This document shows positions 1 through 64,000 of a stretch of 64,000 bases of DNA, piece after piece; position 1 is the stretch's first letter; every line of letters begins with the position of its first letter. The DNA is from Desulfamplus magnetovallimortis (GTDB taxonomy: Bacteria > Desulfobacterota > Desulfobacteria > Desulfobacterales > Desulfobacteraceae): assembly GCF_900170035.1 (NCBI RefSeq), contig NZ_LT828547.1, positions 56,281 through 120,280 of the forward strand. Reading direction: 5' to 3'. The notes under the pieces were generated by a model, which ran no database searches, was not told the origin of the DNA, and saw nothing but the letters and a program-made list of their open reading frames with translations. Made by a program: the position numbers and the translations under genes.

Positions 1-1
1 T

Positions 2-115
2 TATGAAACCGGTCGAAAGGTCGCTGAGGGTTTCAAAGAAAATATGAAAATTGTATTTGATGAAGTCTTACCCGCTTGGAATTACAGGGTTATTCCAAGT
101 GGGCAAGTTATTTAA
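2..115 (+). pseudogene. 3' end of an unidentified CDS running in from the left edge
   Basis: An open frame enters from the left edge and stops at TAA 113-115. The 37 visible residues end in ...VLPAWNYRVIPSGQVI. The WNY-x-x-x-P ending loosely recalls the C-terminus of some transposases (ISAzo13/Rhodopirellula type), but this is weak. It could also be a random open frame, since only 114 bases are visible. It converges on the next gene (minus strand) with 78 bases between them. Confidence 0.25.
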
Positions 116-193
116 ACCCTGTTCCTTAGCATCCTTCATATCATCTAAAAGAAAGCTATGTTTTGCCATTAATGCTTCGGAACGGTTTCCTGT

Positions 194-1198
194 TTACTCT
201 TCTGTTCTCACAAGTTCAGCGCCTCTGAGGATTTCCGGTCTTGGCTTAATACCCAGAGCTTTCATGACTGTGGCATTGATAATTCTTTTACCTTTGTAAT
301 TCTGAGTTATGGGAAGCAAGGAAAGGGGTGTTCCTTTGATTGCCTTTAAAAGCATTCGAGCTGAAGTTTCGCCCTGTTCCTGCCCGGTTCTGACAACTGT
401 ACACAATGCTCCATAATTGACGGTATAGCTTTCAGCACCAATCACAGGCTTGTTACCAAAAATATCCAACGCAATTTTGACTCCCTCCTTTTCTGAAACC
501 GGTTTGCCGGATTCATCCAACACCCCTGCCAAAGCTGCCACGAGCAAAGCATCGCTGGTCTCCCGAAGTTCACAGGTCATTGAGACAATTTCTGCCACAG
601 TCCTGGGCATCATGAACCCTGACAGGGTTACAGGATAGCTCCCTGCTTCCCTTTGAATCTGGCTGAAATGTGCCTGTCCTGTTGGGCTATCCTTGATAAT
701 GAAGCCAACGTTTTTGATTGAAGGTACAAGCTGCTGGGCAAAGGCAAAGGACTCTCCGAAATGTGGACGTTCCAGAATTCCGGAAACGTTGACAGCAGGG
801 TATCCGTACTTTTCAGGCTCAGCATTAACACCGCAGAACATCACAGGTGTTGCCACTTTATCTTTAAGATAAGGCACCACAAACATGGACTGTGCATTGT
901 CATCCACTGCAATAACGCCATCAGCCTGCAATTTTAGATAGACAGAATATGCCTCTTCTGCTTTTTTGGCACCTCCTGCCAGATCGCTTTTGGTATTCAT
1001 GTAGAAATAGCGGATCTCACCTGACTGAGACAACACTGCATCAATTCCTTCCCTGACCTCACCGCACCAGGGGAACTCCTCCTCATAGCTCATAACCACC
1101 AGCACCTTGAACGGGGCGGCATGGAGTGTATGGGAAGATATCATACAAAACCAAAACACCCATACAGCATAAATGCACCATTTTTTCCTGAAAAACAT
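194..1198 (-). CDS. ABC-type periplasmic substrate-binding protein (ABC_sub_bind / TrpX-like family)
   Basis: 334 residues with an N-terminal hydrophobic signal peptide (residues 5-28, ending HTLHAA) followed by a periplasmic-binding fold. Landmarks are KVLVVMSYEEEFPW after the signal, a DGVIAVDD segment and a VMFCGVNAEP strand, as in the PF04392 family. The start is chosen from a strong ribosome site (AAAGGAGG) eight bases before ATG. No permease or ATPase is adjacent, so it is either an orphan binding protein, shares the TrpYZ-like membrane parts at 11.9-13.6 kb, or is the sensing part of a signalling chain. The ligand cannot be read from sequence. The family assignment is fairly secure, the transport role less so. 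Confidence 0.7.
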   Translation of the reverse strand: MFFRKKWCIYAVWVFWFCMISSHTLHAAPFKVLVVMSYEEEFPWCGEVREGIDAVLSQSGEIRYFYMNTKSDLAGGAKKAEEAYSVYLKLQADGVIAVDDNAQSMFVVPYLKDKVATPVMFCGVNAEPEKYGYPAVNVSGILERPHFGESFAFAQQLVPSIKNVGFIIKDSPTGQAHFSQIQREAGSYPVTLSGFMMPRTVAEIVSMTCELRETSDALLVAALAGVLDESGKPVSEKEGVKIALDIFGNKPVIGAESYTVNYGALCTVVRTGQEQGETSARMLLKAIKGTPLSLLPITQNYKGKRIINATVMKALGIKPRPEILRGAELVRTEE

Positions 1199-1266
1199 TT
1201 ATTTGCCTCCTTTGACCTGAATTGCTGCTGAACTTTATTGTTGCTGAACATCCAATATTGACGGCG

Positions 1267-1350
1267 GACTTCAATAATGAGTGATGAATTTCAATAATAG
1301 GTGATGAACTTCAATAATGGGTGATGGACTTCAATAATGGGTGATGGACT
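1267..1350. repeat. Tandem array, about four units of 20 bases
   Basis: The unit GACTTCAATAATGGGTGATG is repeated about four times with small changes, just upstream of the start of the minus-strand binding-protein gene. It lies in the expected promoter or leader region of that gene. No spacers separate the units, so it is not a CRISPR array. Confidence 0.8.
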
Positions 1351-1604
1351 TAACAATGTGATGGTGAACTTGAAAACAGGTGTTAATCATGCACAGAGTT
1401 TATTGTTACTGACAAGAGAGTGGGTAGTTTGTTTCGGGAGTAATTATCAAGGATACCATACAGATAATATAACGGACAAGGAAAGAATTCTTATGGATAA
1501 AAAACAGGAAGCCTTCATGTTTGAGTTTACACTTAATGAAAAGGAGTAGATGCAGTTGTGACTAAAATTTCATGACAAAATTTAATGCTCACACCCAACA
1601 CTGA

Positions 1605-1690
1605 AAATAACGGCCATGGCGACATTACTGCCACAATCGAAGAGATGAAAGTCGTTTTAAAACAGGCTGTTATAGAGACTTTTATATAAA
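1605..1690 (+). repeat. R8 dispersed repeat copy
   Basis: Contains the R8 core (CCACAATCGAAGAGATGAAA, then GTCGTTTTAAAACAGG and a GAGACTTTTATAT end). Better copies are at 35821-35907 and 63815-63983. Confidence 0.7.
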
Positions 1691-1920
1691 TTAAAAGTAT
1701 TTGCACGGCAAAGAGATTCAATGGGAAGAGGTTGAACAAAAAAGTTTCGGGGCATCTGGCGGCATATTCCAGATGCCCCGAAAGGCAGTAAGATGGTTGG
1801 TCAATTTTACTACGGAGGTAAGTAAATATATTGGTTTTCATTATTCACTTGACTGATTGGAATTGCATATTTAATGCCAGACACCCACAGCAATAAAATT
1901 TATTTATTTTACCATGAAAA

Positions 1921-2027
1921 CACGGCATCTTTCATTTGCCAGGTTACACTTTCCTGAACACAATACCCGTTTTTCTGGTAGTCTGTTCCGGAAAGTATAA
2001 AGTACTTTCTGCATGATAGGGGATGGC
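1921..2027. repeat. R3 dispersed palindromic repeat copy
   Basis: The outer arms are inverted: GGCATCTTTCATTTG...TTACACTTTCCTG on the left and CGGAAAGTATAAAGTACTTT...GCATGATAGG on the right. The same layout recurs at 18214, 26551, 26657, 40733, 48126 and 51246. Confidence 0.7.
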
Positions 2028-2227
2028 CAAAATTCGGCTATAAAACACATAATAACGTTACCATAACGCTATGGTTTCACTTAAGATCATTCAATCAATG
2101 TCAAAAAAAAGAGAGGCATGTAAAATGCACTACAAAAACAACAGATCATAATGACAATGATGGCAATCGCTCTTTGAGCGCTTTAAAAAATCCAAACACG
2201 ATGAATTACAGCAAAGGATTAACAAAC

Positions 2228-2884
2228 ATGAACACAACAACATTTTCCAACATTGCAATTGTTTCATGCGGAACCATGAGCCTTGAAATCAACGCACTCA
2301 AATCAGAAGGTTTTCTTGATACTGAACATTTGTATTTTACACCACCGGGACTTCATCAGGATATTGTACAGCTTGAAAAGCACCTTGTGCAACAGATTGA
2401 CAAGGCAAAAAAAACAACAGAAAAGGTTATCGTAGTCTATGGTGGAAAATTCTGTTATGTCAATGCAGATAATCCCACCCGTATGATGAAGGATATTATA
2501 AATGAGCAGGGTAGTAATGTGGCAAGAGTGGATGCAACACACTGCATGGGTATGCTTGCAAGTGATGAAGAGATGCACAATATTGCACAGGAGCTTGCAG
2601 GAGGAGAGCCTGTGTGGTGGATGACTCCTGGATGGGTAAAGTTCAGGCATCAGGTTTTTAAAGGGTGGGACAAGGGGCTTGCCAACGAGAATTTCCCCCG
2701 CCACACAGGTGGGGCAATTGTTCTTGATGGCGTTGGCTACATGGATCAATATATGGAAGAAGATCCCGAAGGATTTCTGGAATATTGCGACTGGATGGGA
2801 ATACCCATGCAAGCATACAATATTAGCTTAGAAAGGTTCAAAGGACTACTAATAGAACAATTGAAAAAAATAAAAAAACAGTAG
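2228..2884 (+). CDS. DUF1638 family protein
   Basis: About 218 residues from the chosen ATG. An in-frame upstream TTG (2174) and ATG (2201) also exist, but ATG 2228 is preceded by AAAGGATT at good spacing and starts just before the conserved part (NIAIVSCGTMSLEINAL). Conserved features are CGTM near the N-terminus, VVYGGKFC, DATHCMGML and WWMTPGWVKF. The conserved cysteines and histidine suggest a metal or cofactor site. DUF1638 members are often found beside corrinoid methyltransferase genes in anaerobes, but no such gene is near here, so the function stays unknown. A palindromic repeat (R5) starts at the stop codon. Confidence 0.8.
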   Translation: MNTTTFSNIAIVSCGTMSLEINALKSEGFLDTEHLYFTPPGLHQDIVQLEKHLVQQIDKAKKTTEKVIVVYGGKFCYVNADNPTRMMKDIINEQGSNVARVDATHCMGMLASDEEMHNIAQELAGGEPVWWMTPGWVKFRHQVFKGWDKGLANENFPRHTGGAIVLDGVGYMDQYMEEDPEGFLEYCDWMGIPMQAYNISLERFKGLLIEQLKKIKKQ

Positions 2885-2976
2885 TGCTTCTTCAAGTTTA
2901 AATTGTCGGGTGATTTGTGAGAGAATTTAAAGGTTAACGTTTTTTCTACACGACAATCAAACCTTGCAAAAACATT
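2882..2976. repeat. R5 palindromic repeat copy
   Basis: The arm TAGTGCTTCTTCAAGTTTAA plus TTGTCGGGT is followed about 50 bases later by its inverted counterpart (CGACAATCAAACCTTGCAA). It begins within the stop codon region of the DUF1638 gene and lies between convergent genes, so it could act as a bidirectional terminator. Related copies are at 4512, 31852 and, in part, 45773. Confidence 0.75.
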
Positions 2977-3037
2977 AATGTTATTTCAGGGTTTGATTCT
3001 ATTTTTTTGTAATCCACGGATGTGGCTCACATGGTTG

Positions 3038-4399
3038 TTACAACAGTTCATTCAAAATATCCAAAGATAGTATTTTCTCCTGTTCTGCCACTTCTCTGAT
3101 CGTCTGCCCTGAGTTCCAGGCTTTGTAAGCAATTTCAGCAGCCCTGTCATAACCAATGTGGGGAATAAGCCCTGTAACAAGGGCAAGACTCTGCTCAATG
3201 AAAGAACGGCACTTCTCTTCATTGGCTGTTATTCCGGATATACATTTTTCTGCAAATACTTCTGATGCAGAAGCAAGCAGATCAATTGACTGCAACAGAT
3301 TGTGAGCAATAAGGGGCAGCATGACATTAAGTTCAAAATTACCGCCCTGACCACCCAACGTCACCGCAGTATCATTGGCAATAACCTGTGCAGCCACCTG
3401 CAGAACCACTTCCGGAATAACTGGATTGACTTTGCCTGGCATTATGGATGAGCCTGGCTGAAGCGAGGGGATGGAGATTTCCCCAAGCCCACATCTTGGA
3501 CCTGAAGAAAGCCAGCGGATATCATTGGCTATTTTGACAAGGCTTACTGCCACGCATTTGAGCATGGAACTTGCTTCTACAGCAGCATCCTGAGCGGCCT
3601 GTGCTTCAAAGTGATTTTCTGCTTCCCGAAAATATAAATTTGTATGTTGAGAAATAAGTTCAATCACCGAAACTGCAAATTCGGGATGTGCATTGAGGCC
3701 GCTTCCCACAGCAGTTCCTCCAAGTGCAAGTTCAGACAGATTACTTTCAACACCTTTCAACCGCTTTACACCAAGATGGATCTGACGGGCATAACCTGAA
3801 AATTCATCTCCAAGGGTCATTGGTACAGCATCCTGCAGATGTGTTCTGCCGATCTTTTTGATATTCCTGAATTGATGGGATTTTTTAGTCAGTTCCTGTT
3901 CAAGTTTTCCAAGTGCAGGAATCAGCTTTTCCTCCATGGCAATGAGTGCAGATATATGAATAGCAGTTGGTATAACGTCGTTGCTTGACTGACCTGCATT
4001 AACGTGATCGTTTGGATGCACAGGAGATTTTCCACCTTTCCGGCCGGTGAGAATTTCGTTGGCCCGGGAAGAGAGTACCTCGTTCATATTCATGTTGGTG
4101 GATGTACCAGAACCTGTCTGAAAAATATCCACCAAAAACTGATCATCATATTTTCCTGACATAACCTCGTCTGAAGCAGTAACAATTGCCCTGCTAATCT
4201 CCGGTGAAATTTTGTCAAGTTTCAGATTAACCACTGCTGCGCAGCGTTTCACAAGTGCCAGAGCATTTATAAAAACCGTAGGAAATCTAATACCGCTTAT
4301 GGGAAAATTTTCCACAGCTCTACATGTTTGGGCACCATAGTATGCCCCAGACGGTACCTTAACCTCTCCCATGCTGTCCTTTTCAATCCTGAATTCCAT
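3038..4399 (-). CDS. fumC: Class II fumarate hydratase
   Basis: 453 residues, the usual length. The family signature GSSIMPGKVNP lies near residue 310 and SGSGTSTNMNMNE near residue 95. After the signature come GGQGGNFELNVMLPLIAHN and HIGYDRAAEIAYKA, which match fumarase rather than aspartase (where QLQLNVMEP is expected). The sequence VNPVIPEV is seen in the mycobacterial-type fumarases. It catalyses reversible hydration of fumarate to malate in the cytoplasm, in the TCA cycle or the fumarate branch. The start ATG has a strong AGGGAGGG site. It stands alone with repeats on both sides. Confidence 0.93.
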   Translation of the reverse strand: MEFRIEKDSMGEVKVPSGAYYGAQTCRAVENFPISGIRFPTVFINALALVKRCAAVVNLKLDKISPEISRAIVTASDEVMSGKYDDQFLVDIFQTGSGTSTNMNMNEVLSSRANEILTGRKGGKSPVHPNDHVNAGQSSNDVIPTAIHISALIAMEEKLIPALGKLEQELTKKSHQFRNIKKIGRTHLQDAVPMTLGDEFSGYARQIHLGVKRLKGVESNLSELALGGTAVGSGLNAHPEFAVSVIELISQHTNLYFREAENHFEAQAAQDAAVEASSMLKCVAVSLVKIANDIRWLSSGPRCGLGEISIPSLQPGSSIMPGKVNPVIPEVVLQVAAQVIANDTAVTLGGQGGNFELNVMLPLIAHNLLQSIDLLASASEVFAEKCISGITANEEKCRSFIEQSLALVTGLIPHIGYDRAAEIAYKAWNSGQTIREVAEQEKILSLDILNELL

Positions 4400-4511
4400 T
4401 GGTTACCCTCCCTAAACTATTGGGTAGTGTCATAAAAGTGTTGATATTTTTTTGTGAAAGCCCTGCTGAATAAAGGTTTGTGAAGAGCTCATCAACATAT
4501 TTGGGACACCA

Positions 4512-4677
4512 CCAACTATTGTTCTTTCAAGGTTTGATTATAGGGTAAACGGTCATAGCCGGCATTCAGCCACCCCCGAATATGGAAATTTGTATCTATT
4601 TCCACGTTAAAAACACACCTATTCTTTCCATTGCCTGAAAAATCACCCAACAGTTTAAACCTGAAGAAGCACTATTA
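4512..4677. repeat. R5 palindromic repeat with an R6 unit inserted
   Basis: The outer arms (ACTATTGTTCTTTCAAGGTT and GTTTAAACCTGAAGAAGCAC) are those of R5. Between them, 4544-4611 is one R6 unit (GGCATTCAGCCACCCCCGAA, then TATGGAAATTTGTATC). R6 also occurs twice in tandem at 39522-39650. This looks like one mobile repeat landing in another. Confidence 0.7.
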
Positions 4678-4684
4678 TAGAGTT

Positions 4685-5800
4685 TTAAATCTTGCCAATG
4701 ATTTTTCCTGTACATCTTGTCTCATATCCTGCAAGCATTGAAAGCTCTTCACGAAATGCCCTACTCTGCATGATATCAAGAAGAATCTTTACAGTTTGAT
4801 GTTCAAGGAATGCCTCAGGGATGACCAGATCCGAGCGCACCTCCATTACAGGCACAAAATCAAGCCCGAATGACAAAGCGACAGCCCTCATCCCCAGAGC
4901 TGCATCTGCTGTCCTGAAAAGAACCCTTTGCGCTCCTTCAGAATGGCTGGCAACAAGATCCTCGTATCCCCTGACAGCCTTACCGGAAATTCCCTCACCC
5001 AACAGACAATCATCAAGAAGAACACGCAAGGCAGCTCCAGATTCTCGATTCACGATACTTATATTCCTATCTGCAAGGTCACAGATACCCCTTATTTTCA
5101 AAGGATTTCCAGGAGCTACCATAAGCCCCTCTTCAAATTGTGCAAACCCCACAAGCCGTGCTTTTGTTCCTCCAAGCATTTTCCTGGAAATATCAATGTT
5201 GGACTCTCCGGAAGATGTCTCGTGAAGGTGAACTCCTGCAATGTGCGTATATCCCTTTGAAAGCTTTTCCAGCGCCCGACAGGTTGATGCAAAGTGCCAG
5301 TTTATCTGTGCATCCCCTCTGGCCATTGATACATGGGCATTTAAAAGGGAAAATGCAGGATCGCAGCCCATAAGCACTATTCTTTTTTCAAGCCATGCCT
5401 CGTCATGCAGAAGTTTAACCCCTTTGCCACAGGAAGACAACAGGGCATCTGCCGGTTTTATGCCATGGCTGACAGGAATGTCATTTTCAAGGGGATAGGC
5501 AATAAGTTGTTCTTTTACCTTTGCAAGCAATACTCTTGTCCCACTTGCTGTTCTTTGATTATCAACAAATATGGCAGGCCTGTAGTGTTCCGACAATTTT
5601 TCTTTAAAAAGCTCTTCAACACTGCATCCAAGCACTCTGGCCATCTTAAGGGCAACACCTGTATTTGGCAGATATTTTCCGCTTTCAATATCATATATTG
5701 CCTGGCGTTTCAGACCGACCTCTTCTGCAAGCTCTGCCTGTGTTAATCCCTTTTCTGTACGCACCTGTTTAAGCAGACATATTATAGTGTCATCTTTCAT
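4685..5800 (-). CDS. Molybdate/tungstate-responsive regulator: Xre-type HTH plus periplasmic-binding-like domain
   Basis: About 371 residues. An N-terminal Cro/CI-type helix-turn-helix (GLTQAELAEEVGLKRQAIYDIESGKYLPN, residues 15-45) is followed by a PBP-like domain (PF12727 type) resembling ModA, with CDPAFSLLNAHV and HLHETSSGESN segments. This layout is known for regulators that sense molybdate or tungstate. It is divergent from modABC with about 140 bases between starts, as expected for a local regulator. ATG 5800 is preferred to the upstream GTG 5809. A perfect inverted repeat (5852-5870) in the shared promoter region is a candidate operator. Confidence 0.82.
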   Translation of the reverse strand: MKDDTIICLLKQVRTEKGLTQAELAEEVGLKRQAIYDIESGKYLPNTGVALKMARVLGCSVEELFKEKLSEHYRPAIFVDNQRTASGTRVLLAKVKEQLIAYPLENDIPVSHGIKPADALLSSCGKGVKLLHDEAWLEKRIVLMGCDPAFSLLNAHVSMARGDAQINWHFASTCRALEKLSKGYTHIAGVHLHETSSGESNIDISRKMLGGTKARLVGFAQFEEGLMVAPGNPLKIRGICDLADRNISIVNRESGAALRVLLDDCLLGEGISGKAVRGYEDLVASHSEGAQRVLFRTADAALGMRAVALSFGLDFVPVMEVRSDLVIPEAFLEHQTVKILLDIMQSRAFREELSMLAGYETRCTGKIIGKI

Positions 5801-5851
5801 GATATTCACATTTTTTATAATATTTACATTACATTCACATTATTATTACTG

Positions 5852-5870
5852 ACATAACAATTTTATGTCG
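5852..5870. promoter_or_regulatory. Candidate operator between the mod regulator and modA
   Basis: GACATAACAATTTTATGTC is a perfect inverted repeat with 7-base arms and a 5-base centre. It lies between the divergent regulator and modA genes, upstream of a TTGACG box (5886-5891). Just to its left are short direct repeats of TTCACATT/TTTACATT. The assignment to the adjacent regulator is inferred from position only. Confidence 0.5.
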
Positions 5871-5941
5871 TTTTCAAAATACATATTGACGTTTATACCA
5901 TGATTGTTGTAGTAGTTCTAACAAAAAAAGGAGAAATCAAA

Positions 5942-6745
5942 ATGACGCATCATAATAACACTTTAAACAAAATTTATGCTCTGATGTTTTACATGGCACT
6001 TGTCCTGTTGACTTTTATATTGCCCTCTGCATATGCAGATGATGGACAGAGTAATAAAGTAAGGATTTTTTCAGCAGGTTCTACCATAAACGCTGTTACT
6101 GATATCTGCAATCTGTTCATTGAAAAAAAAATGGGAGAGATAACACCTTCCTTTGCGGCATCTTCAACCCTTGCCAAACAGATTGATCAGGGAGCGCCTG
6201 CTGACATATATCTTTCAGCCAATCCCAAATGGATGGATTTTCTGGAAAAAAATAATATGCTTGAACCAGGAACACGTTTTGATCTTCTGGGCAACCGTAT
6301 TGTGCTGATAGCCCCCCTGAACAGTACCATGACGATTACCATTGATAAAGGCTTTGACCTTGCAGGGGTGCTGGGGGATGAGAAACTTGCAATGGGCGAT
6401 CCTGACCATGTACCTGCCGGAATTTACGGGAAACAGGCTCTGGAATCCCTGGGGGTGTGGGATAGTGTGACTTTAAAAGTTGCCCGTTCAAAAGATGTGC
6501 GTGCAGCTCTTGCACTTGTGGAACGTGCAGAAGCTCCTCTTGGGATTGTCTATTCAACTGATGCAGCCATTTCCAAAAAAGTCAAGGTGGTAGGGGTTTT
6601 CCCTGAAGAGTCTCATCCGCCAATCATTTACCCTGTTGCTCTGGTGGCTGGCAATGCAACACCTTCTGCAAGGTCATTCATGGAATTTCTCAAAGGAGAA
6701 GATGCAAAGGCAATCTTTGAAAAATATGGGTTCAATGTCAGATAA
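5942..6745 (+). CDS. modA: Molybdate ABC transporter, periplasmic binding protein
   Basis: About 267 residues. The signal peptide ends near SAYADDG. The mature part starts VRIFSAGSTINAVTDICNLF and contains SSTLAKQIDQGAPADIYLSANPKWMDFL, the typical ModA ligand region, then AMGDPDHVPAGIYGKQALESLG. ATG 5942 is preferred to 5900 because it follows AAGGAGAAATCAAA and directly precedes the signal peptide. It is the first gene of modABC; modB follows after an R2 repeat. ModA and WtpA/TupA relatives can bind molybdate or tungstate, and the sequence does not decide between them. Molybdate or tungstate would feed formate dehydrogenases and other pterin enzymes of an anaerobe. Confidence 0.9.
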   Translation: MTHHNNTLNKIYALMFYMALVLLTFILPSAYADDGQSNKVRIFSAGSTINAVTDICNLFIEKKMGEITPSFAASSTLAKQIDQGAPADIYLSANPKWMDFLEKNNMLEPGTRFDLLGNRIVLIAPLNSTMTITIDKGFDLAGVLGDEKLAMGDPDHVPAGIYGKQALESLGVWDSVTLKVARSKDVRAALALVERAEAPLGIVYSTDAAISKKVKVVGVFPEESHPPIIYPVALVAGNATPSARSFMEFLKGEDAKAIFEKYGFNVR

Positions 6746-6805
6746 AAAAGGTTTTCTGATTCTCTTGCCAAAATTGTACGAAAATTAGAAACAAAAATCT
6801 AAATA

Positions 6806-6900
6806 TATACTGTTCCAGATAATTAAATTGGCAAGCAGCAATCCCTTGTGGTTGCCCTTCAGAATTGTGAATGCCAAAATATTTTTCTGGAAATCTATAG
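6806..6900 (+). repeat. R2 dispersed repeat copy between modA and modB
   Basis: The roughly 95-base unit starts TACTGTTCCAGATAATTAAA and ends ATATTTTTCTGGAAATCTATA; the ends are partly inverted (TCCAGA / TCTGGA). Near-identical copies are at 36087-36178 and 39311-39411. Confidence 0.85.
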
Positions 6901-6927
6901 TATGGATGAGATTTACTTGGATTTAAA

Positions 6928-7632
6928 ATGGATTTTTCAGGATTAACTCCGCTTGAACTTGAGGCACTGCGACTAAGCCTGTGGATATCATGCTGGGCAG
7001 TGGCAGGTAGCCTTGGACCTGGGATTCTTGTGGCCTGGATACTTGCCAGAAAAAATTTCCCTGGCAAGACCATTGTTGACGGCCTTGTTCATCTGCCCCT
7101 TGTACTGCCCCCCGTGGTTACAGGGTACATGCTTTTGCTCATTATGGGCAGGCGCGGCATGGTTGGAAGCTGGCTTTACGAACTAACAGGATTCACCTTT
7201 GCATTTAACTGGAAAGGTGCGGCACTTGCTTCTGCTGTCATGGCATTTCCTTTGCTTGTACGGGCTGTCCGCCTTTCCATTGAAGGGGTTGACCAAGGTC
7301 TTGAACAGGCTGCGCGCACTCTCGGTGCAGGGCCGGTTGATCTTTTTTTTACAGTAACTCTTCCTCTTGTCTTTCCAGGTATTTTAACAGGTGTCATACT
7401 TGCCTTTGCAAGAAGCCTCAGTGAATTTGGAGCAACAATAACCTTTGTTTCTAACATTCCTGGGGAAACAAGAACCCTTCCCATTGCCCTCTACTCCCTG
7501 ACCCAGATGCCCGGAGGAGAAGCAGGAGCCATGCGCCTGTGCATTATCTCTGTGGTGGTTGCCCTTATTGCCATTACATCGTCGGAGATTCTGGCAAAAC
7601 GTATGGAGAGAAAAATAAAAGGAGAAAGATGA
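6928..7632 (+). CDS. modB: Molybdate ABC transporter, inner-membrane permease
   Basis: 234 residues with five or six membrane segments. The cytoplasmic coupling (EAA) loop reads EQAARTLGAGPVDLFFTVTL, as in ModB/CysT permeases, and LVLPPVVTGYMLL is a ModB hallmark. It follows modA after a 180-base gap holding an R2 repeat and precedes modC by about 107 bases. Its length agrees with the family. Confidence 0.92.
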   Translation: MDFSGLTPLELEALRLSLWISCWAVAGSLGPGILVAWILARKNFPGKTIVDGLVHLPLVLPPVVTGYMLLLIMGRRGMVGSWLYELTGFTFAFNWKGAALASAVMAFPLLVRAVRLSIEGVDQGLEQAARTLGAGPVDLFFTVTLPLVFPGILTGVILAFARSLSEFGATITFVSNIPGETRTLPIALYSLTQMPGGEAGAMRLCIISVVVALIAITSSEILAKRMERKIKGER

Positions 7633-7739
7633 AGGGGAGACAAATAAAGGAAGCGGCAGATGAAATCGAAGGCAGATGCAACAGCCCGAAGATGCGGCAG
7701 GCCGAAGATGCAGCAGGCCGCAAATGAAAAGAGAGGCAG
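7633..7739 (+). repeat. Purine-rich modB-modC spacer with short internal repeats
   Basis: The 107-base spacer is very purine-rich and repeats GGCAGATG and CCGAAGATGC(A/G)GC several times. No open frame of note. It ends with GGCAGATGCAA directly at the modC start. It looks like a product of local slippage or duplication. Confidence 0.55.
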
Positions 7740-8513
7740 ATGCAAATGACAACCATCAGAGCTGAAAAAAAATGCGTGCCTGGATACGATCATGAAAATC
7801 TTCTGGATATTAAACTTGAAAAAGTTCAGGGAAATTTCAGTGTTGAAACAGCTTTTATATCGGGAGGTGCTGGAGTCACGGCTCTTTTTGGCCATTCAGG
7901 AGCTGGGAAAACCTCAATCATCAATATGATTGCCGGTCTCAGCCATCCTGATTCCGGCCACATCGTAGTCAATAACCATTGTGTTTTTGACGCTGAAAAG
8001 GGAATCAACATCCCTCCGGAAAAACGACGTTTTGGCTATGTCTTTCAGGACGGACGTCTTTTCCCCCATATGTCGGTTCATGCAAATCTCCTCTACGGCA
8101 TGAAGCGGGTAAAGCCATGTTATCGCTATATTAAATTTGACCAGGTTGTGGAACTACTGGGAATAAACCATCTTCTGCAACGCCACCCGGCAACCCTGTC
8201 AGGCGGAGAAAAACAGAGGGTAGCCATTGGCAGATCCCTTTTAACAAGCCCTGTTTTAATGCTTATGGACGAACCCCTGGCCTCTCTGGATGCTGCGCGA
8301 AAAAATGAAGTGTTGCCCTTTATTTCCAGATTGGCCGGGGAATTTTCTGTCCCCATTCTTTATGTGACCCATTCCATTGACGAAATCCTTAACCTTGCTG
8401 ATACAGTTGTTTTTCTATCGGAAGGAAAATCCCTGGCAGTAGGTGGTGTGGAAGAGGTCACTTCCCGAAAGGACTTTCAAAGTCTTGCCTGCTGTAGTTT
8501 TCTGACGGAGTAA
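7740..8513 (+). CDS. modC: Molybdate ABC transporter, ATP-binding protein (short form)
   Basis: 257 residues. Walker A GHSGAGKT, Q-loop YVFQDGRLFPHM, signature LSGGEKQRVAIGRSL, Walker B VLMLMDEPLASLD and H-loop VTHS are all present. It lacks the C-terminal molybdate-binding (TOBE/MOP) domain found in the longer E. coli ModC, so feedback inhibition through that domain is not expected; regulation would rest on the divergent HTH-PBP protein. The start could be the second ATG (7746), as no strong ribosome site separates them. Confidence 0.88.
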   Translation: MQMTTIRAEKKCVPGYDHENLLDIKLEKVQGNFSVETAFISGGAGVTALFGHSGAGKTSIINMIAGLSHPDSGHIVVNNHCVFDAEKGINIPPEKRRFGYVFQDGRLFPHMSVHANLLYGMKRVKPCYRYIKFDQVVELLGINHLLQRHPATLSGGEKQRVAIGRSLLTSPVLMLMDEPLASLDAARKNEVLPFISRLAGEFSVPILYVTHSIDEILNLADTVVFLSEGKSLAVGGVEEVTSRKDFQSLACCSFLTE

Positions 8514-8577
8514 TGATCTTCCAAGGTTTATGTGTCTACAAGCTGTTATGGAATTAAACGGGCGTGATTGATTATAT

Positions 8578-8753
8578 ACTCAAAGTCGACACCTATGATC
8601 TTGTAAGCCTTGTCAACACTGTCTGAATCAGGATTCCCAAGATTAACAAGATAAGGCAGGATTATCTATCCTGAGCATCCTTTTCATCCTGGTTATCCTG
8701 ATTCAGACAAATTCAATAACTGCTCAAAAAGCAATAAGGTGTCGATTTTGAGT
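8578..8753 (+). repeat. R1 nested palindromic repeat, copy 1
   Basis: A 176-base element. The outer arms are ACTCAAAGTCGACACC on the left and GGTGTCGATTTTGAGT on the right. The inner arms are TGTCTGAATCAGGAT and ATCCTGGTTATCCTGATTCAGACA. It sits between the convergent modC and DUF4143 remnant. R1 copies occur at least six times in the window. Confidence 0.9.
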
Positions 8754-8771
8754 TAGTAAGTTACTTAATAA

Positions 8772-9235
8772 TCAGTCTAATGAAATATTTAGATTTGCAA
8801 GCCAGCTATGAGCAATCCTCACCTCCGCACCATTGGGATATGTCTTTTCCCTCCTTAACTCTTTTGTCACCTGCACCATCTTTACATGTTTAAAAAATTT
8901 ACCAAATATGTCAAAATTTGAACTAAGATTTTCATCCTTCCATTTTACCTCCACCATCAACTTTGGTATGCCATTAGCAGTGACGCAAAAGTCCACCTCC
9001 TTTCTATCCTTATTTCTAAGATGGTACAGCTTTCCTGTTTCTCCAAAACAATCTTCCCTGAAATGAATCTCTTTCTGCAATGCACAGGCAACTGTATTTT
9101 CAAGTTTTATTCCGGCATCTCCTGTCACCTGCCCTGTATCATAAAAATAGAATTTGGGGGCTTTTGGGATGGCTCTTGCAATATTTTTATGGAAAGGCGA
9201 AACATTGAAAATCACATACATATTTTCAACTCGTG
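8772..9235 (-). pseudogene. Remnant of an AAA ATPase with DUF4143 (C-terminal part only)
   Basis: The translated part matches the C-terminal DUF4143 nuclease-like domain of AAA ATPases: a KFYFYDTG motif, then LENTVACAL, RNKDRKEVDFCV and LMVEVKW. The N-terminal ATPase domain with Walker motifs is absent. The open frame extends to 9320, but the first 30 residues come from the upstream transposase leader, so homology starts near 9235. The most likely explanation is insertion of an IS into the gene, followed by loss of the 5' half. Confidence 0.7.
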
Positions 9236-9335
9236 AGTTGTAAGTTCTGTTTTGTGATTTGAAACCAAAACAGAAATAATGTATAATGAGCATATTAATC
9301 CAACTTTTCCTGAAACACAATAAAAGGAGGTTAAT

Positions 9336-9671
9336 ATGCTTAGCTATCTGTATGAGGCATTAGAAGGTTTTCGTAAAGAATTTACCAGAGAGCGTACCTG
9401 GCTTTTGTTTGTAATGGTCATATTGGGCTTCATTGCCAGCAACGAAATGTCGGGAGTAACTTCTTTTTGTCGATTCTGGTTGCTGAATGATAGTGGGTAT
9501 AACTCCTTTATTAATTTTTTTCGCTCTACTGCCTGGGACTTAGCATCTCTAATGAAACATTGGTTTGTTTTTGTAATGTCTCAGAAATGTACACTCATCT
9601 CTCAAGGATACATAGTAACCTTTGGTGACCATACATACGTACCACGAGAAGGACGCCGTATGCCTGGCTAA
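9336..9671 (+). pseudogene. Truncated DDE transposase (N-terminal 111 residues)
   Basis: Starts after a strong site (AAAGGAGGTTAAT) and reads MLSYLYEALEGFR...GVTSFCRFWLL...GDHTYVPREGRRMPG, then stops. This matches the N-terminus of a DDE_5-type (IS4-superfamily-like) transposase common in deltaproteobacteria; GDHTYVP would carry the first catalytic aspartate. The remaining two thirds, with the other catalytic residues, are missing: at about 9665 the DNA switches to a deacetylase-like remnant. It is inactive. The family name is from memory and should be checked. Confidence 0.7.
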
Positions 9672-9966
9672 GCCTTCTGTGCCGGAAAAACTTGGAGATC
9701 TCTCTGTTAATGTGGATCTGCACACGCTCAAGGCCAGTGATGCCCCATCGGAGTGGGCCATGCTGATGAGTCAGATAAGGAAGGGTATTGAAGAGGGGTT
9801 GTGTGGCGTTATGATTCATCATCAGCGGATGAATGATAACGCCTTTGCATTTCTTGAGCTCTTTTTCCAGATGATCCTGAAGTACCGTTTTGAGATTTGT
9901 TCCATGTCTATGCTTTTAAATTCAACAGGATCAGATGACAGAGCTTTTACTTTGAAGGGCGGTTGA
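9664..9966 (+). pseudogene. C-terminal remnant of a polysaccharide deacetylase-like protein
   Basis: Reading in from the broken transposase, the frame gives KLGDLSVNVDLHTLKAS, then IRKGIEEGLCGVMIHHQRMN and AFAFLELFFQM, typical of the end of polysaccharide deacetylase-like proteins. There is no N-terminus or NodB motif. Its end overlaps the 3' end of typA on the other strand by about 20 bases. It marks a deletion joining IS DNA to an unrelated gene. Confidence 0.5.
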
Positions 9967-11773
9967 TATATCTTTTCTGTTTTGAAAGTATCCGTTTTCT
10001 TACCCTTATGCTCATGGGAGTAACTTCAACCAGCTCATCGGCATTTACAAAATTGAGAGCTCTTTCAAGTGTAAGGGGTTTTATGGGGGAGCAGATGGTG
10101 CTTTCATCCTTTCCGGAAGCTCTCATGTTGGTAAGTTTTTTCTCCTTGCAGGGATTGACATCAAGATCATTGTCCTTGCTGTGTTCCCCTATGATCATTC
10201 CTTCATATACAGGGGTTCCTGGTGTGATCATAAGTCGCCCCCTTGGCTCCAGGTTGTAAAGGGCATATGGAACAGCTTTTCCTTTTCTGTCACTTATAAG
10301 AGAGCCTGTGCGCCTTGTGGGAAAATCTCCCCTGTATGGTTCATATCCTGCAAAAATCGAGTTCATGATTCCGGTTCCCTTGGTGTCTGTCAAAAATTCA
10401 TCACGATAGCCTATAAGGGATCTTGAAGGGATTGAGAAGATCATGTTAACCCGTCCGCGTTTGTTGACAAGGTTGATAAGTCTTCCTTTTTTCATGGAAA
10501 GCTTCTCTGTGACAACCCCTGTAAAGGCTTCATCGCAGTCAACATAGAGTTTTTCAATGGGCTCTGTTCGCTCTCCGTTCTCTCCTTGTCTGTATATAAC
10601 TTCCGGTCGTCCCACGCAAAGCTCAAAACCTTCACGGCGCATGGTTTCAACAAGAATCGCCATCTGAAACTCCCCCCGTCCCTGGACAACAAAGGAGTCA
10701 CGTTCTGCTGTATCCTTAACCGAAATTGCAACATTTGCAAGGGTCTCTTTTTCTAAACGTTCCCTTATTCTGCTTGATTGAACATACTTGCCTTCCAAGC
10801 CGGAAAAGGGAGAGTCAGATATGGTAAAGAGCATTGAGACAGTTGGCTCGTCAACTGTTATGCGTGGCAGTGCCTTGGGAAAATCCCTGGTGCATATTGT
10901 GTCACCGATCATGAAGGTGTCGGTTCCTGAAACCACTGCAATGTCTCCTGCTTCCACAAGTGTTGCCTGGCAAAGGGATGGGCCTTCATAGGTCTGAAGG
11001 CTTGATACTTTTATTCTGGAAGGTTTTCCATCTTTTCCTATTAGTACCAGCTCATCCCGTGAACTTACCTTGCCGTTTGCAATTTTTCCTATTGCAAGGC
11101 GGCCGGTGTAGTCCGAATGGCCAAGGTCAGATACAAGCATCTGAAATGGTTCATCAGGATAGAATGATGGAGGTGGAATTTTTGTAAGGATTGTCTTGAA
11201 CAAAGGCGCAAGATCGCTTGACTCATCTTCTGGTTCATGTTTGGCAATACCATCCCTGCCTATGGCGTAGAGAACAGGAAAATCAATCTGCTCATCTGTT
11301 GCATCAAGGTCTATGAAAAGGTCATATATCTCATCTAAAACCTCTTCTGTTCTGGCATCAGATCGATCTATCTTGTTTATTACAACAATTATCCTCAATC
11401 CTGCCTGGAGAGCTTTTTTAAGAACAAATCTTGTCTGGGGAAGAGGGCCTTCAGATGCATCCACAAGGAGGATGGCACCATCAACCATGGAAAGAGCACG
11501 TTCAACTTCGGCTCCAAAGTCGGCATGACCAGGTGTATCAAGGATATTTATCTTGATTCCGTTAAGAACCACAGAGCAGTTTTTGGCAGAAATGGTAATT
11601 CCTCTCTCCCGCTCAAGGTCCATTGAGTCCATGACCCTGTCATCCATCTCCTTGCCCTGCCTGAATACGCCGCTCTGTTTGAACATGGCATCCACAAGTG
11701 TTGTTTTGCCATGGTCAACATGGGCAATGATTGCAATATTTCTGATTTTGCTGTTTTCAGCTTTCTGTTTCAT
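9947..11773 (-). CDS. typA: Ribosome-associated translational GTPase TypA/BipA
   Basis: 608 residues, the family length. G1 AHVDHGKTT, G2 region RERGITI, G3 DTPGHADFG and G4 NKIDRSDAR mark the N-terminal GTPase. Later segments include SDLGHSDYTGRLAIGKI (domain II), VQGRGEFQMAILVETMRREGFE and the BipA C-terminal LTNMRASGKDE, which separates it from EF-G and LepA. It acts in ribosome assembly and stress adaptation. It is apparently monocistronic; the leader is short and holds an R1 fragment (11824-11854). Confidence 0.95.
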   Translation of the reverse strand: MKQKAENSKIRNIAIIAHVDHGKTTLVDAMFKQSGVFRQGKEMDDRVMDSMDLERERGITISAKNCSVVLNGIKINILDTPGHADFGAEVERALSMVDGAILLVDASEGPLPQTRFVLKKALQAGLRIIVVINKIDRSDARTEEVLDEIYDLFIDLDATDEQIDFPVLYAIGRDGIAKHEPEDESSDLAPLFKTILTKIPPPSFYPDEPFQMLVSDLGHSDYTGRLAIGKIANGKVSSRDELVLIGKDGKPSRIKVSSLQTYEGPSLCQATLVEAGDIAVVSGTDTFMIGDTICTRDFPKALPRITVDEPTVSMLFTISDSPFSGLEGKYVQSSRIRERLEKETLANVAISVKDTAERDSFVVQGRGEFQMAILVETMRREGFELCVGRPEVIYRQGENGERTEPIEKLYVDCDEAFTGVVTEKLSMKKGRLINLVNKRGRVNMIFSIPSRSLIGYRDEFLTDTKGTGIMNSIFAGYEPYRGDFPTRRTGSLISDRKGKAVPYALYNLEPRGRLMITPGTPVYEGMIIGEHSKDNDLDVNPCKEKKLTNMRASGKDESTICSPIKPLTLERALNFVNADELVEVTPMSIRVRKRILSKQKRYINRPSK

Positions 11774-11823
11774 TTTTTTGCTTATAGATCCTTAAAAAGT
11801 TATATTGTGTGTCTCAATAATTA

Positions 11824-11854
11824 CAAAAAAGTCAATAAGGTGTCGATTTTGAGA
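11824..11854 (+). repeat. R1 right-end fragment
   Basis: AAAAAAGTCAATAAGGTGTC followed by GATTTTGAGA is the right arm of R1 without the rest. It lies between typA and the upstream ABC ATPase gene. Confidence 0.7.
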
Positions 11855-11876
11855 ATAATAAGTTTTAATTGTAATA

Positions 11877-12689
11877 TTATGCGAGGAGTACTTCATCGTT
11901 TTCAAACTCTTTTTTCCTTATTTCGCCAAACATCTCTATCAGGCGTTTTACTGTAAGTTTTGCTTTCTCCTCTTCTCTGATATCAATTATTATTTCACCT
12001 CCATCCATCATGACAAGTCTGTTTCCAAACTCAATGGCATGGGTCATGTTATGGGTTACCATAAGTGTGGTAAGGTGCTTTTCCTGTATGAATTTTCTTG
12101 TAAGTTCCATGACAATTGCGGCGTTTCGCGGGTCAAGGGCTGCTGTATGTTCATCTAAAAGTAAAATATCCGGATTTGACAACACTGTCATAAGAAGGGT
12201 CAGAGCCTGCCTCTGACCTCCTGAAAGGGAGCTTACATTCTCCTGCATCCTTTTTTCAAGCTCCATGTCAAGCTGTCTAATCTCCTCTTTAAATAGATTT
12301 TTCATTTTGCGGTTCAGGCTAATGAGAGGCCACTTAAACCCTTTTTTAAAGGTGATCATCATGTTATCTTCAATGGTCATGTTTGAGGCTGTGCCTGCAA
12401 GGGGGTCCTGAAAAATACGCCCGATTCTGGAGGCTCTTTTATATTCCGGTTGTTTTGTGACATCCTCTCCACCCAGCAGAATTTTTCCGGATGATGGCAT
12501 TATATTTCCTGAAATCAGGTTGAAAAGAGTGCTTTTTCCAGCACCGTTGCTTCCAATAACGGTTATGAAATCTCCCTTTTTTACATCAAGGCAGATATCC
12601 TTGATCACCTGTTTTTCCGATGGGGTTTCTGGGTTAAAAGTTTTATTTATGTTTTTAAGCTGGATCATCACAATATTTTTATCGGGCAC
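11877..12689 (-). CDS. ABC transporter ATP-binding protein (TrpZ-like)
   Basis: 270 residues. Walker A IGSNGAGKST, Q-loop FQDPLAGTASN, signature LSGGQRQALTLLM, Walker B ILLLDEHTAALDP and H-loop VTHN. DEH in place of DEP and the GTASNMTIEDN segment are typical of the ATPase paired with PF04392 binding proteins. The start is GTG 12689, or possibly ATG 12668 (MIQLKNINKTF). It is the last gene of a binding protein-permease-ATPase operon on the minus strand, 14 bases after the permease. Substrates of this transporter type include tryptophan or other aromatic compounds in some bacteria, but this is not visible here. Confidence 0.85.
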   Translation of the reverse strand: MPDKNIVMIQLKNINKTFNPETPSEKQVIKDICLDVKKGDFITVIGSNGAGKSTLFNLISGNIMPSSGKILLGGEDVTKQPEYKRASRIGRIFQDPLAGTASNMTIEDNMMITFKKGFKWPLISLNRKMKNLFKEEIRQLDMELEKRMQENVSSLSGGQRQALTLLMTVLSNPDILLLDEHTAALDPRNAAIVMELTRKFIQEKHLTTLMVTHNMTHAIEFGNRLVMMDGGEIIIDIREEEKAKLTVKRLIEMFGEIRKKEFENDEVLLA

Positions 12690-12703
12690 AACAAAGATAT
12701 GCC

Positions 12704-13591
12704 CTAATTCCCCTTTGATTTGATTTTTTTAAGGTTGGCAGCGGCAAGGGAGGCAATAATTAGAATGCCTGCAATGAGTTTAAGGTCATTGGGGGTCATA
12801 TTGATGTAGTATCCATAATATCTGCCAAGGAACATTATGGCTTTAAAAAGAATAGCCCCAAGTACCACCCGAAGGGTAAGAATGGAAATTTTATTGGACT
12901 TGAGCATGAATTCCCCCAACATTACAGATGCAAGGCCAGATACCACAATGCCTTGCCCAAGGTTGACATCTGCAAAACCCTGGTATTGAGCCGCAAAAGC
13001 TCCTGAAAGTGCAACAAGACCGTTGGAGATGCCAACTCCGATGAGCTTAAGGGTTGCAGGGTTTATTCCCTGTACACGTACCATCTGTTCATTGTTTCCA
13101 AGGGCACCAAAAACAAGACCCATGTCTGTAATAAAGAATATGTCTAAGGCTTTTTTTATTAAAAGCACAACAATTACAAAAAAAATAAGGGATGCATATT
13201 CAGGGGCAAGAATAGCTTTTGTAAGTTCATGCATTTGTGTAAGCAGAGTATCCACCCTTATAAGTGGAAGATTTGCCCTGTTTGAAAGTATTCGTATATT
13301 TACCGAGTAGAGCATGGTCATAGTCAGAATACCGGCAAGAAGATGGGGAACTTTGAGCTTGTTGTGAATTGCGGCAGTGACACATCCTGCTGCCACTCCT
13401 CCAGAAAATGAGAGAAAGAGTGCAAAAAAAGGAGAGACGCCCTTGTGAAGCAGAGCTGCCATTATGACAGCTCCCATGGGAAATGAGCCATCCACTGTAA
13501 GATCAGGGAAATCAAGCACCCTGAATGTAAAAAATACTCCAAGTGCCATTATGGCATATATCAAGCCTTCAACAAATATACCTTCTATCAT
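12704..13591 (-). CDS. ABC transporter permease (TrpY-like, branched-chain amino acid permease fold)
   Basis: 295 residues, about eight to nine membrane segments. FPDLTVDGSFPMGA near residue 28 and GNNEQMVRVQGINP in the cytoplasmic loop are conserved in permeases that work with PF04392 binding proteins (BPD_transp_2 family). It lies between its binding protein (upstream) and ATPase (downstream) on the same strand. One permease presumably forms a homodimer. Confidence 0.87.
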   Translation of the reverse strand: MIEGIFVEGLIYAIMALGVFFTFRVLDFPDLTVDGSFPMGAVIMAALLHKGVSPFFALFLSFSGGVAAGCVTAAIHNKLKVPHLLAGILTMTMLYSVNIRILSNRANLPLIRVDTLLTQMHELTKAILAPEYASLIFFVIVVLLIKKALDIFFITDMGLVFGALGNNEQMVRVQGINPATLKLIGVGISNGLVALSGAFAAQYQGFADVNLGQGIVVSGLASVMLGEFMLKSNKISILTLRVVLGAILFKAIMFLGRYYGYYINMTPNDLKLIAGILIIASLAAANLKKIKSKGN

Positions 13592-13687
13592 TTATTTTTT
13601 TACCTTACATGGAAAATGCCCATGCATTTTGAAGCATGTTCCATGTATTTTTGTGGTTTGTTATGGGAGGAGCTTGAAGAAAAAACG

Positions 13688-14716
13688 CTACTTTGTGGTG
13701 AGTTTTCCATTTTCAATGACTTTATTGGCAACAGCCGTGATATCATCAGGAAAGGAGAGGCCAAGTTTTGAAGCAACATCAAGGTTTATAAGAATATCAA
13801 CATCTGATGGATCTGTCATATAAACGGTTGGAATATCTTCAGGTTTTGCCCCTTTTAGAATGTCAGCAGCAATAACTCCTGTCCGTTTTCCCATCTTGTA
13901 GTAATCAAAGCCCCAGGCTGCAAGAACATCATTATCAACAGCCGAGCTTGGATCTGCTGACATTACAGGTATTTTGTGCTTCATGGCAACCGTTGTCACA
14001 GCGCTAAGTGCTGAAAATATGGTGTTGTCATTACTCAGGTATATTCCGTCAACCCTTGGTGCAATTGTCTGTACAGCCTGTTTCACTTCAGATGAGTTGG
14101 TAACGGTTGTTTCAACAAAATCAATGCCAAGCTCTTTGCAAACATTGCGGGCAATTTCGGCAAGGGTTACGGCATTTGCTTCGTTGCTGCAATAGACATG
14201 ACCAAGAGTTTTGATGGGTTTTATGCGGTTTAAAAGCTCAATCTGCTCTTTTACAGGTGTCATGTCTGATGTGCCGGTGACGTTTTTTTCTCCTTTTTTC
14301 ACATCAGCAACAAGGCCTGCCCCCTGGGGATCTGTTACAGCACAAAAAATAACAGGAGAATCCTTGATGACACTTACAAGTGCCTGGGCAGTTGGTGTTG
14401 CAATACCCACTGCAATGTCAACATTTTCTGATTTGAACTTTTGGGCAATGGATGCAGCGGTTGATAATTCTCCATTGGCATTCTGAAGATCAAACTTTGC
14501 ATCAGGAAAACTTTCCCTTACTCCATCTTGAACTCCCTGTTCCAGTGCATCCAGGGCAGGATGTGCAACAATTTTTGATATGCCTATGAATTTGCCTGAG
14601 TTGTCTGCCAGGGCAATATTTGCAAATGTTACAGTTAGAAGGCAGGTGAATGTGATAAAAAGTGCATTCATTAATAGATCAGTTCTGTTTTTTTGATTGG
14701 TTTTGTTTGTTGTCAT
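13688..14716 (-). CDS. ABC transporter substrate-binding protein (TrpX-like, PF04392)
   Basis: About 342 residues from ATG 14716, which follows AAAGGAAAATTTT; the longer frame to 14782 adds residues with no signal character. The signal peptide runs LLMNALFITFTCLLTVTFANIALA. The mature protein has KIVAHPALDALEQGVQDG, VGIATPTAQAL, VIFCAVTDPQGAGLV and DMTPVKEQIELL, a strong match to the TrpX-type family. It is the first gene of the three-gene transporter operon. It shares the fold of the protein at 194-1198. Confidence 0.9.
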   Translation of the reverse strand: MTTNKTNQKNRTDLLMNALFITFTCLLTVTFANIALADNSGKFIGISKIVAHPALDALEQGVQDGVRESFPDAKFDLQNANGELSTAASIAQKFKSENVDIAVGIATPTAQALVSVIKDSPVIFCAVTDPQGAGLVADVKKGEKNVTGTSDMTPVKEQIELLNRIKPIKTLGHVYCSNEANAVTLAEIARNVCKELGIDFVETTVTNSSEVKQAVQTIAPRVDGIYLSNDNTIFSALSAVTTVAMKHKIPVMSADPSSAVDNDVLAAWGFDYYKMGKRTGVIAADILKGAKPEDIPTVYMTDPSDVDILINLDVASKLGLSFPDDITAVANKVIENGKLTTK

Positions 14717-14880
14717 AAAATTTTCCTTTACCGTGAAAATGACTATCATTTTTATATTTGGGGGTGATTGATACGTAATCAATCATGCCCGTTTAATGAT
14801 TTGGTAGATCAATCAGAAGATTGATCATTTTATAATACAGCCGCCATAAATACCTGATCCTGTAATCGTTGGGTATATTG

Positions 14881-14933
14881 ATTCAGGTAGTATTGACAAG
14901 GCTTACAAAATCATATGTGTCAACCTTGAGTAT
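14881..14933 (-). repeat. R1 partial copy, reverse orientation
   Basis: ATTCAGGTAGTATTGACAAG followed by GCTTACAAAATCATATGTGT and CAACCTTGAGTA matches the left third of R1 in reverse. Upstream of it, near 14790-14840, short AT-rich inverted stretches (GATTGAT / ATCAATC) are seen. No gene is present between 14717 and 15018. Confidence 0.65.
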
Positions 14934-15018
14934 ATAAAAAACTAATATTTATATATAAATGTGGATTGAAAATCAATATGTTGTAGGAATTTTTCAGAAG
15001 AAAGAGAAGATCTTTATG

Positions 15019-15522
15019 TTATTTTGTCTTGCCTGATATATTGAAGAGGAGGTAGCCATTCTTGAAATCAGGGCCGCCAATGGTAATAGTGCTGTTATTT
15101 CTGAGCTGGATCTCTGTGGTAAAAACCTGTTTGTCATTTTTTAGTATTCTGATTGAAAAGCGGATCCTGTTATTTTCCACTCCCTTTGGAATCAACTCAA
15201 GTGATCGATCTCCTGGCAGGGAGACTCTTCCTGTGGAGCCTTCAGCCATAGCAAGGGTTCTGGAGCTGATAAGGCGGTATGATGTGTACTTGAAGACAGA
15301 TTGTAACTCATGCCCCAGATCTTTTAACCCCGGATCCATGAATGGAGTATCTGAAGTTGCATGTATGACCCTTACAGTGCTTGTTATGGCAGCAGCTTCG
15401 GCCTCATGGGAGATTACAGACAAAAGTATTATGAACACCATTGAAAAGAGTGCGGAGAGTATCTTTTTATGACGATTTGCAGATTGTCTGAAAGTGGCTG
15501 TTTGTTTAAAATAAATTGCCAT
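15019..15522 (-). CDS. Exported protein of unknown function, third gene of the sigma/anti-sigma unit
   Basis: 167 residues. N-terminal hydrophobic segment (residues 21-43, ILSALFSMVFIILLSVISHE then AEAAAIT) is a signal peptide. The mature part reads VRVIHATSDTPFMDPGLKDL, SVFKYTSYRLISS and IRILKNDKQVFTTEIQLRNNSTITIGGP, a beta-rich pattern; no named domain was recognised with certainty. The start follows the anti-sigma stop by two bases with a CAGGAAG site inside the upstream gene, so it is translationally coupled. It is likely a periplasmic or envelope partner or sensor of the sigma system. Confidence 0.65.
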   Translation of the reverse strand: MAIYFKQTATFRQSANRHKKILSALFSMVFIILLSVISHEAEAAAITSTVRVIHATSDTPFMDPGLKDLGHELQSVFKYTSYRLISSRTLAMAEGSTGRVSLPGDRSLELIPKGVENNRIRFSIRILKNDKQVFTTEIQLRNNSTITIGGPDFKNGYLLFNISGKTK

Positions 15523-15524
15523 AT

Positions 15525-16145
15525 TTATACTTCCTGGTACCAGATTATTGTGTGATGGGTATCTTCAGTTTCAAGGATGATAACCGATGAAATATCACCA
15601 TTGACAGATGTCACGATTGCGCTGGGGCTGCTTTGTGCCATCACAGACTGCATTGGAGCATTGACATCAGTTATGTCTCTTAAAGCTGTTATGCTGAGGA
15701 TGATTATTGCAGCAAGTGATGCTATCTGCAAGTAAATTTTTGGCAGGCTGAATATGGAGCTTGATGCAAAATCTTTAATGCTGTGAAGTTTTGATCTTAT
15801 TTTATTTTGGATTCCGTTTAAATCAGCGCCTTTTTTTGCATAAAGATCATGGGTTGCCATAATCCTGTTTTGAAGTATCTTTACATCTTGATCCTTAAAG
15901 GATGACGCAATGCCGGAGTTCAGGGCCTTTTCAAATGAAAGGTAGTGATCCACGACTTGCCGGCATACAGGGCAGTTGTCAAGGTGATTTTTAACCTCTT
16001 CTGACTCCTCTGGGGAAATTTCACCGTCTATAAAACTGCTTATAGTCATGGTGTCGTAGCAACTTTCTTGATTGCAAAGTGTTCCGGAATCTGTACACAG
16101 CAAACTTTCGTTGCTATCTTTTTTTATCCGGTTGGTCTCCTTCAT
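15525..16145 (-). CDS. Membrane-anchored anti-sigma factor with zinc-finger domain
   Basis: 206 residues. Residues 30-70 hold a zf-HC2-like anti-sigma domain (SSFIDGEISPEESEEVKNHL, then DNCPVCRQVVDHY; HxxxCxxC). A single membrane segment lies near residues 138-158 (IYLQIASLAAIIILSITAL), giving a cytoplasmic N-terminus and periplasmic C-terminus. It follows the ECF sigma gene by 22 bases, so it is its probable antagonist. The start follows AAAGGATTCAAAATT. No protease site can be read. Confidence 0.82.
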   Translation of the reverse strand: MKETNRIKKDSNESLLCTDSGTLCNQESCYDTMTISSFIDGEISPEESEEVKNHLDNCPVCRQVVDHYLSFEKALNSGIASSFKDQDVKILQNRIMATHDLYAKKGADLNGIQNKIRSKLHSIKDFASSSIFSLPKIYLQIASLAAIIILSITALRDITDVNAPMQSVMAQSSPSAIVTSVNGDISSVIILETEDTHHTIIWYQEV

Positions 16146-16167
16146 AATTTTGAATCCTTTTTACAAT

Positions 16168-16839
16168 CTACTCATTAAGGGACTCTGCAAGTAATTGCCG
16201 TGCATTGTGCAACCTTGACCTTACAGTGCCTGTCTTGATATTCAGAGTTTGTGCAATCTCCTCATATGAGAGATGTTCAACTGTTTTTAAAACAAAAACT
16301 GTTCTCATTTTTTCCGGCATCAATGCAATGTTTTTCATGATTTTTTGCTCAAGTTGACGATCTATATATTTGGCTTCAGGTGTTTCATGTTCTCCGCTGT
16401 TTTCTGCATCAGGAAGAATCCCGCCATCTTCAGTTTCAATATCATGATGCTTCCATCTGAATCTTCGCAGCCACTTTCGTTTCCAGTTTAAAGAGAGGTT
16501 GACCGTAATTATTCTCATCCAGCTCATAAGGCTGGATTCGCCTCTGAAAGTGTGAATATTCTGATGAACCCTCATGAATACATCCTGAACAATTTCAAGG
16601 CTCTCTTCACGGTCTAAGGTAATACCACAGGCAATTGAAAGCAGACGGTGCTGATATCGTTTTACAAGGTGTTCAAATGCCAGGCGATTACCTTTTTTAA
16701 GTTCCTGTAAAAGCTGCTTTTCATCAAGTTTTACGTGTAGTGTTGTCACACCAAAAAATCCATATGAGTGTACTCTTTTGGGAGTCTTCTCCCCCTCTCC
16801 AAGCATAGATATGTGGTGGGGGGAGATGTTGTATATCAA
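16168..16839 (-). CDS. ECF-type RNA polymerase sigma factor
   Basis: Region 2 reads LLQELKKGNRLAFEHLVKRY...LEIVQDVFMRVHQNIHTFRGES, and region 4 reads ALMPEKMRTVFVLKTVEHLSYEEIAQTLNIKTGTVRSRLHNAR, as in RpoE-like ECF sigmas. The first 30 residues (MIYNISPHHISMLGE...) do not look like a sigma N-terminus; a GTG at 16749 (VTTLHVKLDEKQ) gives a normal length of about 193 residues and may be the true start. The gene is followed by its anti-sigma and an exported protein, and preceded by the His-rich exported protein on the same strand 20 bases away. Confidence 0.88.
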   Translation of the reverse strand: MIYNISPHHISMLGEGEKTPKRVHSYGFFGVTTLHVKLDEKQLLQELKKGNRLAFEHLVKRYQHRLLSIACGITLDREESLEIVQDVFMRVHQNIHTFRGESSLMSWMRIITVNLSLNWKRKWLRRFRWKHHDIETEDGGILPDAENSGEHETPEAKYIDRQLEQKIMKNIALMPEKMRTVFVLKTVEHLSYEEIAQTLNIKTGTVRSRLHNARQLLAESLNE

Positions 16840-16859
16840 CAGTTTTCAAAAAGAAGATT

Positions 16860-17288
16860 TTACCTTCTGCTGATCCAAATTTTTCTTTCTTCCCAGTGTC
16901 CACCACGAACAATTACCATATCATATTGTCCCTTTACCCACCTTCCCCTTTTGTTGTAGTGACCAGGGTTCCATCTTTTGTCATAAACCGGTGGAATCCA
17001 TATTTTTTCAATTTTCCAGTATCCGTCACAGGGTTTATGATGGTTATGATCTCTATGTTTTCTGTCTCTGTCCCACTTGTGATGATTGTTTCTGTCATGG
17101 TTATAATCTCTGCTGTGACTAATTTCACTTACTATTGCAGCACCTATTATGGCAGCTCCTGTTCCTATGATTACCCCTTTTAGAACATCGTCACCCCTTG
17201 ATCTTCCTGCGTGGGCAGATGAAACAAACAGCGTCTGGGCAACCATTGCTGTAATTGTGATGATTATGATGGAAATACTCTTTTTCAT
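16860..17288 (-). CDS. Small exported His-rich protein
   Basis: 142 residues. Signal peptide (residues 1-27, ending SSAHAG), a short glycine/alanine hydrophobic stretch (GVIIGTGAAIIGAAIVS) and a His/Asp/Arg/Lys-rich stretch (residues 59-85, HDRNNHHKWDRDRKHRDHNH). The C-terminal part has repeated aromatic-glycine motifs (IWIPPVYDKRWNPGHYNKRG, RWVKGQY, RGGHWEERKIWI) resembling YXWGXW-type surface proteins. The His stretch may bind metal. Strong site AATGGAGG before ATG. It lies directly upstream of the ECF sigma gene and may be co-transcribed or a target. Confidence 0.65.
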   Translation of the reverse strand: MKKSISIIIITITAMVAQTLFVSSAHAGRSRGDDVLKGVIIGTGAAIIGAAIVSEISHSRDYNHDRNNHHKWDRDRKHRDHNHHKPCDGYWKIEKIWIPPVYDKRWNPGHYNKRGRWVKGQYDMVIVRGGHWEERKIWISRR

Positions 17289-17413
17289 GATAAACCTCCA
17301 TTAAAATAAATTGATTTTTAATTGTGCAGTATAAAACAGTAACTTTTAAGGGTTGTAATTTCTGCTTTTAATAGTGCAGACACCATGAAAAAGAAAAAGT
17401 TCAAAAAAAATAA

Positions 17414-17588
17414 ACTCAAAGGCGACACGTATGAGCTTTTGAGCCTTTCAACAGTGTCTGAATCAGGATGTCCAAGATTAACAGGATAAGTCAAGATTAT
17501 CTATCTTGGACATCCTTTTTATCCTGGTTATCCTGATTCAGATAAATTCAGTAACGGCAAAAAAGCAATAATATGTCGATTTTTAGTT
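17414..17588 (+). repeat. R1 nested palindromic repeat, copy 2
   Basis: Outer arms ACTCAAAGGCGACACG and ATATGTCGATTTTTAGTTT, inner arms GTGTCTGAATCAGGAT and ATCCTGATTCAGATA. More diverged than copies 1, 4 and 6. Confidence 0.85.
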
Positions 17589-18213
17589 TGACCCAATACA
17601 TCAACTCAAATACCCAGTGCATTTCATCCCAGTGCATTTCATAAAAGTTTAGAGCTTCCAAAAATCGGTTTTTTTAGGTTCATCATGTTTCATTTTATTT
17701 GTAGATCTCCATAATATACTGATATAAAAAGACTTTCATGTTTCGTTGTGACGCGTCAACAAACATGGATGTATATTAGTAAGCCTCCATAACATGCTGA
17801 TATGTAAATATTTTTAACTATTATATTGTGGCCGGTATCCGCCATGTATGCTATAAAAATATATGACTTTAAATCAATGATATATCAACTTTTCTTTTTA
17901 AGAATATCAATATTGAAATTTACTGTTTTAATTTCATAAATATTTGTTTGATAATTGTCAGGCACTGTGTTATAGAAAACAGCTACAAGCTTGAAAATGT
18001 TCATAAAAAATGTAGTAAGGATGCCTCTTGATGGTATCTTTTATGGGTGTTTGCAGCTAACATAAAATTCTTTTATGAGCACAATATTTTCAGCCTGGTT
18101 CAAATGTCGGAAATCATCCCCCTGATAATTTTTAATTCTCAATGTCAATGCTCAGATACAATCTTTGAAAAACCTGACAAAAACTTGATTATGAGAATTT
18201 TTAAGTCGTACTT

Positions 18214-18323
18214 TGGGCATCTTTACTTACACCTCTCAAGGTACTTGATACTTTTCGGAACAATAGACCCAAAAAACTGTGTTGCCTATCTGGAAAGTGT
18301 AAAGTTAGAAATAAAAGATGCCG
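18214..18323. repeat. R3 dispersed palindromic repeat copy
   Basis: GGGCATCTTTACTTACACCT on the left and GGAAAGTGTAAAGTTAGAAA then TAAAAGATGCCG on the right form the outer inverted arms; GTACTTGATACTTTTCGGAA lies inside. Confidence 0.65.
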
Positions 18324-18422
18324 TATTTTGTTAAAATTAATAATAACTATTTTGGCATTCCCGACTTTTTTAGACATCAGCAGGATTTTAACTGTCAAAA
18401 TCATTAAAATGGAGGAAAACGC

Positions 18423-20069
18423 ATGACCGTAAAAATTCATTCCGCAGTAAAAGACTTAAAACAAGATTTTGAAAATGGAAAAATGGACAGACGGGAATTC
18501 ATACGTCTTACAACACTTCTGGGATTGTCAGCCACTGCAGCGTGCAATCTTTCAGGTCTTGCATTTCCACGCAGCGCATCTGCATCAGAGATAAAAAGGG
18601 GTGGAAAAATTCGTATAGCAGCACCTGTTCACAAAGTTACGCATCCCTCACAGTTCTCCTGGATTTCTCCAAGCAATCAGCTCAGGCAGGTTGCAGAGTA
18701 TCTTACGTATACCGACGAGAACAACATAACCCATCCATATCTTCTGGAGAGCTGGGAAGCAAGTGAAGACCTTAAAACATGGACTCTGAATGTAAGAAAA
18801 GGTGTAAAGTTTAATAACGGTGATGATTTTACGGCCGATGATGTTATTTTTACCTTTAATCAATGGCTTGACGACAGTGTCGGCTCTTCCATGAAGGGTA
18901 TGATAGGCGGATATATAAGTGCAAATGATATTGAAAAAACATCTGACCATCAGGTGAAACTTCATCTGAAAGTTCCTGAGATTGCTGTCCCCGAACATAT
19001 GTTCCATTATCCTGCCATTGTCATGAATCATCGTACATTTGAGGGTGATTTCATAAAGGCTCCCCACGGTACAGGCCCTTATGTTATAAAAGAGTTTGTG
19101 GAGGGAGAACGCTGTGTTTTGACCCGCAGAGATGATTACTGGAAAAAAGGTGCGGATGGAAATCCTCTGCCATATCTTGACACTGTTGAATTTGTGGATA
19201 TGGGAACAGAAATGGCACCAATGATCTCTGCCATCCAGGGCGGTGAAATTGATATGATTGATTTTGGAGATCTTGGTGCCCCTGAAGCATATCAGGCCTT
19301 AAAATCAGATCCCCGTGTCAATGTTTATGCTGCCACCACAAATCAGACAAGGGTAATGAGAATGAGAGTGGATATGAAGCCCTGGTCAGATAACCGTGTT
19401 CGTCAGGCACTGAAGCTTTGCCAGCACAGGGAAAAAATCCTTGCCCTTGCATATTTTGGACAGGGAATGGAAGGCCAGGATATGCATGTAAGCCCCAAAC
19501 ATCCTGAATATTGCCCCATTGACACTCCGAAATATGATCCTGCAAAGGCCAAGCAGCTTCTTGCAGAAGCAGGCTATCCAAATGGACTGGATGTAAACCT
19601 TGCAGTTGGCAGCGGCTGGAAAGAGATCGTAAGATATGCCGAGATCGTCAAACAGGATGCACTTCCGGCAGGTTTCAGAATCAATATACAGACCATGCCA
19701 AATTCCCAGTACTGGGAAAAATGGACAGAGGTGGATCTTGGTATAACTACATGGGCACATCGCCCTGTGGGAACAATGGTTCTCAATCTTGGCTATGTTG
19801 CAGATGCAGAAGGGAAACCTGCTCCGTGGAACGAATCCCGCTGGGTGGACAAGGAGTTTTCAGAGCTTTTGACCCAGGCAAATGGTACTCTTGATGTGGA
19901 AAAACGCCGTGAAATTTTCTGCAAACTTGAAAAAATTCAGCAGGAGAGAGGCTCTATCGCCAATGCCTTCTGGATCAATGTCTGGACAATTGCTTCAAAG
20001 CGTGTTCAGAATGTTGTTTCCCATCCAAGCCTTTATATCAAGGCTGAAGACATGTGGGTGAATGCCTGA
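18423..20069 (+). CDS. Peptide/nickel-type ABC transporter substrate-binding protein, probable Tat export
   Basis: 548 residues, SBP_bac_5 family. The N-terminus has a twin-arginine-like signal ([20 protein letters not shown], residues 21-40) with an extended n-region, cut near [10 protein letters not shown]. Family landmarks: [78 protein letters not shown]. Strong ribosome site (GGAGGAAAACGC). It leads a four-gene operon with two permeases and a fused ATPase. A hairpin after the stop (20096-20136) probably raises its expression relative to the membrane parts. Ligand not determined. Confidence 0.9.
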
Positions 20070-20095
20070 TCTTTCCAGCTTTATCCTCCTTTTCC

Positions 20096-20136
20096 CCGGA
20101 AGAGAAAGGCCGGTCAAAACACGGCCTCTTTTCCGG
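20096..20136 (+). terminator. Hairpin between binding-protein and permease genes (attenuator-like)
   Basis: CCGGAAGAGAAAGGCCG pairs with CGGCCTCTTTTCCGG around a nine-base loop (GTCAAAACA). The downstream T-run is weak. The position, 27 bases after the binding-protein stop and before co-directional permease genes, suggests partial termination or mRNA 3'-end protection. Confidence 0.6.
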
Positions 20137-20335
20137 TGGACTCGCCACAATTCTTGTAATCAGATAAATTAACCGTGTTCATTGTGGATAGCGAATAATG
20201 GATTTTTTTATGTATCTTTATAGGGCTTTAATAGATGCTAATCTTTCTCTTTGAGGATGGCTGCATGGCAGCCATGTTTGTGTAACCTTTTTTCGCAAAT
20301 CCTTTTTTAATGGACATTTTCTGGGAAGGATATTT

Positions 20336-21916
20336 ATGGCAAAATTTATATTAAGACGTTTTTTTCTTGTTCTCATCACAATGTTTCTTGTCTCACTTGC
20401 AGTCTTCATGATCGTTGAATCTTCCCCCGGCAATGTGGCCAAAAATGTTCTTGGTGCATTTATAACGCCGGAACAGGAAGCCTCATTTCTTGCCCAGCAG
20501 GGGCTTGACAAGCCTCTGTTTCAGCGCTACTGGTTCTGGCTTATGGGCAGCGACTGGGTAGGAGAGCGTAAAACCGGTTTTGATCTTGTCCAGATTGAAA
20601 CAAAAAAAGGATTCCTTGAGTGGTGGGCAAGGGGTGATGACAATACCCTGATGAGATGGAGCCTTGAAGGAGAAGATCTTATTCTGCACACAAGACCCTT
20701 TAAAACACCTTCAGAGAGTGAATCAGAAAAAAGTTCATCCACTGTTTCAAGTACTTCATCAAAAAAATCTTCAGGGAACTCTTCAGTAACTTCTTCAAGC
20801 TCCACTTCAGCAAACTCTTCAATCTCAACTTCAGCAAGCTCTTCAATCTCAACCTCATCAAGCTCTTCAATTTCAACTTCTTCAAGCTCTGCGTCAGGAA
20901 CCTCTTCACTTAACAATTCAAACACAAATTCTGACAACAATACCTCTAATAACTCTTCAGGCGCTTCATCAGCGAAAGATTCAGAGATTCAAATTGTCAC
21001 CCAAAAAGATAATGGGCGCTGGCAAGCTTCGGAAGATGGAACTTCCTTTTTCTGGGGAGTGGATCGCAGCAACCATGTTGTTATGTGGAAAAAAGGTGCT
21101 GCTACAGAAGTCTGGACATTTGTTGCAGGTTCCGGCTGGATGAAAAGCAGCGGCGGTCCCCAAAGCTATATTCCCCTTAAAAAAGGCTTCTTAAGGGGAG
21201 ATTTCGGAGAGTCCTTAAGAACCGGAAGACCTGTGGGAAAAAGCCTTTTTATACGACTGAGAAATTCAATGGTGCTTGCAGGCATAGCTTTTGTAATTGT
21301 CATGCCCCTTGCTCTGCTTCTTGGCATGATTGCCGGCATCAAGGAAGGATCTTTTAAAGATAGGTTCCTCTCCATTGCCGGCATGATATTTTCCGTAATT
21401 CCTGAATTTGCAACCGGTATTTTTCTCATTCTCATCATGTCCCACTGGCTTGAGCTTGTTCCAGGGGCTGCGGTGTTTGGAGAAAAGGCTCCTTGGGAAA
21501 GACCTGATATGCTTGTTCTGCCTGTTCTTACCCTTACTCTGATTGAGCTTGGGTATGTGCTTCGGATTACAAGAGCCAGCATGGCTGAGGTTATGCGCTC
21601 TCCCTATATCAGAACAGCATTTCTTAAGGGAATTCCCTTCTGGAATGTGATTTTGAAACATGCAGCCAAGAACGCTCTGATTGCACCCATTACAGTTATA
21701 ATGCTCCATGTCAATTGGCTTATGGGCGGTATTGTTATTGTGGAGGTGGTGTTCGGGTATCCGGGCCTTGGTCAGTATCTGCTTGATTCAGCACTCTATA
21801 AGGATGTAAACGCCATAGAAGCAGGCACCATGATCATGGTGCTCATTGCAGTGGGAACCCAGTTGCTTGCCGATATTCTTTATACGTTCCTGAACCCGAG
21901 AATAAGGTATTCATGA
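20336..21916 (+). CDS. Peptide-type ABC transporter permease (DppB/OppB-like) with a 200-residue insertion
   Basis: 526 residues against about 310-340 in the family. The first membrane helix (residues 5-30) and the C-terminal permease core (about 290-526; EAA-like loop ITRASMAEVMRSPYIRTAFLKGIP) are normal. Between GLDKPLFQRYWFWLMG and LKKGFLRGDFGESLRTGRPV lies an insertion (about residues 75-280). It has a Trp-rich flank (EWWARGDDNTLMRWSLEGED), a Ser/Thr run at about 122-215 made of 5-8-residue repeats such as SSISTSSS, and a second flank (DGTSFFWGVDRSNHVVMW). This loop would be periplasmic. It overlaps the next gene by ATGA. Confidence 0.87.
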   Translation: MAKFILRRFFLVLITMFLVSLAVFMIVESSPGNVAKNVLGAFITPEQEASFLAQQGLDKPLFQRYWFWLMGSDWVGERKTGFDLVQIETKKGFLEWWARGDDNTLMRWSLEGEDLILHTRPFKTPSESESEKSSSTVSSTSSKKSSGNSSVTSSSSTSANSSISTSASSSISTSSSSSISTSSSSASGTSSLNNSNTNSDNNTSNNSSGASSAKDSEIQIVTQKDNGRWQASEDGTSFFWGVDRSNHVVMWKKGAATEVWTFVAGSGWMKSSGGPQSYIPLKKGFLRGDFGESLRTGRPVGKSLFIRLRNSMVLAGIAFVIVMPLALLLGMIAGIKEGSFKDRFLSIAGMIFSVIPEFATGIFLILIMSHWLELVPGAAVFGEKAPWERPDMLVLPVLTLTLIELGYVLRITRASMAEVMRSPYIRTAFLKGIPFWNVILKHAAKNALIAPITVIMLHVNWLMGGIVIVEVVFGYPGLGQYLLDSALYKDVNAIEAGTMIMVLIAVGTQLLADILYTFLNPRIRYS

Positions 21917-23046
21917 TGGAGAGGCATATGGAAAAAAACAGTAGATCAACTAAGGAATCTGTTGCAGAAAAAACTATTAATCCTGATGAAATAATCAATT
22001 CAGACGAAATAATTAATTCAGATGAAACAACTAATTCAGATAAAGCAACTAATTCAGGTGAGGAAATGGATGTTGAGCAATCTGCTGCCTGTGATAAAGA
22101 AACTGCTTCTGAAGAAAGCGAAACAGCTTTAGAAGAAGCAGGTCAGAACATTGCAATGCAGAGAAGCAAAATCGCCAGGTTAAAAGATGCATTCATGATT
22201 CTTCGCTCATCGGGCACAGCCATGACAGGGCTTGTTATTGTCCTTTTCTGGGTATTTGTTGCCCTGATGGCACCTTATATTACCGCATACGGACCAATGG
22301 AACAGGACTGGAAAGCTCCAAACCAGGGCCCATCCATGGAACATCCCCTTGGAACAGATGAACTTGGGCGTGATCTCTGGTCAAGGCTTGCCCATGGTGC
22401 AAGGATCGTGCTTATTGTCCTGCCTGTTAACGAGAAGGTCTGGATTCCAGGAGGAACGGCAATATGGGGCGTTTTTGCATCCCTTTTTTGTGGAGCCTGT
22501 CTTGGATTGATAAGTGGCTATAAAGGGGGATGGACAGACGAAATAATAATGCGCCTTCTGGATGCCATGATGTCCATTCCTGTTATTCTGCTATATCTTA
22601 TAATTGTGGCAGCTCTTGGAGCTTCTGCCGTAAATGTTGTTATTGCCATTGCCATTGTGGGAACTCCTGGAGTTGCCCGTCTTGTGAGAAGTCTTACCCT
22701 TGATATACGTACCCGTGATTATGTAAGAGCTTCTGAAACCCGTGGAGAGACACTTTTTTATATTCTTTTCATGGAGATTCTTCCAAATGCCAAAGGCCCC
22801 ATTATAATTGATTCCATGCTCAGGGTGGGGTATGCCATCTTTGCCATGGGCACCCTTGGCTTTCTGGGTCTTGGGATGCCGCCACCGTCACCTGACTGGG
22901 GCAGCATGGTGGCCAAGGGAAGAGAGTTTATTCTGGTGGGAAACCCATGGGCATCCCTGTGGCCATCCCTTGCCATTGCCTCTCTTGTTGTTGGGTTGAA
23001 CCTTCTGGCAGATGGTCTGCGTGAAGAGTCAATGCGCTATCAGTAA
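21913..23046 (+). CDS. Peptide-type ABC transporter permease (DppC/OppC-like) with acidic repeat N-terminus
   Basis: 377 residues. The permease core (from about residue 90: HPLGTDELGRDLWSRLAHGA, then the EAA loop YVRASETRGETLFYILFMEI) is standard. The first about 85 residues are an added hydrophilic acidic tail with a degenerate NSDEI/INSDE/TNSDK repeat; the encoding DNA is also a tandem repeat (about 21970-22060). The tail would be cytoplasmic. It overlaps the previous gene by four bases (ATGA), so the two are translationally coupled. Confidence 0.87.
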   Translation: MMERHMEKNSRSTKESVAEKTINPDEIINSDEIINSDETTNSDKATNSGEEMDVEQSAACDKETASEESETALEEAGQNIAMQRSKIARLKDAFMILRSSGTAMTGLVIVLFWVFVALMAPYITAYGPMEQDWKAPNQGPSMEHPLGTDELGRDLWSRLAHGARIVLIVLPVNEKVWIPGGTAIWGVFASLFCGACLGLISGYKGGWTDEIIMRLLDAMMSIPVILLYLIIVAALGASAVNVVIAIAIVGTPGVARLVRSLTLDIRTRDYVRASETRGETLFYILFMEILPNAKGPIIIDSMLRVGYAIFAMGTLGFLGLGMPPPSPDWGSMVAKGREFILVGNPWASLWPSLAIASLVVGLNLLADGLREESMRYQ

Positions 23047-23073
23047 AACTTCGGTGGGAAAAGGAAGATATCT

Positions 23074-25287
23074 ATGATGAAAGATTCAGGCGGAATACCG
23101 GTACTTGAGGTTAAGGATCTTGCAATATCTTACAAAACAAGAAAGGGATCTGTTCCTGCTGTAAGAGGGGTAAATTTTTCAGTTGGCCAGGGTGAGACAG
23201 TGGGACTTGTGGGAGAGTCAGGATGTGGCAAAAGTACCATTGCCTTTGGCATCCTTGATTTTCTCGGAACCAACGGCTATGTGGCAGGAGGCAGTATCAA
23301 GTTCATGGGGCAGGAGCTTGTGGGAAAACCAAGGGAGGAGCTGCGAAAGATAAGGGGTAATAATATCTCAATGGTCTATCAGGATCCAATGCAGGCGCTT
23401 AACCCTTCTCTTACAATTGGGACCCAGCTTGCAGAGGTGCTGACAACCCACCACAAGGAGATACACCGTGAAGATGCATGGGATAGAAGCATTGCAATGC
23501 TGGAGAGGGTCTATATGCCGGATGCCATGAATGTCATGGAGAGATATCCACATATGATTTCCGGAGGCCAGCAGCAGAGGGTTGTAATTGCAATGGGAAT
23601 GCTTAATAACCCATCTCTTCTTATCATGGATGAGCCAACCACTGCCCTTGATGTAACAGTTGAAGCTGCTGTTCTTGATCTTGTTGATGATCTTAAAAAG
23701 GATTTTAATACCGGCATTATCTTTATTACACATAACCTTGGTGTTGTAGCAAGGGTTAGCGACCATCTCTGTGTTATGTATGCAGGTGAGATGGTTGAAC
23801 GTGCATCCATCCAGACCATTTTTGACAACCCGGCACATCCCTACACAAGGGGGCTTCTTTCATGCATTCCCCGCTTAACCGATGATCTATCTTACAGCAG
23901 GCTCTGGTCAATAAGGGGCAGGGTTCCACATCCCTCGGAAAGGGATGCTGTGCGATGTGTTTTCTCTCCACGCTGCGACTGGATGGAAAAGCATAAAATG
24001 CACGATAAATGTACCAAAATGCACCCTGAGCTTGTGGATGTAGGAGAATTTCACCAGTCCCGCTGTTTCATGGGGGCAACAACACTTGAATACAGCATGA
24101 CAGATTATGCAAGGGGTAATAGAAAGATACTTGAAGATGCAGCAGACGAGGCTGACAAGTCAGAAGCTGCATCATCAGATTCAGCTTCTGAAATTGATAC
24201 TGATGCCACAGGTGCTGATAACTCATCCTCAGACTCTAATATTGCAAAGGTAAAGAGCCTTAAGGTATATTATGAACAGAAAGCAGGTACCCTTAAAGGC
24301 CTTTTTGGTATGGAAGAGAAGCAATATGTCAAAGCTGTTGATGATGTCTCCCTTAATGTGCCTAAGGGGGCTGTCCTTGGGGTTGTGGGGGAGTCAGGTT
24401 GCGGCAAAAGCTCACTTGTAAAGGGCCTTGTTGGCCTTGAAAAGATCTCCGGAGGTGATGCTGAACTCATGGGGTTTGACATCACTTTGCCCGTTGCCAA
24501 AAGAAGCGAACGATTGATCCGTGAGCTTCAGATGGTATTTCAGAATCCCGACTCAACCCTGAACCCGTCCTTTACTGTGGGGCAGCAGATTGCACGCCCA
24601 ATAAAGCGCTTTAAGACAGTTCCAGACAGGGATATTCCGGCAGAGGTTGAACGTCTTCTTCGGGCAGTAAAACTTGATACATATTACTACAGCCGATATC
24701 CACGTCAGCTTTCAGGTGGCGAGAAACAGCGTGTGGGAATTGCAAGGGCACTTGCAAGCCAGCCCAGTATGGTTATCTGTGATGAGCCGGTCTCTGCCCT
24801 TGATGTATCGGTACAGGCAGCAGTTTTAAATCTTTTAAACGAGATCAAGGATGAGCTGGGCACAACACTTATCTTTATAGCCCATGATCTGAGTGTGGTA
24901 AGATTTATTTCTGATTTCATTGCAGTTATGTATCTTGGGCAGATTGTTGAGTTTGGATCAGTAAGACGCATATATCCTCCGCCTTATCATCCTTATACAG
25001 AAGCCCTTTTATCTGCTGTCCCGGTTCCTGATCCTGTGGCATCAAGACGAAAGTTCATAAGGCTTTCAGGGGATGTGCCAAGTGCCATGAATCCGCCATC
25101 AGGATGTCGATTCCATACAAGGTGCCCAAGGCGCAGTATGCTGCCGGATAACGGTAAAATCTGTGAAGAGCAGGCACCACCATGGCAGAAGGGAGTGGGA
25201 ACACACCGTATAATGTGCCATATCCCCATTGATGAACTGGGCAGGATGGAGGCTGTGCTGCCTTTGGGGAAGGGCTATGATATTTAG
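23074..25287 (+). CDS. Fused ABC ATPase (DppD-DppF type) for peptide-type transporter
   Basis: 737 residues with two complete nucleotide-binding domains. NBD1: GESGCGKST, ISGGQQQRVVIAMG, LLIMDEPTTALDV. NBD2: GESGCGKSS, LSGGEKQRVGIARAL, MVICDEPVSALDV. Each is followed by the oligopeptide-transporter C-terminal Cys motif region (CVFSPRCDWMEKH and CRFHTRCPRRS), as in ATPases of this class. The linker (about 350-395) is an Asp/Ser/Ala-rich low-complexity stretch. Fusion of the two ATPases is known elsewhere. It completes the transporter operon. Confidence 0.92.
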   Translation: MMKDSGGIPVLEVKDLAISYKTRKGSVPAVRGVNFSVGQGETVGLVGESGCGKSTIAFGILDFLGTNGYVAGGSIKFMGQELVGKPREELRKIRGNNISMVYQDPMQALNPSLTIGTQLAEVLTTHHKEIHREDAWDRSIAMLERVYMPDAMNVMERYPHMISGGQQQRVVIAMGMLNNPSLLIMDEPTTALDVTVEAAVLDLVDDLKKDFNTGIIFITHNLGVVARVSDHLCVMYAGEMVERASIQTIFDNPAHPYTRGLLSCIPRLTDDLSYSRLWSIRGRVPHPSERDAVRCVFSPRCDWMEKHKMHDKCTKMHPELVDVGEFHQSRCFMGATTLEYSMTDYARGNRKILEDAADEADKSEAASSDSASEIDTDATGADNSSSDSNIAKVKSLKVYYEQKAGTLKGLFGMEEKQYVKAVDDVSLNVPKGAVLGVVGESGCGKSSLVKGLVGLEKISGGDAELMGFDITLPVAKRSERLIRELQMVFQNPDSTLNPSFTVGQQIARPIKRFKTVPDRDIPAEVERLLRAVKLDTYYYSRYPRQLSGGEKQRVGIARALASQPSMVICDEPVSALDVSVQAAVLNLLNEIKDELGTTLIFIAHDLSVVRFISDFIAVMYLGQIVEFGSVRRIYPPPYHPYTEALLSAVPVPDPVASRRKFIRLSGDVPSAMNPPSGCRFHTRCPRRSMLPDNGKICEEQAPPWQKGVGTHRIMCHIPIDELGRMEAVLPLGKGYDI

Positions 25288-25377
25288 AAATACCCACGAA
25301 ATAAGATACCCTGTTAGAATTAACAAGACTCCCAGCTAATTATCTGGAATACTAAAAAAATATTGGAGTGCAAAGAT

Positions 25378-25641
25378 ATGATAGCGACAATTCCAAATAT
25401 AAAAGGCAGTGATTTATCTCCTGATCTGCTCCGCCAAGTTAACATAAATCCTGAGCAGATCATCAGTATAACTATCCAAACCGAAACAGAAGATGTTTTG
25501 AAGGCTTCGCAAGACAAAAGAGGGAAACGACGTTTCAATTTTCTCCATACTCCAAAGGTGCCAAACATAAATGGGGCAACCGATATTGCCAAGAACCATG
25601 ATAAATATCTTTATGATGTAACCCCTAATGAAAAAAACTAA
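25378..25641 (+). CDS. Small protein of unknown function, possible orphan antitoxin-like
   Basis: 87 residues from ATG 25378, preceded by TTGGAGTGCAAAG. The N-terminal half (MIATIPNIKGSDLSPDLLRQ, then PEQIISITIQTE) resembles small antitoxin-type proteins paired with PIN toxins, but no toxin follows: 25644-25789 is R1 copy 3. The C-terminal half is basic and without pattern. It may be a degraded gene. Real coding status is uncertain. Confidence 0.4.
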   Translation: MIATIPNIKGSDLSPDLLRQVNINPEQIISITIQTETEDVLKASQDKRGKRRFNFLHTPKVPNINGATDIAKNHDKYLYDVTPNEKN

Positions 25642-25643
25642 TT

Positions 25644-25789
25644 GTTTTATCGACACAGGCGCCTATTTTCCCAAGATTAACAAAGATAAGGCAGGATTAT
25701 ATATCCTGAACATTCCATCCATCCTGGTTATCCTGATTCAGACAAATGCAATCACTTTTGAAAAAGCAATAAGATGTCGATTTTGAGTT
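25644..25789 (+). repeat. R1 nested palindromic repeat, copy 3 (left side shortened)
   Basis: The right arm (AAGATGTCGATTTTGAGTTA) and inner palindrome right half (ATCCTGGTTATCCTGATTCA) are intact; the left arm is reduced to TTTTATCGACACAGG and the left inner arm is lost. Lies between the convergent ABC operon and nqrE. To its right (about 25846-25903) is a half copy of R3. Confidence 0.8.
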
Positions 25790-25903
25790 AGAAGGATTTA
25801 GTGAGGTTCACATGATTAAACGGGCATGATTGATACGCAATCATGTCAGTTTAATCATGAAAATCATGGTTTAAACAAGTGTAAACTGATAAATGAAATA
25901 TGT

Positions 25904-26512
25904 CTAAAGAGTTATACCCGAAAACATCATAAAAGCCATTGCCATAAGCCCTCCAACAATCATTGTTATGCCAAAGCCGTTAAGTCCATCAGGAACATCT
26001 GCATAGCGCATCTTTTTTTTTATGGTTGCCATGGACACAATGGCAAGCATCCATCCTGTGCCGGAACCGGCTCCAAAAACAATTGATTCCATAAGTGTAT
26101 ATTCTCTTTCCACCATGAAAAGTGCTGTTCCAAGAATTGCGCAGTTGACAGCAATCAGGGGAAGAAATACACCAAGAGCTGCATAAAGCACAGGAGAGTA
26201 CTTATCTATTATCATCTCCACTGCCTGAACAATGGCTGCAATAACAGCTATAAAGGTGATGTATTTCAGAAAGCTTAAATCAATATCAGGAAGACCTACC
26301 CATGACAGTGCCCCGGGAGCAAGCATATAGTAGTAGATGAACCAGTTTACAGGAGATGTGATGGTCAGGACAAATATCACGGCACATCCAAGACCAAAAG
26401 AGGTATTGATGTTGTTGGAGACTGCAATAAAGGAGCACATTCCCAGAAAATAGGATAAAAGAATGTTTCCAATGAATACTGAATTTACAAAAAGGGATAT
26501 AAGATCTGTCAT
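25904..26512 (-). CDS. nqrE: Na+-translocating NADH:quinone reductase subunit E
   Basis: 202 residues, the family length, with six membrane segments. Conserved [20 protein letters not shown] near the N-terminus and [18 protein letters not shown] in the middle carry the two cysteines that bind the intramembrane iron centre between NqrD and Nqr[19 protein letters not shown] identifies NqrE rather than RnfA. It is separated from nqrD by a 5-kb kinase gene. nqrF, which normally follows, is not seen downstream: the next DNA is repeats and the convergent ABC operon. Confidence 0.9.
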
Positions 26513-26550
26513 GTCTTTTTCCAGTCTGTTAAAAAATGCAAGGAATTTCG

Positions 26551-26763
26551 GGGCATCCTTGATTTGCCGGTTTACACTTTTTGGATTGAAATTCCCGAAA
26601 AACGCCCATTATATTCCTTAAAGTGTAAGATGATGAATGAAATATGTCAAAAGATAGGCATGCTTCATTTCCCATTTTACACTTTCCGGAGATAAAACTC
26701 TGAGTAGCGGGAATCTCTCACAAAAAAGTGTAAAGTACCTTTGGATTCATATTAAGGATGCCA
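26551..26763. repeat. Two adjacent R3 palindromic repeat copies
   Basis: Copy one (26551-26648) has GGGGCATCCTTGATTTGCCG and TTTACACTTTTTGGA left, TTAAAGTGTAAGATGATGAA right. Copy two (26657-26763) has GGCATGCTTCATTTCCC, TTTTACACTTTCCGGA left and AAAAAAGTGTAAAGTACCTT, AAGGATGCC right. They fill the gap between the kinase gene and nqrE. Confidence 0.75.
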
Positions 26764-26770
26764 AAAGATA

Positions 26771-29700
26771 TCAATTTTTCAGGTCAGATGCGGTTATGGC
26801 TCTGTTTCTCCCTTGCATTTTGGCGTTATAAAGAGAAATATCAGCAGAATTAAGCCCATCCTGTACCTGTTGTCCAGGCTGTGGAATGGTGTGGATTGCA
26901 CCAAAACTGAGTGTAACATGAGAACTGACATCAGATTTTTTGTGAAGAATTTTCAGTTCCCGAATATTTTTCTGGATCTTCTTTATAATATGGCGCACTC
27001 CTTCGGCACCGGTCTCAGGCAATACCAGTACAAATTCTTCTCCACCATAGCGGGCCACAACATCGCCTGGACGATTGGCAGAGCTGACTATGGAATTGGC
27101 AATCCGACGGAGGCATTCATCACCTGCCAGGTGGCCGTAATAATCATTGTACTGTTTAAAATAGTCTATATCACACATTATCAGGGAGATTGGCGTCTGC
27201 ATGCGCATATGTCTTTTCCACTCTTTTTCAAGGGTATCGTCAAGATATCGCCGATTGAAAACCTGTGTAAGTCCATCAATACTGGATATTTTCTTAAGAC
27301 TTTTATTTGCTTTTTGTAGTTTCTCATTCAGGTTGACCAGTTCGGAGGTTCGTTGTGATACCATTGTCTCAAGTTCATTATAGAACCCTGCATTTTCTAT
27401 TGATATGGCGATCTGTGTGGATAACAGTTCCAGTACCTGAAGATGTTTCCTGGTAAAAGCGTCTTCGAGAAGATTATTTTCCAGATACAAAATTCCCTTA
27501 AGGCGTCCTGAGTTCATCAATGGAAGGGTAAGAGCCGAATTTATGATCTTCTGTCTGAAATATGAGTCTGCGGTAAAATCCCCGGATTTTGAGGCAGCAC
27601 CGAGAAGTATGCTTTCCCGTTTTCTGGCGCAGTAATTTATGAGACTGAGAGGAAAAGAGTCATTTTGAGTTGCATCGGCTGTTGCTTGCGGAATCGACAC
27701 CTCAGCCCAGTCCAGACGGGCTTCGGCCTTGATAACCCAGCGGTCGTCGATTTCAGAGAGAAAAAGTGAACGGCTGGCACCGGCATTTTCCATAACAACT
27801 CTCATCATCTTTCCAAGTAGTCTGTTAAGATTTATTTCACTTGCCAGGGTCTGGGATGCCTGAACAATGGAGATCATATCAAAAGATACAACATCGCTGT
27901 TTCTATTAAGAGTGTTTAAAAAAGTTGCCTCAGTCAGAGGGAAATTGTATCGGTCAGAGGCGGAGCCCGAGGGTAAATCCAGCATCAGGTCGGCATATCT
28001 ATTTTCAATATGTTTCACTTTGGCGAAAGCCCCCCATTTTTCATAGGCAAAGCGTGCGTCATTAATATGATATGACGCAGATAAATTCATTTTCTGCTCA
28101 AAGAGGAACTCTGCACAGCGCTCATGTGCCAGAGCTTCATTATTTATATAACCTGCATGTTGAGCTTCTGCAATGGCAAGATCGTAATATCTGAGAGCAT
28201 CCCAGTTGCGGGATTCTGCTCGTGCTCGCTCCGCTTCAACAAGTAAATATTTATGTTTGAAATTGACGGGGCTGTTATCTGCCCAGACTTTCATTTTGTT
28301 CTGATACTCTGCAACTGCATCCAGTACCTGATTTAGCCTCTCCTTGTCGAATTTTTCTCGACAGGCAAGTAGGGTTAAAGATGCATAAAAAATCATTTCA
28401 GGTACTTTTGCCTGCCCTTGAGCAATTGATGAGACAAAATCAACCTTGTCAATCATCTCCAAAGCGTCATCTATGTAGCCAAACCAGTAAAGGCTGCGAA
28501 GTTTTGCGACATAGTAATAAGAGAGCGCCAGGGGATTTTTTTTGTATTTTTTTAGAAAAGTCTCTTCAGTAAAATTATCATCATCAAATGTTTTATCACT
28601 TTTAGTTAGCCCTGACAACTGAAGCAGAGGGTTCAGACAAGCCGGTCTGACAAACTCATCAAGAACCACTGGTGCGTTATTTTGCAAAAATGGCAGATAA
28701 CGTTTGGCTTCAATCAAGAGCTGCTGACAGTTCTGCCCCCATATTGTCGGGTCTGAAATCATGAATTCTGCGCAATACCCGGCATATGTCCAGTCTCCGT
28801 TTTCAACCAGAAGAGGAAAGGAGTTCAAACTGTAATCATGGGATGATGCCAGAGGTGCTCTCCAGTGGTTTATGAAGACAGAAAAGAGCAAATAGACCTT
28901 GCCGCGCATAAGAAGATCATCAAATTGTTCCGCAAGTTTGATGGCAGTTTTTCCAAAGCGATGTCCGGTTTCATATTGACCCAGTAACGCTATGCAGACA
29001 AAGGCATAATTCATGTAGGCATAGGATGTGAGATGATTGTTGCCATATTGGAGAGAAATGGCGGTCATTTTACAGGATGACCAGGCAACAAGTTCGAGAC
29101 GGGAATCAAGGTAGGCGCTGGTCCACAATTCCATGAGAATATCCATAATGGACGCATGGTGCGCAGAAGTCATCTTTGGGGCATGTTTCAGGCTTTCAAT
29201 GCTTCGGGAGCCAAGCAGTTTTGAAACCGTTTCCAGTTCGGTTTGCAGCAAAGATGAGATATCCGCCTCTCTGATATCCACGTCAAGAAGGGAAAGTGCC
29301 TCTTTTTGAATATCTACAGCACCTGCATAATCTCCCTCCAGATGAGAATGCAACATGCGGATCATGTGAACTGAGACACTATCTTTCCTTGAAGTTGCGT
29401 TTTTCAGCAAAGTTTGAAAAACATTTTCAATGTTGCCTGTTTCACCAGCGTAATGGAGACAAAGAGCCAACTCACAGTGGATGGAAAAGGTCACCTTGTA
29501 ATAGTCCTGCCAGCTTTCCTCCGGCAGGAGCGTAACTGCTGTTTGGAGATAGCGGATTGCAGATGCATATGCTGTGGCTTTTTTAGCCAATTCACCTGCA
29601 TCCCTGTTGAGTGTTGCAAGGGTTATCCGTTCATTTTGGTCTGTAATCAGGGCAATTGCCGAGTTCAGGTTATTAACAACGTCAAAAATTTTTTCTGCTC

Positions 29701-31813
29701 CAGATCTGCTTTCATAATTTTTGAGAAGTCGTCTTCCGATACGGTAATGAATCTCTTCAGGGTTCTGAATCAATGTATAACATGCCTGCTGGATTCGATC
29801 GTGGGAAAATCGAAAGCTTGCCATATCATGTGGAATAATCAACCCTTCAGCAATGGCCTCACTCAAATCTTCAACAATCTTTTTTTCTTCAACTTGTGAA
29901 ATAACACTGAGTGTTTCGACATTGAATGCATTACCTGTACAAGCTGCAAATTGGAGAATTGACCGGGTTTCTGGTGACAATGTTTTGATTTTGGCTTCCA
30001 TAAGTTGCACAACATCTTCTGGAAGCTTCCGGCGATGAATTTTTTCAATGTCCCATTTCCAGCGTGCGGTTCCTGAATCAAAAAAAATGAGCTCTTCAGA
30101 GTAAAGTGTTTTTAGAAACTGTGTTACAAAGAAAGGGTTTCCAAGTGTTTTAGTGAAGATGAGTCCAGCCAGGGCTTCAACATCCTGGGAGGTTGTGTGC
30201 AGTGAATCCCTGCACATTGCCACTACATCTGCCCACTCAAGATTTCCAACCTTGATTGAGTCAGTGTATATGGCTTTTTTGTTTAATGATTCCAGTAGTA
30301 AAATGAGTGGATGGGAAGAAGATATCTCATTGTCTCTGTATGAGCCAATCAAAAAGAGGCTTGATTGCATGGCGTCTGTCAGAAGGGTAGAAAGCAGGTT
30401 AAGGGAGCCAGGGTCTGCCCATTGAAGGTCGTCAATGAAAATAACGAGGGGTGAGTCCTCCGTGGCTGCTGAACGGAAAAAATTCCGACAGGTATAATTG
30501 AATCGATTTTGCGCTTCAAGTCCTGACAATTCCGGCACATCCGGTTGAGGCCCGATGATAAGTTCCAGAGAGGGAAGCATCTCTATCATTAATTGTCCGG
30601 TTTTTCCCAAAGATTCCTTTAGTGACAGGGATATGGAGTCAAGTCGATCCCTGCTTTCGGAAAGCCACAGATTGACCAGTCTGGAAAGTGCCTGTTTAAA
30701 GGCATAATAGGGTATGGTGCGTTGATTCTGGTTAAACTTACCTTCTACAAAATAGCCTCTGTTTTGCGTAACGGGTTTCTGTATCTCCTTGACAAGGGAT
30801 GTTTTGCCAGTGCCGGAATAGCCTGAAACAAGAAGAATGTTGGAGTGATTATTTCTCTTTGAAATAAATTTATTGAATGTGTCGTATAGGAGTGTGCGTT
30901 CTTTTTCACGTCCGTAAAGTTTCTGGGGAAGGAAAAAGATGTTGAAGATATCATTACGACCGATTTTAAAAGAAGTAATAGTTCCTTTTTTAATAAGTAA
31001 TTCACGGCAGGTTTCAAGATCGGATTTCAGCCCGATTGCATTTTGATACCGTTGTTCAGCCGTTTTTTTCATCAGTTTTGACACTATTTCCGAAAGAACT
31101 GGCGGGATATCCGGTTTTATTTCAGATATCATCGCTGGCGGAGTTGTCATGTGGGCATATAGCATTTCAAGTGGATTGGTCGCTTTAAATGGGAGACGGC
31201 CTGACAGAAGCTCGTACATGGTCACACCGAGAGAGTAGAGATCCGTGCGGTAATCAATCTGGCGATTCATCCGGCCACTCTGTTCAGGGGAGATGTACGC
31301 CAAAGTCCCTTCAAGGGTGGAGGATTGACTCAATCCTAAGTTGGTTGGCGATAAAAGCGATGCAATGCTAAAGTCAATCAACTTGCAGACGCCTGTTTTC
31401 GGATTATATACGATATTGGAAGGAGTTATATCTTTATGAATTATCCTTTTTTCATGAATTCGACAGAGGGTATCTGCCACAGATATGAAAATGTTCAATA
31501 GTTCCAACAATTGAAATTGATGTTGTCCTGCAAGGATTCTCAGTGAATCTCCATCAAAATCTTCGGTAATAAGAATCAGGTTGCTGCCTTGTGCCTTTAA
31601 TTCATAAGCACCTATCACAGATTCGATGTCAAGAGAGGAAAGATGGCGATATTCATTTCGGTAGCGGGTCAGATCCTTGATATCCGGCCGTTCTTTTCTC
31701 AGTTTCTTTAGAACAACGTGTTTGCCATCCTTAACACGTTTCCCACGAAAAACTATAGATGTGGCACTTTCGTAGATTTTTTTTTCCTGAATGTAGTCAT
31801 TGTTTTCATTCAT
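26771..31813 (-). CDS. Multidomain signalling protein: Ser/Thr kinase - AAA ATPase/TPR-like - GAF - GGDEF
   Basis: 1680 residues. The kinase (about 8-285) has VVLKKL (lysine), HKDITPSNIVY (catalytic Asp), LIDFSIAS in place of DFG, and GTLAYISPEQSGRMN. An AAA/STAND-type ATPase follows: Walker A SGYSGTGKTS and Walker B LVIFIDDLQWAD. Residues about 650-1330 are helical, TPR-like. GAF is near 1350-1490, then a coiled coil (VSQRTSELVNLNEKLQKANK). The GGDEF domain has an intact GGEEF at 1590-1594 and an RPGD inhibitory site five residues before it, so it probably makes c-di-GMP. The architecture is known from PknB-AAA hybrid kinases. It sits inside the nqr locus between nqrD and nqrE, same strand. 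Confidence 0.92.
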   Translation of the reverse strand: MNENNDYIQEKKIYESATSIVFRGKRVKDGKHVVLKKLRKERPDIKDLTRYRNEYRHLSSLDIESVIGAYELKAQGSNLILITEDFDGDSLRILAGQHQFQLLELLNIFISVADTLCRIHEKRIIHKDITPSNIVYNPKTGVCKLIDFSIASLLSPTNLGLSQSSTLEGTLAYISPEQSGRMNRQIDYRTDLYSLGVTMYELLSGRLPFKATNPLEMLYAHMTTPPAMISEIKPDIPPVLSEIVSKLMKKTAEQRYQNAIGLKSDLETCRELLIKKGTITSFKIGRNDIFNIFFLPQKLYGREKERTLLYDTFNKFISKRNNHSNILLVSGYSGTGKTSLVKEIQKPVTQNRGYFVEGKFNQNQRTIPYYAFKQALSRLVNLWLSESRDRLDSISLSLKESLGKTGQLMIEMLPSLELIIGPQPDVPELSGLEAQNRFNYTCRNFFRSAATEDSPLVIFIDDLQWADPGSLNLLSTLLTDAMQSSLFLIGSYRDNEISSSHPLILLLESLNKKAIYTDSIKVGNLEWADVVAMCRDSLHTTSQDVEALAGLIFTKTLGNPFFVTQFLKTLYSEELIFFDSGTARWKWDIEKIHRRKLPEDVVQLMEAKIKTLSPETRSILQFAACTGNAFNVETLSVISQVEEKKIVEDLSEAIAEGLIIPHDMASFRFSHDRIQQACYTLIQNPEEIHYRIGRRLLKNYESRSGAEKIFDVVNNLNSAIALITDQNERITLATLNRDAGELAKKATAYASAIRYLQTAVTLLPEESWQDYYKVTFSIHCELALCLHYAGETGNIENVFQTLLKNATSRKDSVSVHMIRMLHSHLEGDYAGAVDIQKEALSLLDVDIREADISSLLQTELETVSKLLGSRSIESLKHAPKMTSAHHASIMDILMELWTSAYLDSRLELVAWSSCKMTAISLQYGNNHLTSYAYMNYAFVCIALLGQYETGHRFGKTAIKLAEQFDDLLMRGKVYLLFSVFINHWRAPLASSHDYSLNSFPLLVENGDWTYAGYCAEFMISDPTIWGQNCQQLLIEAKRYLPFLQNNAPVVLDEFVRPACLNPLLQLSGLTKSDKTFDDDNFTEETFLKKYKKNPLALSYYYVAKLRSLYWFGYIDDALEMIDKVDFVSSIAQGQAKVPEMIFYASLTLLACREKFDKERLNQVLDAVAEYQNKMKVWADNSPVNFKHKYLLVEAERARAESRNWDALRYYDLAIAEAQHAGYINNEALAHERCAEFLFEQKMNLSASYHINDARFAYEKWGAFAKVKHIENRYADLMLDLPSGSASDRYNFPLTEATFLNTLNRNSDVVSFDMISIVQASQTLASEINLNRLLGKMMRVVMENAGASRSLFLSEIDDRWVIKAEARLDWAEVSIPQATADATQNDSFPLSLINYCARKRESILLGAASKSGDFTADSYFRQKIINSALTLPLMNSGRLKGILYLENNLLEDAFTRKHLQVLELLSTQIAISIENAGFYNELETMVSQRTSELVNLNEKLQKANKSLKKISSIDGLTQVFNRRYLDDTLEKEWKRHMRMQTPISLIMCDIDYFKQYNDYYGHLAGDECLRRIANSIVSSANRPGDVVARYGGEEFVLVLPETGAEGVRHIIKKIQKNIRELKILHKKSDVSSHVTLSFGAIHTIPQPGQQVQDGLNSADISLYNAKMQGRNRAITASDLKN

Positions 31814-31851
31814 TATCGTGTATTTCCTGAAATGGGCATGTTATCTACACA

Positions 31852-31952
31852 GCACTACTGCTTCTTCAAGTTTAAAATGTCGGGGCTTTTTGAGGCAACT
31901 TAAGGGGTTTTGAGAGTTTTTACCCGACAATCAACCTTGAAGAAGAAGACTA
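31852..31952. repeat. R5 palindromic repeat abutting the nqrD stop codon
   Basis: CTGCTTCTTCAAGTTTAAAA then TGTCGGGG on the left and ACCCGACAATCAACCTTGAA then GAAG on the right form long inverted arms around an A/T-G centre. Its right end runs into the nqrD stop codon, so on the minus strand it follows nqrD directly and precedes the kinase gene, where it could stop or attenuate transcription. Confidence 0.8.
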
Positions 31953-32591
31953 TTGGCCGGTTTTCTCCTCATGGGAAGCACCAGGAAGGCTGTTTTTAAG
32001 CCAGACCAGAAGCCCGATTACAAAAAATGCACCAGGGGCAAGAACCATCAAACCCATGTTGCTGTAACCTGCATCAGTGAGCCACTGGGGAATTACAGGG
32101 ATACCGATTATTTTGCCTGAGCCAAGAAGTTCTCTTATAAACGCCACAATGACAAGAATCAGGCCATAGCCTGCTCCGTTTCCAAGGCCATCCATAAGGG
32201 AGGGCAGGGGAGGGTTTGCAAGAGCAAAGGCTTCAGCCCGTCCAAGTACAATGCAGTTGGTTATGATAAGGCCCACAAAAACCGAAAGCTGTTTGCTTAT
32301 ATCATAGAAAAAAGCTTTTAATATCTGATCTGTTACAATAACAAGGGAGGCTATAACTGTAAGTTCCACAATGATTCTTATGGTTGAGGGGATTTTACTT
32401 CTCATTATGGATATGATTAAGTTTGAGATGCCTGTTATAAGGGTCAATGCAATGCCCATGACAAGGGCTGTGTGCATCTGGACAGTTACGGCAAGTGCAG
32501 AGCAGATTCCAAGTACCTGATAGGCCACAGGGTTCTCTTTCCATATTCCCTTTGTAAAGGTTTGCCATAGTTCTGATTTTGCAGAAGTCAT
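31950..32591 (-). CDS. nqrD: Na+-translocating NADH:quinone reductase subunit D
   Basis: 213 residues, six membrane segments. [18 protein letters not shown] at the N-terminus, then [17 protein letters not shown], where the cysteine helps bind the iron centre shared with NqrE, and [19 protein letters not shown]. The counterpart cysteine is in [20 protein letters not shown]. It follows nqrC by 12 bases. The NqrD/RnfE choice rests on the NqrB and NqrC neighbours. Confidence 0.92.
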
Positions 32592-32603
32592 TGCTGTTTA
32601 TCC

Positions 32604-33419
32604 TTAAAAGCTGTTCTGTCGGAATTTTACCGATACTGTTTCGTAGCGCTCAAGATTTTCACGAAGTCCCTCGGATAGATACTTGCCGGTGAGGGTTGCT
32701 CCGCTAATTCCATCTACATAATGTTCCTTTTTTTCGGCTGGCAGATCATCTGAATCTCCTTTTGCAATTGTCACGGATACAAAATCTCCGGAATCATTGA
32801 TGATCTTTTTTCCAATAAAGTTATTGCCAAACCAGTTTTTTTCAATCTCTCCGCCAAGACCGGGAGTTTCCGAGTGGCTGTAAACCGTAAAACCGGCAAT
32901 GGTCATGCCATCGTTTTTCACTGCAAGATAGCCCTTGATTTTCCCCCAGAGTCCCCGAGATTCAATAGGTATTATATATGCCATGATTTTACTGGTGCCG
33001 GGCTTTTTATAAAGATAGAGAGATAGCTTTTCTTCCACTACCTCTTCAATGTTTTTCTGATAAATTGCCTTGATTTTATCTTTTGACATATTTGCATCGG
33101 ACTTTAAGATGGCAGCAGCTTTGAGTATATTTTTCTGGCGGTCGATTTCCATGTTTTCAAGCTGCAATGGTTTAAGTCCAACAGATGCACCTGTCAGAAG
33201 GATTGAACATACAAGGCAGAGAATAGCTGCAAATTTTAATGCATAAATTCGTTTTTCTATAGCTTGTTGTCCTTTATTAGCAGCTTTGGTATTAGCTGCA
33301 TCGGTATCATCAGCTTCGGTATTAACAGCTTTGGTACTAACAGTGACTTCACCATTAAGAGCAGTTGCTCTATTGTCTGTCAATTCAGTTTTATCAGCAG
33401 TTTCTTTTTTATCAGCCAT
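32604..33419 (-). CDS. nqrC: Na+-translocating NADH:quinone reductase subunit C with low-complexity N-terminus
   Basis: About 271 residues. The flavin attachment motif SGATLT lies near the C-terminus (VDGISGATLTGKYLSEGL), where FMN is bound through a phosphoester to Thr. One membrane anchor (about residues 60-82, FAAILCLVCSILLTGASVGL). The first about 50 residues are a Thr/Ala/Asp/Asn-rich repeat (ADKTELTDNRATALN, then AVNTEADDTDAANTKAANKG), which is unusual for NqrC. The start ATG 33419 overlaps the nqrB stop by eight bases and has AAAAAGGAT upstream; the longer frame is less likely. Confidence 0.92.
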   Translation of the reverse strand: MADKKETADKTELTDNRATALNGEVTVSTKAVNTEADDTDAANTKAANKGQQAIEKRIYALKFAAILCLVCSILLTGASVGLKPLQLENMEIDRQKNILKAAAILKSDANMSKDKIKAIYQKNIEEVVEEKLSLYLYKKPGTSKIMAYIIPIESRGLWGKIKGYLAVKNDGMTIAGFTVYSHSETPGLGGEIEKNWFGNNFIGKKIINDSGDFVSVTIAKGDSDDLPAEKKEHYVDGISGATLTGKYLSEGLRENLERYETVSVKFRQNSF

Positions 33420-34668
33420 TGGGGATCCTTTTTGCCACAGCAATTTTTATGGTGATGTGGTCAAGCAATGGAGAGAAAACGTTCATGAAAAGTATGGAAA
33501 GCATCACGCCTTCAACATAAGCAGGATTTACAGCTCGGATAAGAACTGTGAAAAAACCTATAAGAAAACCGTATATCCAGCGTCCTGCATCTGTACCAGG
33601 AGCTGAAACAGGATCTGTTGCCATGTAAGAAATACCAAGGGCAAAGCCGCCGGAAAAGAGATGATAAAGAGGCCCTGCAGAAAACCATGTCCCCTGGGGG
33701 CCTGGAAGGAGCTTGAAGATCATTGATGTAATAACAACTCCTGCAATGCCGCCGATGATTATCCTGTAGCTTGCAATGCGTATAACCATCAGGAAAATTG
33801 CCCCTGCAAAGCAGAGAAGTGCGGAGGTCTCTCCTATACTTCCCGGGTGAAGTCCTGTCAGCAAGGTTTTAAGGTCAAATCCTGCCTGATGCAACGTGGC
33901 TTCAATATATCCGGTGCTGCCACCAAGGGAAAGTGGCGTTGCTCCACTTAAAGCATCAACAAGCACCTGATCAATCTGATTTTTGACAATCGGTATGGCC
34001 TGTGAAATTCCGGTGATTCCATTCTGTATTGAAGCACCTGCTTCTGTTATTTTTTCAGGGATCACACGCCACACAGCATTGCCTGACATGCTTGCAGGGT
34101 AGGAAAAAAAGATAAACGCCCTTGCAGTAAGTGCAGGGTTTAAAAGATTTCGTCCTGTTCCTCCAAACACCTCTTTTCCAATGACAATTCCAAAGCTCAT
34201 ACCAACTGCCACCTGCCAGAGGGGGATGGTTGGCGGAAGTGTCAATGGAAAGAGAAGACCTGTTACCAGAAGCCCCTCTGTCACCTCATGTCCCCTGATT
34301 GTGGCAAAGAGGATCTCCCAGAAAAAACCAACTGTATATGAGACAATGATAATCGGTACCACATGGAGGGCACCAGTTGTGAATGTCTTGAAGAAACCGA
34401 TCTGTTCAGGCAAAGATGCAGCAAGATAGTATTGATATCCCGCATTATACATGCCGAAAAGGGTTACAGGCAGAAGTGCAAGAATAACAAAGCTCATGAA
34501 TCTTTTGAGATCCAGATGATCCCTTATGTGCGGTGCGCATCTGTTTACCGGAGATGGCAGAAAGAAAAAGGTTCTGGTTGCCTGATATATGCCAAAAAAA
34601 CGGCTCATACTGCCACCGGGTTTAAAATAGGGGTCGATTTTTTCAAACAGGTATTTTAATTGTTTCAT
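33412..34668 (-). CDS. nqrB: Na+-translocating NADH:quinone reductase subunit B
   Basis: 418 residues. KYLFEKIDPYFKPGGSMSRF at the N-terminus and VNRCAPHIRDHLDLKRFMSF are NqrB, not RnfD, features. The FMN attachment site is SGATPLS in LVDALSGATPLSLGGSTGYI. GKEVFGGTGRNLLNPALTARAF and YMATDPVSAPGTDAGRWIYG are conserved. About ten membrane segments. It is the core Na+-channel/riboflavin subunit. Upstream (on the minus strand) is a 260-base gap with the R7 tandem repeat, so it may have its own promoter apart from nqrA. Confidence 0.95.
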   Translation of the reverse strand: MKQLKYLFEKIDPYFKPGGSMSRFFGIYQATRTFFFLPSPVNRCAPHIRDHLDLKRFMSFVILALLPVTLFGMYNAGYQYYLAASLPEQIGFFKTFTTGALHVVPIIIVSYTVGFFWEILFATIRGHEVTEGLLVTGLLFPLTLPPTIPLWQVAVGMSFGIVIGKEVFGGTGRNLLNPALTARAFIFFSYPASMSGNAVWRVIPEKITEAGASIQNGITGISQAIPIVKNQIDQVLVDALSGATPLSLGGSTGYIEATLHQAGFDLKTLLTGLHPGSIGETSALLCFAGAIFLMVIRIASYRIIIGGIAGVVITSMIFKLLPGPQGTWFSAGPLYHLFSGGFALGISYMATDPVSAPGTDAGRWIYGFLIGFFTVLIRAVNPAYVEGVMLSILFMNVFSPLLDHITIKIAVAKRIPNG

Positions 34669-34688
34669 GGCTTTTCACTAAATGTGGT

Positions 34689-34889
34689 TAAGGAATTGAT
34701 TTTTAATAACTTGCCCATTCATCTCACCCCCAGCCACCTCTTACAGGCTTGCCATGGGGAGCTTGGGAAAGTTAATTAAACCCAATTACTAAGGAATTGA
34801 TTTTTAATAACTTCTCCATTCACCTTGCCCCCAGCCAAATTTTACAGACTTGCGAGGGGAAGTTTTGGAAAGTTAATTAAACCCAATTA
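34689..34889 (+). repeat. R7 tandem duplication, two units of about 100 bases
   Basis: Both units run from TAAGGAATTGATTTTTAATA to GGAAAGTTAATTAAACCCAA. The middle reads CACCCCCAGCC or GCCCCCAGCC, then a short hairpin. The same core (CACCCCCCAGCC...GGGGAGTTTGGGTAAGTTA) is at 62493-62685, where it is interrupted by a MITE. The unit fills the leader of nqrB. Confidence 0.85.
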
Positions 34890-34928
34890 CTAAGTTGTTT
34901 TTTTGTTATTTGTTGTACTCGTCAGTCA

Positions 34929-35771
34929 TTAGTAATCACTGATCTGTCCGGCTACGAAAGTTCCTATATAAATCATCCATAAGATAAGAAAAATATGCAA
35001 AACATCATTTTCAGAGAACCAGATTCCCTTTGTCCACAATTTTTTTGTAATGCCCTTTTTATTATAAATATAATAGGCCATCATTGTACAAAAAAGCAAA
35101 AACCATGCACCGAGAAGCGCCAAATCCATGGAATAGTTGAATTTGTAGTAGCGCAAGATATTCAATAAACAGAAAAAAATGAAAGCCGGAGTTGAAATCC
35201 ACACCATAAGTTCAAAGGTGATGAGGGATTTCACCGGTAATATTCCTCCGATAATCACTAAAATTGCATATATGGCTGAACTCAGTATGGCATACACAAA
35301 CAGCACCTGCTGTAGCGTTCCTTCTGTACAGGATAGTGCTATTGCAACCACCATCGCATTTATACTGATTTGCTGGAATATAAGGTAGATAAGTTCCCAC
35401 CAGCTTGTCCATGAGCATGTTTTTTTCCCGGCACATTTGATTTCGTAGCCAAATGCCTGGTAGCTTGTCCCTGCAAGAAGTGCCCCGATGCCCCACAACA
35501 AAAGTGAAATGCCCCACCATAAACGTGACTCTTCTCCATTGTTACTCTGGAAAAAAAACAGAGCTGTTCCAATGGTTAAAAAGCCCAGAAAAAAGACCCA
35601 GAAAGTTGAAAGTGGCTGACTTATAACAATTTGCTTAGAGGCGATTCTGATTACCATGCAGGGTTGTTTCATACACCACTTTTCTGGTGTCAGCTCAGGA
35701 TCTTCATGTGGAATTGAATCCAGTCGATTGACAACAGATAACAATTTTTTTGAAAGTTTTTGTAGGAACAT
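34929..35771 (-). CDS. Multi-pass membrane protein of unknown function
   Basis: 280 residues with about seven predicted membrane segments from residue 55 on (FWVFFLGFLTIGTALFFF, ISLLLWGIGALLAGTSYQAF, VLFVYAILSSAIYAILVIIGGI and others). Charged N-terminal 50 residues precede them. A short pair, GTSYQAFGYEIKC and WWELIYLIFQQISINAMVVA, recalls DUF6962-like proteins, but this is not secure. It lies within the nqr locus, between the alcohol dehydrogenase and nqrB, same strand. No catalytic motif seen. Confidence 0.65.
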   Translation of the reverse strand: MFLQKLSKKLLSVVNRLDSIPHEDPELTPEKWCMKQPCMVIRIASKQIVISQPLSTFWVFFLGFLTIGTALFFFQSNNGEESRLWWGISLLLWGIGALLAGTSYQAFGYEIKCAGKKTCSWTSWWELIYLIFQQISINAMVVAIALSCTEGTLQQVLFVYAILSSAIYAILVIIGGILPVKSLITFELMVWISTPAFIFFCLLNILRYYKFNYSMDLALLGAWFLLFCTMMAYYIYNKKGITKKLWTKGIWFSENDVLHIFLILWMIYIGTFVAGQISDY

Positions 35772-35820
35772 ATGTATAGTAATCTTATTTTAGGCAAATA
35801 GTGTTTTTAAGTATAGTATT

Positions 35821-35907
35821 CCATATAACGTACATGGCTGATGACCGCCACAATCGAAGATATGAAAGTCGTTTTAAAAACAGGATGTTACCGAGACTTT
35901 CATATAA
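35821..35907 (+). repeat. R8 dispersed repeat copy
   Basis: CCATATAACGTACATGGCTG, ATGACCGCCACAATCGAAG, then GAAAGTCGTTTTAAAAACAG and CGAGACTTTCATAT. The outer ends (ATGAAAGT / ACTTTCAT) are inverted. The tandem pair at 63815-63983 is the same family in reverse. Confidence 0.8.
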
Positions 35908-35908
35908 A

Positions 35909-36085
35909 ACTCAAAACTGACACCTATGATCTTTTAAGCCTTGTCAACACTGTCTGAATCAGGATACCCAGGATTAACAGGATAAGGCAGGATTATCTAT
36001 CCTGAACATCCTATCCATCTTGGTTATCCTGATTCAGACAAATTCAATAGCTAACGAAAAAGCCATCAAGGTGTCGATTTTGAGT
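35909..36085 (+). repeat. R1 nested palindromic repeat, copy 4
   Basis: Outer arms ACTCAAAACTGACACC and GGTGTCGATTTTGAGT, inner arms TGTCTGAATCAGGAT and TATCCTGATTCAGACA; 177 bases, close to copies 1 and 6. Confidence 0.9.
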
Positions 36086-36086
36086 A

Positions 36087-36178
36087 TAAAATTGAATTGG
36101 CAAGCATAATGTAGGGGCAACCCTATGTGGCTGTCCTTCAAAGTTGAGATTAAAAAATATTTTTCTGGAAGTCTATAG
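36087..36178 (+). repeat. R2 dispersed repeat copy
   Basis: AAAATTGAATTGGCAAGCAT, a GGGGCAACCCTATGTGGCTG centre and ATATTTTTCTGGAAGTCTAT end match the copies at 6806 and 39311. Confidence 0.8.
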
Positions 36179-36234
36179 GTGAACATAAATTTTTTCCCAT
36201 TATTTCTTGAGGCTTAACCGGAAGAAATATTTGT

Positions 36235-37392
36235 CTATGCACTTACATCATCAACTGGAGGAGGAATCAGGACGAATTTTCCCACATGCATTTTTTTTGT
36301 GAATTCCTGTTGTGCCTGGACAATGTTTTCAAGTGGAAATGTTTTTGCCAACAGGGGCTTTATTTCACCTTTTTCGATATAGGAGACAAGGTTAGGGAAA
36401 ACAGGTTTATCCCACGCAGTACATCCTATAAGTGTCAAATCTTTTAAATAGAAGTCACGCATATCAAGATTTACAATGGGTCCGGCAATAGCACCTGAAG
36501 ATACAAAGCGTCCTCCTCTTTTCAAGACCTTGAGCATTCCTCCAAAGGCTTCTCCTGCAACATTGTCAATAACAACATCCACAGATTTTTCCCCTAAAAT
36601 GTCCACAATATCTTTTTCACGATCAATTACCTGATCCACACCTATTCTCTGTACTTTTTCAAGTTTAGCTTTGCCTGCCAAAGCTGTTACAACTGCTCCG
36701 CGTCGTTTTGCAAGTTGTACAGCAGCAGAGCCTACACCTCCTGAAGCTCCAGCTATCAAGACGTGCTCACCTTTAGCCACCTCTGCTCGGTGAATCATAT
36801 TTTCGGCTGTACCATAGGCACATGGGATGGTTCCAAGCTCGGCATCAGTCCAATCACACTTCACAGGAAAGATTTCTGTTTCAGGCACTTTGACAAACTG
36901 TGCAAATGCGCCGTCAAAATCAGAAGCCATCCAGATATTTTCCAATGAATCCCATCCTTGACTTCGCATACAGGAACGAACCAGTACCCGTAAGCCCAGG
37001 ATACTCTCATTGCCCCCTGGTGCAACAGCAACCACTCGTCCGCAGCAATCTGTGCCCTGAATAAATGGAAATGGGGTTGCCTCGTTCCAGCCGCCATCTC
37101 CCTGTTGTTTGGCATCCAGCTTCTCTTTTTCAGCAGTTGTAAGAGATTCTGTTCCTGTCGTGACTTTTGAAGAGTACCACCCAAGGCGGGTATTGATTTC
37201 AGTATTATTTATTCCAGCAGCCAGGACATTCAAAAGAACTTCGTTTGGTGCAAGTTCCGGAATCGGAACATCTCGGTAATCAAGTTTTTCATAACCACCA
37301 TTGCCTGTTGTGACAACTGCTTTCATTGTTTTTTTGCAATCTCTGATATCAAAGCGATCTTTTGCGTTATTACTCCTGCTATTTGTTTTCAT
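36235..37392 (-). CDS. Zinc-independent MDR alcohol dehydrogenase / quinone reductase-like protein
   Basis: 385 residues, medium-chain dehydrogenase fold. N-terminal GroES-like part: MKAVVTTGNGGYEKLDYRDVP shape with GTDCCGRVVAVAPG. The cofactor fold has IAGASGGVGSAAVQLAKRRG (residues about 210-230) and VVIDNVAGEAFGGMLKVLKR, like NADPH:quinone reductase and similar enzymes. The catalytic Zn ligands of classical alcohol dehydrogenase are not obvious. It lies in the nqr locus between nqrA and nqrB, same strand, with R1/R2 repeats at its 3' side and R1 copy 5 at its 5' side. The physiological substrate is unknown. Confidence 0.82.
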   Translation of the reverse strand: MKTNSRSNNAKDRFDIRDCKKTMKAVVTTGNGGYEKLDYRDVPIPELAPNEVLLNVLAAGINNTEINTRLGWYSSKVTTGTESLTTAEKEKLDAKQQGDGGWNEATPFPFIQGTDCCGRVVAVAPGGNESILGLRVLVRSCMRSQGWDSLENIWMASDFDGAFAQFVKVPETEIFPVKCDWTDAELGTIPCAYGTAENMIHRAEVAKGEHVLIAGASGGVGSAAVQLAKRRGAVVTALAGKAKLEKVQRIGVDQVIDREKDIVDILGEKSVDVVIDNVAGEAFGGMLKVLKRGGRFVSSGAIAGPIVNLDMRDFYLKDLTLIGCTAWDKPVFPNLVSYIEKGEIKPLLAKTFPLENIVQAQQEFTKKMHVGKFVLIPPPVDDVSA

Positions 37393-37481
37393 AAAGGAAT
37401 CCCGTTTTTACCTAAAGTTGGTAATTTTGCTTTTGTTGGATTATAATCTTTGATCTGTATCTTATGATGTCTTTATTTTAT

Positions 37482-37679
37482 ACTCAAAATCGACATCTTA
37501 TTGCTTTTTCAGAAGTTATTGCATTTATCTGAATCAGGACAACCAGGATGGATAGGATGTTCAGGATAGAAAGGATGTTCAGGATAGCTATAATCCTGCC
37601 TTATCTTTGTTAATCCTGGGAATCCTGATTCAGACAGTGTTGACAAGGCTTACAAGATCAATAGGTGTCAACTTTGAGT
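37482..37679 (-). repeat. R1 nested palindromic repeat, copy 5 (reverse orientation, with internal duplication)
   Basis: ACTCAAAATCGACATCTTAT left and ATAGGTGTCAACTTTGAGT right; inner arms ATCTGAATCAGGACAACC and GGAATCCTGATTCAGACA. The centre contains a doubled GGATGTTCAGGATAG segment (37555-37586), so this copy is about 20 bases longer. It overlaps the last codons of nqrA by about 20 bases. Confidence 0.9.
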
Positions 37680-39220
37680 TTATAGTATTGTTCCTTTGTT
37701 CTCTGCATGATAGCGGAAAGATCAATTTTTGATGGACAGACACAACTGCAAAGCCCGCACAATGTGCAGTCCAGAAGACCCATCTGGATAACCTCTTCCA
37801 TCTCCTCTGCATGGGCAGCTTTCATTATGAACTGAGGGAGTAGATCCACTGGGCACTTCTTGTCACATATGCCGCAGTTGATGCAGGCACGCTCTTCTCC
37901 ATGCAGATTTATGTCGGCATTGACTGCCGTAGGTGAAAGAGCCGACAGAAAGGTTCTTGATTCACTCATGCTTCCAGTGCCTGGAGTGAGAAACCCAAAA
38001 AAATGCTCGGTTTGAGAGCAATCAAGAACAATGGCACTGTATTCACCTGCTGCCATGTGGCCTCTGTAATCATCATCCTGAGTGAGGTCGTCTCTGTGCT
38101 TTCCGGCTTTTATATTTTCCCTTTTTCTGGCATGACGACCGGAAAAGATTCCGCCTGTAATAACACTTTTGCCATCAGGAACCTTTTTGGTCAGTTGAGT
38201 AACAGGTGTGCCGAGAATCGACCTCATATGACATGGTTTTTCAACAGTGCCTCCTCCTGTGGTGAATACTCTTTGTACATCATATATACCTCTTCCAAAA
38301 AGAGCACCAATTGCAAGGAGATCCTGGGGATTAATGGTTACGCTTCTGTTCCAGGAGCTATCAGGTTTTATCTTGTACAAAATGACACCTGGATCTCCTG
38401 CTGGCCATTCACTATCTGTAAGATGGGTTATGTGTTCTTCAATCTTTACAAGATTTTTGATCTGATCTTGAGGTGCGGCTACCACAATATCAGCAGCAAG
38501 TTTTTTAATTGCGGCAATTCCCGTTATAAAGTCAGCTTCCCGATCCTTTAAAATGGTTGATGCACATGGAGAGAAACTATCCCCTGGTTGCAATGAGACA
38601 ATAAGTGCCGGAAAACCATATTGTTCAGATGCTTTGTTTGATTCCTCTTCTCCACTGGATGATGGATTAGTGGTTGTTATTTTAGTGTTTTTTGTTTCTG
38701 CTATATCCATAAAAGGAAATTGGAGGAGCATCTGCCACATACCTGCCTGTTTAAGGATTATTTCAATATTTGCGGCGGAAAAGGAGTCTGACAATTGCGG
38801 TAATAAATTGTGGGGCAAGGATTTTAAGCCATTAGAATGTTTTTCCTCAGAAACAGGGCTGGCATTTGAAATAAGGGTGCTGATATTTGATAAAACCTGT
38901 GATAATGTTTCATCCATGATATCTTTATTATCAAGACGGATTACAATCTCTTCAATTACCCGTCTTGGACCAAAATGGATATTGATAATCTCACCAGAAA
39001 CGGGTGAAAGATATTTGATTTCTGGATTGCGTTTATCTTCAAAAATAGCAGTTCCCTTGTGCACTTTATCATTTGGCTTTACAAGCAGTCTTGGTTTAAT
39101 ATGGGGAACAAGGGATGGCATAAGAGCTACAGTATCCGGAGGTTCAAGGTTAATTACTCTTGTTGCCGGTGTATTTATGAGCAGTGAGTTAAATTTTTTG
39201 CCGGATTTAATATATTTCAT
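37658..39220 (-). CDS. nqrA: NqrA with an intact C-terminal double 4Fe-4S ferredoxin domain
   Basis: 520 residues, against about 445 in typical NqrA. The N-terminal part (PRLLVKPNDKVHKGTAIFED, FGPRRVIEEIVIR) and the middle (INPQDLLAIGALFGRGIYDV, RVFTTGGGTVEKP, VITGGIFSGRHA) are NqrA-like. The C-terminus has two complete clusters, CxxCxxCxxxCP at 446/449/452/456 (CINCGICDKKCP) and 485/488/491/495 (CTLCGLCSCVCP), like RnfC. Vibrio-type NqrA keeps only a degenerate remnant of this domain. A Ser/Glu/Thr-rich insertion lies near residues 180-200. It is the first nqr gene on the minus strand; the next, nqrB, is 3 kb away. Confidence 0.85.
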   Translation of the reverse strand: MKYIKSGKKFNSLLINTPATRVINLEPPDTVALMPSLVPHIKPRLLVKPNDKVHKGTAIFEDKRNPEIKYLSPVSGEIINIHFGPRRVIEEIVIRLDNKDIMDETLSQVLSNISTLISNASPVSEEKHSNGLKSLPHNLLPQLSDSFSAANIEIILKQAGMWQMLLQFPFMDIAETKNTKITTTNPSSSGEEESNKASEQYGFPALIVSLQPGDSFSPCASTILKDREADFITGIAAIKKLAADIVVAAPQDQIKNLVKIEEHITHLTDSEWPAGDPGVILYKIKPDSSWNRSVTINPQDLLAIGALFGRGIYDVQRVFTTGGGTVEKPCHMRSILGTPVTQLTKKVPDGKSVITGGIFSGRHARKRENIKAGKHRDDLTQDDDYRGHMAAGEYSAIVLDCSQTEHFFGFLTPGTGSMSESRTFLSALSPTAVNADINLHGEERACINCGICDKKCPVDLLPQFIMKAAHAEEMEEVIQMGLLDCTLCGLCSCVCPSKIDLSAIMQRTKEQYYKLKVDTY

Positions 39221-39310
39221 AGATTAACCGTGAAAATACCTTTTGATTTTGTATTTAGGGTGAGTTTCGTGCGGTCTTTAGTAATACAATAGTGGAAACT
39301 CATGTGTCCT

Positions 39311-39411
39311 ATACTGTTCCAGATAATTAAATTGGCAAGCAGTGTATGGGCAATCCCTTGTGGTTGCCCTTCAGAATTGAGAATGCCAAAATATTTTTCT
39401 GGAAATCTATA
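39311..39411 (+). repeat. R2 dispersed repeat copy upstream of nqrA
   Basis: ATACTGTTCCAGATAATTAA at the left end and TATTTTTCTGGAAATCTATA at the right end are the same as in the copy between modA and modB. Confidence 0.85.
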
Positions 39412-39445
39412 CTTGTTCAGGGGCAGAGAAAAAACCGGAAAATTG

Positions 39446-39724
39446 GACATCCTTCATATCAACTCAAAATTAGTTTACACTTTTCGAAAAGTTCTGAGCC
39501 ATGATTAAAGGATTAACACGATTAAACGGTCATGGCCGGCATTCAGCCACCCCCCGAATATAGAAATTTGTATCTATTTCCACGGTAAACGGTCATGGCT
39601 GCCATCCAGCCTCCCCCGAATATGGAAATTTGTATCCATTCCCACGGTAAAAATCAAGGTAATCCCTTAATTCTGAAAATCATGGTTCAAAAAAAGTGTA
39701 AACCGACAAATGAAAGATGCCGCA
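39446..39724. repeat. R3 element carrying nested inserts (R6 tandem inside)
   Basis: Outer arms: GGACATCCTTCATATC, then TAGTTTACACTTTTCG left and AAAAAAAGTGTAAACCGACA, ATGAAAGATGCCG right. Inside are second arms (GAGCCATGATTAAAGGATTA / AATCATGGTTC), and inside those two R6 units (39522-39583, 39584-39650). Three layers are thus nested. Confidence 0.75.
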
Positions 39725-39910
39725 AATTGATGATGTTTACCCTGAAATGTTTAATTAAATCATTTTCCAAAGTCAAGGAATAAAGCAGATGGGTTTGCCA
39801 TGGCCGTTATCGAAAAAAGGTACAATCAGCCCTTTTTTTGTCCTTGATTTAATGGTAAACAGAAATTTTTGAAACAATAACATATCAGCTTTGCAAGGAA
39901 CCGTTGACTT

Positions 39911-40726
39911 ATGTCAATTTATAAATCCATTACCCTGAAATTTATAATGATGCCGTTGAACAGCATTGGAAAAAGTGCACTTAATCAGATAGCTTTATTG
40001 GGAAAGATATTGATGTTTCTGGCGGCATCACTTGCGGGCATTCCCGGAAAACGGCAGTTTTCCAATACTATGAAGCATGTTTATTCAATAGGAGTGCGTT
40101 CCACACTGATCGTTATGCTTGTCGGACTTTTCACAGGAATGGTTCTGGGGCTTCAACTCTATTATACCCTTGTGAAATTCGGTTCACAGGGTGTTCTTGG
40201 ATCAGCGCTTGGGTTAACACTTGTCAGGGAGCTTGGGCCTGTGCTTACAGCTATTATGATAACGGCACGTGCAGGCTCTGCAATGACAACCGAGATCGGC
40301 ATTCAGCGTATTACAGAGCAGATTGACGCACTTTTTACCATGGGTGTTGATCCTTTAAGATATCTTGTCAGCCCAAGGATTGCAGCGTCCATAATAACTT
40401 TTCCCATATTGACGGCACTTTTTGACATAATAGGATTCCTGGGCGGATATATAACAGGGGTTGTGCTTCTCGGCCTTGATTCAGGAGCTTACTTTTACAG
40501 GATTCATTACAGTATCTCTTTTGCAGATATAAATGGCGGATCAATAAAAGCAATAGTTTTTGCTCTTATTGTCTCTACAGCCTGCTCTTTTAATGGATAT
40601 TACACACACCTCAGATCGGACAGTTTCGGAGCAAGGGCAGTGGGACTTTCAACAACATCAGCAGTGGTTGTATCTTCTGTTTTGATTCTGGTTGCAGATT
40701 ATGTTGTAACTTCGTTTCTGCTTTAG
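39911..40726 (+). CDS. mlaE: Mla lipid-transport system permease
   Basis: 271 residues, MlaE/YrbE family. Conserved stretch VRELGPVLTAIMITARAGSAM TTEIG region (residues about 105-130), then QIDALFTMGVDPLRYLVSPR, and C-terminal CSFNGYYTHLRSDSFGARAVG. Five membrane segments. It is the inner-membrane part of the ABC system that moves phospholipids between inner and outer membrane. Its ATPase, MlaD and MlaC partners lie 2.4 kb downstream on the same strand, with two opposite-strand genes in between. It is convergent with dgkA, with an R3 element between them. Confidence 0.9.
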   Translation: MSIYKSITLKFIMMPLNSIGKSALNQIALLGKILMFLAASLAGIPGKRQFSNTMKHVYSIGVRSTLIVMLVGLFTGMVLGLQLYYTLVKFGSQGVLGSALGLTLVRELGPVLTAIMITARAGSAMTTEIGIQRITEQIDALFTMGVDPLRYLVSPRIAASIITFPILTALFDIIGFLGGYITGVVLLGLDSGAYFYRIHYSISFADINGGSIKAIVFALIVSTACSFNGYYTHLRSDSFGARAVGLSTTSAVVVSSVLILVADYVVTSFLL

Positions 40727-40732
40727 ATTTTT

Positions 40733-40840
40733 CGGCATGCTTCATTTACCGTTTTATACTCTCCAGGGAAGCAACCTTAAGTTTAAGGATTCTTTCTCAA
40801 AAAAGTGTAAAGTACTTTTGATGTGACATGAAGGACGCCG
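40733..40840. repeat. R3 palindromic repeat between convergent mlaE and dgkA
   Basis: CGGCATGCTTCATTTACCG, TTTTATACTCTCCAGG left and AAAAAGTGTAAAGTACTTTT, CATGAAGGACGCCG right. The location between convergent genes suggests a role in ending both transcripts. Confidence 0.8.
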
Positions 40841-40877
40841 ATTTTTCTTCCTGAATTTCGTGTTGTCACCATGGCTG

Positions 40878-41270
40878 TTATAAAACAATGAAAATCCGCA
40901 TGACTCGTAATGACTCAATAACTACAACAATAAACCAGACCAATATGCTTATGCCTGCTGCCCCTGCTGAGATATCCTTTATAATTCCTATTTTTTGATT
41001 TTCATTGGATTCTATGAAATCACAGAGAGCCTCAATTGTGGTGTTAAAGATTTCTGAGACAAGCATTAAACCAGTTGAGACTACAACAAGACCAAAGTCA
41101 AGCCATTGGCGGTAGTAAAAACAGGCTGCCAGGATAAAAAAAGATAGTACTAATTTGTATGTAACAGCGAGATCAAATAATACTGCATAACGTACCCCAC
41201 GCAAAGCTACACGTATTTTGCGCAGTGGATAAAAACCTTGATAACCAGTTCCAAGAAATTTGTTTCTCAT
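40878..41270 (-). CDS. dgkA: Diacylglycerol kinase
   Basis: 130 residues, three membrane helices, DgkA/undecaprenol kinase family. Core motif: SEIFNTTIEALCDFI (ExxNTxIE) followed by QKIGIIKDISAGAAGI (KD), the site for ATP-Mg and lipid. The N-terminal basic stretch (GFYPLRKIRVALRG) is typical. It phosphorylates diacylglycerol or undecaprenol in the inner membrane. It lies opposite to and within the mla operon, next to the TerD-nuclease gene. Confidence 0.88.
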   Translation of the reverse strand: MRNKFLGTGYQGFYPLRKIRVALRGVRYAVLFDLAVTYKLVLSFFILAACFYYRQWLDFGLVVVSTGLMLVSEIFNTTIEALCDFIESNENQKIGIIKDISAGAAGISILVWFIVVVIESLRVMRIFIVL

Positions 41271-41476
41271 CCTTTAACCTCGGATAAGCCCATAAGTGTT
41301 AACTTGACAGTATAGAAATTTCCATTTTTTACTTGCCAAAACAAGTATTTATGAAAAAGTCCGCTCGAGGGGCGCTAAGTTCATTTAATGATGTGAAACT
41401 ATGTTATGTTTACAATTTTTTATATTTATAAATTATAATCTTATATATTTTTTTTGAGCATAAGTTAATATTTTGA

Positions 41477-42766
41477 CTATTGCAATATCTCTTCGACAAC
41501 TTCCTGAATTGCTTCATTACTTAGATTGCATCCAGTATCTTTTTTGATAACTAACCGAATTTTATTAATAACATCCTCTGTGAGAATAGCTCTTGTTATG
41601 CTTTCATGGCTACGTGCTTTTATTTCATTCCAGGTATTTTCTAGCAATCCTTTACGAGTCATTCCGTATCTGGAGATAAGAACAAATTTTTTAGCATCAT
41701 CTCTACTTAATTCTGGAAGTAAATCAATAGAAAAGAGCAAATTGGCTTCAACTTTTTCTTGAGTTGATATGCGATATAGTTGCCAAGTTACAAGATTAGT
41801 TAATAAAGCCCATTTTATTCCGGAATAAGCCCCATAAGAAGTCGCTTGAAAAATATGTTTTTCTCTCAGAGACATCCCTGCTTTTTTAGCCTCTACCACC
41901 ATGATATCTGTATCATTAAGTGATAGCACATAGTCTGCCTTTCTACCTTGTATCTTTTGCTCTGCTTTTACTTCTTCAATTCTATAATCCAGTACTTCCA
42001 TCAAAATTTTATCTAAAACCATGCGAGTGTTGCTTTCATTTTGTTTTTTCTCTACTGCGGTATTAATTTGTGGAATAAACTGCTTTATTTGCTCAATTAT
42101 TTGTTCAGTATGTTGTTCTAATTTTTTTTTAGGCGAACGTTTTGTTTTTCTGGATAGATTTGGTGATTGAGTTGTTTTGAATTCTGAATCGTTACTAATT
42201 TTATTCTGATCTGATTCAACTTTCACACCATAAGCAGAAGTAATAACTTCTAATCCACCATTATATCCTTGCCCTACTGCTCTAAATTTCCATTTTTCTT
42301 GGTACTGATATATTTCGCCTATTATCAAAGCAACTTCATTATTAATTTCTTCAATATCAAATCTGATTATTTCGTAATCATTATCTTTTTGCATTATCCT
42401 AATATAAGCATTTTCTATCATGCTAAAATTAATATCTCTATTTTCTTCACTAACAATAGTTGCAACAAATTGAATCTTATTTATATCTTTTGGAATTTTA
42501 GATAAATTAAGAGTAAAACAACACATGTCATCATCAGAATTTGCATCTTCATATAACACTATACAACAATTTGGGCCTTCTGGTTGATTGTAAAAAATAA
42601 AATCCTTATCATTTCTGACATAACCGTCTTCATTAAGCATGAATGCACTAATATCAACATCAAAATCATTATTTTTAGACCAGCCTAATCCGACAGTAAT
42701 TTCATCAAGATTTTGATTTTTGTACATTAATAATGAATTTGCCCCTTTTTGTAATCTAACTGTCAT
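41477..42766 (-). CDS. TerD domain fused to PD-(D/E)XK nuclease-like (HsdR N-terminal type) domain
   Basis: 429 residues. Residues 1-182 are a complete TerD domain: WSKNNDFDVDISAFMLNEDG, DDDMCCFTLNLSKIPKDINK, and the closing GEIYQYQEKWKFRAVGQGYN; the Asp residues are those expected to bind Ca2+. A basic linker (about 200-216, RKTKRSPKKK) follows. Residues 245-345 look like an HSDR_N-type nuclease: E257, D278 (KADYVL), then E292-A-K294 (VVEAKKAGMSL) and Q307 (FQATSYG), a PD-(D/E)XK pattern. The C-terminal 80 residues are helical. The gene is clearly more AT-rich than its neighbours. It lies in the mla operon on the opposite strand, with no other ter gene and no methylase nearby. Confidence 0.85.
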   Translation of the reverse strand: MTVRLQKGANSLLMYKNQNLDEITVGLGWSKNNDFDVDISAFMLNEDGYVRNDKDFIFYNQPEGPNCCIVLYEDANSDDDMCCFTLNLSKIPKDINKIQFVATIVSEENRDINFSMIENAYIRIMQKDNDYEIIRFDIEEINNEVALIIGEIYQYQEKWKFRAVGQGYNGGLEVITSAYGVKVESDQNKISNDSEFKTTQSPNLSRKTKRSPKKKLEQHTEQIIEQIKQFIPQINTAVEKKQNESNTRMVLDKILMEVLDYRIEEVKAEQKIQGRKADYVLSLNDTDIMVVEAKKAGMSLREKHIFQATSYGAYSGIKWALLTNLVTWQLYRISTQEKVEANLLFSIDLLPELSRDDAKKFVLISRYGMTRKGLLENTWNEIKARSHESITRAILTEDVINKIRLVIKKDTGCNLSNEAIQEVVEEILQ

Positions 42767-43109
42767 CTTATTTCTCCTAATATAATGTCAATATCTGACT
42801 GTCAAAAGCAGATTTTTTCATAAAAAAGGCACTTCTTATTTGCAATTTTCTATATATATGCCTGAAAATCAGTAAGAGCTCAATTTAACAAAACGTTAAC
42901 TCGATAATATTGTGACAAAAAAATTACAAATTCCATATCAAAATGACTTATCTGTGTCAACCAAATCATCTCTGCAACGGTAACCCAAAATTAAATTTTT
43001 CATTAACAAACAATTGCTTTTTAACTTATAATTCAATATGAAACTCTAATATGTCAGAAACAGAGAATATAAAAAACAAGGCAAGGATAATGAAGATATC
43101 AGGAATCCA
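42767..43109. other. 343-base AT-rich gap between divergent TerD-nuclease and mlaF
   Basis: Both 5' leaders are here. AT-rich with A/T runs, no recognised repeat copy and no credible open frame. It contains AACAAAACGTTAACTCG, a short GTTAAC-centred palindrome. It may be the right border of an acquired segment. Confidence 0.5.
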
Positions 43110-44432
43110 ATGAAAAAAGTTACACATGATAGCACGGGCAATGTATATCATAACGCTGGAGTATCGCTTTCCGGAGAGCATCCCCTTATTGAGTTCAGGA
43201 ATATAACAAAATCATTTGGGGAAAAGAGAGTTCTGAACAGGGTAAACCTCAGCATATATAAAGGAGAGATAACAACAATTATCGGAAAAAGCGGCACAGG
43301 AAAAAGTGTGCTGTTAAAGCATATGATAGGCTTGATGGAGCCTGACATGGGAGATGTCTGCTTTAATGGAAAAAATGTGGCAAAACTAAAGGGTAGAGAG
43401 CGTCTTGCCCACATAAGACAGATGAGCTATATGTTTCAGAACAATGCTCTTTTTGATTCGATGACAGTTTTTGACAATGTGGCATTTCCCCTTCGTCAAA
43501 CAACATCCTTAAGTGAAACAATAATCAGAAACAAGGTTATGGATATACTTGAAAAGACAGACCTCCAGGGTTTTGCAGACAAGTTTCCTTCAGAACTTTC
43601 AGGTGGTATGCAAAAACGGGTGGCTTTCAGCCGTGCACTTGTGACAGACCCTTCCATAGTTTTATTTGATGAGCCAACTACAGGCCAGGATCTGATTCGC
43701 CGGAATGCAATATTGAGCATGATTTCAGAATATAAAAACAGGTTTGGCTTTACAGCCGTTATCATAAGTCATGACATTCCTGATGTGCTTTTTATCTCAA
43801 ACCGCATACTGGTGCTCCATGAAGGCGAGATTGTGTTTCAGGGCACTCCAGGGGAATTTGATTCCTTTGATCATCCATATGTTGATGAATTTGTCCACAG
43901 CCTTGAAACCTTCAGGGATCACATGCCAGGGCTTTATTCAAGACGTAATTTTCAGTTGAGGTACAACAGTGTTTTGGGCAGAAAAAGTGACCAGGATGCC
44001 TATGTTGTTGCAATCTTTTCAATTTCAGGATTTAGGGAATTGTGTGAAAAAATAGGTCATGCAACAGCCCATGAACTTGTAAAGGAGCTTGGCGCAATTA
44101 TAAGCCGCCATTTTGATGCAGTGGGTGGATTTTCAACGCGCCAGAGAAGAAGCCGTTTTATGACAGTGCTTCCTTTTTCAAATATTGAGGAGTCACGTCA
44201 GATGCTGGATGATTTTGCAAATGAGCTTCGTGAAAAAGGATTTGAATATGTGAAACTTAAAAACAGGGAGGCAGAAGGCACAAGAGGTGAATTTTATAAA
44301 ATAACGGTGATTGCTGGTATGGCTGAAGGGCAATCTACAACAGAAGGTATAAACGATGTGCTGAAAAAAGCACGTCAAAACCTTTTTGAAATCGGAAGAT
44401 TTCAGTGCATAGAAGGAAAATGCAGTTTATGA
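43110..44432 (+). CDS. mlaF: Mla ATPase with a C-terminal degenerate GGDEF-like domain
   Basis: 440 residues against about 270 in typical MlaF. The ATPase has Walker A IGKSGTGKSVLLKH, signature LSGGMQKRVAFSRAL, Walker B IVLFDEPTTGQDL and H-loop ISHD. After about residue 275 an extra domain begins: AIFSISGFRELCEKIGHATA (from about 300) resembles the DxDxFKxxND-GHxxGD part of diguanylate cyclases, and TRQRRSRFMTVLPFS (about 343-357) stands where RxGGDEFxxLLP is expected. The active-site residues are replaced, so it is not a cyclase; it may bind nucleotide or partners. mlaD overlaps by four bases. Confidence 0.85.
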   Translation: MKKVTHDSTGNVYHNAGVSLSGEHPLIEFRNITKSFGEKRVLNRVNLSIYKGEITTIIGKSGTGKSVLLKHMIGLMEPDMGDVCFNGKNVAKLKGRERLAHIRQMSYMFQNNALFDSMTVFDNVAFPLRQTTSLSETIIRNKVMDILEKTDLQGFADKFPSELSGGMQKRVAFSRALVTDPSIVLFDEPTTGQDLIRRNAILSMISEYKNRFGFTAVIISHDIPDVLFISNRILVLHEGEIVFQGTPGEFDSFDHPYVDEFVHSLETFRDHMPGLYSRRNFQLRYNSVLGRKSDQDAYVVAIFSISGFRELCEKIGHATAHELVKELGAIISRHFDAVGGFSTRQRRSRFMTVLPFSNIEESRQMLDDFANELREKGFEYVKLKNREAEGTRGEFYKITVIAGMAEGQSTTEGINDVLKKARQNLFEIGRFQCIEGKCSL

Positions 44433-44968
44433 ATAAAAACAGTTACACTCTACATGAAATTATTGCAGGGCTATTTGTACTAGCAGGAATTGCTGTTATT
44501 GCCATTATGACAGTGAGGCTTGGAGATGTCTCTTTTTGGGGAAATGATGGAATTTTTCTGACTGCAAGGTTTTCAACAGTATCTGGATTGAGAGTTGGAA
44601 ATCCGGTGGAAATGCACGGCATTGAGGTGGGAAAGGTTGAATCCCTTGAAATTGATCAAAAGCTTCAGATGGCAGTTGCAACCTTTGCATTGGGAAGAGA
44701 TATTGAAATATATTCAGATGCCATAGCATCCATAAAGACAGCCGGTTTGATAGGAGACAAGTTCGTAAATATTGATCCTGGAGGCTCTGGTGATTTGTTA
44801 AAAAATAGTGATACTATAATCAATACGGAGTCACCGGTTGATCTTGGAGAACTTATCGGAAAATATGCATTTGGATCAGTGGATAGTGGTACAGCTTCAA
44901 GCCCTTCAGAATCAGGGCATTCATCGGATGAGTTACCTGATGGGTTCAACCTTAATTTGGATGAGTAG
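44429..44968 (+). CDS. mlaD: Mla substrate-binding/MCE-domain protein
   Basis: About 179 residues. An N-terminal membrane anchor (EIIAGLFVLAGIAVIAIMTV) is followed by one MCE domain (about residues 40-118: FSTVSGLRVGNPVEMHGIEVGKVESLE, TAGLIGDKFVNIDPGG). The C-terminal tail is Ser/Asp/Glu-rich. The start at ATG 44429 overlaps the mlaF stop (ATGA); a GTG at 44405 is possible. The 3' end, including its stop codon, is tandemly copied in the spacer behind the gene (44953-45036). Confidence 0.9.
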   Translation: MNKNSYTLHEIIAGLFVLAGIAVIAIMTVRLGDVSFWGNDGIFLTARFSTVSGLRVGNPVEMHGIEVGKVESLEIDQKLQMAVATFALGRDIEIYSDAIASIKTAGLIGDKFVNIDPGGSGDLLKNSDTIINTESPVDLGELIGKYAFGSVDSGTASSPSESGHSSDELPDGFNLNLDE

Positions 44969-45036
44969 CACCTTAATATGGGGATGAGTAGCAGCTTAAT
45001 GGGGATGAGTAGCAGCTTAATATGGAAGAGTAGCCA
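44953..45036 (+). repeat. Tandem repeat derived from the mlaD 3' end
   Basis: Units of about 21-23 bases with the core GGATGAGTAGCA(C/G)CTTAAT are repeated three to four times. The first unit is the end of mlaD itself (codons for Asp-Glu then TAG), so stop codons are copied too. The array runs up to the mlaC ribosome site. Confidence 0.8.
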
Positions 45037-45056
45037 GCAGGAGAAAGGGTAATTAA

Positions 45057-45695
45057 ATGAAAATAACTGGTAAAACTGATAAATTTAATGTTGTTATACT
45101 GTTTGTTTTAATGCTGTCTCTTTTGGAAGTACTTCTTTTAAGTCTCCCTCATGATTCAGAAGCTTCAACAGCTATGAATACAATGGAGAATACAGTAAAT
45201 GAAGTTCTGGGAGTTTTAAAAGATCCTGACCTGAAAGGAGATGGAAATCGTGATATAAAAAAAGAGAAAATATGGGTTATAATTGACAAGGCTTTTAATT
45301 ATGATCTGCTCGCTCGTCAGGCATTAGGAAAAATATGGAAGACGATATCAAATGAACAGCAACATGAGTTCACAAAGCTTTACAGTAAACTTCTGGGAAA
45401 TACATATATTGACCGGATTCTTTCATATGGAGATGAAAGTGTGGATATTGAAAGGGAGATTCCCCTTGCTGATAAAATTGCAGAGGTTCAAACTGTAATT
45501 AGTTATCAGGAACGCAAGATTCCTGTTTTCTATCGCCTGAATTTTGAAAATGGCACATGGAAGGTGTTTGATGTGGTGATTGAAGGGGTCAGTATGACAA
45601 AAAACTACAGAAGTCAGTTTAAGGATTTTCTATCCAAAAAATCAATGGATGATCTTCTGAATGTTTTGAATAAAAAGAGTCAGGCAGGAAATTAA
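45057..45695 (+). CDS. mlaC: Mla periplasmic phospholipid-binding protein
   Basis: 212 residues, MlaC/Ttg2D family. Signal peptide (about residues 12-33, VVILFVLMLSLLEVLLLSLP). Mature part: IIDKAFNYDLLARQALGKIW, EFTKLYSKLLGNTYIDRIL, VQTVISYQERKIPVFYRLNF and WKVFDVVIEGVSMTKNYRSQ are typical. It ferries phospholipid across the periplasm. Ribosome site AGGAGAAAGG. Last gene of the mla cluster; R1 repeats lie downstream, before the convergent sensor gene. Confidence 0.9.
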   Translation: MKITGKTDKFNVVILFVLMLSLLEVLLLSLPHDSEASTAMNTMENTVNEVLGVLKDPDLKGDGNRDIKKEKIWVIIDKAFNYDLLARQALGKIWKTISNEQQHEFTKLYSKLLGNTYIDRILSYGDESVDIEREIPLADKIAEVQTVISYQERKIPVFYRLNFENGTWKVFDVVIEGVSMTKNYRSQFKDFLSKKSMDDLLNVLNKKSQAGN

Positions 45696-45703
45696 AATAA
45701 ATT

Positions 45704-45973
45704 ACTCAGAGCCGACACATATGATCTTTTGAGCCTTGTTAATATTGTCTGAATCAGGATGCCCGGGATAAATAGTGTTTCTTCAAGTTATAGTTGTCGG
45801 TTATTAACTCAAAATCGACACCTATGATCTTATAAGCCTTGTCAACACTGTCTGAATCAGGATTCCCAAGATTAACAGGATAAGGCAGGATTACCTATCC
45901 TGAGCATCCTACCCATCCTGGTTATCCTGATTCAGACAAATGCAATAAATGCCAACAAGATGTCGATCTTGAG
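45704..45973 (+). repeat. R1 copy 6 preceded by an R1 half and an R5 fragment
   Basis: 45704-45770 is the left half of R1 (ACTCAGAGCCGACACAT ... GTCTGAATCAGGATGCCCG). It is broken by an R5 arm (about 45773-45804, AGTGTTTCTTCAAGTTATAG, then TTGTCGG). A full R1 (45807-45973) follows with arms ACTCAAAATCGACACC and AAGATGTCGATCTTGAGA. It fills the gap between convergent mlaC and the sensor gene. Confidence 0.85.
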
Positions 45974-46000
45974 ATATTAATATCCTGCCTGAAATTTTTA

Positions 46001-46903
46001 TTATTTTTTTCGCAGTCGTTTCATGGCTGTGACAATGCTGAACCTCAGTCGTTCCAGCACATCGGCAAGCTGCCCTGTCTCATCAATGCTTTTTGTTGTT
46101 ATCGGTTCATCAAGCTTTTGACCGTCTGCAAGGTCAGATGCTCTCTGGATGAGGGTTCGCAAAGGTTTAATGGATGTGTTAACCGTAAGCATTATGAGGA
46201 CATGGGAGATAATAAAGATAATGGCCATAACAATAATAAGTGATATGCTCTGTTTTGTTTTGGCCTCATTGATTTTGTCAAGGGAAAATCCTATCCTGAA
46301 TCCTCCCCAGTGTTTCCCTTTTACATATATGGGCGAAGAAAAATCGTACATAACTTCGCCTGTATCTCTTTTGTATTTCTGCTTAAAGCCTTTTTGTGTA
46401 TTTTTTGCCGCTGCAATACCAGTTTCATCGTCAAAAATACGCTTTGTCCTGTTTAAGAGAAGATCCTTTTCCTTATCCCCGGTAGGAGGCTGGTTGTAGC
46501 GGGTGTTATGGGTTGGCAGGTATCCGTTAATGTCAACAGCAACGGCAAATATAACACTTTCATCAATTAAGAATTCATCTTCGAGAGCCAGAATTGCCTT
46601 GTCAAGATAGCTGTCATATTTTGTATGATATTTGGGCGGATCAAATCCTGGAATAGGGGTGTACTCTCTGTCAAAGGCATCCTGTACGGAGAAAACTCCA
46701 TTATCAATTGCCTCTTCGAAAACCTGGCTCATCATTTTTGCACCAACAATTGATTCGATTTTTCCCCTTTCTATGAGTTGCTCTTCCAGACCTTTATTCT
46801 GTTGTATAATAAGAAACCAGGTGCCGGCAGCCATGATAATCAACAGGAATGCATTTACAAGAATAGCAACTTTTAAGGCGATTTTTTTTCTGATAAAATC
46901 CAT
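46001..46903 (-). CDS. Membrane sensor with periplasmic ligand domain and HAMP, no output domain
   Basis: 300 residues. N-terminal membrane helix (residues 8-30), a periplasmic domain (about 31-215) with YTPIPGFDPPKYHTKYDSYL, VAVDINGYLPTHNTRYNQPP, NRTKRIFDDETG, YKRDTGEVMYDFSSPIYVKG and HWGGFRIGF, a second helix (about 220-243) and a HAMP domain (SIKPLRTLIQRASDLADG). It ends after HAMP, so it lacks a methyl-accepting or kinase domain and may signal through partners or be a truncated receptor. Strong site AAAAGGAG. A shorter paralogue lies directly upstream. Confidence 0.82.
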   Translation of the reverse strand: MDFIRKKIALKVAILVNAFLLIIMAAGTWFLIIQQNKGLEEQLIERGKIESIVGAKMMSQVFEEAIDNGVFSVQDAFDREYTPIPGFDPPKYHTKYDSYLDKAILALEDEFLIDESVIFAVAVDINGYLPTHNTRYNQPPTGDKEKDLLLNRTKRIFDDETGIAAAKNTQKGFKQKYKRDTGEVMYDFSSPIYVKGKHWGGFRIGFSLDKINEAKTKQSISLIIVMAIIFIISHVLIMLTVNTSIKPLRTLIQRASDLADGQKLDEPITTKSIDETGQLADVLERLRFSIVTAMKRLRKK

Positions 46904-47014
46904 TAAATTCTCCTTTTAAAATGATGAATGATGAGTATTAAATGACAAATGACAAACAATAAATGGCAAATTTAAAAGAGTTTTTGGGTGGGTGATATTA
47001 TGAAAAAAGGCAGG

Positions 47015-47743
47015 TTATTTCATGTAACCTATGCGAACTGCCCCCCAATGCTCTTCTTTAAAAAAAACCGGAATGGAAAGATCAAACAACTCTTCTCCGG
47101 TATCACGGCTGTATTTTTGAAGAAGATATGGCTCTTTGTTCTGGGCGGCTGTAAGGCCGGTTCTGTCATTGAATATTCTTTTTGTACGGTTGTTGAGAGC
47201 ATCTGTTTCACGTTCTCCTGTAAGGGGCTGGGAAAAAATGCTGTTGTGGGTGGGAAGATAACCGTTACGATCAACGGCAATTACAAAAAGAATCCTTTTA
47301 TCTTTGCTTTGGTATTTATCAATAATATCCTGGATGGTGTTGTCAAATATTTTATCATATTGTGTATGGTATTTCTGTGGGTAGGTATTGGGAATAGGGA
47401 TATAGAATGTGTCAAAAAGTTGCATTTTATTGAGCATTTGTGAAGAAATCATCTGTTCAAACTTGATGTTGAGTTCTTCTCTGCACTCTTCAGCCCACTG
47501 CTTAACCTGAAGGTCAAATTCGGTAAGATCATCGGCAGACACAGGAGTTGTCATTACAATTCCCATGCACAGCACAATTAAGGTTTTGAGTAAATATCTG
47601 CAAATAGAAGATGAGCCTTTTAAATTGAATAACATTGAAGATTTTGCCTGGTGGATACTGCTCTCCTTCAGGATATTTCCGATCACAGGAGGTTGTATAG
47701 GGCAGTAACTTCTTGTGGTGTTCTGGTAGCATTGCATTTTCAT
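47015..47743 (-). CDS. Periplasmic paralogue of the adjacent sensor's ligand domain
   Basis: 242 residues. A 45-residue N-terminus precedes a signal-like helix (YLLKTLIVLCMGIVMTTPVS). The remainder shares with the neighbour YIPIPNTYPQKYHTQYDKIF, IAVDRNGYLPTHNSIFSQPL, NRTKRIFNDRTG, YSRDTGEELFDLSIPVFF and HWGAVRIGY. It stops there, with no HAMP or second helix. It is likely a soluble periplasmic ligand-binding partner produced by duplication, or a receptor that lost its 3' half. Start after GGAGCCTCTACA. Confidence 0.75.
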   Translation of the reverse strand: MKMQCYQNTTRSYCPIQPPVIGNILKESSIHQAKSSMLFNLKGSSSICRYLLKTLIVLCMGIVMTTPVSADDLTEFDLQVKQWAEECREELNIKFEQMISSQMLNKMQLFDTFYIPIPNTYPQKYHTQYDKIFDNTIQDIIDKYQSKDKRILFVIAVDRNGYLPTHNSIFSQPLTGERETDALNNRTKRIFNDRTGLTAAQNKEPYLLQKYSRDTGEELFDLSIPVFFKEEHWGAVRIGYMK

Positions 47744-48340
47744 TGTAGAGGCTCCTTTTAACTGTTGATGTTTATTAATAAACTTGTCTGAAAATCAGAA
47801 GCATTATGGCTGATGGGTTAGAAACGTCATCTAAGTATCTTAACAGAGATAATCATAATAAATCGTCTAAGAAAATTAGCTGATTTATTTTACTAAATTT
47901 GATTCATTGCGCACAGATACTGAATAGATGGGGGTAAAAATGCTGAGGTCGGCTTTGGGAATTTTAACCGGCATCTCTTTGCCAAGGCTGTCATCGTATG
48001 TTTTATTAATTTCCATCATTTTAATGAAACTGTCAACCAATGTTAGACAAAATGCATTGAAATATTTGGTCGGGTGTATGAAATATAAGCTTGATTCATG
48101 AAATATAAGGCCGGATATTGGCATCCTTCATATCTGCTTAAAATTAGTTTACACTTTCTTTAATTGTCTGAATCACGGATTGCCACAGATTACGCTGATT
48201 ACACAGATTGTTTTCAATCAGTGTAATCTTTTAATCCGTTTAATCCGTGATTCAGACAAAAGAATAAGCCTCAAAAAGTGTAAACCGATAAATAAAAGAT
48301 GCTCGGATATTCTGAAATTTCAGAGCAGATGCATGAAATG
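47744..48340. other. Gap of about 600 bases with an R3 element; no secure gene
   Basis: A 79-residue minus-strand frame (47885-48124) has no recognisable domain and could be a relic. 48126-48308 is an R3 element. The rest, AT-rich, shows nothing recognised. Confidence 0.5.
48126..48308. repeat. R3 element enclosing an inner palindrome
   Basis: Outer arms TTGGCATCCTTCATATCTGC, TTAGTTTACACTTT and AAAAAGTGTAAACCGATAAA, AAAAGATGCTCGGA. Inside: ATTGTCTGAATCACGGATTG and TTAATCCGTGATTCAGACAA, with GATTACACAGATTG / CAGTGTAATC further in. The inner TGTCTGAATCA arm is shared with R1, so the families exchange modules. Confidence 0.85.
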
Positions 48341-49168
48341 TCAGACCAGATGCATGGAATCTTCCATTTTAATTTCAAGCTGGGCTATTGCAACCTCGTT
48401 GATATCAAGTATGGATGCCTCTTCACAGGAATAAACATCTGTGTTTTGGATTTCGCCTATACCTATACCGAGATGCTGGCACAGTTTGTCTGCAAAACGG
48501 ATTATTACCAGAAGAATGTTGGTATCATCAAATTCATAGTCATGGTGATCTTTTGCTATGGTGCAATACTGTTCCGGAAGGTTCCATATTTTAAGAAGCA
48601 TGTTGCCATATTTAGGATGCATTTTCAGAACAATATCCTCCATCAGTTTTTTTGGAAAAGTTGCATTCTTTGCTTTTATCTGATCCATGACAGAGAGCAG
48701 CATGAAAGCGCCAACGTCGTGCAGAAGGCCTGATAAAAAAGCCTCGTTGAGGTTGGGATACTGGGATTGTTTTGCAATCCACTGTGCCCCTACCGCACAA
48801 CCCACAGAGTGTATCCATAGCTGTTTCATGAACTCCTGGATAGCCTTGTCCCTGGATTGAAATGTGCTTTTTTGGGATGTCAGAAGCACGATGTTGGTAA
48901 CCTCGACTATTCCAAGGCGTACTACAGCTTCCTGTACTGTTTTAACAGGTTCAAGCCCCTTGTAAAAGGAAGAGTTGGAAAGTCTCAACACTTCTGCTGC
49001 AAGTGAGACATCTCTTTTGATAAGATTTATGATGTGATCAAGGTCGGGATCTTTTTTACTGATCTCCTTTTGAACCTGTAAGCTGTTCTGGTTCATAACC
49101 GGCAGTTTTACTTTGCCGGACTGTATGTGTGTGTCAATTATTTCGATCAGCGATCGTTTTTTTTCCAT
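48341..49168 (-). CDS. HDOD domain signalling protein
   Basis: 275 residues, HDOD throughout. Landmarks: LPVMNQNSLQVQKEISKKDP, LDHIINLIKRDVSLAAEVLRLSNSSFY, QEAVVRLGIVEVTNIVLL and AFLSGLLHDVGAFMLL. The HD residues are partly altered, as usual in HDOD. It probably works as a regulatory adaptor in c-di-GMP, chemotaxis or pilus control. It lies 24 bases after the GspE/PilB-type ATPase gene on the same strand, so the two probably work together. Confidence 0.85.
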   Translation of the reverse strand: MEKKRSLIEIIDTHIQSGKVKLPVMNQNSLQVQKEISKKDPDLDHIINLIKRDVSLAAEVLRLSNSSFYKGLEPVKTVQEAVVRLGIVEVTNIVLLTSQKSTFQSRDKAIQEFMKQLWIHSVGCAVGAQWIAKQSQYPNLNEAFLSGLLHDVGAFMLLSVMDQIKAKNATFPKKLMEDIVLKMHPKYGNMLLKIWNLPEQYCTIAKDHHDYEFDDTNILLVIIRFADKLCQHLGIGIGEIQNTDVYSCEEASILDINEVAIAQLEIKMEDSMHLV

Positions 49169-49192
49169 TAAATTCTTTCCTGTTTTTATAGT

Positions 49193-51160
49193 CTATGCGC
49201 CAACCAGTCGTCTGATTTCATTAAGTGGCCTTGGAAACAGGAGACGCGGAGCACTGTGAAGAACCTCTTCAATTGATGTAATACCGGCAGCCGCCTTTAC
49301 TATGCCCTCTTCAAGAAGAGTGACAAGACCTGCTGTTTCAATACTTGTTCGGCGGATTTCATGGCTGGTCTTTTTTTCAAGAATAGCATTTCTTACATAT
49401 TCATCAAGAACCAGAAGCTCAAAACATGCTATACGTCCTTTGTAACCTGTGTGCCGGCAGTGGGAGCAGCCCCTTCCTTTTTTGAAATTTGCTCCGTGTA
49501 TATCCTTTGCACTGTATCGCAAGCGCCTTAAATCCTGAATTGAAGGTTTGTAATCTTCTGCACACTCTGTACATACTTTCCGCATCAGACGTTGTGCCAG
49601 AACACTTACCACTGTTGATGATATCATAAATGCCTCTATATTCATGTTGAGAAGCCGGACAAGTCCCCCTATACTGTCCTCGGTGTGGAATGTGGTAACG
49701 ACCTTGTGGCCTGTCAAGGCAGCCTGAACGGCAATTTCTGCTGAGTATGTGTCCCTTATTTCTCCTATTACAATTACATCGGGATCCTGTCTTACCATTG
49801 CACGTAGTGTTTCATTAAAGGTCAGGTTGATTTTTGGATCAATGCTGCACTGCCCAATGCCTGGAATTACATACTCAACAGGCTCTTCAGCAGTTATTAT
49901 GCTTGTCTGTGGGGTGTTAAGGTAGTCGATGCAACTGTAAACCGTTGTTGTCTTGCCGGATCCTGTGGGGCCTGTGACCAGAATTACTCCACTTGGCAGG
50001 TCAAGTGCATCATTGTTGAAACGTTGCAGCATTTTGGGATACATGCCCAGATCCTCAAGTTTGACCATCTCCCGTTTGCGGTTCAAAAGCCGCATTACAA
50101 TTTTTTCTCCAAAGACAGTTGCAAAAAAAGAGATCCGAAGATCCAACTTGTGACCTGCATGGTCAAAAACCATTCTTGCATCTTGATGCCTTCTTTTTTC
50201 GGTGATGTCAGCTCCGCACATAACCTTGATGCGGCTTGTCAATGTGGGGATAATCTCAAGTCCAAGTTCTCTGTAAATATCAAGCACTCCATCCCGCCTG
50301 AAGCGGATTCTGAGGCGGTCAGGCAGAGGTTCAATGTGTATGTCGCTTATATCTTCTTTAAGGGCATCTATGATAAGTTTATTGACAATGCCAACCGCTG
50401 AATCAGCCGATACTTTGGTGCGGTCATTCTCCTGTCTGCTTATTACTTTTTGTATAGCTTCCTTGATGGAGTTTTTAAGCGCAAAACATGGAACTATTTC
50501 AATGTTAAGGATTTTTTTTATTTTTGACAGGTCCTCTTTATCAGTGGGATCTACAAAGGCAACCTGCGCTGCATCCTCTTCGATTTTTATTGGTATGAAA
50601 GTGGCACTGTCATACATACGGAAGGGGATACGGTTGAACAGTCTCATATCAATATCTATGAATTCCGGCTCAACAAAGGGAAATCCCAGTTGTAAAGAGA
50701 GCACTTCAATCATTTTGCGCTCATCAACAAATCTGTGTGCCACAAGCACTTCACCTATTTTGCGCTTGGGAGTCTCTTCCGCCTGTATCTGAAACGCCTT
50801 CTCAAGCTCCTCGGCTGTAAGGATTCCAAGTTCCACAAGAAGACTGCCAATTTTCAGGGAGACATGGTGTTTACGGATGGTTGACCAAAGTGCTTCATCA
50901 GTGACATATTTAAGCTCCTTTAAAATATTTATTGTGGGACGGGGGTTGGGAAGCTTTGATTGAATCCTCTGCACATACTCAATCTGTTTTATGGTTAGTA
51001 TGCCCTCTTTCACAAGAAGAGAGAGAATTTCACCGTATTGATTAGAGTTGGCATTCTGTTTATTTTGATGGTTATCCTGCTTCCCTTGAGCTGGAGCTTG
51101 CAACATGTTATTATCCCTTTTGATGAATAATGCCGGATTTTTCAATTGTATAACGTACAT
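49193..51160 (-). CDS. GspE/PilB-type secretion or pilus assembly ATPase
   Basis: 655 residues. The N-terminus has two MshEN-like segments (about 45-160; LKIGSLLVELGILTAEELEK, KIGEVLVAHRFVDERKMIEV), a fold that can bind c-di-GMP. The ATPase core: Walker A VTGPTGSGKTTT, Asp box, Walker B DPDVIVIGEIRDTYSAEIAV and His box TGHKVVTTFHTEDSIGG. A zinc-binding tetracysteine module follows (CTECAEDYKP ... GCSHCRHTGYKG). It powers type II secretion or type IV pilus extension. No other pil/gsp gene is present, so it is an isolated ATPase with HDOD. Confidence 0.88.
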   Translation of the reverse strand: MYVIQLKNPALFIKRDNNMLQAPAQGKQDNHQNKQNANSNQYGEILSLLVKEGILTIKQIEYVQRIQSKLPNPRPTINILKELKYVTDEALWSTIRKHHVSLKIGSLLVELGILTAEELEKAFQIQAEETPKRKIGEVLVAHRFVDERKMIEVLSLQLGFPFVEPEFIDIDMRLFNRIPFRMYDSATFIPIKIEEDAAQVAFVDPTDKEDLSKIKKILNIEIVPCFALKNSIKEAIQKVISRQENDRTKVSADSAVGIVNKLIIDALKEDISDIHIEPLPDRLRIRFRRDGVLDIYRELGLEIIPTLTSRIKVMCGADITEKRRHQDARMVFDHAGHKLDLRISFFATVFGEKIVMRLLNRKREMVKLEDLGMYPKMLQRFNNDALDLPSGVILVTGPTGSGKTTTVYSCIDYLNTPQTSIITAEEPVEYVIPGIGQCSIDPKINLTFNETLRAMVRQDPDVIVIGEIRDTYSAEIAVQAALTGHKVVTTFHTEDSIGGLVRLLNMNIEAFMISSTVVSVLAQRLMRKVCTECAEDYKPSIQDLRRLRYSAKDIHGANFKKGRGCSHCRHTGYKGRIACFELLVLDEYVRNAILEKKTSHEIRRTSIETAGLVTLLEEGIVKAAAGITSIEEVLHSAPRLLFPRPLNEIRRLVGA

Positions 51161-51245
51161 GGCGGCTCACAGCTACAACGAAGGATGAAAGCCCTGTGAA
51201 CCTTAAATGGATGGGAATTTCTTACAAAAAGTTGAGAGACACCCT

Positions 51246-51455
51246 AAACATTAATTTACTATTTTACACTTTCCGGAGAAACAACCTTAATTTTGATGCC
51301 CCTGTAAAAAGTCGAAATCCGCAAAATCGCTATTAATGATTTCAGGATGTTATAACTGAAAAAATGCTGAAATCGGACTTTTTACGAGGTCATCAATTTT
51401 AGGTTTTTTCTTAAAAAAGTGTAAACTACTTTTGTGTTCATATGAAAGATGTCGA
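51246..51455. repeat. R3 element interrupted by R4
   Basis: R3 arms at each end: TTTACTATTTTACACTTTCC and TTAAAAAAGTGTAAACTACT, CATATGAAAGATGTCG. In the middle, 51293-51396 is R4 (CCTGTAAAAAGTCGAAATCC ... ATCGGACTTTTTACGAGG), which also occurs at 52267-52369 in opposite orientation. Left of it, 51148-51200 is an R8 fragment. It fills the 364-base gap before the yigZ-like gene. Confidence 0.8.
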
Positions 51456-51524
51456 TTTATTAATGTAATCCTTACTATATGTCAAGAACACGTACACCGC
51501 TCCATGCAAGGATGGAACAAAATA

Positions 51525-52145
51525 ATGAATTGTTTTTATTCAATTAAGGATGAACGCAGAGTGGAGATCAAGATCAGGAGATCCACTTTTATATGCAGCA
51601 TGAAATATGTGGAAAACGTTGACGAGGCAAAGGCTTTTATATCTTCTGTCTCCAGCGAACATAAAAATGCCAACCATAACTGCTGGGCATATATTGTGGG
51701 TGATAAAGCTGAAATGTTTCACTCCTCGGATCAGGGGGAGCCTGCCGGAACCGCAGGAAAGCCAATGTTAAATGCTCTTCAGAGCTATTCCATGACTTCT
51801 ATTGCTGCTGTTGTTACGCGCTATTTCGGGGGGGTAAAGCTTGGTGTCAGGGGACTTATTGAAGCCTATGGAGAGGCTGTAAAAAATGCAATCGGGATGG
51901 AAAAGCTCAGAAAGCTTGTGAAAACAAAAGAGTACACCATAAATCTGCCATATGCGTTTCACGACAGTTTCATTCACCAGTTAAAGAATTTTCCCGGGGA
52001 GGTGACAGATACCCGTTATTTTGATATTGTTTCACTTGATTTTGCGGCAGAAGACCATGCTGCATCAGAACTTGAAAAAATGCTTGATTCATGCCAAAGT
52101 GCTGGAAAATTGACATTTATTCAAAGAGAAATGGAAGATAAGTAA
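51525..52145 (+). CDS. IMPACT/YigZ family protein (UPF0029)
   Basis: About 206 residues from ATG 51525; the frame extends upstream to 51432, but conserved sequence begins after the chosen start (RRSTFICSMKYVENVDEAKAFI). Family motifs: HKNANHNCWAYIVG, SDQGEPAGTAGKPML, VVTRYFGGVKLGVRGLIEAYGEA. Possibly linked to translation control as with eukaryotic IMPACT. It is a single-gene unit with repeats both sides. Confidence 0.88.
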   Translation: MNCFYSIKDERRVEIKIRRSTFICSMKYVENVDEAKAFISSVSSEHKNANHNCWAYIVGDKAEMFHSSDQGEPAGTAGKPMLNALQSYSMTSIAAVVTRYFGGVKLGVRGLIEAYGEAVKNAIGMEKLRKLVKTKEYTINLPYAFHDSFIHQLKNFPGEVTDTRYFDIVSLDFAAEDHAASELEKMLDSCQSAGKLTFIQREMEDK

Positions 52146-52266
52146 TTAATTTACAATGAAAATACGCTTGTTAGGAGATGAGCAGCAAATAATCTCCCCG
52201 GTTATAATTTTAAAACAACTGACCTGTAAAAATCTCATGTTTTGAACCGGGCACGTTATTTAAGAT

Positions 52267-52369
52267 TGATGAACTCGTAAAAAGTCCGATTTCAGCATTT
52301 TTCAGGCTGTAACATGTTGAAATAATTAATAGTGATTTTGGAGACTGTGGCTTTTTACAGGGGTATCAA
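52267..52369 (-). repeat. R4 dispersed palindromic repeat copy
   Basis: TGATGAACTCGTAAAAAGTC, CGATTTCAGCATTTTTCAGG and GGCTTTTTACAGGGGTATCA, reverse of the R4 copy inside R3 at 51293. Lies just upstream of nadE, within its leader. Arms (GTAAAAAGTC / CTTTTTAC) are inverted. Confidence 0.8.
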
Positions 52370-52402
52370 GATTCACTCCTTAGCTTGTGAAAAGAGGGAT
52401 AT

Positions 52403-53185
52403 ATGAAAGAGATTGCCCTTTATATTGAAAAATGGCTTTCCGATTACTGCCGTGAAGCCGGTTTGAAGGGGTTTGTAGTGGGCGTTTCCGGTGGAATTGA
52501 TTCTGCTGTAACATCCACTTTATGTGCACGCACCGGACTTGATGTTATCCTGCTTAATATGCCTATCTATCAGGCACCAGAGCAGATATCCCTTGCTTCT
52601 GCTCATATTGACCGGCTTGTGGAAAGCTTTGGGAATGTCAGGGGGGAGACCATTGACCTGACCCCTGTATTCCAGCAGATGGAAAAGAGTCTGCCTTCAA
52701 AGATTCAGGATGCTCTTACAATGGCAAATACAAGATCAAGGCTTCGTATGGTCACACTTTACGCCCAGGCCACCCATCACCGGATGCTTGTTGCAGGAAC
52801 AGGAAACAGGGTTGAGGATTTTGGTGTGGGGTTCTATACTAAATATGGTGATGGTGGTGTGGATATATCTCCCATTGCCGACCTGATGAAGACAGAAGTT
52901 TTTGCCATGGGACGCTATCTTGGCATCCATGAAGATATACTCAATGCACCGCCCACAGATGGCTTGTGGGAAGATGGCAGAACTGATGAATCACAGATAG
53001 GTGCCACCTATCCAGAACTTGAATGGGCAATGTGCTTTGAAGAAGCCCCAAAAGACATGTCACTGCTCTCCATACCCCAGCAGAAGGTACTTGCGATCTA
53101 CAGAAAATTTAACCGTATGAACCGACACAAGATGGAGCCGATTCCTGTGTGTAAAATCCCTGATGATTTGAGGTTGAACGAATGA
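52403..53185 (+). CDS. nadE: NH3-dependent NAD+ synthetase
   Basis: 260 residues. P-loop of the N-type ATP pyrophosphatase GVSGGIDSAVTS (residues about 26-40), LVAGTGNRVEDFGVGFYTKY GDGG region and DISPIADLMKTEVFAMGRYLG. It lacks the glutaminase domain, so ammonia is the direct nitrogen source. It converts nicotinic acid adenine dinucleotide to NAD in the cytoplasm. The ribosome site AAAGAGGGATAT precedes ATG. Confidence 0.94.
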   Translation: MKEIALYIEKWLSDYCREAGLKGFVVGVSGGIDSAVTSTLCARTGLDVILLNMPIYQAPEQISLASAHIDRLVESFGNVRGETIDLTPVFQQMEKSLPSKIQDALTMANTRSRLRMVTLYAQATHHRMLVAGTGNRVEDFGVGFYTKYGDGGVDISPIADLMKTEVFAMGRYLGIHEDILNAPPTDGLWEDGRTDESQIGATYPELEWAMCFEEAPKDMSLLSIPQQKVLAIYRKFNRMNRHKMEPIPVCKIPDDLRLNE

Positions 53186-53316
53186 TTTCTACCATTAAGG
53201 GTTTTATGTAAAGGTTTTATGTAAATGTTTAAGTAACTGGTTGTTTTTATAAGGACTTTCAATACTTAGGTTGCGGCGTGAATCCGCCTTGTACGTTATA
53301 TGAGGTTACGTAAAAT

Positions 53317-54153
53317 ATGACAATTCCCCATGATGAAGAGCTGCTTGAAGAGTTCAGACAAAAAGGTTTTTCTGAAAAAAGAGACAGGCGTGAAGGATTT
53401 GCATGGAGCCTTGATTTTTCATCTCCTTATATTGCAACTGCCATACATGCAGGTCACAATGTTTCAGGATCAATGTTGCCGTTCATGAATATGACACCGG
53501 CAAGGCGGCTTTTTGAAGAGGATTGTGCCACAGATATCATGATTCATGGCCTTTCAAACTGCGTCTGGGGACTTGAGTCAAGAGCTGTCTATGATCTTAA
53601 CCGTTCACCGGAACTTGCATTGCCCCTTACACCTGAAAAATTTTGGGGAGCAACGGTTTACAAAGAGATGCCGCTTCCGGAGCTTAATCGCCGTAACATT
53701 TCAGCTTACGAAGAGTTTTACCGATTTGTTGGCACATGCATCACATTTATTCTGGAAAAATTTGACTTCTGTATTATATATGATATCCACTCCTACAACA
53801 CAATACGTCAACTGGAAAAGAGAATCTTTAATCCACCTATCTTTAATCTTGGTACAGCCCTTGTTGACAGACAAAAATGGACTCCTCAGATTGACCTGTG
53901 GCTTGAGCTTCTTTCTAAGATTGCTCTGCCCGGCATGGAGACAACGGTTGCCGAAAACCATGTTTTTAAAGGAGAAGGTGAGTTTTGCCGTTGCCTGACT
54001 GGATGGGATTCAAGGATTCTTGTGCTGCCAACGGAAGTTTCAAAAATCTATATGGACGAGATGGATGGCAGGTTATATACAGATGTGGTGATTGCTCTTC
54101 AAAAGGGAATCGGGGATGCTGTAAAGGCTCATCAGGCCGGTTTGGCTTTCTGA
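53317..54153 (+). CDS. N-formylglutamate amidohydrolase-like protein (HutG/N-FGAH family)
   Basis: 278 residues, PF05013-like. Landmarks: IATAIHAGHNVSGSMLPF, an acidic FEEDCATDIMI, CIIYDIHSYNTIRQ and VAENHVFKGEGEFCRCL. The aspartate and histidines of the DIHS segment fit a metal site. The reaction in this organism is not sure; members also act on formyl amino acids or related amides. The last about 12 codons are part of a 53-base unit that is repeated twice more after the stop. Confidence 0.82.
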   Translation: MTIPHDEELLEEFRQKGFSEKRDRREGFAWSLDFSSPYIATAIHAGHNVSGSMLPFMNMTPARRLFEEDCATDIMIHGLSNCVWGLESRAVYDLNRSPELALPLTPEKFWGATVYKEMPLPELNRRNISAYEEFYRFVGTCITFILEKFDFCIIYDIHSYNTIRQLEKRIFNPPIFNLGTALVDRQKWTPQIDLWLELLSKIALPGMETTVAENHVFKGEGEFCRCLTGWDSRILVLPTEVSKIYMDEMDGRLYTDVVIALQKGIGDAVKAHQAGLAF

Positions 54154-54279
54154 AACTGGCATTTTTCATTCTCGTAAAGGCTCATCAGGCTGGTTTGCTT
54201 TTCTGAAGTTGGCATTTTTCATTATAGTAAAGGCTCATCAGGCTGGTTTGGTTTTTTGAAATTGGCATTTTTCATTCTC
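54121..54279 (+). repeat. 53-base unit in three perfect-length tandem copies over a gene's 3' end
   Basis: Units start at 54121, 54174 and 54227, each beginning GTAAAGGCTCATCAGGC(C/T)GG and ending GGCATTTTTCATT plus three bases. The stop codon TGA of the amidohydrolase gene is inside unit one; later units lie in the spacer. Differences between units are few, so the duplication is fairly recent. Confidence 0.95.
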
Positions 54280-54412
54280 CCACAAAAGATAGTTTGCTCT
54301 TTTTTTGTGGTAAATCCCTGGAAAACAGGGCTTTTTTCAGAAAGATTGAAATCAGTGTGAAAGATGCCTTGAATATTTTTTATTTTACAATTTTTTAGAT
54401 AAGGAAAAACAG

Positions 54413-56857
54413 ATGTCGAAATCAATTGGTATTGACCTCGGTACCACAAATTCCGTGGCTGCCATAAAGAGAGTGCATACAGAAATTATAAAAAATAGTG
54501 AAGGTGACGATTTAACCCCTTCATGTGTCACCCTTAAGAGCAAAAAGGGTGTAATGAAATATATAGCAAAGGAAAGTTTTGTTGTGGGACGCCATGCCCT
54601 GGAGTGGATGAAACAGGATCCTGCAAATACCGTTACTGCTGTTAAGCGACTCATGGGCAGAAGCATCAATGACCCAGATGTCAAAAAAATTATTGCAGAC
54701 AGGCGACACCTGAACACCATAACAACACATTCCCGTGGTACTGAAAACAGCCTTGCAATTCTTCTTGGTAAAAATGAGTACACTCCGGAACAGATATCTG
54801 CAAAGATTCTGGAAAAGATTCACACAGATTCAGAAAAAGCTCTTGGTGACACCATTGAATATGCTGTTATAACTGTCCCTGCATATTTTAATGACAAGCA
54901 GAAACACGCCACCCGCAATGCTGCTGCCATTGCCGGAATGAAGGTGCAGCGCCTGCTTCCTGAACCCACGGCTGCCGCCATATCCTTTGGCGTTGACAGT
55001 GTGGGAGTCGATGATGCAAAGACCGTTCTTGTTTTTGATTTTGGAGGTGGAACCTTTGATCTTTCGGTTCTTACAATAAGTGGAGGTCAATTCATTGAGC
55101 AGGGCAAGGGCGGTAACATGTGGATGGGCGGTGAGGATATTGACCAAAAAATCATTGATCATGTACTTCATGAGACAGCAGAAGAGTATGATATAGATGA
55201 TATCCAGGCATTTATTGATGGCCAGTCAATATCAGACAAAAATCGTTTTTCCGCAGAGCTTAAAAATGCAGTGGAGCAGGCTAAAATAGCTTTAAGTGAA
55301 AAAGATGAGACAGCCATTGAACTGCTTGGTATTCTAAAAGACAGTGACGGAGATCTCATTGATATTGATGTTGAATTGACACGGAATGAGTTTGAAACCA
55401 TCATTTCCCCCATTGTTGCAGGAGCAATGGAACTTGTAAAAAATCTTCTTGAACAGATTCATTTTACGCCTGATCTCATTGACAATGTTCTTCTTGTAGG
55501 GGGTAGCTCCAAAATTCCATGTGTGATAAAAGCTGTTAAGGAGCTTTTTGGTGAAGAGAAGGTTCTTCTGCATGATCGTCCCATGCTTGCCATAGCCGAA
55601 GGGGCAGCAATTTTAAGCCATCGCCTTTCTGATTCATATGAATGTCCGGGGTGCGGACGTGAAGTTTTACAGTCAGACAAAACATGCCCTGGTTGCCAGT
55701 TTGACCTTGATGCCCATGTTGCATCACACAGTGTTTACGATATTATACATTCTGCTGCCCATGACTATTACATTGTCCTTGAAAATGGTGAAAAATATCT
55801 TTTGATAGAGAAAAATACACCTCTTCCATGTGAACAGAAAGAGATGTTCAACCTTGTTCATCATGAACAGCGCCTTGTTCATATGAAGTTTGTGAATGTT
55901 GTCAATGACATTGAAGAGAGTATCGGGGATTTGTGGCTTGGCATTGACGATGAGATGCAGGAGTCACTGTACAGAAAAAAGTATGAAAATGAAAATATGA
56001 AGCTCAATGCCTCAGATGGAGATGAAAATGGAGACAGTGAAAAAAAAGAAACTGAAGAGGATGTAAAGAGCGATGAAGGCGTTGATCCTGAAAAACCTTT
56101 GACAATTGAGGTTAGCCTGAAAATTGATGAAAACAACATTGTTGAAGTTGGTGCATCAATTGTGGAAATTCCTGAAGCTGAAATTTCTAAAAATCTTTCA
56201 CGAGGCAAGGCAGATGAAAAGCTTTTTGTGGAGCTTGAAAATCTCATCAATGAAACCAATACCTCGGATGCAGATGATTATGTTGCTCTTGAGGTTACAA
56301 GTCGTACAATAGGAATTATCAAGGATATCAACAAGGTTATTGATGAAAAAACAGGTGGGGTAATTGAGCCTGTATATGATCTTGCATTTCAAAAAATTGA
56401 TAATACCCGAAAATTGTCACAAGATGGCCTCACATGTCAATCTTTGATCTACTATTGTGAAAATGTTATAAGCAGTTTTGGCAATATTCTGCCGCCTGGA
56501 GATATTGTGAAGTTGAAGAAGCGTACAAAACACCTTGAAGAGATGATGGAACGGGGATCTTATAAAGAAAATGTGGATGCCTATAATGCTCTTGATAATG
56601 CCCTTGACAAGATGCCTATGGTCACTGCGCTTATGACAATTAAAAAAGCGGGTGGCCTATGTTTGGAGCATGAACCTGCAAAGGCACCTCTTTTTCTATC
56701 CGCCATTCAGGGGCTTCTCTCCCTTGACGAGGGAGCAAGCGAAGATAGAATACAAGCAGGATTTGACAAAATTATTAGTACATTGCCCCTGGCACATAAT
56801 ATTATTGAAAAGTATGACTATCAGAAAACAACTATTTACAAGGGGATTACAAAATAG
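54413..56857 (+). CDS. Divergent Hsp70 with a zinc ribbon in place of the usual C-terminal domain
   Basis: 814 residues. N-terminal nucleotide-binding domain (about 1-390): GIDLGTTNSVAAI, NDKQKHATRNAAAIAGMKVQ, VFDFGGGTFDLSVLT and LLVGGSSKIP. The normal substrate-binding domain is not seen. Instead, four cysteines at about 411/414/425/428 (CPGCGREV, CPGCQFD) form a zinc ribbon, followed by DIIHSAAHDYYIVLENGEKY, LIEKNTPLPCEQK (a shortened beta-domain-like stretch), an acidic linker (about 540-570) and a helical C-terminus. Ribosome site AAGGAAAAACAG. It leads a five-gene cluster with J-like and GrpE-like proteins. Confidence 0.85.
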   Translation: MSKSIGIDLGTTNSVAAIKRVHTEIIKNSEGDDLTPSCVTLKSKKGVMKYIAKESFVVGRHALEWMKQDPANTVTAVKRLMGRSINDPDVKKIIADRRHLNTITTHSRGTENSLAILLGKNEYTPEQISAKILEKIHTDSEKALGDTIEYAVITVPAYFNDKQKHATRNAAAIAGMKVQRLLPEPTAAAISFGVDSVGVDDAKTVLVFDFGGGTFDLSVLTISGGQFIEQGKGGNMWMGGEDIDQKIIDHVLHETAEEYDIDDIQAFIDGQSISDKNRFSAELKNAVEQAKIALSEKDETAIELLGILKDSDGDLIDIDVELTRNEFETIISPIVAGAMELVKNLLEQIHFTPDLIDNVLLVGGSSKIPCVIKAVKELFGEEKVLLHDRPMLAIAEGAAILSHRLSDSYECPGCGREVLQSDKTCPGCQFDLDAHVASHSVYDIIHSAAHDYYIVLENGEKYLLIEKNTPLPCEQKEMFNLVHHEQRLVHMKFVNVVNDIEESIGDLWLGIDDEMQESLYRKKYENENMKLNASDGDENGDSEKKETEEDVKSDEGVDPEKPLTIEVSLKIDENNIVEVGASIVEIPEAEISKNLSRGKADEKLFVELENLINETNTSDADDYVALEVTSRTIGIIKDINKVIDEKTGGVIEPVYDLAFQKIDNTRKLSQDGLTCQSLIYYCENVISSFGNILPPGDIVKLKKRTKHLEEMMERGSYKENVDAYNALDNALDKMPMVTALMTIKKAGGLCLEHEPAKAPLFLSAIQGLLSLDEGASEDRIQAGFDKIISTLPLAHNIIEKYDYQKTTIYKGITK

Positions 56858-56865
56858 TTAAGCCG

Positions 56866-59121
56866 TTGGAAATAGAGTGCCCTGTATGTGGCCTTGAGAA
56901 TATTAATGCAGATCAGGATACCTGCCCCCAGTGTGATTCTGATCTATCATGTTTCAAGGTGCTTGATTCCTTTTACGATGTCATGGACAACAGACTGAAC
57001 GGCGGGGAAGCTGCCGCCTCAATGACTCCTCCCCATGAACCACAAAGTGGTAAAGCATTTAAGTCTTTATACAGTGATTCTGATAAGTCTTTATACAGTG
57101 ATTCTGATAAGCCTTTATACAGTGATTCTGATAAAAAACATGAAGAGTCGTTATCCAATGTAGTGGATGACGATTCTTTTGATTCTCATGATGAATCACT
57201 GTCAGAAGAAACGGATAAAGACTTTTTTGATTTTCCTGAAAAATCACAATCAGAAAAAATGGATAGGGACTCTTTTGATTCTAATGATGAGTCATCATTA
57301 GAAGAAATGGATAATGAATCTTTTGATTATTTTGATGAATCATTATCTGATGAAATTGAGGATGATTTATCTGAAGAGCTTAGTGACGAAATAATGAGTT
57401 ATCTTTCAGGTGAAATCTCATCTGATGAAGAGTTAGAGTCTGCAACAGATGGATTTGAAGATCAGTTTTCAGATGACGCTGAAGATAAATTTTTCGATGA
57501 AACTAAAGATATTTTTTCTAATGACTCTGAAGGTGGCTTTTCTAATGAATCTGAAGATGATTTTTCTGATGACTCTGAAGGTGGCTTTTCTAATGACTTT
57601 GAAGATGATTTTTCTGATGACTCTGAAGATGGTTTTTCTGATGACTCTGAAGATAGATTGTCTGATGAAGTTGAAGGTGCATTATTCCATGAAGAGGGTG
57701 ATACTCGTTCTGACCAACAAAAATTAAAATATACGGACGACCCCATTGAATTGGGTGATAAGTCACTTGCTGACTCCTTTGAAGATGAAGTTTTGCAGAC
57801 AAAAGAGGTGTTTGAGAAGGGCAGAAATGCTAAAGATGAAGATGAGTATTATGAGAGTATTGATAAAATGGATTCAGGTTCTGCATTAAGGGAGCTTGTT
57901 GCCCATGATGATGAAGAGAACTCTTTGCCCCAGGCATTTAAAAAAAGCTCTCGAAATTATCTTTTCTGGCAACATGTCGCGCTTTTTGTTTTGTTACCCC
58001 TGCTGATTATCATGACCTGCTCTGCTGTTATCCTCTTTTTGGGACGAAATGAATTTATAACCGTTAACGAGCAGCTCTCTAAAACTGTACAGGTAATATT
58101 TGAATCTGAAAACAGAGTTACAAAAAAGATTCAGGAACTTGAATCCATTGTTTTGCACAACAGGCCTGATCTAATATATTCGGGAAGGCTTCAGGAAACT
58201 TCCAGTGAAGATGCAGCTAAAGTTCATCAACAAAAGGCAGACAAGGTTAATATTGAATCAGAAGATGAAGTATTAAAAGCATTAATAGATGTAAAGCCTA
58301 AAAAAGAGGCCATAGAGCCTGAATCTGAAAAGTCAGAGTCGATGAATACAGAGCTTGAAAAGGACAGATTGGTAGATATTGAGCCTGAGAAAGAGAGAGA
58401 TATAGATGCAGAGCCTGAAAATGAGAGCCAAATAGGTGCGAAACCAGAAAAGGCGAGTCAAACAGGTGTGGAACCTGAAAAGGAGAGTCAAACAGGTGTG
58501 GAACCTGAAAAGGAGAGTCAAATAGATGCAGAACCCCAAACAGAGAGACAGATAGAGGTAAATTCTGAAAAAGAAGAGCCTGTAGAAGAAGCTCAAAACA
58601 AAAAAAATATTGAAGATGCTCGGATAGATGACCAGAATAAAAATATAAAACATATAAAGGCTGTTAAGCAGAAAAAAAGAGACAGTGTTAAAAAAGCAGT
58701 CAAACAGCTTCCTGAATACTCTTTGTCAAAGGAGAGTTCCAGCGAAGATTGTTTTAAAATATATCACGCCCATGACAGTGATACGCTTTGGAACATTGCA
58801 CAAAAGGTTTATGGTTCAGGCCGCTGGTATCCGGTACTTCTTGTTCATAACGATAATCTTTCCATTTATAATATAAGCAGCATAAATAAAATCAGATATC
58901 TTTGTGATAAAAAACTTGTACAAACTCTTTATAACCAGCAGTTTTATCGTAAAAAAACAGGAGGAAAGATTGCTCTGTTTTGGCACTATAAAGTGAAACC
59001 TGGAGACACCCTTGACACCATAAGGCATCAATACTGCCCCAAGGGTTTGAAGGAGCAAGATTGTATAGAACAAATAGATCTGCCGGCACCCGGAGAAAAG
59101 ATTCTGATTCGTCTGGAGTAG
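56866..59121 (+). CDS. Zinc-ribbon / acidic repeat / membrane / LysM-like protein of the Hsp70 cluster
   Basis: 751 residues, TTG start eight bases after the Hsp70 stop. N-terminal zinc ribbon (CPVCGLENI, CPQCDSD; residues about 4-25) like the ribbon in the Hsp70. Residues 65-285 are very acidic with repeats (SLYSDSDK three times; DDSEGGFSN units). One membrane helix (about 365-393, YLFWQHVALFVLLPLLIIMT). A second repeat region (about 490-570, EPEKESQTGVEPEKESQ). The C-terminus (about 628-751) has LysM-like motifs, YHAHDSDTLWNIAQKVYGSG and YKVKPGDTLDTIRHQYCP. It would link a cytoplasmic zinc-ribbon/acidic part to a cell-wall-binding periplasmic part. Confidence 0.75.
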   Translation: MEIECPVCGLENINADQDTCPQCDSDLSCFKVLDSFYDVMDNRLNGGEAAASMTPPHEPQSGKAFKSLYSDSDKSLYSDSDKPLYSDSDKKHEESLSNVVDDDSFDSHDESLSEETDKDFFDFPEKSQSEKMDRDSFDSNDESSLEEMDNESFDYFDESLSDEIEDDLSEELSDEIMSYLSGEISSDEELESATDGFEDQFSDDAEDKFFDETKDIFSNDSEGGFSNESEDDFSDDSEGGFSNDFEDDFSDDSEDGFSDDSEDRLSDEVEGALFHEEGDTRSDQQKLKYTDDPIELGDKSLADSFEDEVLQTKEVFEKGRNAKDEDEYYESIDKMDSGSALRELVAHDDEENSLPQAFKKSSRNYLFWQHVALFVLLPLLIIMTCSAVILFLGRNEFITVNEQLSKTVQVIFESENRVTKKIQELESIVLHNRPDLIYSGRLQETSSEDAAKVHQQKADKVNIESEDEVLKALIDVKPKKEAIEPESEKSESMNTELEKDRLVDIEPEKERDIDAEPENESQIGAKPEKASQTGVEPEKESQTGVEPEKESQIDAEPQTERQIEVNSEKEEPVEEAQNKKNIEDARIDDQNKNIKHIKAVKQKKRDSVKKAVKQLPEYSLSKESSSEDCFKIYHAHDSDTLWNIAQKVYGSGRWYPVLLVHNDNLSIYNISSINKIRYLCDKKLVQTLYNQQFYRKKTGGKIALFWHYKVKPGDTLDTIRHQYCPKGLKEQDCIEQIDLPAPGEKILIRLE

Positions 59122-59127
59122 GAGAAT

Positions 59128-61269
59128 ATGGCAAAAAAGAAAAAAAGCGTTGAAGCTATCCTTGCAAATGCTGAAAAGTTTTTTGACAGGGGAAATTTCC
59201 AGCTTGCCCAGCGGGAATTTGAAGCAGCACAGAAAAAACTGCAACGTGATGATATAGCGGAAAAAATACAAATCTGCATGTTGGAAAACAACAACACAAG
59301 GGCAAAGGAGCTTGTCAAGAAAGGGAACAGGGCTTTTGCAAAAAAAGATACTGAAGGTGCCCTGGTTAATTTCAGAGAGGCATTATCTCTTCAGAGTGAG
59401 CCGGAACAATGGCTTATAGATAAAATTACTTCCCTTGAAAACGAACACGCTGCCGAATGCGCTGATTCAGATGCCTCTACAGCAGAATCAGAAGGTCGTT
59501 TTGCTGAAGCTGCATCCTTGTATGCTGTTGCAGGGGAAAAAATGGATGACAGCAAACTTCTTCTGAAAAGTGCATTCTGTCTTGTGAAAGCAGGTAGCTT
59601 TGAGGAGGCAGTGAAAAGATTTAGCTCTGTAATTAAACGTGATGATAAGTTTCAAGGAGAGGAACATCATCGTTTTATATATTCGCATGGATTTGCACTT
59701 GCAAAAACTTCTGATTTTCATGGCGCACTTAAGGCATGGAGTGACCTTCCCATAAAAAACGAAGCTTTTCAGCAGCAGATAAAAGATGTTTTTGCGCTGG
59801 CTGTCCATGATTTCCTGAAATCTGTTAATAGCTCTTCTCTGTTTGATGAAACATCAGAACCGCTTCCTGATGAGCTTAACCGATATTCTGAACAGGCGAG
59901 AAGTCTGCTTGCCTTTTCCCCTGAAGATGAAAAAAATTCTCTTAATGTCACGATTGAAAAAATTATAAAATGTCTTAATTATGAGCTTATTGAAGCTGGC
60001 TGGAAAAATGAGGATTATGCAAAGGTATTGGATATTATTGGACAGATGCCGGACATAACTGCTTCGGAATTATTATCCATTAAAGCCAGGGCAGCTTTTC
60101 ACCAGTGTGAAAAAGATCCATCTTTTCTTGATACACTGGTTTCCTGCTGGCTGAAAGTAATCTACTCCATCAATACATCTTCAATATTTTCACTTGAATT
60201 TTCTGAGCGGGAAAAAGTTCAGAAAAAGCTCGTTAAAATGGGTGAAGCACTTGTTGCTTCCAGCAGCAGAACACCTGCTGCAGCATCTGCCTCAAGACGA
60301 TTTCAGCTTGATAAAAAAATTGTTAATCAACTTTTTGAACTTTGCAAATATGCCGGAGTAGTGGATAGTTCACGTTCAGAACTGGTTGCTGTTCCAGGAG
60401 ATGCAGCATCTTCCGGATTTTCTGACGAGATAAGGGAATTTATAGTATCAAACAGAGATTTTTTTAATGATAACGGGCACTATCTTGAAACTGGCGCATA
60501 CTACTCCACAGCCTGGGAAGCCATGTATTGCATGAAAACAGGTGAACTTGAAAAGGCAATTGCTATTATTGATGCTCTTCCTGATAAGAGTTTTGATGAT
60601 GAGTTCTCAATTTACACAAAGCAACGCGTCAATTATGAATACGGAAGATGGGCAATTGAGAAGGGTAAAAAGGATTTTATTCGTTATTTTGATGAAACTC
60701 ACCTGCTTTTTGAAACTGAGCCTGCCCTTGAAAAGGAGCTGATTGGCTTTCTCCATGAATATCAGGAGTTAGAAATTTTGAAAAGGTATGAACAGCTCAT
60801 TGCCGTGCTTCATGAGCGCAGTTCATCCGAAGAGATACGAAAAATTTATTCGTTGGTCATGATACAGTCAGCCATAGGCCGCTCAAACAATGGAGAGTTG
60901 CATGAACGTGTATTAAAGCGCGTTGCACGGGAAGCACTCTCTCTGGATCCTGAAAATGAATATGCCATTGAAGTATCTTCCACCATTTTAATAAAAGAAG
61001 AAGTTGAAATGATGATGGCAGCAATGTCCAGACGCAAATTTGCCAAAGCCAGCAGGATTGTAATGGAGTCTGAACATGAAGAGGTTCACAATATGTATTT
61101 TGAGTCAATGAAAAGACATGCTGAAATCTGCGAGGAGCATTATCTGGAAGATCCTGAGTTTGCTTTGGTTCTGATGCAGGAGATGTATGAGTGGGTAGAA
61201 AACATCGACCCTCTCCATGATGTAACAATGTATATGGAAAATTGTCTTGAAAAGTGGATGAGGAAGTGA
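59128..61269 (+). CDS. TPR-like helical repeat protein of the Hsp70 cluster
   Basis: 713 residues, soluble, helical throughout. The first 100 residues are TPR-like (AEKFFDRGNFQLAQREFEAA, KKGNRAFAKKDTEGALVNFR), and further repeats follow (AESEGRFAEAASLYAVAGEK, CLVKAGSFEEAVKRFSSVIK). No enzyme motif seen. A six-base gap from the upstream gene with GGAGTAGGAGAAT at the start shows tight coupling. The likely role is scaffold or co-chaperone for the Hsp70. Confidence 0.75.
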   Translation: MAKKKKSVEAILANAEKFFDRGNFQLAQREFEAAQKKLQRDDIAEKIQICMLENNNTRAKELVKKGNRAFAKKDTEGALVNFREALSLQSEPEQWLIDKITSLENEHAAECADSDASTAESEGRFAEAASLYAVAGEKMDDSKLLLKSAFCLVKAGSFEEAVKRFSSVIKRDDKFQGEEHHRFIYSHGFALAKTSDFHGALKAWSDLPIKNEAFQQQIKDVFALAVHDFLKSVNSSSLFDETSEPLPDELNRYSEQARSLLAFSPEDEKNSLNVTIEKIIKCLNYELIEAGWKNEDYAKVLDIIGQMPDITASELLSIKARAAFHQCEKDPSFLDTLVSCWLKVIYSINTSSIFSLEFSEREKVQKKLVKMGEALVASSSRTPAAASASRRFQLDKKIVNQLFELCKYAGVVDSSRSELVAVPGDAASSGFSDEIREFIVSNRDFFNDNGHYLETGAYYSTAWEAMYCMKTGELEKAIAIIDALPDKSFDDEFSIYTKQRVNYEYGRWAIEKGKKDFIRYFDETHLLFETEPALEKELIGFLHEYQELEILKRYEQLIAVLHERSSSEEIRKIYSLVMIQSAIGRSNNGELHERVLKRVAREALSLDPENEYAIEVSSTILIKEEVEMMMAAMSRRKFAKASRIVMESEHEEVHNMYFESMKRHAEICEEHYLEDPEFALVLMQEMYEWVENIDPLHDVTMYMENCLEKWMRK

Positions 61270-61271
61270 AA

Positions 61272-61574
61272 ATGAAAAATCCGTTTGTAATATTGGATGT
61301 TGACAGGTCAGTTACCCAGAAAGACATTATCCTTGCTGTTTCCAGGGCCATGCGGGAGAAAAAATACAGTGCCGCTGAAATAGCTGTGGCTCAGAAAACA
61401 CTGCTTGATCCTGTTTCCAGGGCATGTGCATCTTTTTTGTATCATATTGACTTTGGTGATAAAAAGAAAAAGATTTGTGGAAGCATTATGGATGATTATG
61501 AGCTACTTACTAAAGCTGATGAAGATGCTTTGAATAACAATTCTCTTGAATATCTTGACCTGTTTGACTCCTGA
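61272..61574 (+). CDS. Small degenerate J-domain-like protein of the Hsp70 cluster
   Basis: 100 residues from ATG 61272, two bases after the previous stop and behind GAGGAAG. The opening MKNPFVILDVDRSVTQKDII followed by AVSRAMREKKYSAAEIAVAQ and KTLLDPVSRACASFLYHI has the pattern of divergent J domains: NPF-x-x-LG start, helices, then the LLDPxxR stretch. The HPD motif that stimulates Hsp70 is absent, so this would be a J-like protein acting by another route. The rest is acidic. Confidence 0.55.
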   Translation: MKNPFVILDVDRSVTQKDIILAVSRAMREKKYSAAEIAVAQKTLLDPVSRACASFLYHIDFGDKKKKICGSIMDDYELLTKADEDALNNNSLEYLDLFDS

Positions 61575-61575
61575 T

Positions 61576-61650
61576 TAAGGCCATGATGGCTCACAGCCAA
61601 AATCGAAGAAATGAAAGTCTTTATATATCAGTATTTTATGGAGGCTTTCT
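61576..61650 (+). repeat. R8 fragment inside the Hsp70 cluster
   Basis: GCCATGATGGCTCACAGCCA, AAATCGAAGAAATGAAAGTC and TTATATATCAG match R8 in part. It separates the J-like and GrpE-like genes. Confidence 0.6.
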
Positions 61651-61668
61651 AATAAAAAAACACACTAC

Positions 61669-62157
61669 ATGGACAGCATGAAGCCCATTGCCCCCCAGAA
61701 CAACATGTTGGAACAAAAAGAGTATCTCAGAGAAAAATTTATTTCATTTCAACGAAAAATAGCAGACCAGAAACATGAACTTGCCAGGTGTCAGGATGAG
61801 TTCAGGCAGCGTGAACAGAGTTACTACATGAATCTCTTTGAAATTCTGGATGCTTTTGAGAACATTGATGCTACCCTTGAATCCAAAAAGGATGAGCTGG
61901 ATAAGACAGCAAAAATGCTTGGTCGTAATGTTCGTTCCATACATAAAAAGACTAAACGCCTTGTAAAGTCAGCGGGTATTGCTGCTATTGAATTCCCTGA
62001 CAACAGGGCTGAGATGTCATTATGCAAAATTGTTGAAACCCGCCAGGATCTCACTCTTGATAATGAGACAATTCTCTCTGTTGTTAAAAATGGATATATC
62101 AACATTGAGGATGGCACAGTGCTTCGCAAGGCTGAGGTTGTAACTGTTCTCAACTGA
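61669..62157 (+). CDS. GrpE-like protein of the Hsp70 cluster
   Basis: 162 residues. An N-terminal coiled coil (residues about 18-70, REKFISFQRKIADQKHELAR, QDEFRQREQSYYMNLFEILD) precedes DAFENIDATLESKK, which matches the GrpE LLxVLDNFERA region. The C-terminus (SVVKNGYINIEDGTVLRKAE, VVTVLN) matches the GrpE beta-domain ending VVxxGYxxGDRVLRPAxVxV. It would be the nucleotide exchange factor for the Hsp70 of this cluster. The start could be ATG 61678; an R8 fragment lies upstream. Confidence 0.75.
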   Translation: MDSMKPIAPQNNMLEQKEYLREKFISFQRKIADQKHELARCQDEFRQREQSYYMNLFEILDAFENIDATLESKKDELDKTAKMLGRNVRSIHKKTKRLVKSAGIAAIEFPDNRAEMSLCKIVETRQDLTLDNETILSVVKNGYINIEDGTVLRKAEVVTVLN

Positions 62158-62194
62158 GTCTGACAATGCATTGTCGGTAATATGAGGTTGTGAT

Positions 62195-62322
62195 CAGGGA
62201 AACTTGTTTGGTTTCCAGCTTGGTAAAAAGGGCTGGAATCGAGGAACCGTATGCGGGAAATCTGCACGTACGGATCTGCGGGGGAGGCGTTGAGTAATCA
62301 GTGCCTCTACCCGGACTTTTAG
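62195..62322 (+). ncRNA. Group II intron remnant
   Basis: The hairpin CCGTATGCGGGAAATCTGCA, CGTACGG and the following GGGGGAGGC ... GCCTCTACCCGG stem match conserved stretches that flank the reverse-transcriptase frame in bacterial group II introns (the ACCGTATGCG..CGCACGTACGGT and CTACCC signatures). No reverse-transcriptase frame is present, and the 5' end and domain V/VI could not be found. It is a fragment, not an active intron. Recognised from memory of these motifs. Confidence 0.5.
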
Positions 62323-62335
62323 TGAGAGATTCCCT

Positions 62336-62391
62336 CAACTCAAAGTTTTCTATCCGGAAAGTGTAAACTGGGAAATGAAGCTTGCCATTTT
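62336..62391. repeat. R3 half copy
   Basis: ATCCGGAAAGTGTAAACTGG then AAATGAAGCTTGCC is the right arm of R3. No left arm is present. Confidence 0.55.
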
Positions 62392-62492
62392 AGCGACATA
62401 TTTGAATTGATTTTGTAAAGATAAATTATGATTATCTGATTAAGAGGCTGAGTTTTTTTGATTATGACTCGCTAAATATTGTTTCACCTATT

Positions 62493-62700
62493 TACCTCAC
62501 CCCCCAGCCCATACGCATCAAGCTAAGGTTTTCAAAGCCTTATCAGACGGGTTTTTATAATTTTTGTTGTTAATATGTTGATTTTATATTTATAATAAAA
62601 ACAAAGCCTTATATTTTTAGCTTGATGCGTATGCCCCCCAGCCCCCTCTCCATGACTGGAGAGGGGGAGTTTGGGTAAGTTATTTCAGACTCATTCCTAA
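62493..62700. repeat. R7 repeat copy split by the MITE
   Basis: TTACCTCACCCCCCAGCC left and CCCCCCAGCCCCCTCTCCAT, GGAGAGGGGGAGTTTGGGTA right are the R7 pattern seen in tandem at 34689-34889. A short hairpin (CCCCTCTCC / GGAGAGGGG) lies on the right. Confidence 0.7.
62510..62633. mobile_element. 124-base MITE with perfect 17-base inverted ends and a 10-base target duplication
   Basis: Ends: CATACGCATCAAGCTAA (62510-62526) and its exact reverse complement (62617-62633). Direct repeats CCCCCCAGCC flank it at 62500-62509 and 62634-62643. The interior is AT-rich and non-coding, with AAAGCCTTAT copies near both ends in inverted or direct order. It has split an R7 repeat. It lacks a transposase and would need one from elsewhere. 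Confidence 0.9.
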
Positions 62701-62719
62701 AGACAGAATTGAAGATCGA

Positions 62720-62878
62720 ATGACAATGATGAAACTTGCAGGTTCTGAAGTTCATCTTGATGAAGACGGCTCCATTAGAAAAAGAGCAAGTGCAGAAAAC
62801 AGAAACATCCTTGCAAAGTTAAAGGGTGGTGACAGAATGGCAATCAAAAGGGTAAAGGAAAATAAAAGTGTAACGTAA
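62720..62878 (+). CDS. Small basic protein or gene remnant
   Basis: 52 residues (MTMMKLAGSEVHLDEDGSIR, then KRASAENRNILAKLKGGDRM, AIKRVKENKSVT). It is Lys/Arg-rich with coding-like codon use, but it has no clear ribosome site and the open frame upstream of the ATG also reads in, so it may be the 3' end of a lost gene. Function not recognised. Confidence 0.3.
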   Translation: MTMMKLAGSEVHLDEDGSIRKRASAENRNILAKLKGGDRMAIKRVKENKSVT

Positions 62879-63001
62879 AAGTATAAGCTGCAAAATTTTG
62901 ATCTGATTACATGTTTTGTGGTTAATTTGGTTAATAGTGAATAGAAGTTATCGGATCAAAGCTATCTTGCACAATTCAAAAGTATCAAAGGAGAAATAAT
63001 T

Positions 63002-63253
63002 ATGCAGGCATATTATGAAATAGAGACAGAAATTCCAGTTACTCATCAGCTAAATATTAAACTTCCAGATACTATACCCGTGGGGAGAGCAAAAATAGCT
63101 ATTATTTATGAAGTAACAGAAGTTCAATCTGATAAGAAAACCATGATGGCTGATTTTCTTAACAATCTTCCTGACAATCCAACAGGAGGCTGTTTAACTA
63201 AAGACGAGATAAAAACTTATATACAACAAGAACGTTCAAGTTGGGATGATTAG
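63002..63253 (+). CDS. Antitoxin partner of a PIN-domain toxin
   Basis: 83 residues. An N-terminal beta-rich part (IETEIPVTHQLNIKLPDTIP, VGRAKIAIIYEV) and a C-terminal charged helix (LTKDEIKTYIQQERSSWDD). Ribosome site AAAGGAGAAATAATT. It ends two bases before the toxin start. The small size, order and coupling are those of type II antitoxins; the family name is not certain. Confidence 0.75.
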   Translation: MQAYYEIETEIPVTHQLNIKLPDTIPVGRAKIAIIYEVTEVQSDKKTMMADFLNNLPDNPTGGCLTKDEIKTYIQQERSSWDD

Positions 63254-63255
63254 AA

Positions 63256-63672
63256 ATGTCGAAAATATATTTGGATAGCTGTATGATTATAGGCTTGATT
63301 GAAGGTGATGCTACGCAGCGTCAATTACTAAAAAAAAACTGTATACATCATAAGATATACAGCAGCGAGTTAGCACGTTTGGAGACTCGTTTATTAGCTA
63401 TTCGTAATAACAATCAAAATCTTTTAAAACAATTTGATCGTTTTTTTGTCGCGTGTGAAATTATTAATTTGGATCGTGATGTTTTTGAAAGAGCAACACT
63501 ATTAAGATCAAAAAATAATATTAAAACACCAGATGCACTTCATATTTCCGCAGCAATTGAAACAAATTGTCATGAATTCTGGACAAATGACAGCCAATTA
63601 ATAAAAGCAGCACGTCAATATATTGAAATGGTAGATTTTGAAGTATTGAAGACAAGAAACATCACAAAATAA
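63256..63672 (+). CDS. PIN-domain toxin (VapC-like ribonuclease)
   Basis: 138 residues. The four acidic positions of PIN ribonucleases are visible: YLDSCMIIGLIEG (Asp7), a Glu in SSELARLETRLL, Asp in IKTPDALHISAAIE and Asp in FWTNDSQLIKAA. It would cleave RNA (tRNA or mRNA) when free of its antitoxin. It follows the antitoxin by two bases. The AT-rich codon use suggests acquisition. Confidence 0.85.
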   Translation: MSKIYLDSCMIIGLIEGDATQRQLLKKNCIHHKIYSSELARLETRLLAIRNNNQNLLKQFDRFFVACEIINLDRDVFERATLLRSKNNIKTPDALHISAAIETNCHEFWTNDSQLIKAARQYIEMVDFEVLKTRNITK

Positions 63673-63814
63673 TCTTATATATTGTGGCTAATCATTGCAT
63701 TTGTTAGTTGTGTAATAACCTGTCGAGGTACTCGCCCAAAGGTAATGAGTATAAAAAGAAGCCGGGATTCTTCCGAAGATGGGGAACTTTCCGACAGTGA
63801 CTCTCTATCTTTTT

Positions 63815-63983
63815 ATATGAAAGTCTCGGTAACAGCCTGTTTTTAAAACGACTTTCATTGTTTCGATTGTGGCGGTCATCAGCCATGTACGTTATATGAA
63901 AGTCCCCGCAAATGGCTGTTTTCATAAAGACTTTAAACACTTCGATTGTGGCGGTGAGCCGCCATTTTGGGTATAAGAAAGTC
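63815..63983 (-). repeat. R8 tandem pair at the right edge
   Basis: The first unit runs TATGAAAGTCTCGGTAACAG, CGACTTTCATTGTTTCGATT, GTGGCGGTCATCAGCCATGT, and the second TATGAAAGTCCCCGCAAATG, GACTTTAAACACTTCGATTG, GGCGGTGAGCCGCCAT. Together with another start at the end (GAAAGTCCCCG), they show a head-to-tail array that may continue beyond the edge. The 63673-63814 stretch before it shows no secure gene. Confidence 0.8.
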
Positions 63984-64000
63984 CCCGTCTTTTAAGGATC

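What the first reader, a model, noticed from the sequence alone, without database searches (positions are those of the whole stretch)
37658..39220. NqrA retaining two complete 4Fe-4S motifs
The protein is NqrA-like through its length but ends with two CxxCxxCxxxCP clusters, as in RnfC. Vibrio-type NqrA keeps only a degenerate version of this region. It may be an evolutionary intermediate between Rnf and Nqr, or an Nqr able to take electrons from a ferredoxin.
Basis: partly seen in the sequence, partly recalled or inferred. Interest (0 to 1): 0.7.

Follow-up and report, generated by a model that had tools for sequence, protein, structure and literature searches.

The report
Sodium-pump subunit keeping ancestral iron-sulfur clusters
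A sulfate-reducing bacterium carries a sodium-pumping NADH dehydrogenase whose NqrA subunit still has the two iron-sulfur cluster motifs of its Rnf ancestor, and this form turns out to be widespread and probably ancestral, so that the textbook cluster-free NqrA looks like the later derivative.

Summary
Confirmed: window 37658-39220(-) encodes a 520-aa NqrA with two complete CxxCxxCxxxCP motifs. It belongs to a Na+-NQR: nqrBCD and nqrE lie in the window, nqrF on another contig. The genome also has two rnf gene sets. It is not an oddity. In its class 200 of 389 genomes hold the eight-cysteine pattern, against 210 with NqrA. A genome-wide pattern scan found 83 NqrA-like hits with 13 phylum names. 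Trees built without the Fe-S domain separate RnfC from NqrA and make cluster-bearing NqrA a grade, from which the Vibrio/Bacteroidota cluster-free type arises, probably by one loss (NqrB tree). RnfC's FMN/NAD signatures are gone in Fe-S NqrA, yet NqrF and the NqrB quinone-site extension are already present. So cluster loss came last, against the published order of events. The ferredoxin idea stays open: no partner gene is conserved beside nqr. Most likely the clusters form a second electron port from NqrB riboflavin to a soluble carrier (inferred). New variant of a known kind.

The parts
37658..39220 (-). nqrA, 520 aa, with C-terminal two-[4Fe-4S] ferredoxin domain
   Evidence: model mean pLDDT 85
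37733..37885 (-). span coding residues 446-496, the two CxxCxxCxxxCP motifs of NqrA
   Evidence: coordinates computed from residue numbers
33412..34668 (-). nqrB, 418 aa, with the N-terminal extension found in NqrB and not RnfD; over the nqrB equivalog cut-offs
32604..33443 (-). nqrC, FMN-binding subunit, over the TIGR01938 cut-off
31950..32591 (-). nqrD, over the equivalog cut-offs
25904..26512 (-). nqrE, over the TIGR01940 cut-off; separated from nqrD by a 5-kb signalling gene
26771..31813 (-). Ser/Thr kinase-AAA-GAF-GGDEF protein lying between nqrD and nqrE; not part of the complex
34929..35771 (-). ORF without any Pfam or NCBIfam match between nqrA and nqrB
36235..37392 (-). zinc-binding dehydrogenase / quinone reductase-like gene between nqrA and nqrB

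Best explanation
This is the NqrA subunit of a Na+-translocating NADH:quinone oxidoreductase that has kept the C-terminal two-[4Fe-4S] ferredoxin domain of its RnfC ancestor while losing RnfC's FMN/NAD site. Shown: identity of the subunits, the eight cysteines and their conservation, the phylogenetic grade, the early presence of NqrF and of the NqrB N-terminal extension, and the lost FMN/NAD motifs. Inferred: both clusters are assembled and redox-active, and the nearer one sits about as far from NqrB riboflavin as in Rnf (11.7 A there). Electrons then enter from NADH through NqrF and cross to riboflavin in NqrB. From riboflavin they can leave either to menaquinone in NqrB or, through the NqrA clusters, to (or back from) a soluble one-electron carrier such as a ferredoxin that docks where NAD+ once bound. 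The Vibrio-type pump later lost this second port.
For: Subunits and Fe-S domain. Eight Cys in 200 of 389 class genomes against 210 with NqrA. The Fe-S domain is the best conserved part of the protein within the Desulfobacteria set (mean pairwise identity 0.65 against 0.37-0.46 elsewhere; in cluster-free NqrA 0.51 against 0.39-0.43). Trees: RnfC and NqrA separate at 100/100, cluster-bearing NqrA paraphyletic, all-Fe-S-as-one-clade rejected with AU p 1e-40; the NqrB/RnfD tree agrees in outline. 22 of 23 Fe-S NqrA loci with 5.2 kb or more downstream have an NqrF-like gene; 0 of 36 RnfC loci do. NqrB extension. FMN/NAD motifs lost. Fold: V. cholerae NqrA Z 41.9, RnfC Z 25-27.5. Riboflavin to RnfC cluster 11.7 A (PMC9588780, passages).
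Against: No conserved partner gene near nqr (30 neighbourhoods), so the soluble carrier is a guess. AlphaFold places no cofactors, and no complex was built. The C-terminal domain is also the best conserved part of cluster-free NqrA, so part of its conservation may serve the contact with NqrB. The NCBIfam nqrA cut-offs are not reached by the window protein (197 of 321 bits; 291 of 450).
Confidence: 0.5

Rival explanations
1. The clusters are present but structural or redox-sensing: they hold the NqrA C-terminal domain on NqrB and carry no catalytic current. The enzyme is an ordinary NADH:menaquinone pump.
For: FMN/NAD site lost in the Fe-S NqrA; no conserved partner gene; cluster-free NqrA occupy the same place; the C-terminal domain is also well conserved without clusters.
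Against: All eight Cys at RnfC spacing occur in NqrA-like proteins with 13 phylum names and in 200 of 389 class genomes; a purely structural cluster would be expected to drift more (inference).
Confidence: 0.28
2. One reading: reduced ferredoxin donates to the NqrA clusters, and electrons reach menaquinone through NqrB riboflavin (ferredoxin:menaquinone activity), bypassing NqrF.
For: The cluster domain is ferredoxin-like; nqr lies near a 2-oxoacid:ferredoxin oxidoreductase-type gene in 3 of 30 neighbourhoods and near a gene family that includes citrate synthase in 7 of 30.
Against: Entry at riboflavin would bypass the NqrF-to-NqrC part of the path that is thought to drive pumping, wasting a large potential drop (inference); the cell already has two Rnf gene sets for ferredoxin; the neighbourhood signal is sparse.
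Confidence: 0.15
3. The protein is really an RnfC, or an NqrA whose Fe-S domain was re-acquired from an RnfC by recombination.
For: Same cluster spacing as RnfC; the RnfC model matches over residues 441-512 (80 bits, cut-off 246).
Against: AU test rejects window with RnfC. The Fe-S domain alone is 69% identical to its nearest NqrA and 27-28% to the two RnfC of the same genome, and all 60 Fe-S NqrA domains group apart from RnfC, support 0.69.
Confidence: 0.03

Closest known systems
NqrA of Vibrio cholerae Na+-NQR (PDB 8a1u, 7xk3, 8a1y)
   Same: Whole-length fold (8a1y: Z 41.9, 2.1 A over 438 residues), NQRA_N and NQRA_2nd domains, place in an nqr gene set with NqrF.
   Different: V. cholerae NqrA has no cofactor (PMC12174285 and PMC11889175, passages) and lacks six of the eight cysteines.
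RnfC of Rnf complexes (PDB 7zc6, 8ahx, 9eri)
   Same: C-terminal domain with two CxxCxxCxxxCP motifs at the same spacing; same fold (Z 25-27.5).
   Different: RnfC keeps GGATFP and NGxECEP FMN/NAD signatures, which this protein lacks; 27 of 36 RnfC loci show rnfB and none nqrF.
RnfC of the Rnf2 type of Desulfobacteraceae (D. toluolica type; PMC5109826, passages)
   Same: Reported there to lack the NADH-oxidoreductase and soluble-ligand domains and so to need another electron partner; a parallel loss of the NAD site.
   Different: Belongs to an Rnf with a large RnfB; my genome's likely copy (L179) is a long, unstable branch in the tree.

Membership tests
NqrA (Na+-NQR subunit A) | NQRA_N and NQRA_2nd domains over Pfam cut-off | tested here: met
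   72 and 60 bits, cut-off 25 each
NqrA (Na+-NQR subunit A) | Over the curated NCBIfam nqrA equivalog cut-offs | tested here: not met
   TIGR01936 197 of 321; NF003761 291 of 450. These models reject most Fe-S NqrA: only 12 of 389 class genomes exceed NF003761. I call it an NqrA by domain content, descent and gene context, not by these equivalogs.
NqrA (Na+-NQR subunit A) | Phylogenetic place inside NqrA, outside RnfC | tested here: met
   100/100 split; AU p 4e-7 against window with RnfC
NqrA (Na+-NQR subunit A) | Encoded in a genome with nqrB-F | tested here: met
   nqrB, C, D, E in window; nqrF at G000:C7, 484 bits, cut-off 295
NqrA (Na+-NQR subunit A) | No redox cofactor (as described for the solved NqrA) | tested here: not met
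   Eight conserved cluster cysteines; cofactor content itself cannot be tested here. This is why it is filed as a variant.
RnfC | Two [4Fe-4S] motifs in the C-terminal domain | tested here: met
RnfC | FMN/NAD-binding signatures | tested here: not met
   GGATFP and NGxECEP columns not conserved
RnfC | Over rnfC cut-off | tested here: not met
   TIGR01945 80 of 246 bits
Na+-NQR complex | Na+ pumping, NADH:quinone activity | not testable with these tools
   needs biochemistry
Na+-NQR complex | Maturation factors ApbE and NqrM in genome | tested here: inconclusive
   ApbE present (288 bits); NqrM not found, but the search rang in no control genome either

The most novel reading that the evidence does not exclude
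Cluster-bearing Na+-NQR is a distinct, ancestral class of the pump with a branched electron path: riboflavin in NqrB feeds menaquinone on one side and, through the NqrA clusters, a low-potential carrier on the other. It would work as a sodium-coupled NADH:(menaquinone, ferredoxin) enzyme, possibly bifurcating or confurcating, and would be the working intermediate through which NQR evolved from Rnf.
Probability: 0.13. Interest if true: 0.88.

Novelty: new variant of a known kind. Interest (0 to 1): 0.62.

Why it matters
NqrA is described as cofactor-free with no assigned function, and the published origin scenario (PMC4014512, passages) puts cluster loss before NqrF recruitment. Here NqrF-like genes and the NqrB quinone-site extension already accompany cluster-bearing NqrA in many phyla, so the clusters were probably lost last. 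This gives NqrA a likely ancestral redox role, supplies sequences that bridge NqrA and RnfC in one alignment (which that paper could not make), and offers a biochemically testable intermediate. It also means that the Nqr of marine sulfate reducers, described in one genome paper as identical with that of Vibrio (PMC4046663, passages), may work differently.

Tried and rejected
Placement within RnfC: rejected. Fe-S domain borrowed from the genome's own RnfC: rejected. All Fe-S NqrA as one clade: rejected. A conserved partner gene beside nqr: 30 neighbourhoods clustered, none found; the most frequent non-nqr families were in 8, 7 and 7 of 30. A link to ferredoxin through 2-oxoacid:ferredoxin oxidoreductase genes: 3 of 30, too few. 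NqrM: uninformative.

Results against my reading: in the 98-row tree the genome's second RnfC fell on the NqrA side as a long branch, so RnfC was not clean there; I left it and other rows, long branches among them (for example L173, L090, L104, L112, L116, L082, L100, L127), out of the 54-row tree. The rows of both trees were picked by hand from the fetched loci. In the NqrB tree the cluster-free rows need 2 changes, not 1, because L093 and L158 sit among them with support 86; so two losses are possible. Support for the cluster-free clade is 88/78. Two early members (L079, L169) exceed the rnfC cut-off as well, so the NqrA/RnfC border is blurred there. The label Myxococcota among the 13 phylum names rests on 3 'Deltaproteobacteria' titles and is doubtful. 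Cluster-motif position C491/C495 of cluster-free NqrA shows that part of the site persists.

Not in print, within this library only: searches gave no paper that, in the passages I read, reports clusters in NqrA. Passages (not whole texts) were read of PMC4014512, PMC12174285, PMC5109826, PMC4046663, PMC2702500, PMC9588780, PMC10643135, PMC11887813 and PMC11889175; the other papers were seen only in search listings.

Full report
WHAT IS THERE. The ORF at 37658-39220 on the minus strand encodes 520 aa. It has the NqrA N-terminal barrel and second domain (Pfam 72 and 60 bits, cut-off 25) and, at its C-terminus, a Fer4 dicluster domain with two complete CxxCxxCxxxCP motifs 39 residues apart. The closest solved sequences are V. 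cholerae NqrA (E 2e-34), ahead of RnfC (E 9e-11, Fe-S part). The alignment shows directly that the Vibrio protein lacks motif 1 and half of motif 2.

THE COMPLEX. nqrB, nqrC, nqrD and nqrE (each over a curated equivalog cut-off) lie downstream on the same strand. They are interrupted: a dehydrogenase gene and an unknown ORF lie between nqrA and nqrB, and a 1680-aa kinase/GGDEF gene between nqrD and nqrE. A normal nqrF (404 aa, 484 bits) lies on another contig. In a congener (L181, G382) nqrABCDE are together. The genome also has two Rnf gene sets and one ApbE. So the protein belongs to an Nqr gene set with all six subunits, beside Rnf and not instead of it.

HOW COMMON. In its class 210 of 389 genomes match an NqrA model at E 1e-30, and 200 of 389 hold the eight-cysteine pattern. 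By eye, ten NqrA genomes lack the pattern; I read the protein in four of them (five loci), and all five are Vibrio-type cluster-free NqrA. All 30 class loci fetched first carry the eight cysteines. Outside the class, a pattern that was specific on my own loci (38 of the 58 sequences then held matched, window included; no RnfC locus and no cluster-free NqrA did) was scanned over one genome per species. Of these, 83 are NqrA-like, 36 RnfC-like and 1 unassigned. The 83 carry 13 phylum names (Thermodesulfobacteriota 39, Planctomycetota 17, the others 1-3 each; 10 without a phylum name). By contrast 25 of 25 inspected Bacteroidota NqrA (of 34 genomes with a match among 148) are cluster-free, as are the inspected gamma, Pirellulaceae and Chlorobiota copies.

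PHYLOGENY. With the Fe-S domain columns left out, a 54-row tree splits RnfC from all NqrA at 100/100. Cluster-bearing NqrA form a grade: Fraserbacteria/Acetothermia first, then Brocadiia and relatives, then a Planctomycetota-Spirochaetota-Kiritimatiellota clade, then a clade (100/100) that holds Desulfobacteria (window included, 99/99) and, separately, Cloacimonadota and two unnamed bacteria leading to the cluster-free NqrA, which form one clade (88/78). Forcing all Fe-S NqrA into one clade costs 149 log units (AU p 1e-40); forcing the window into RnfC costs 305 (AU p 4e-7). The 98-row tree and the NqrB/RnfD tree agree in outline, with the exceptions told under Tried and rejected. The Fe-S domain by itself also groups with NqrA and not with the genome's own RnfC. 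Retention with late loss is therefore better supported than re-gain.

ORDER OF EVENTS. RnfC's FMN/NAD signatures (GGATFP, NGxECEP and neighbours) are lost in the Fe-S NqrA, partly even in the earliest ones; that these stretches bind FMN/NAD is recalled, not from a call. NqrB of cluster-bearing operons already has the N-terminal extension that RnfD lacks and that forms the quinone site in Vibrio (PMC12174285, passage); in the earliest row, L079, it is only partly recognisable. NqrF-like genes stand downstream in 22 of 23 such loci that have room, and in 0 of 36 RnfC loci. One early operon (L169, Brocadiia) pairs an NqrA that still exceeds the rnfC cut-off with an NqrF of 485 bits. The published scenario (PMC4014512, passages) has RnfB loss make RnfC non-functional, with cluster loss, before NqrF recruitment; my order is FMN/NAD site lost and NqrF and quinone site gained first, clusters lost last.

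STRUCTURE. The AlphaFold model (48 sequences, mean pLDDT 85, residues 441-500 about 84-97 by blocks of ten) matches V. cholerae NqrA at Z 41.9 and RnfC at Z 25-27.5. Cofactors are not modelled.

HOW IT MOST LIKELY WORKS. In Rnf, electrons pass from RnfD riboflavin to the near RnfC cluster over 11.7 A, then to the second cluster, FMN and NAD+ (PMC9588780, passages). In V. cholerae NQR riboflavin reduces quinone at 11.6 A (PMC10643135, passages). A cluster-bearing NqrA should therefore give riboflavin two possible partners, quinone and cluster. Because FMN and NAD site are gone, the cluster chain must end at a soluble partner or be non-catalytic. I prefer a second port to a ferredoxin-like carrier (0.5 for the whole statement) over a structural role (0.28) and over one-way ferredoxin input (0.15). 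Gene neighbourhoods do not decide: a family that includes citrate synthase is near nqr in 7 of 30, a 2-oxoacid:ferredoxin oxidoreductase-type gene in 3 of 30.

NOVELTY. A new variant of a known kind. Recent papers state that NqrA lost or lacks cofactors (PMC11889175, PMC12174285; passages) and that the Nqr of a Desulfotignum is identical with Vibrio's (PMC4046663, passages). I found no report of clusters in NqrA in the searches named under Tried and rejected; most subscription papers are not in that library.

Noticed in passing
window 26771-31813 and 34929-37392: The nqr genes of this genome are broken up by a 1680-aa kinase/GGDEF gene and two other genes, and nqrF is on another contig, whereas a congener keeps nqrABCDE together (L181).
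   Followed up: partly
L080 4241-4891: In an Acetothermia Fe-S nqr operon a protein joins the NqrF N-terminal 2Fe-2S part to the Fe-S domain of RnfB; it looks like a chimera of the two input subunits.
   Followed up: partly
L064 2469-3425: Desulfofustis: NqrF N-terminal 2Fe-2S part fused to a NuoE-like domain, suggesting a complex I-type NADH module on an Nqr.
   Followed up: partly
L082, L100, L123, L171: Brocadiales-type Planctomycetota: short NqrA (about 350 aa where complete) with all eight Cys; in L123 a 491-aa protein with two Rnf-Nqr domains (NqrD-NqrE fusion) and a 559-aa NqrF-like protein.
   Followed up: partly
L191 and L205 (G684, Pirellulaceae): One genome carries both a cluster-free Vibrio-type NqrA and a cluster-bearing NqrA.
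   Followed up: no
L240 6250-10999 and L184 1-4270: 2-oxoacid:ferredoxin oxidoreductase-type genes with flavoprotein partners lie directly beside nqr, on different sides in two genomes.
   Followed up: partly
window 41477-42766: Fusion of a TerD domain with an HSDR_N nuclease-like domain.
   Followed up: no

Follow-up and report, generated by a model that had tools for sequence, protein, structure and literature searches.

What use might a bacterium have for a linked set of Hsp70-cycle components in which every component has been modified? The question is raised by positions 54413-62157 of the window (the 64,000-nucleotide stretch of the Desulfamplus magnetovallimortis genome analyzed here). 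In a preliminary description, this region was said to hold five same-strand genes, including a modified copy of each component of the Hsp70 cycle, that could form a self-contained chaperone system at or through the membrane. The parts and their homologies were borne out by the present analysis, as set out below; the proposed site of action was upheld in part.

Anatomy of the five-gene cassette

All five ORFs were present on the plus strand in the order Hsp70, zinc-ribbon/TM/LysM, TPR, J-like and GrpE-like. The features referred to in this report are as follows.

54413..56857 (+): Hsp70, 814 aa, with an intact ATPase domain and a long helical C-terminal part (Pfam HSP70, 3.5e-97)
55643..55696 (+): zinc ribbon within the Hsp70 (C411, C414, C425, C428), at the NBD-SBD junction; weak Pfam zinc-ribbon matches
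56866..59121 (+): zinc-ribbon/single membrane helix/LysM protein (gene 2), 751 aa, TTG start
57060..57676 (+): acidic tandem-repeat stretch of gene 2, lacking in relatives by alignment
57973..58035 (+): predicted membrane helix of gene 2, about residues 370-390 (hydropathy scan)
58747..59118 (+): C-terminal LysM-like region of gene 2, a conserved alignment block predicted to lie outside the cytoplasmic membrane
59128..61269 (+): TPR-like helical repeat protein, 713 aa (Pfam TPR_19, 4.6e-10)
61272..61574 (+): J-domain protein without HPD, 100 aa (Pfam DnaJ, PDB-profile and fold matches of the family)
61669..62157 (+): GrpE-like nucleotide exchange factor, 162 aa (Pfam GrpE, 3.3e-9, above cut-off)

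The intergenic gaps were 8, 6, 2 and 94 bases; the spacing of under ten bases noted earlier for most of the cluster holds for three of the four gaps but not for the last. For the J-like gene, the ATG at 61272 was preferred as the start over the GTG at 61254. Promoter and terminator scans gave signals at or near shuffle level, and a search of the five proteins against PADLOC-DB 2.0.0 returned no defense family, only a chance-level match (0.0039) between the GrpE-like protein and PbeC. The Rfam scan detected nothing besides the 3' end of a group II intron (RF00029, 49.5 bits) at window positions 62242-62316 (+), 85 bases past the GrpE-like gene; there is no space between for an intron body or a reverse transcriptase, and this fragment is probably a remnant. 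Farther downstream (63002-63672, +), a small gene pair resembles, by eye, a VapB/VapC-type (PIN) toxin-antitoxin.

Elsewhere in the same genome were found a canonical DnaK, two GrpE homologues plus one short partial match, and six DnaJ-domain proteins; the Hsp70, J and GrpE proteins of the cassette are therefore additional, diverged copies. A second non-canonical set was also noted in this genome (locus L024, contig C5, 7237-13760). It comprises an Hsp70 (607 aa), a GrpE-like protein, a small J-domain protein with YPPE where HPD would be, and a helical-looking protein of 862 aa.

The first gene product had been described as a divergent Hsp70 with intact ATP-site motifs, a zinc ribbon and an altered C-terminus, and this proved accurate. 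The Pfam match to its NBD spanned residues 5-406 and was followed by a CxxC..CxxC zinc ribbon that replaces the LLLD linker; the SBD-beta is divergent. Residues D8, K70, E171, D194, T199, P143 and Y145 (E. coli numbering) were invariant in 57/57 Hsp70s of this system. The zinc-ribbon pattern was detected in 44 of the 57 (three of the 13 misses were failures of the script's anchor motif) and a large part of the Bacteroidota branch lacks it; the ribbon is therefore not essential. When the family profile of the C-terminal part was compared with the DnaK SBD, a match of 1e-10 was obtained, i.e. this part is a homologous, peptide-binding SBD-beta, and the predicted model of the Hsp70 (pLDDT 88.9) had DnaK structures as its top PDB matches (E 1e-45). 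Judged from its sequence, the protein is a divergent member of the Hsp70/DnaK family despite the loss of the LLLD linker, not a non-member. Its C-terminal tail, roughly [IV]xK[DG]I and conserved in 38/57, could be a candidate dock onto the TPR protein.

Distribution and co-inheritance

A profile search with the C-terminal part of the Hsp70 retrieved 67 loci in named genomes from at least nine phyla, and partner genes were located by profile searches of all ORFs beside these loci. Carriers among the Desulfobacterota included Desulfobacter latus, Desulfonema magnum, the cable bacteria Electronema and Electrothrix, and a member of the same genus as the window organism (Desulfamplus sp., locus L027). 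Other carrier records were labeled Elusimicrobia, Spirochaetales, Nitrosomonas, Schekmanbacteria, Victivallales, Bacteroidota, Lachnospiraceae, Gammaproteobacteria and Oscillatoriales; individual phylum labels may be wrong, because several of these records are metagenome bins. The cassette is rare and patchy. A strong match was obtained in 26 of the 389 genomes of the order, and of 395 sampled Bacteroidota genomes the probe genome alone was positive, the other matches being to canonical DnaK SBDs. Plasmids, phage records and viral contigs yielded no relative of the C-terminal part. Several carriers (cable bacteria, Desulfonema, Oscillatoriales) are filamentous or multicellular, like those of the systems described by Kaur et al., and Desulfobacter is not.

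Gene order was identical in all 41 loci that had five complete genes, with median gaps of 0, 2, 1 and -4 bases. The flanks varied between loci, even between the window and the Desulfamplus sp. locus. Had the genes been unlinked in other genomes, the earlier view of them as one system would have suffered; instead, their order was kept in unrelated genomes with different surroundings. Pairwise distances were correlated among the five proteins (Mantel r 0.76-0.94; 0 of 999 permutations as high). This correlation owes something to common descent, and it points to joint transmission of the genes, not to binding between the proteins. In the Hsp70 tree, the system Hsp70s fell on one side of a branch and ten other Hsp70s on the other (SH-aLRT support for a single origin 91, not starred; long branches were present). 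Phyla were mixed on the system side, which suggests horizontal spread. The anatomy of the cassette and its co-inheritance are well supported.

The J-domain protein and its Hsp70 contact sites

The HPD motif of the J-domain is regarded as a trigger that Hsp70 cannot do without. The fourth gene product had been described as a degenerate J-domain-like protein without this motif, and both halves of the description were confirmed at the family level. By itself, the window protein gave no J family match in the Pfam search. Among its 50 family members, however, 30 matched Pfam DnaJ (best 1.6e-5), and the family profile matched DnaJ structures in the PDB at 1e-3, with an HPD loop about ten residues shorter. 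The model had pLDDT values >90 for about residues 1-50 and a structural Z against J-domains of up to 8.7. The J-domain identity, weak in the window protein alone, is firm for the family. The motif was absent from its site between helices II and III in 50/50 members; the sole HPD string in the family, in L077, falls outside the helix II-III loop (by inspection). For the GrpE-like protein, the Pfam match (3.3e-9) covered residues 10-158, with helical and beta domains, and the family profile matched the solved GrpE structure 4ani at 4.9e-10. Neither protein turned out to match an unrelated fold; both are true homologues.

The Hsp70 side of this interaction was then examined at three DnaK positions that are part of the HPD contact or adjoin it (N170, Q378 and D393; E. 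coli numbering throughout), with 57 system Hsp70s set against 33 others drawn from Bacteroidota and from the window genome. N170, which we take to sit at the HPD contact site, was P, A or S in 57/57 system Hsp70s, and Q378 was L, M or V in 57/57. At the D393 position, D was found in 0/57, and the linker letters were replaced, leaving no LLLD. By contrast, N170, Q378 and D393 were all kept in 31 of the 33 other Hsp70s, the two exceptions being remote paralogues. R167 was mostly retained in the system Hsp70s (50 R and 6 K of 57). On Hsp70, the contacts of HPD are H33-L391, P34-P419 and D35-R167/Q378, and the linker and D393 are required for linker stimulation of the ATPase (PMC8215388; also PMC13012618). 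Asp35 of HPD pairs mainly with R167, and with that residue retained, the J-binding site on the Hsp70 is not wholly lost.

As read from the alignments, the J-Hsp70 trigger has changed on both sides together, and the ATP site has not. The trigger appears to have been rewired on both sides, and we infer an effect of the altered sites on the Hsp70 cycle. Compared with DnaK-DnaJ-GrpE, the cassette has a homologous NBD, SBD-beta, J-domain and GrpE and retains the catalytic residues, whereas its J-protein is without HPD; N170, Q378, D393 and the LLLD linker have given way to other residues; and a linker-site zinc ribbon, a TPR subunit and a membrane/LysM subunit are added. There is a precedent for a J fold without HPD: J-like proteins of the Pam16/Tim16 type remain associated with a membrane-located Hsp70 motor. 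In those systems, stimulation is carried out by a second, HPD-bearing J-protein, whereas the cassette encodes none. The joint loss of HPD and its Hsp70 contact sites beside an invariant ATP site offers natural material on how a J-domain may act without HPD.

Membrane/LysM partner, genomic neighbors and competing explanations

Gene 2 had been described as a zinc-ribbon, acidic, membrane and LysM-like protein. Three of these parts are conserved: of 63 relatives, 61 had two N-terminal CxxC motifs and 60 had one membrane helix (hydropathy scan), and the LysM, which scored 0.002 in Pfam for the window protein, was above cut-off in relatives of the divergent branch (e.g. L083, 3.1e-13). The long acidic part is not conserved; it consists of species-specific tandem repeats. 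The order zinc ribbon-helix-LysM fits a topology, predicted from hydropathy, with the ribbon inside and the LysM on peptidoglycan, and tethering of the cassette to the envelope is probable. The TPR protein was conserved in L018-L022. In the divergent branch, its gene was missed by the first profile, but a counterpart of 783-1470 aa occupied the same position, with weak TPR matches in the single protein examined. Of the earlier proposal of a self-contained chaperone at or through the membrane, the envelope link stands, being conserved across phyla, but chaperone action there is what we infer.

The genomic neighborhoods differed between branches. In the divergent, Bacteroidota-type branch (a small sample of 14 loci from one search), a complete Zorya II set lay downstream of the cassette in L085 (ZorA2 and ZorE2; ZorB2 from family counts), with kinase/vWA/PP2C genes upstream. 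ZorA1 and ZorC1, with ZorB-like genes between the two, adjoined the cassette in L086, and BrxB was near it in L080. Kinase/vWA/PP2C genes adjoined L081, L085, L092 and L093, and in L082 and L084 a kinase-AAA protein was encoded immediately past GrpE; none of 20 control regions gave a match to the kinase/vWA/PP2C queries. The PADLOC kinase models PD-T4-6 and mad6 match kinases generally, and alone they were not scored as defense. In the Desulfobacterota branch, vWA and PP2C were found in L034 only. PADLOC defense matches in the Desulfobacterota flanks, including those of the window, were not clearly above control regions, and the idea of defense enrichment there was dropped. No TerY-P triad stood beside the window cassette: the window and the next 20 kb had no vWA or PP2C match and a single weak match to a remote kinase. 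No defense system adjoined the cassette within the window, and no effector, nuclease or toxin was found in the cassette itself. A role of the cassette in conflict is plausible.

For the mode of triggering and for a role in conflict, we offer hypotheses. The reading that we put forward, with about an even chance of being right, is that the cassette encodes a dedicated Hsp70 machine that has spread horizontally, sits on the inner side of the envelope and acts as a switch. The gene-2 protein would be a single-pass membrane protein, its zinc ribbon inside and its LysM on peptidoglycan, and would dock a complex of Hsp70, TPR and J proteins at the membrane. The cognate J-protein would still bind the Hsp70 without firing hydrolysis in the usual way; ATP turnover would be gated by another input (the state of the envelope, a client or the TPR protein) and reset by GrpE. 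Instead of folding proteins in general, the Hsp70 would in this way be a poised switch or assembly motor, and phage defense or another conflict response might be its task in one branch or more.

A machine of the same parts might instead be a housekeeping, client-specific chaperone that assembles or inserts one envelope or secreted complex and has no role in conflict. This is possible, if on the unlikely side. It would suit the Desulfobacterota loci, which lie among ordinary genes (L051, for example, is beside ribosomal protein and chemotaxis genes, by eye) and whose flanks have no clear defense enrichment over control, as well as the lack of an effector in a cassette that conserves a membrane/LysM partner. 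Against it, the cassette is rare and patchy (26/389 genomes of the order, and the probe genome only among 395 Bacteroidota), no constant client gene adjoins the cassette, and the divergent branch has Zorya, BREX and TerY-P neighbors. That the genes are functionless, decaying dnaK, dnaJ and grpE paralogues is barely credible. The losses of HPD and of the linker, and a window J-protein below family cut-offs, are what decay might leave behind, but the frames are open, the order is the same across phyla, the catalytic residues are invariant and the divergence is correlated; conservation in the main refutes this explanation.

Of the themes already published, the one nearest to the cassette is the HSP70-GrpE variant of the GAP1-N2 GTPase-centred systems, in which HSP70 and GrpE occur with an FNIII protein fused to DnaJ/TPR as a second theme and kinase/PP2C/vWA forms another (Kaur et al. 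2020, PMC7159879). Both share Hsp70, GrpE and J/TPR parts, zinc ribbons, and membrane and cell-wall domains, with TerY-like kinase/PP2C/vWA in related themes (PMC7159879), and the window genome does carry a GAP1-N2 protein. That protein, however, is encoded on contig C17 (G000:C17:46493-46879, 1.3e-21), not on contig C8 with the cassette; 20 of the 24 genomes with the cassette lacked GAP1-N2 (PF20013); the five genes have no GTPase or FNIII family match; and the phyla are mostly different. Because GAP1-N2 is missing from these 20 carriers and from the locus, the cassette was not filed under these conflict systems, and that it is a version of them is improbable. Type III CoCoNuT CnuD and Hsp70-McrB fusions likewise place an Hsp70-like protein in conflict systems, with TerY-P beside some types, but CoCoNuT Hsp70s have degenerate Walker A-like motifs whereas the ATP-site residues of the cassette Hsp70 are intact (PMC11090510). 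Identity with CnuD was dropped, as GrpE and DnaJ are unnamed in the text of that paper (PMC11090510). A search of the open-licence literature gave no description of the five-gene set.

The switch reading has a more specific and more doubtful form, which we advance tentatively: the cognate, HPD-less J-protein would work through a co-evolved, rewired interface, and the Hsp70 machine, tethered to peptidoglycan, would be an envelope sensor that triggers a conflict response. If true, this would be a new way to run an Hsp70 and a new kind of defense or stress switch. If the tether and the defense neighbors are meaningful, an Hsp70 machine would join the envelope-linked systems of bacterial immunity and stress.

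Further genes near the cassettes were noted. About 12 kb from the window cassette, at 41477-42766 (-), is an unusual fusion, in which a TerD domain is joined to the nuclease-like HSDR_N domain known from type I restriction (2.2e-56 and 1.3e-8 in Pfam), and a protein kinase/AAA/GAF/GGDEF protein of 1680 aa is encoded at 26771-31813 (-). In the Desulfobulbaceae/Electronema, a response-regulator/histidine-kinase hybrid lies directly upstream of the cassette in L059 (by Pfam), L064, L065 and L067. Downstream of GrpE, a membrane-looking protein of ~100 aa is conserved in L080 (14702-15004), L085, L088 and L089, and it follows GrpE directly in three of these four Bacteroidota copies.
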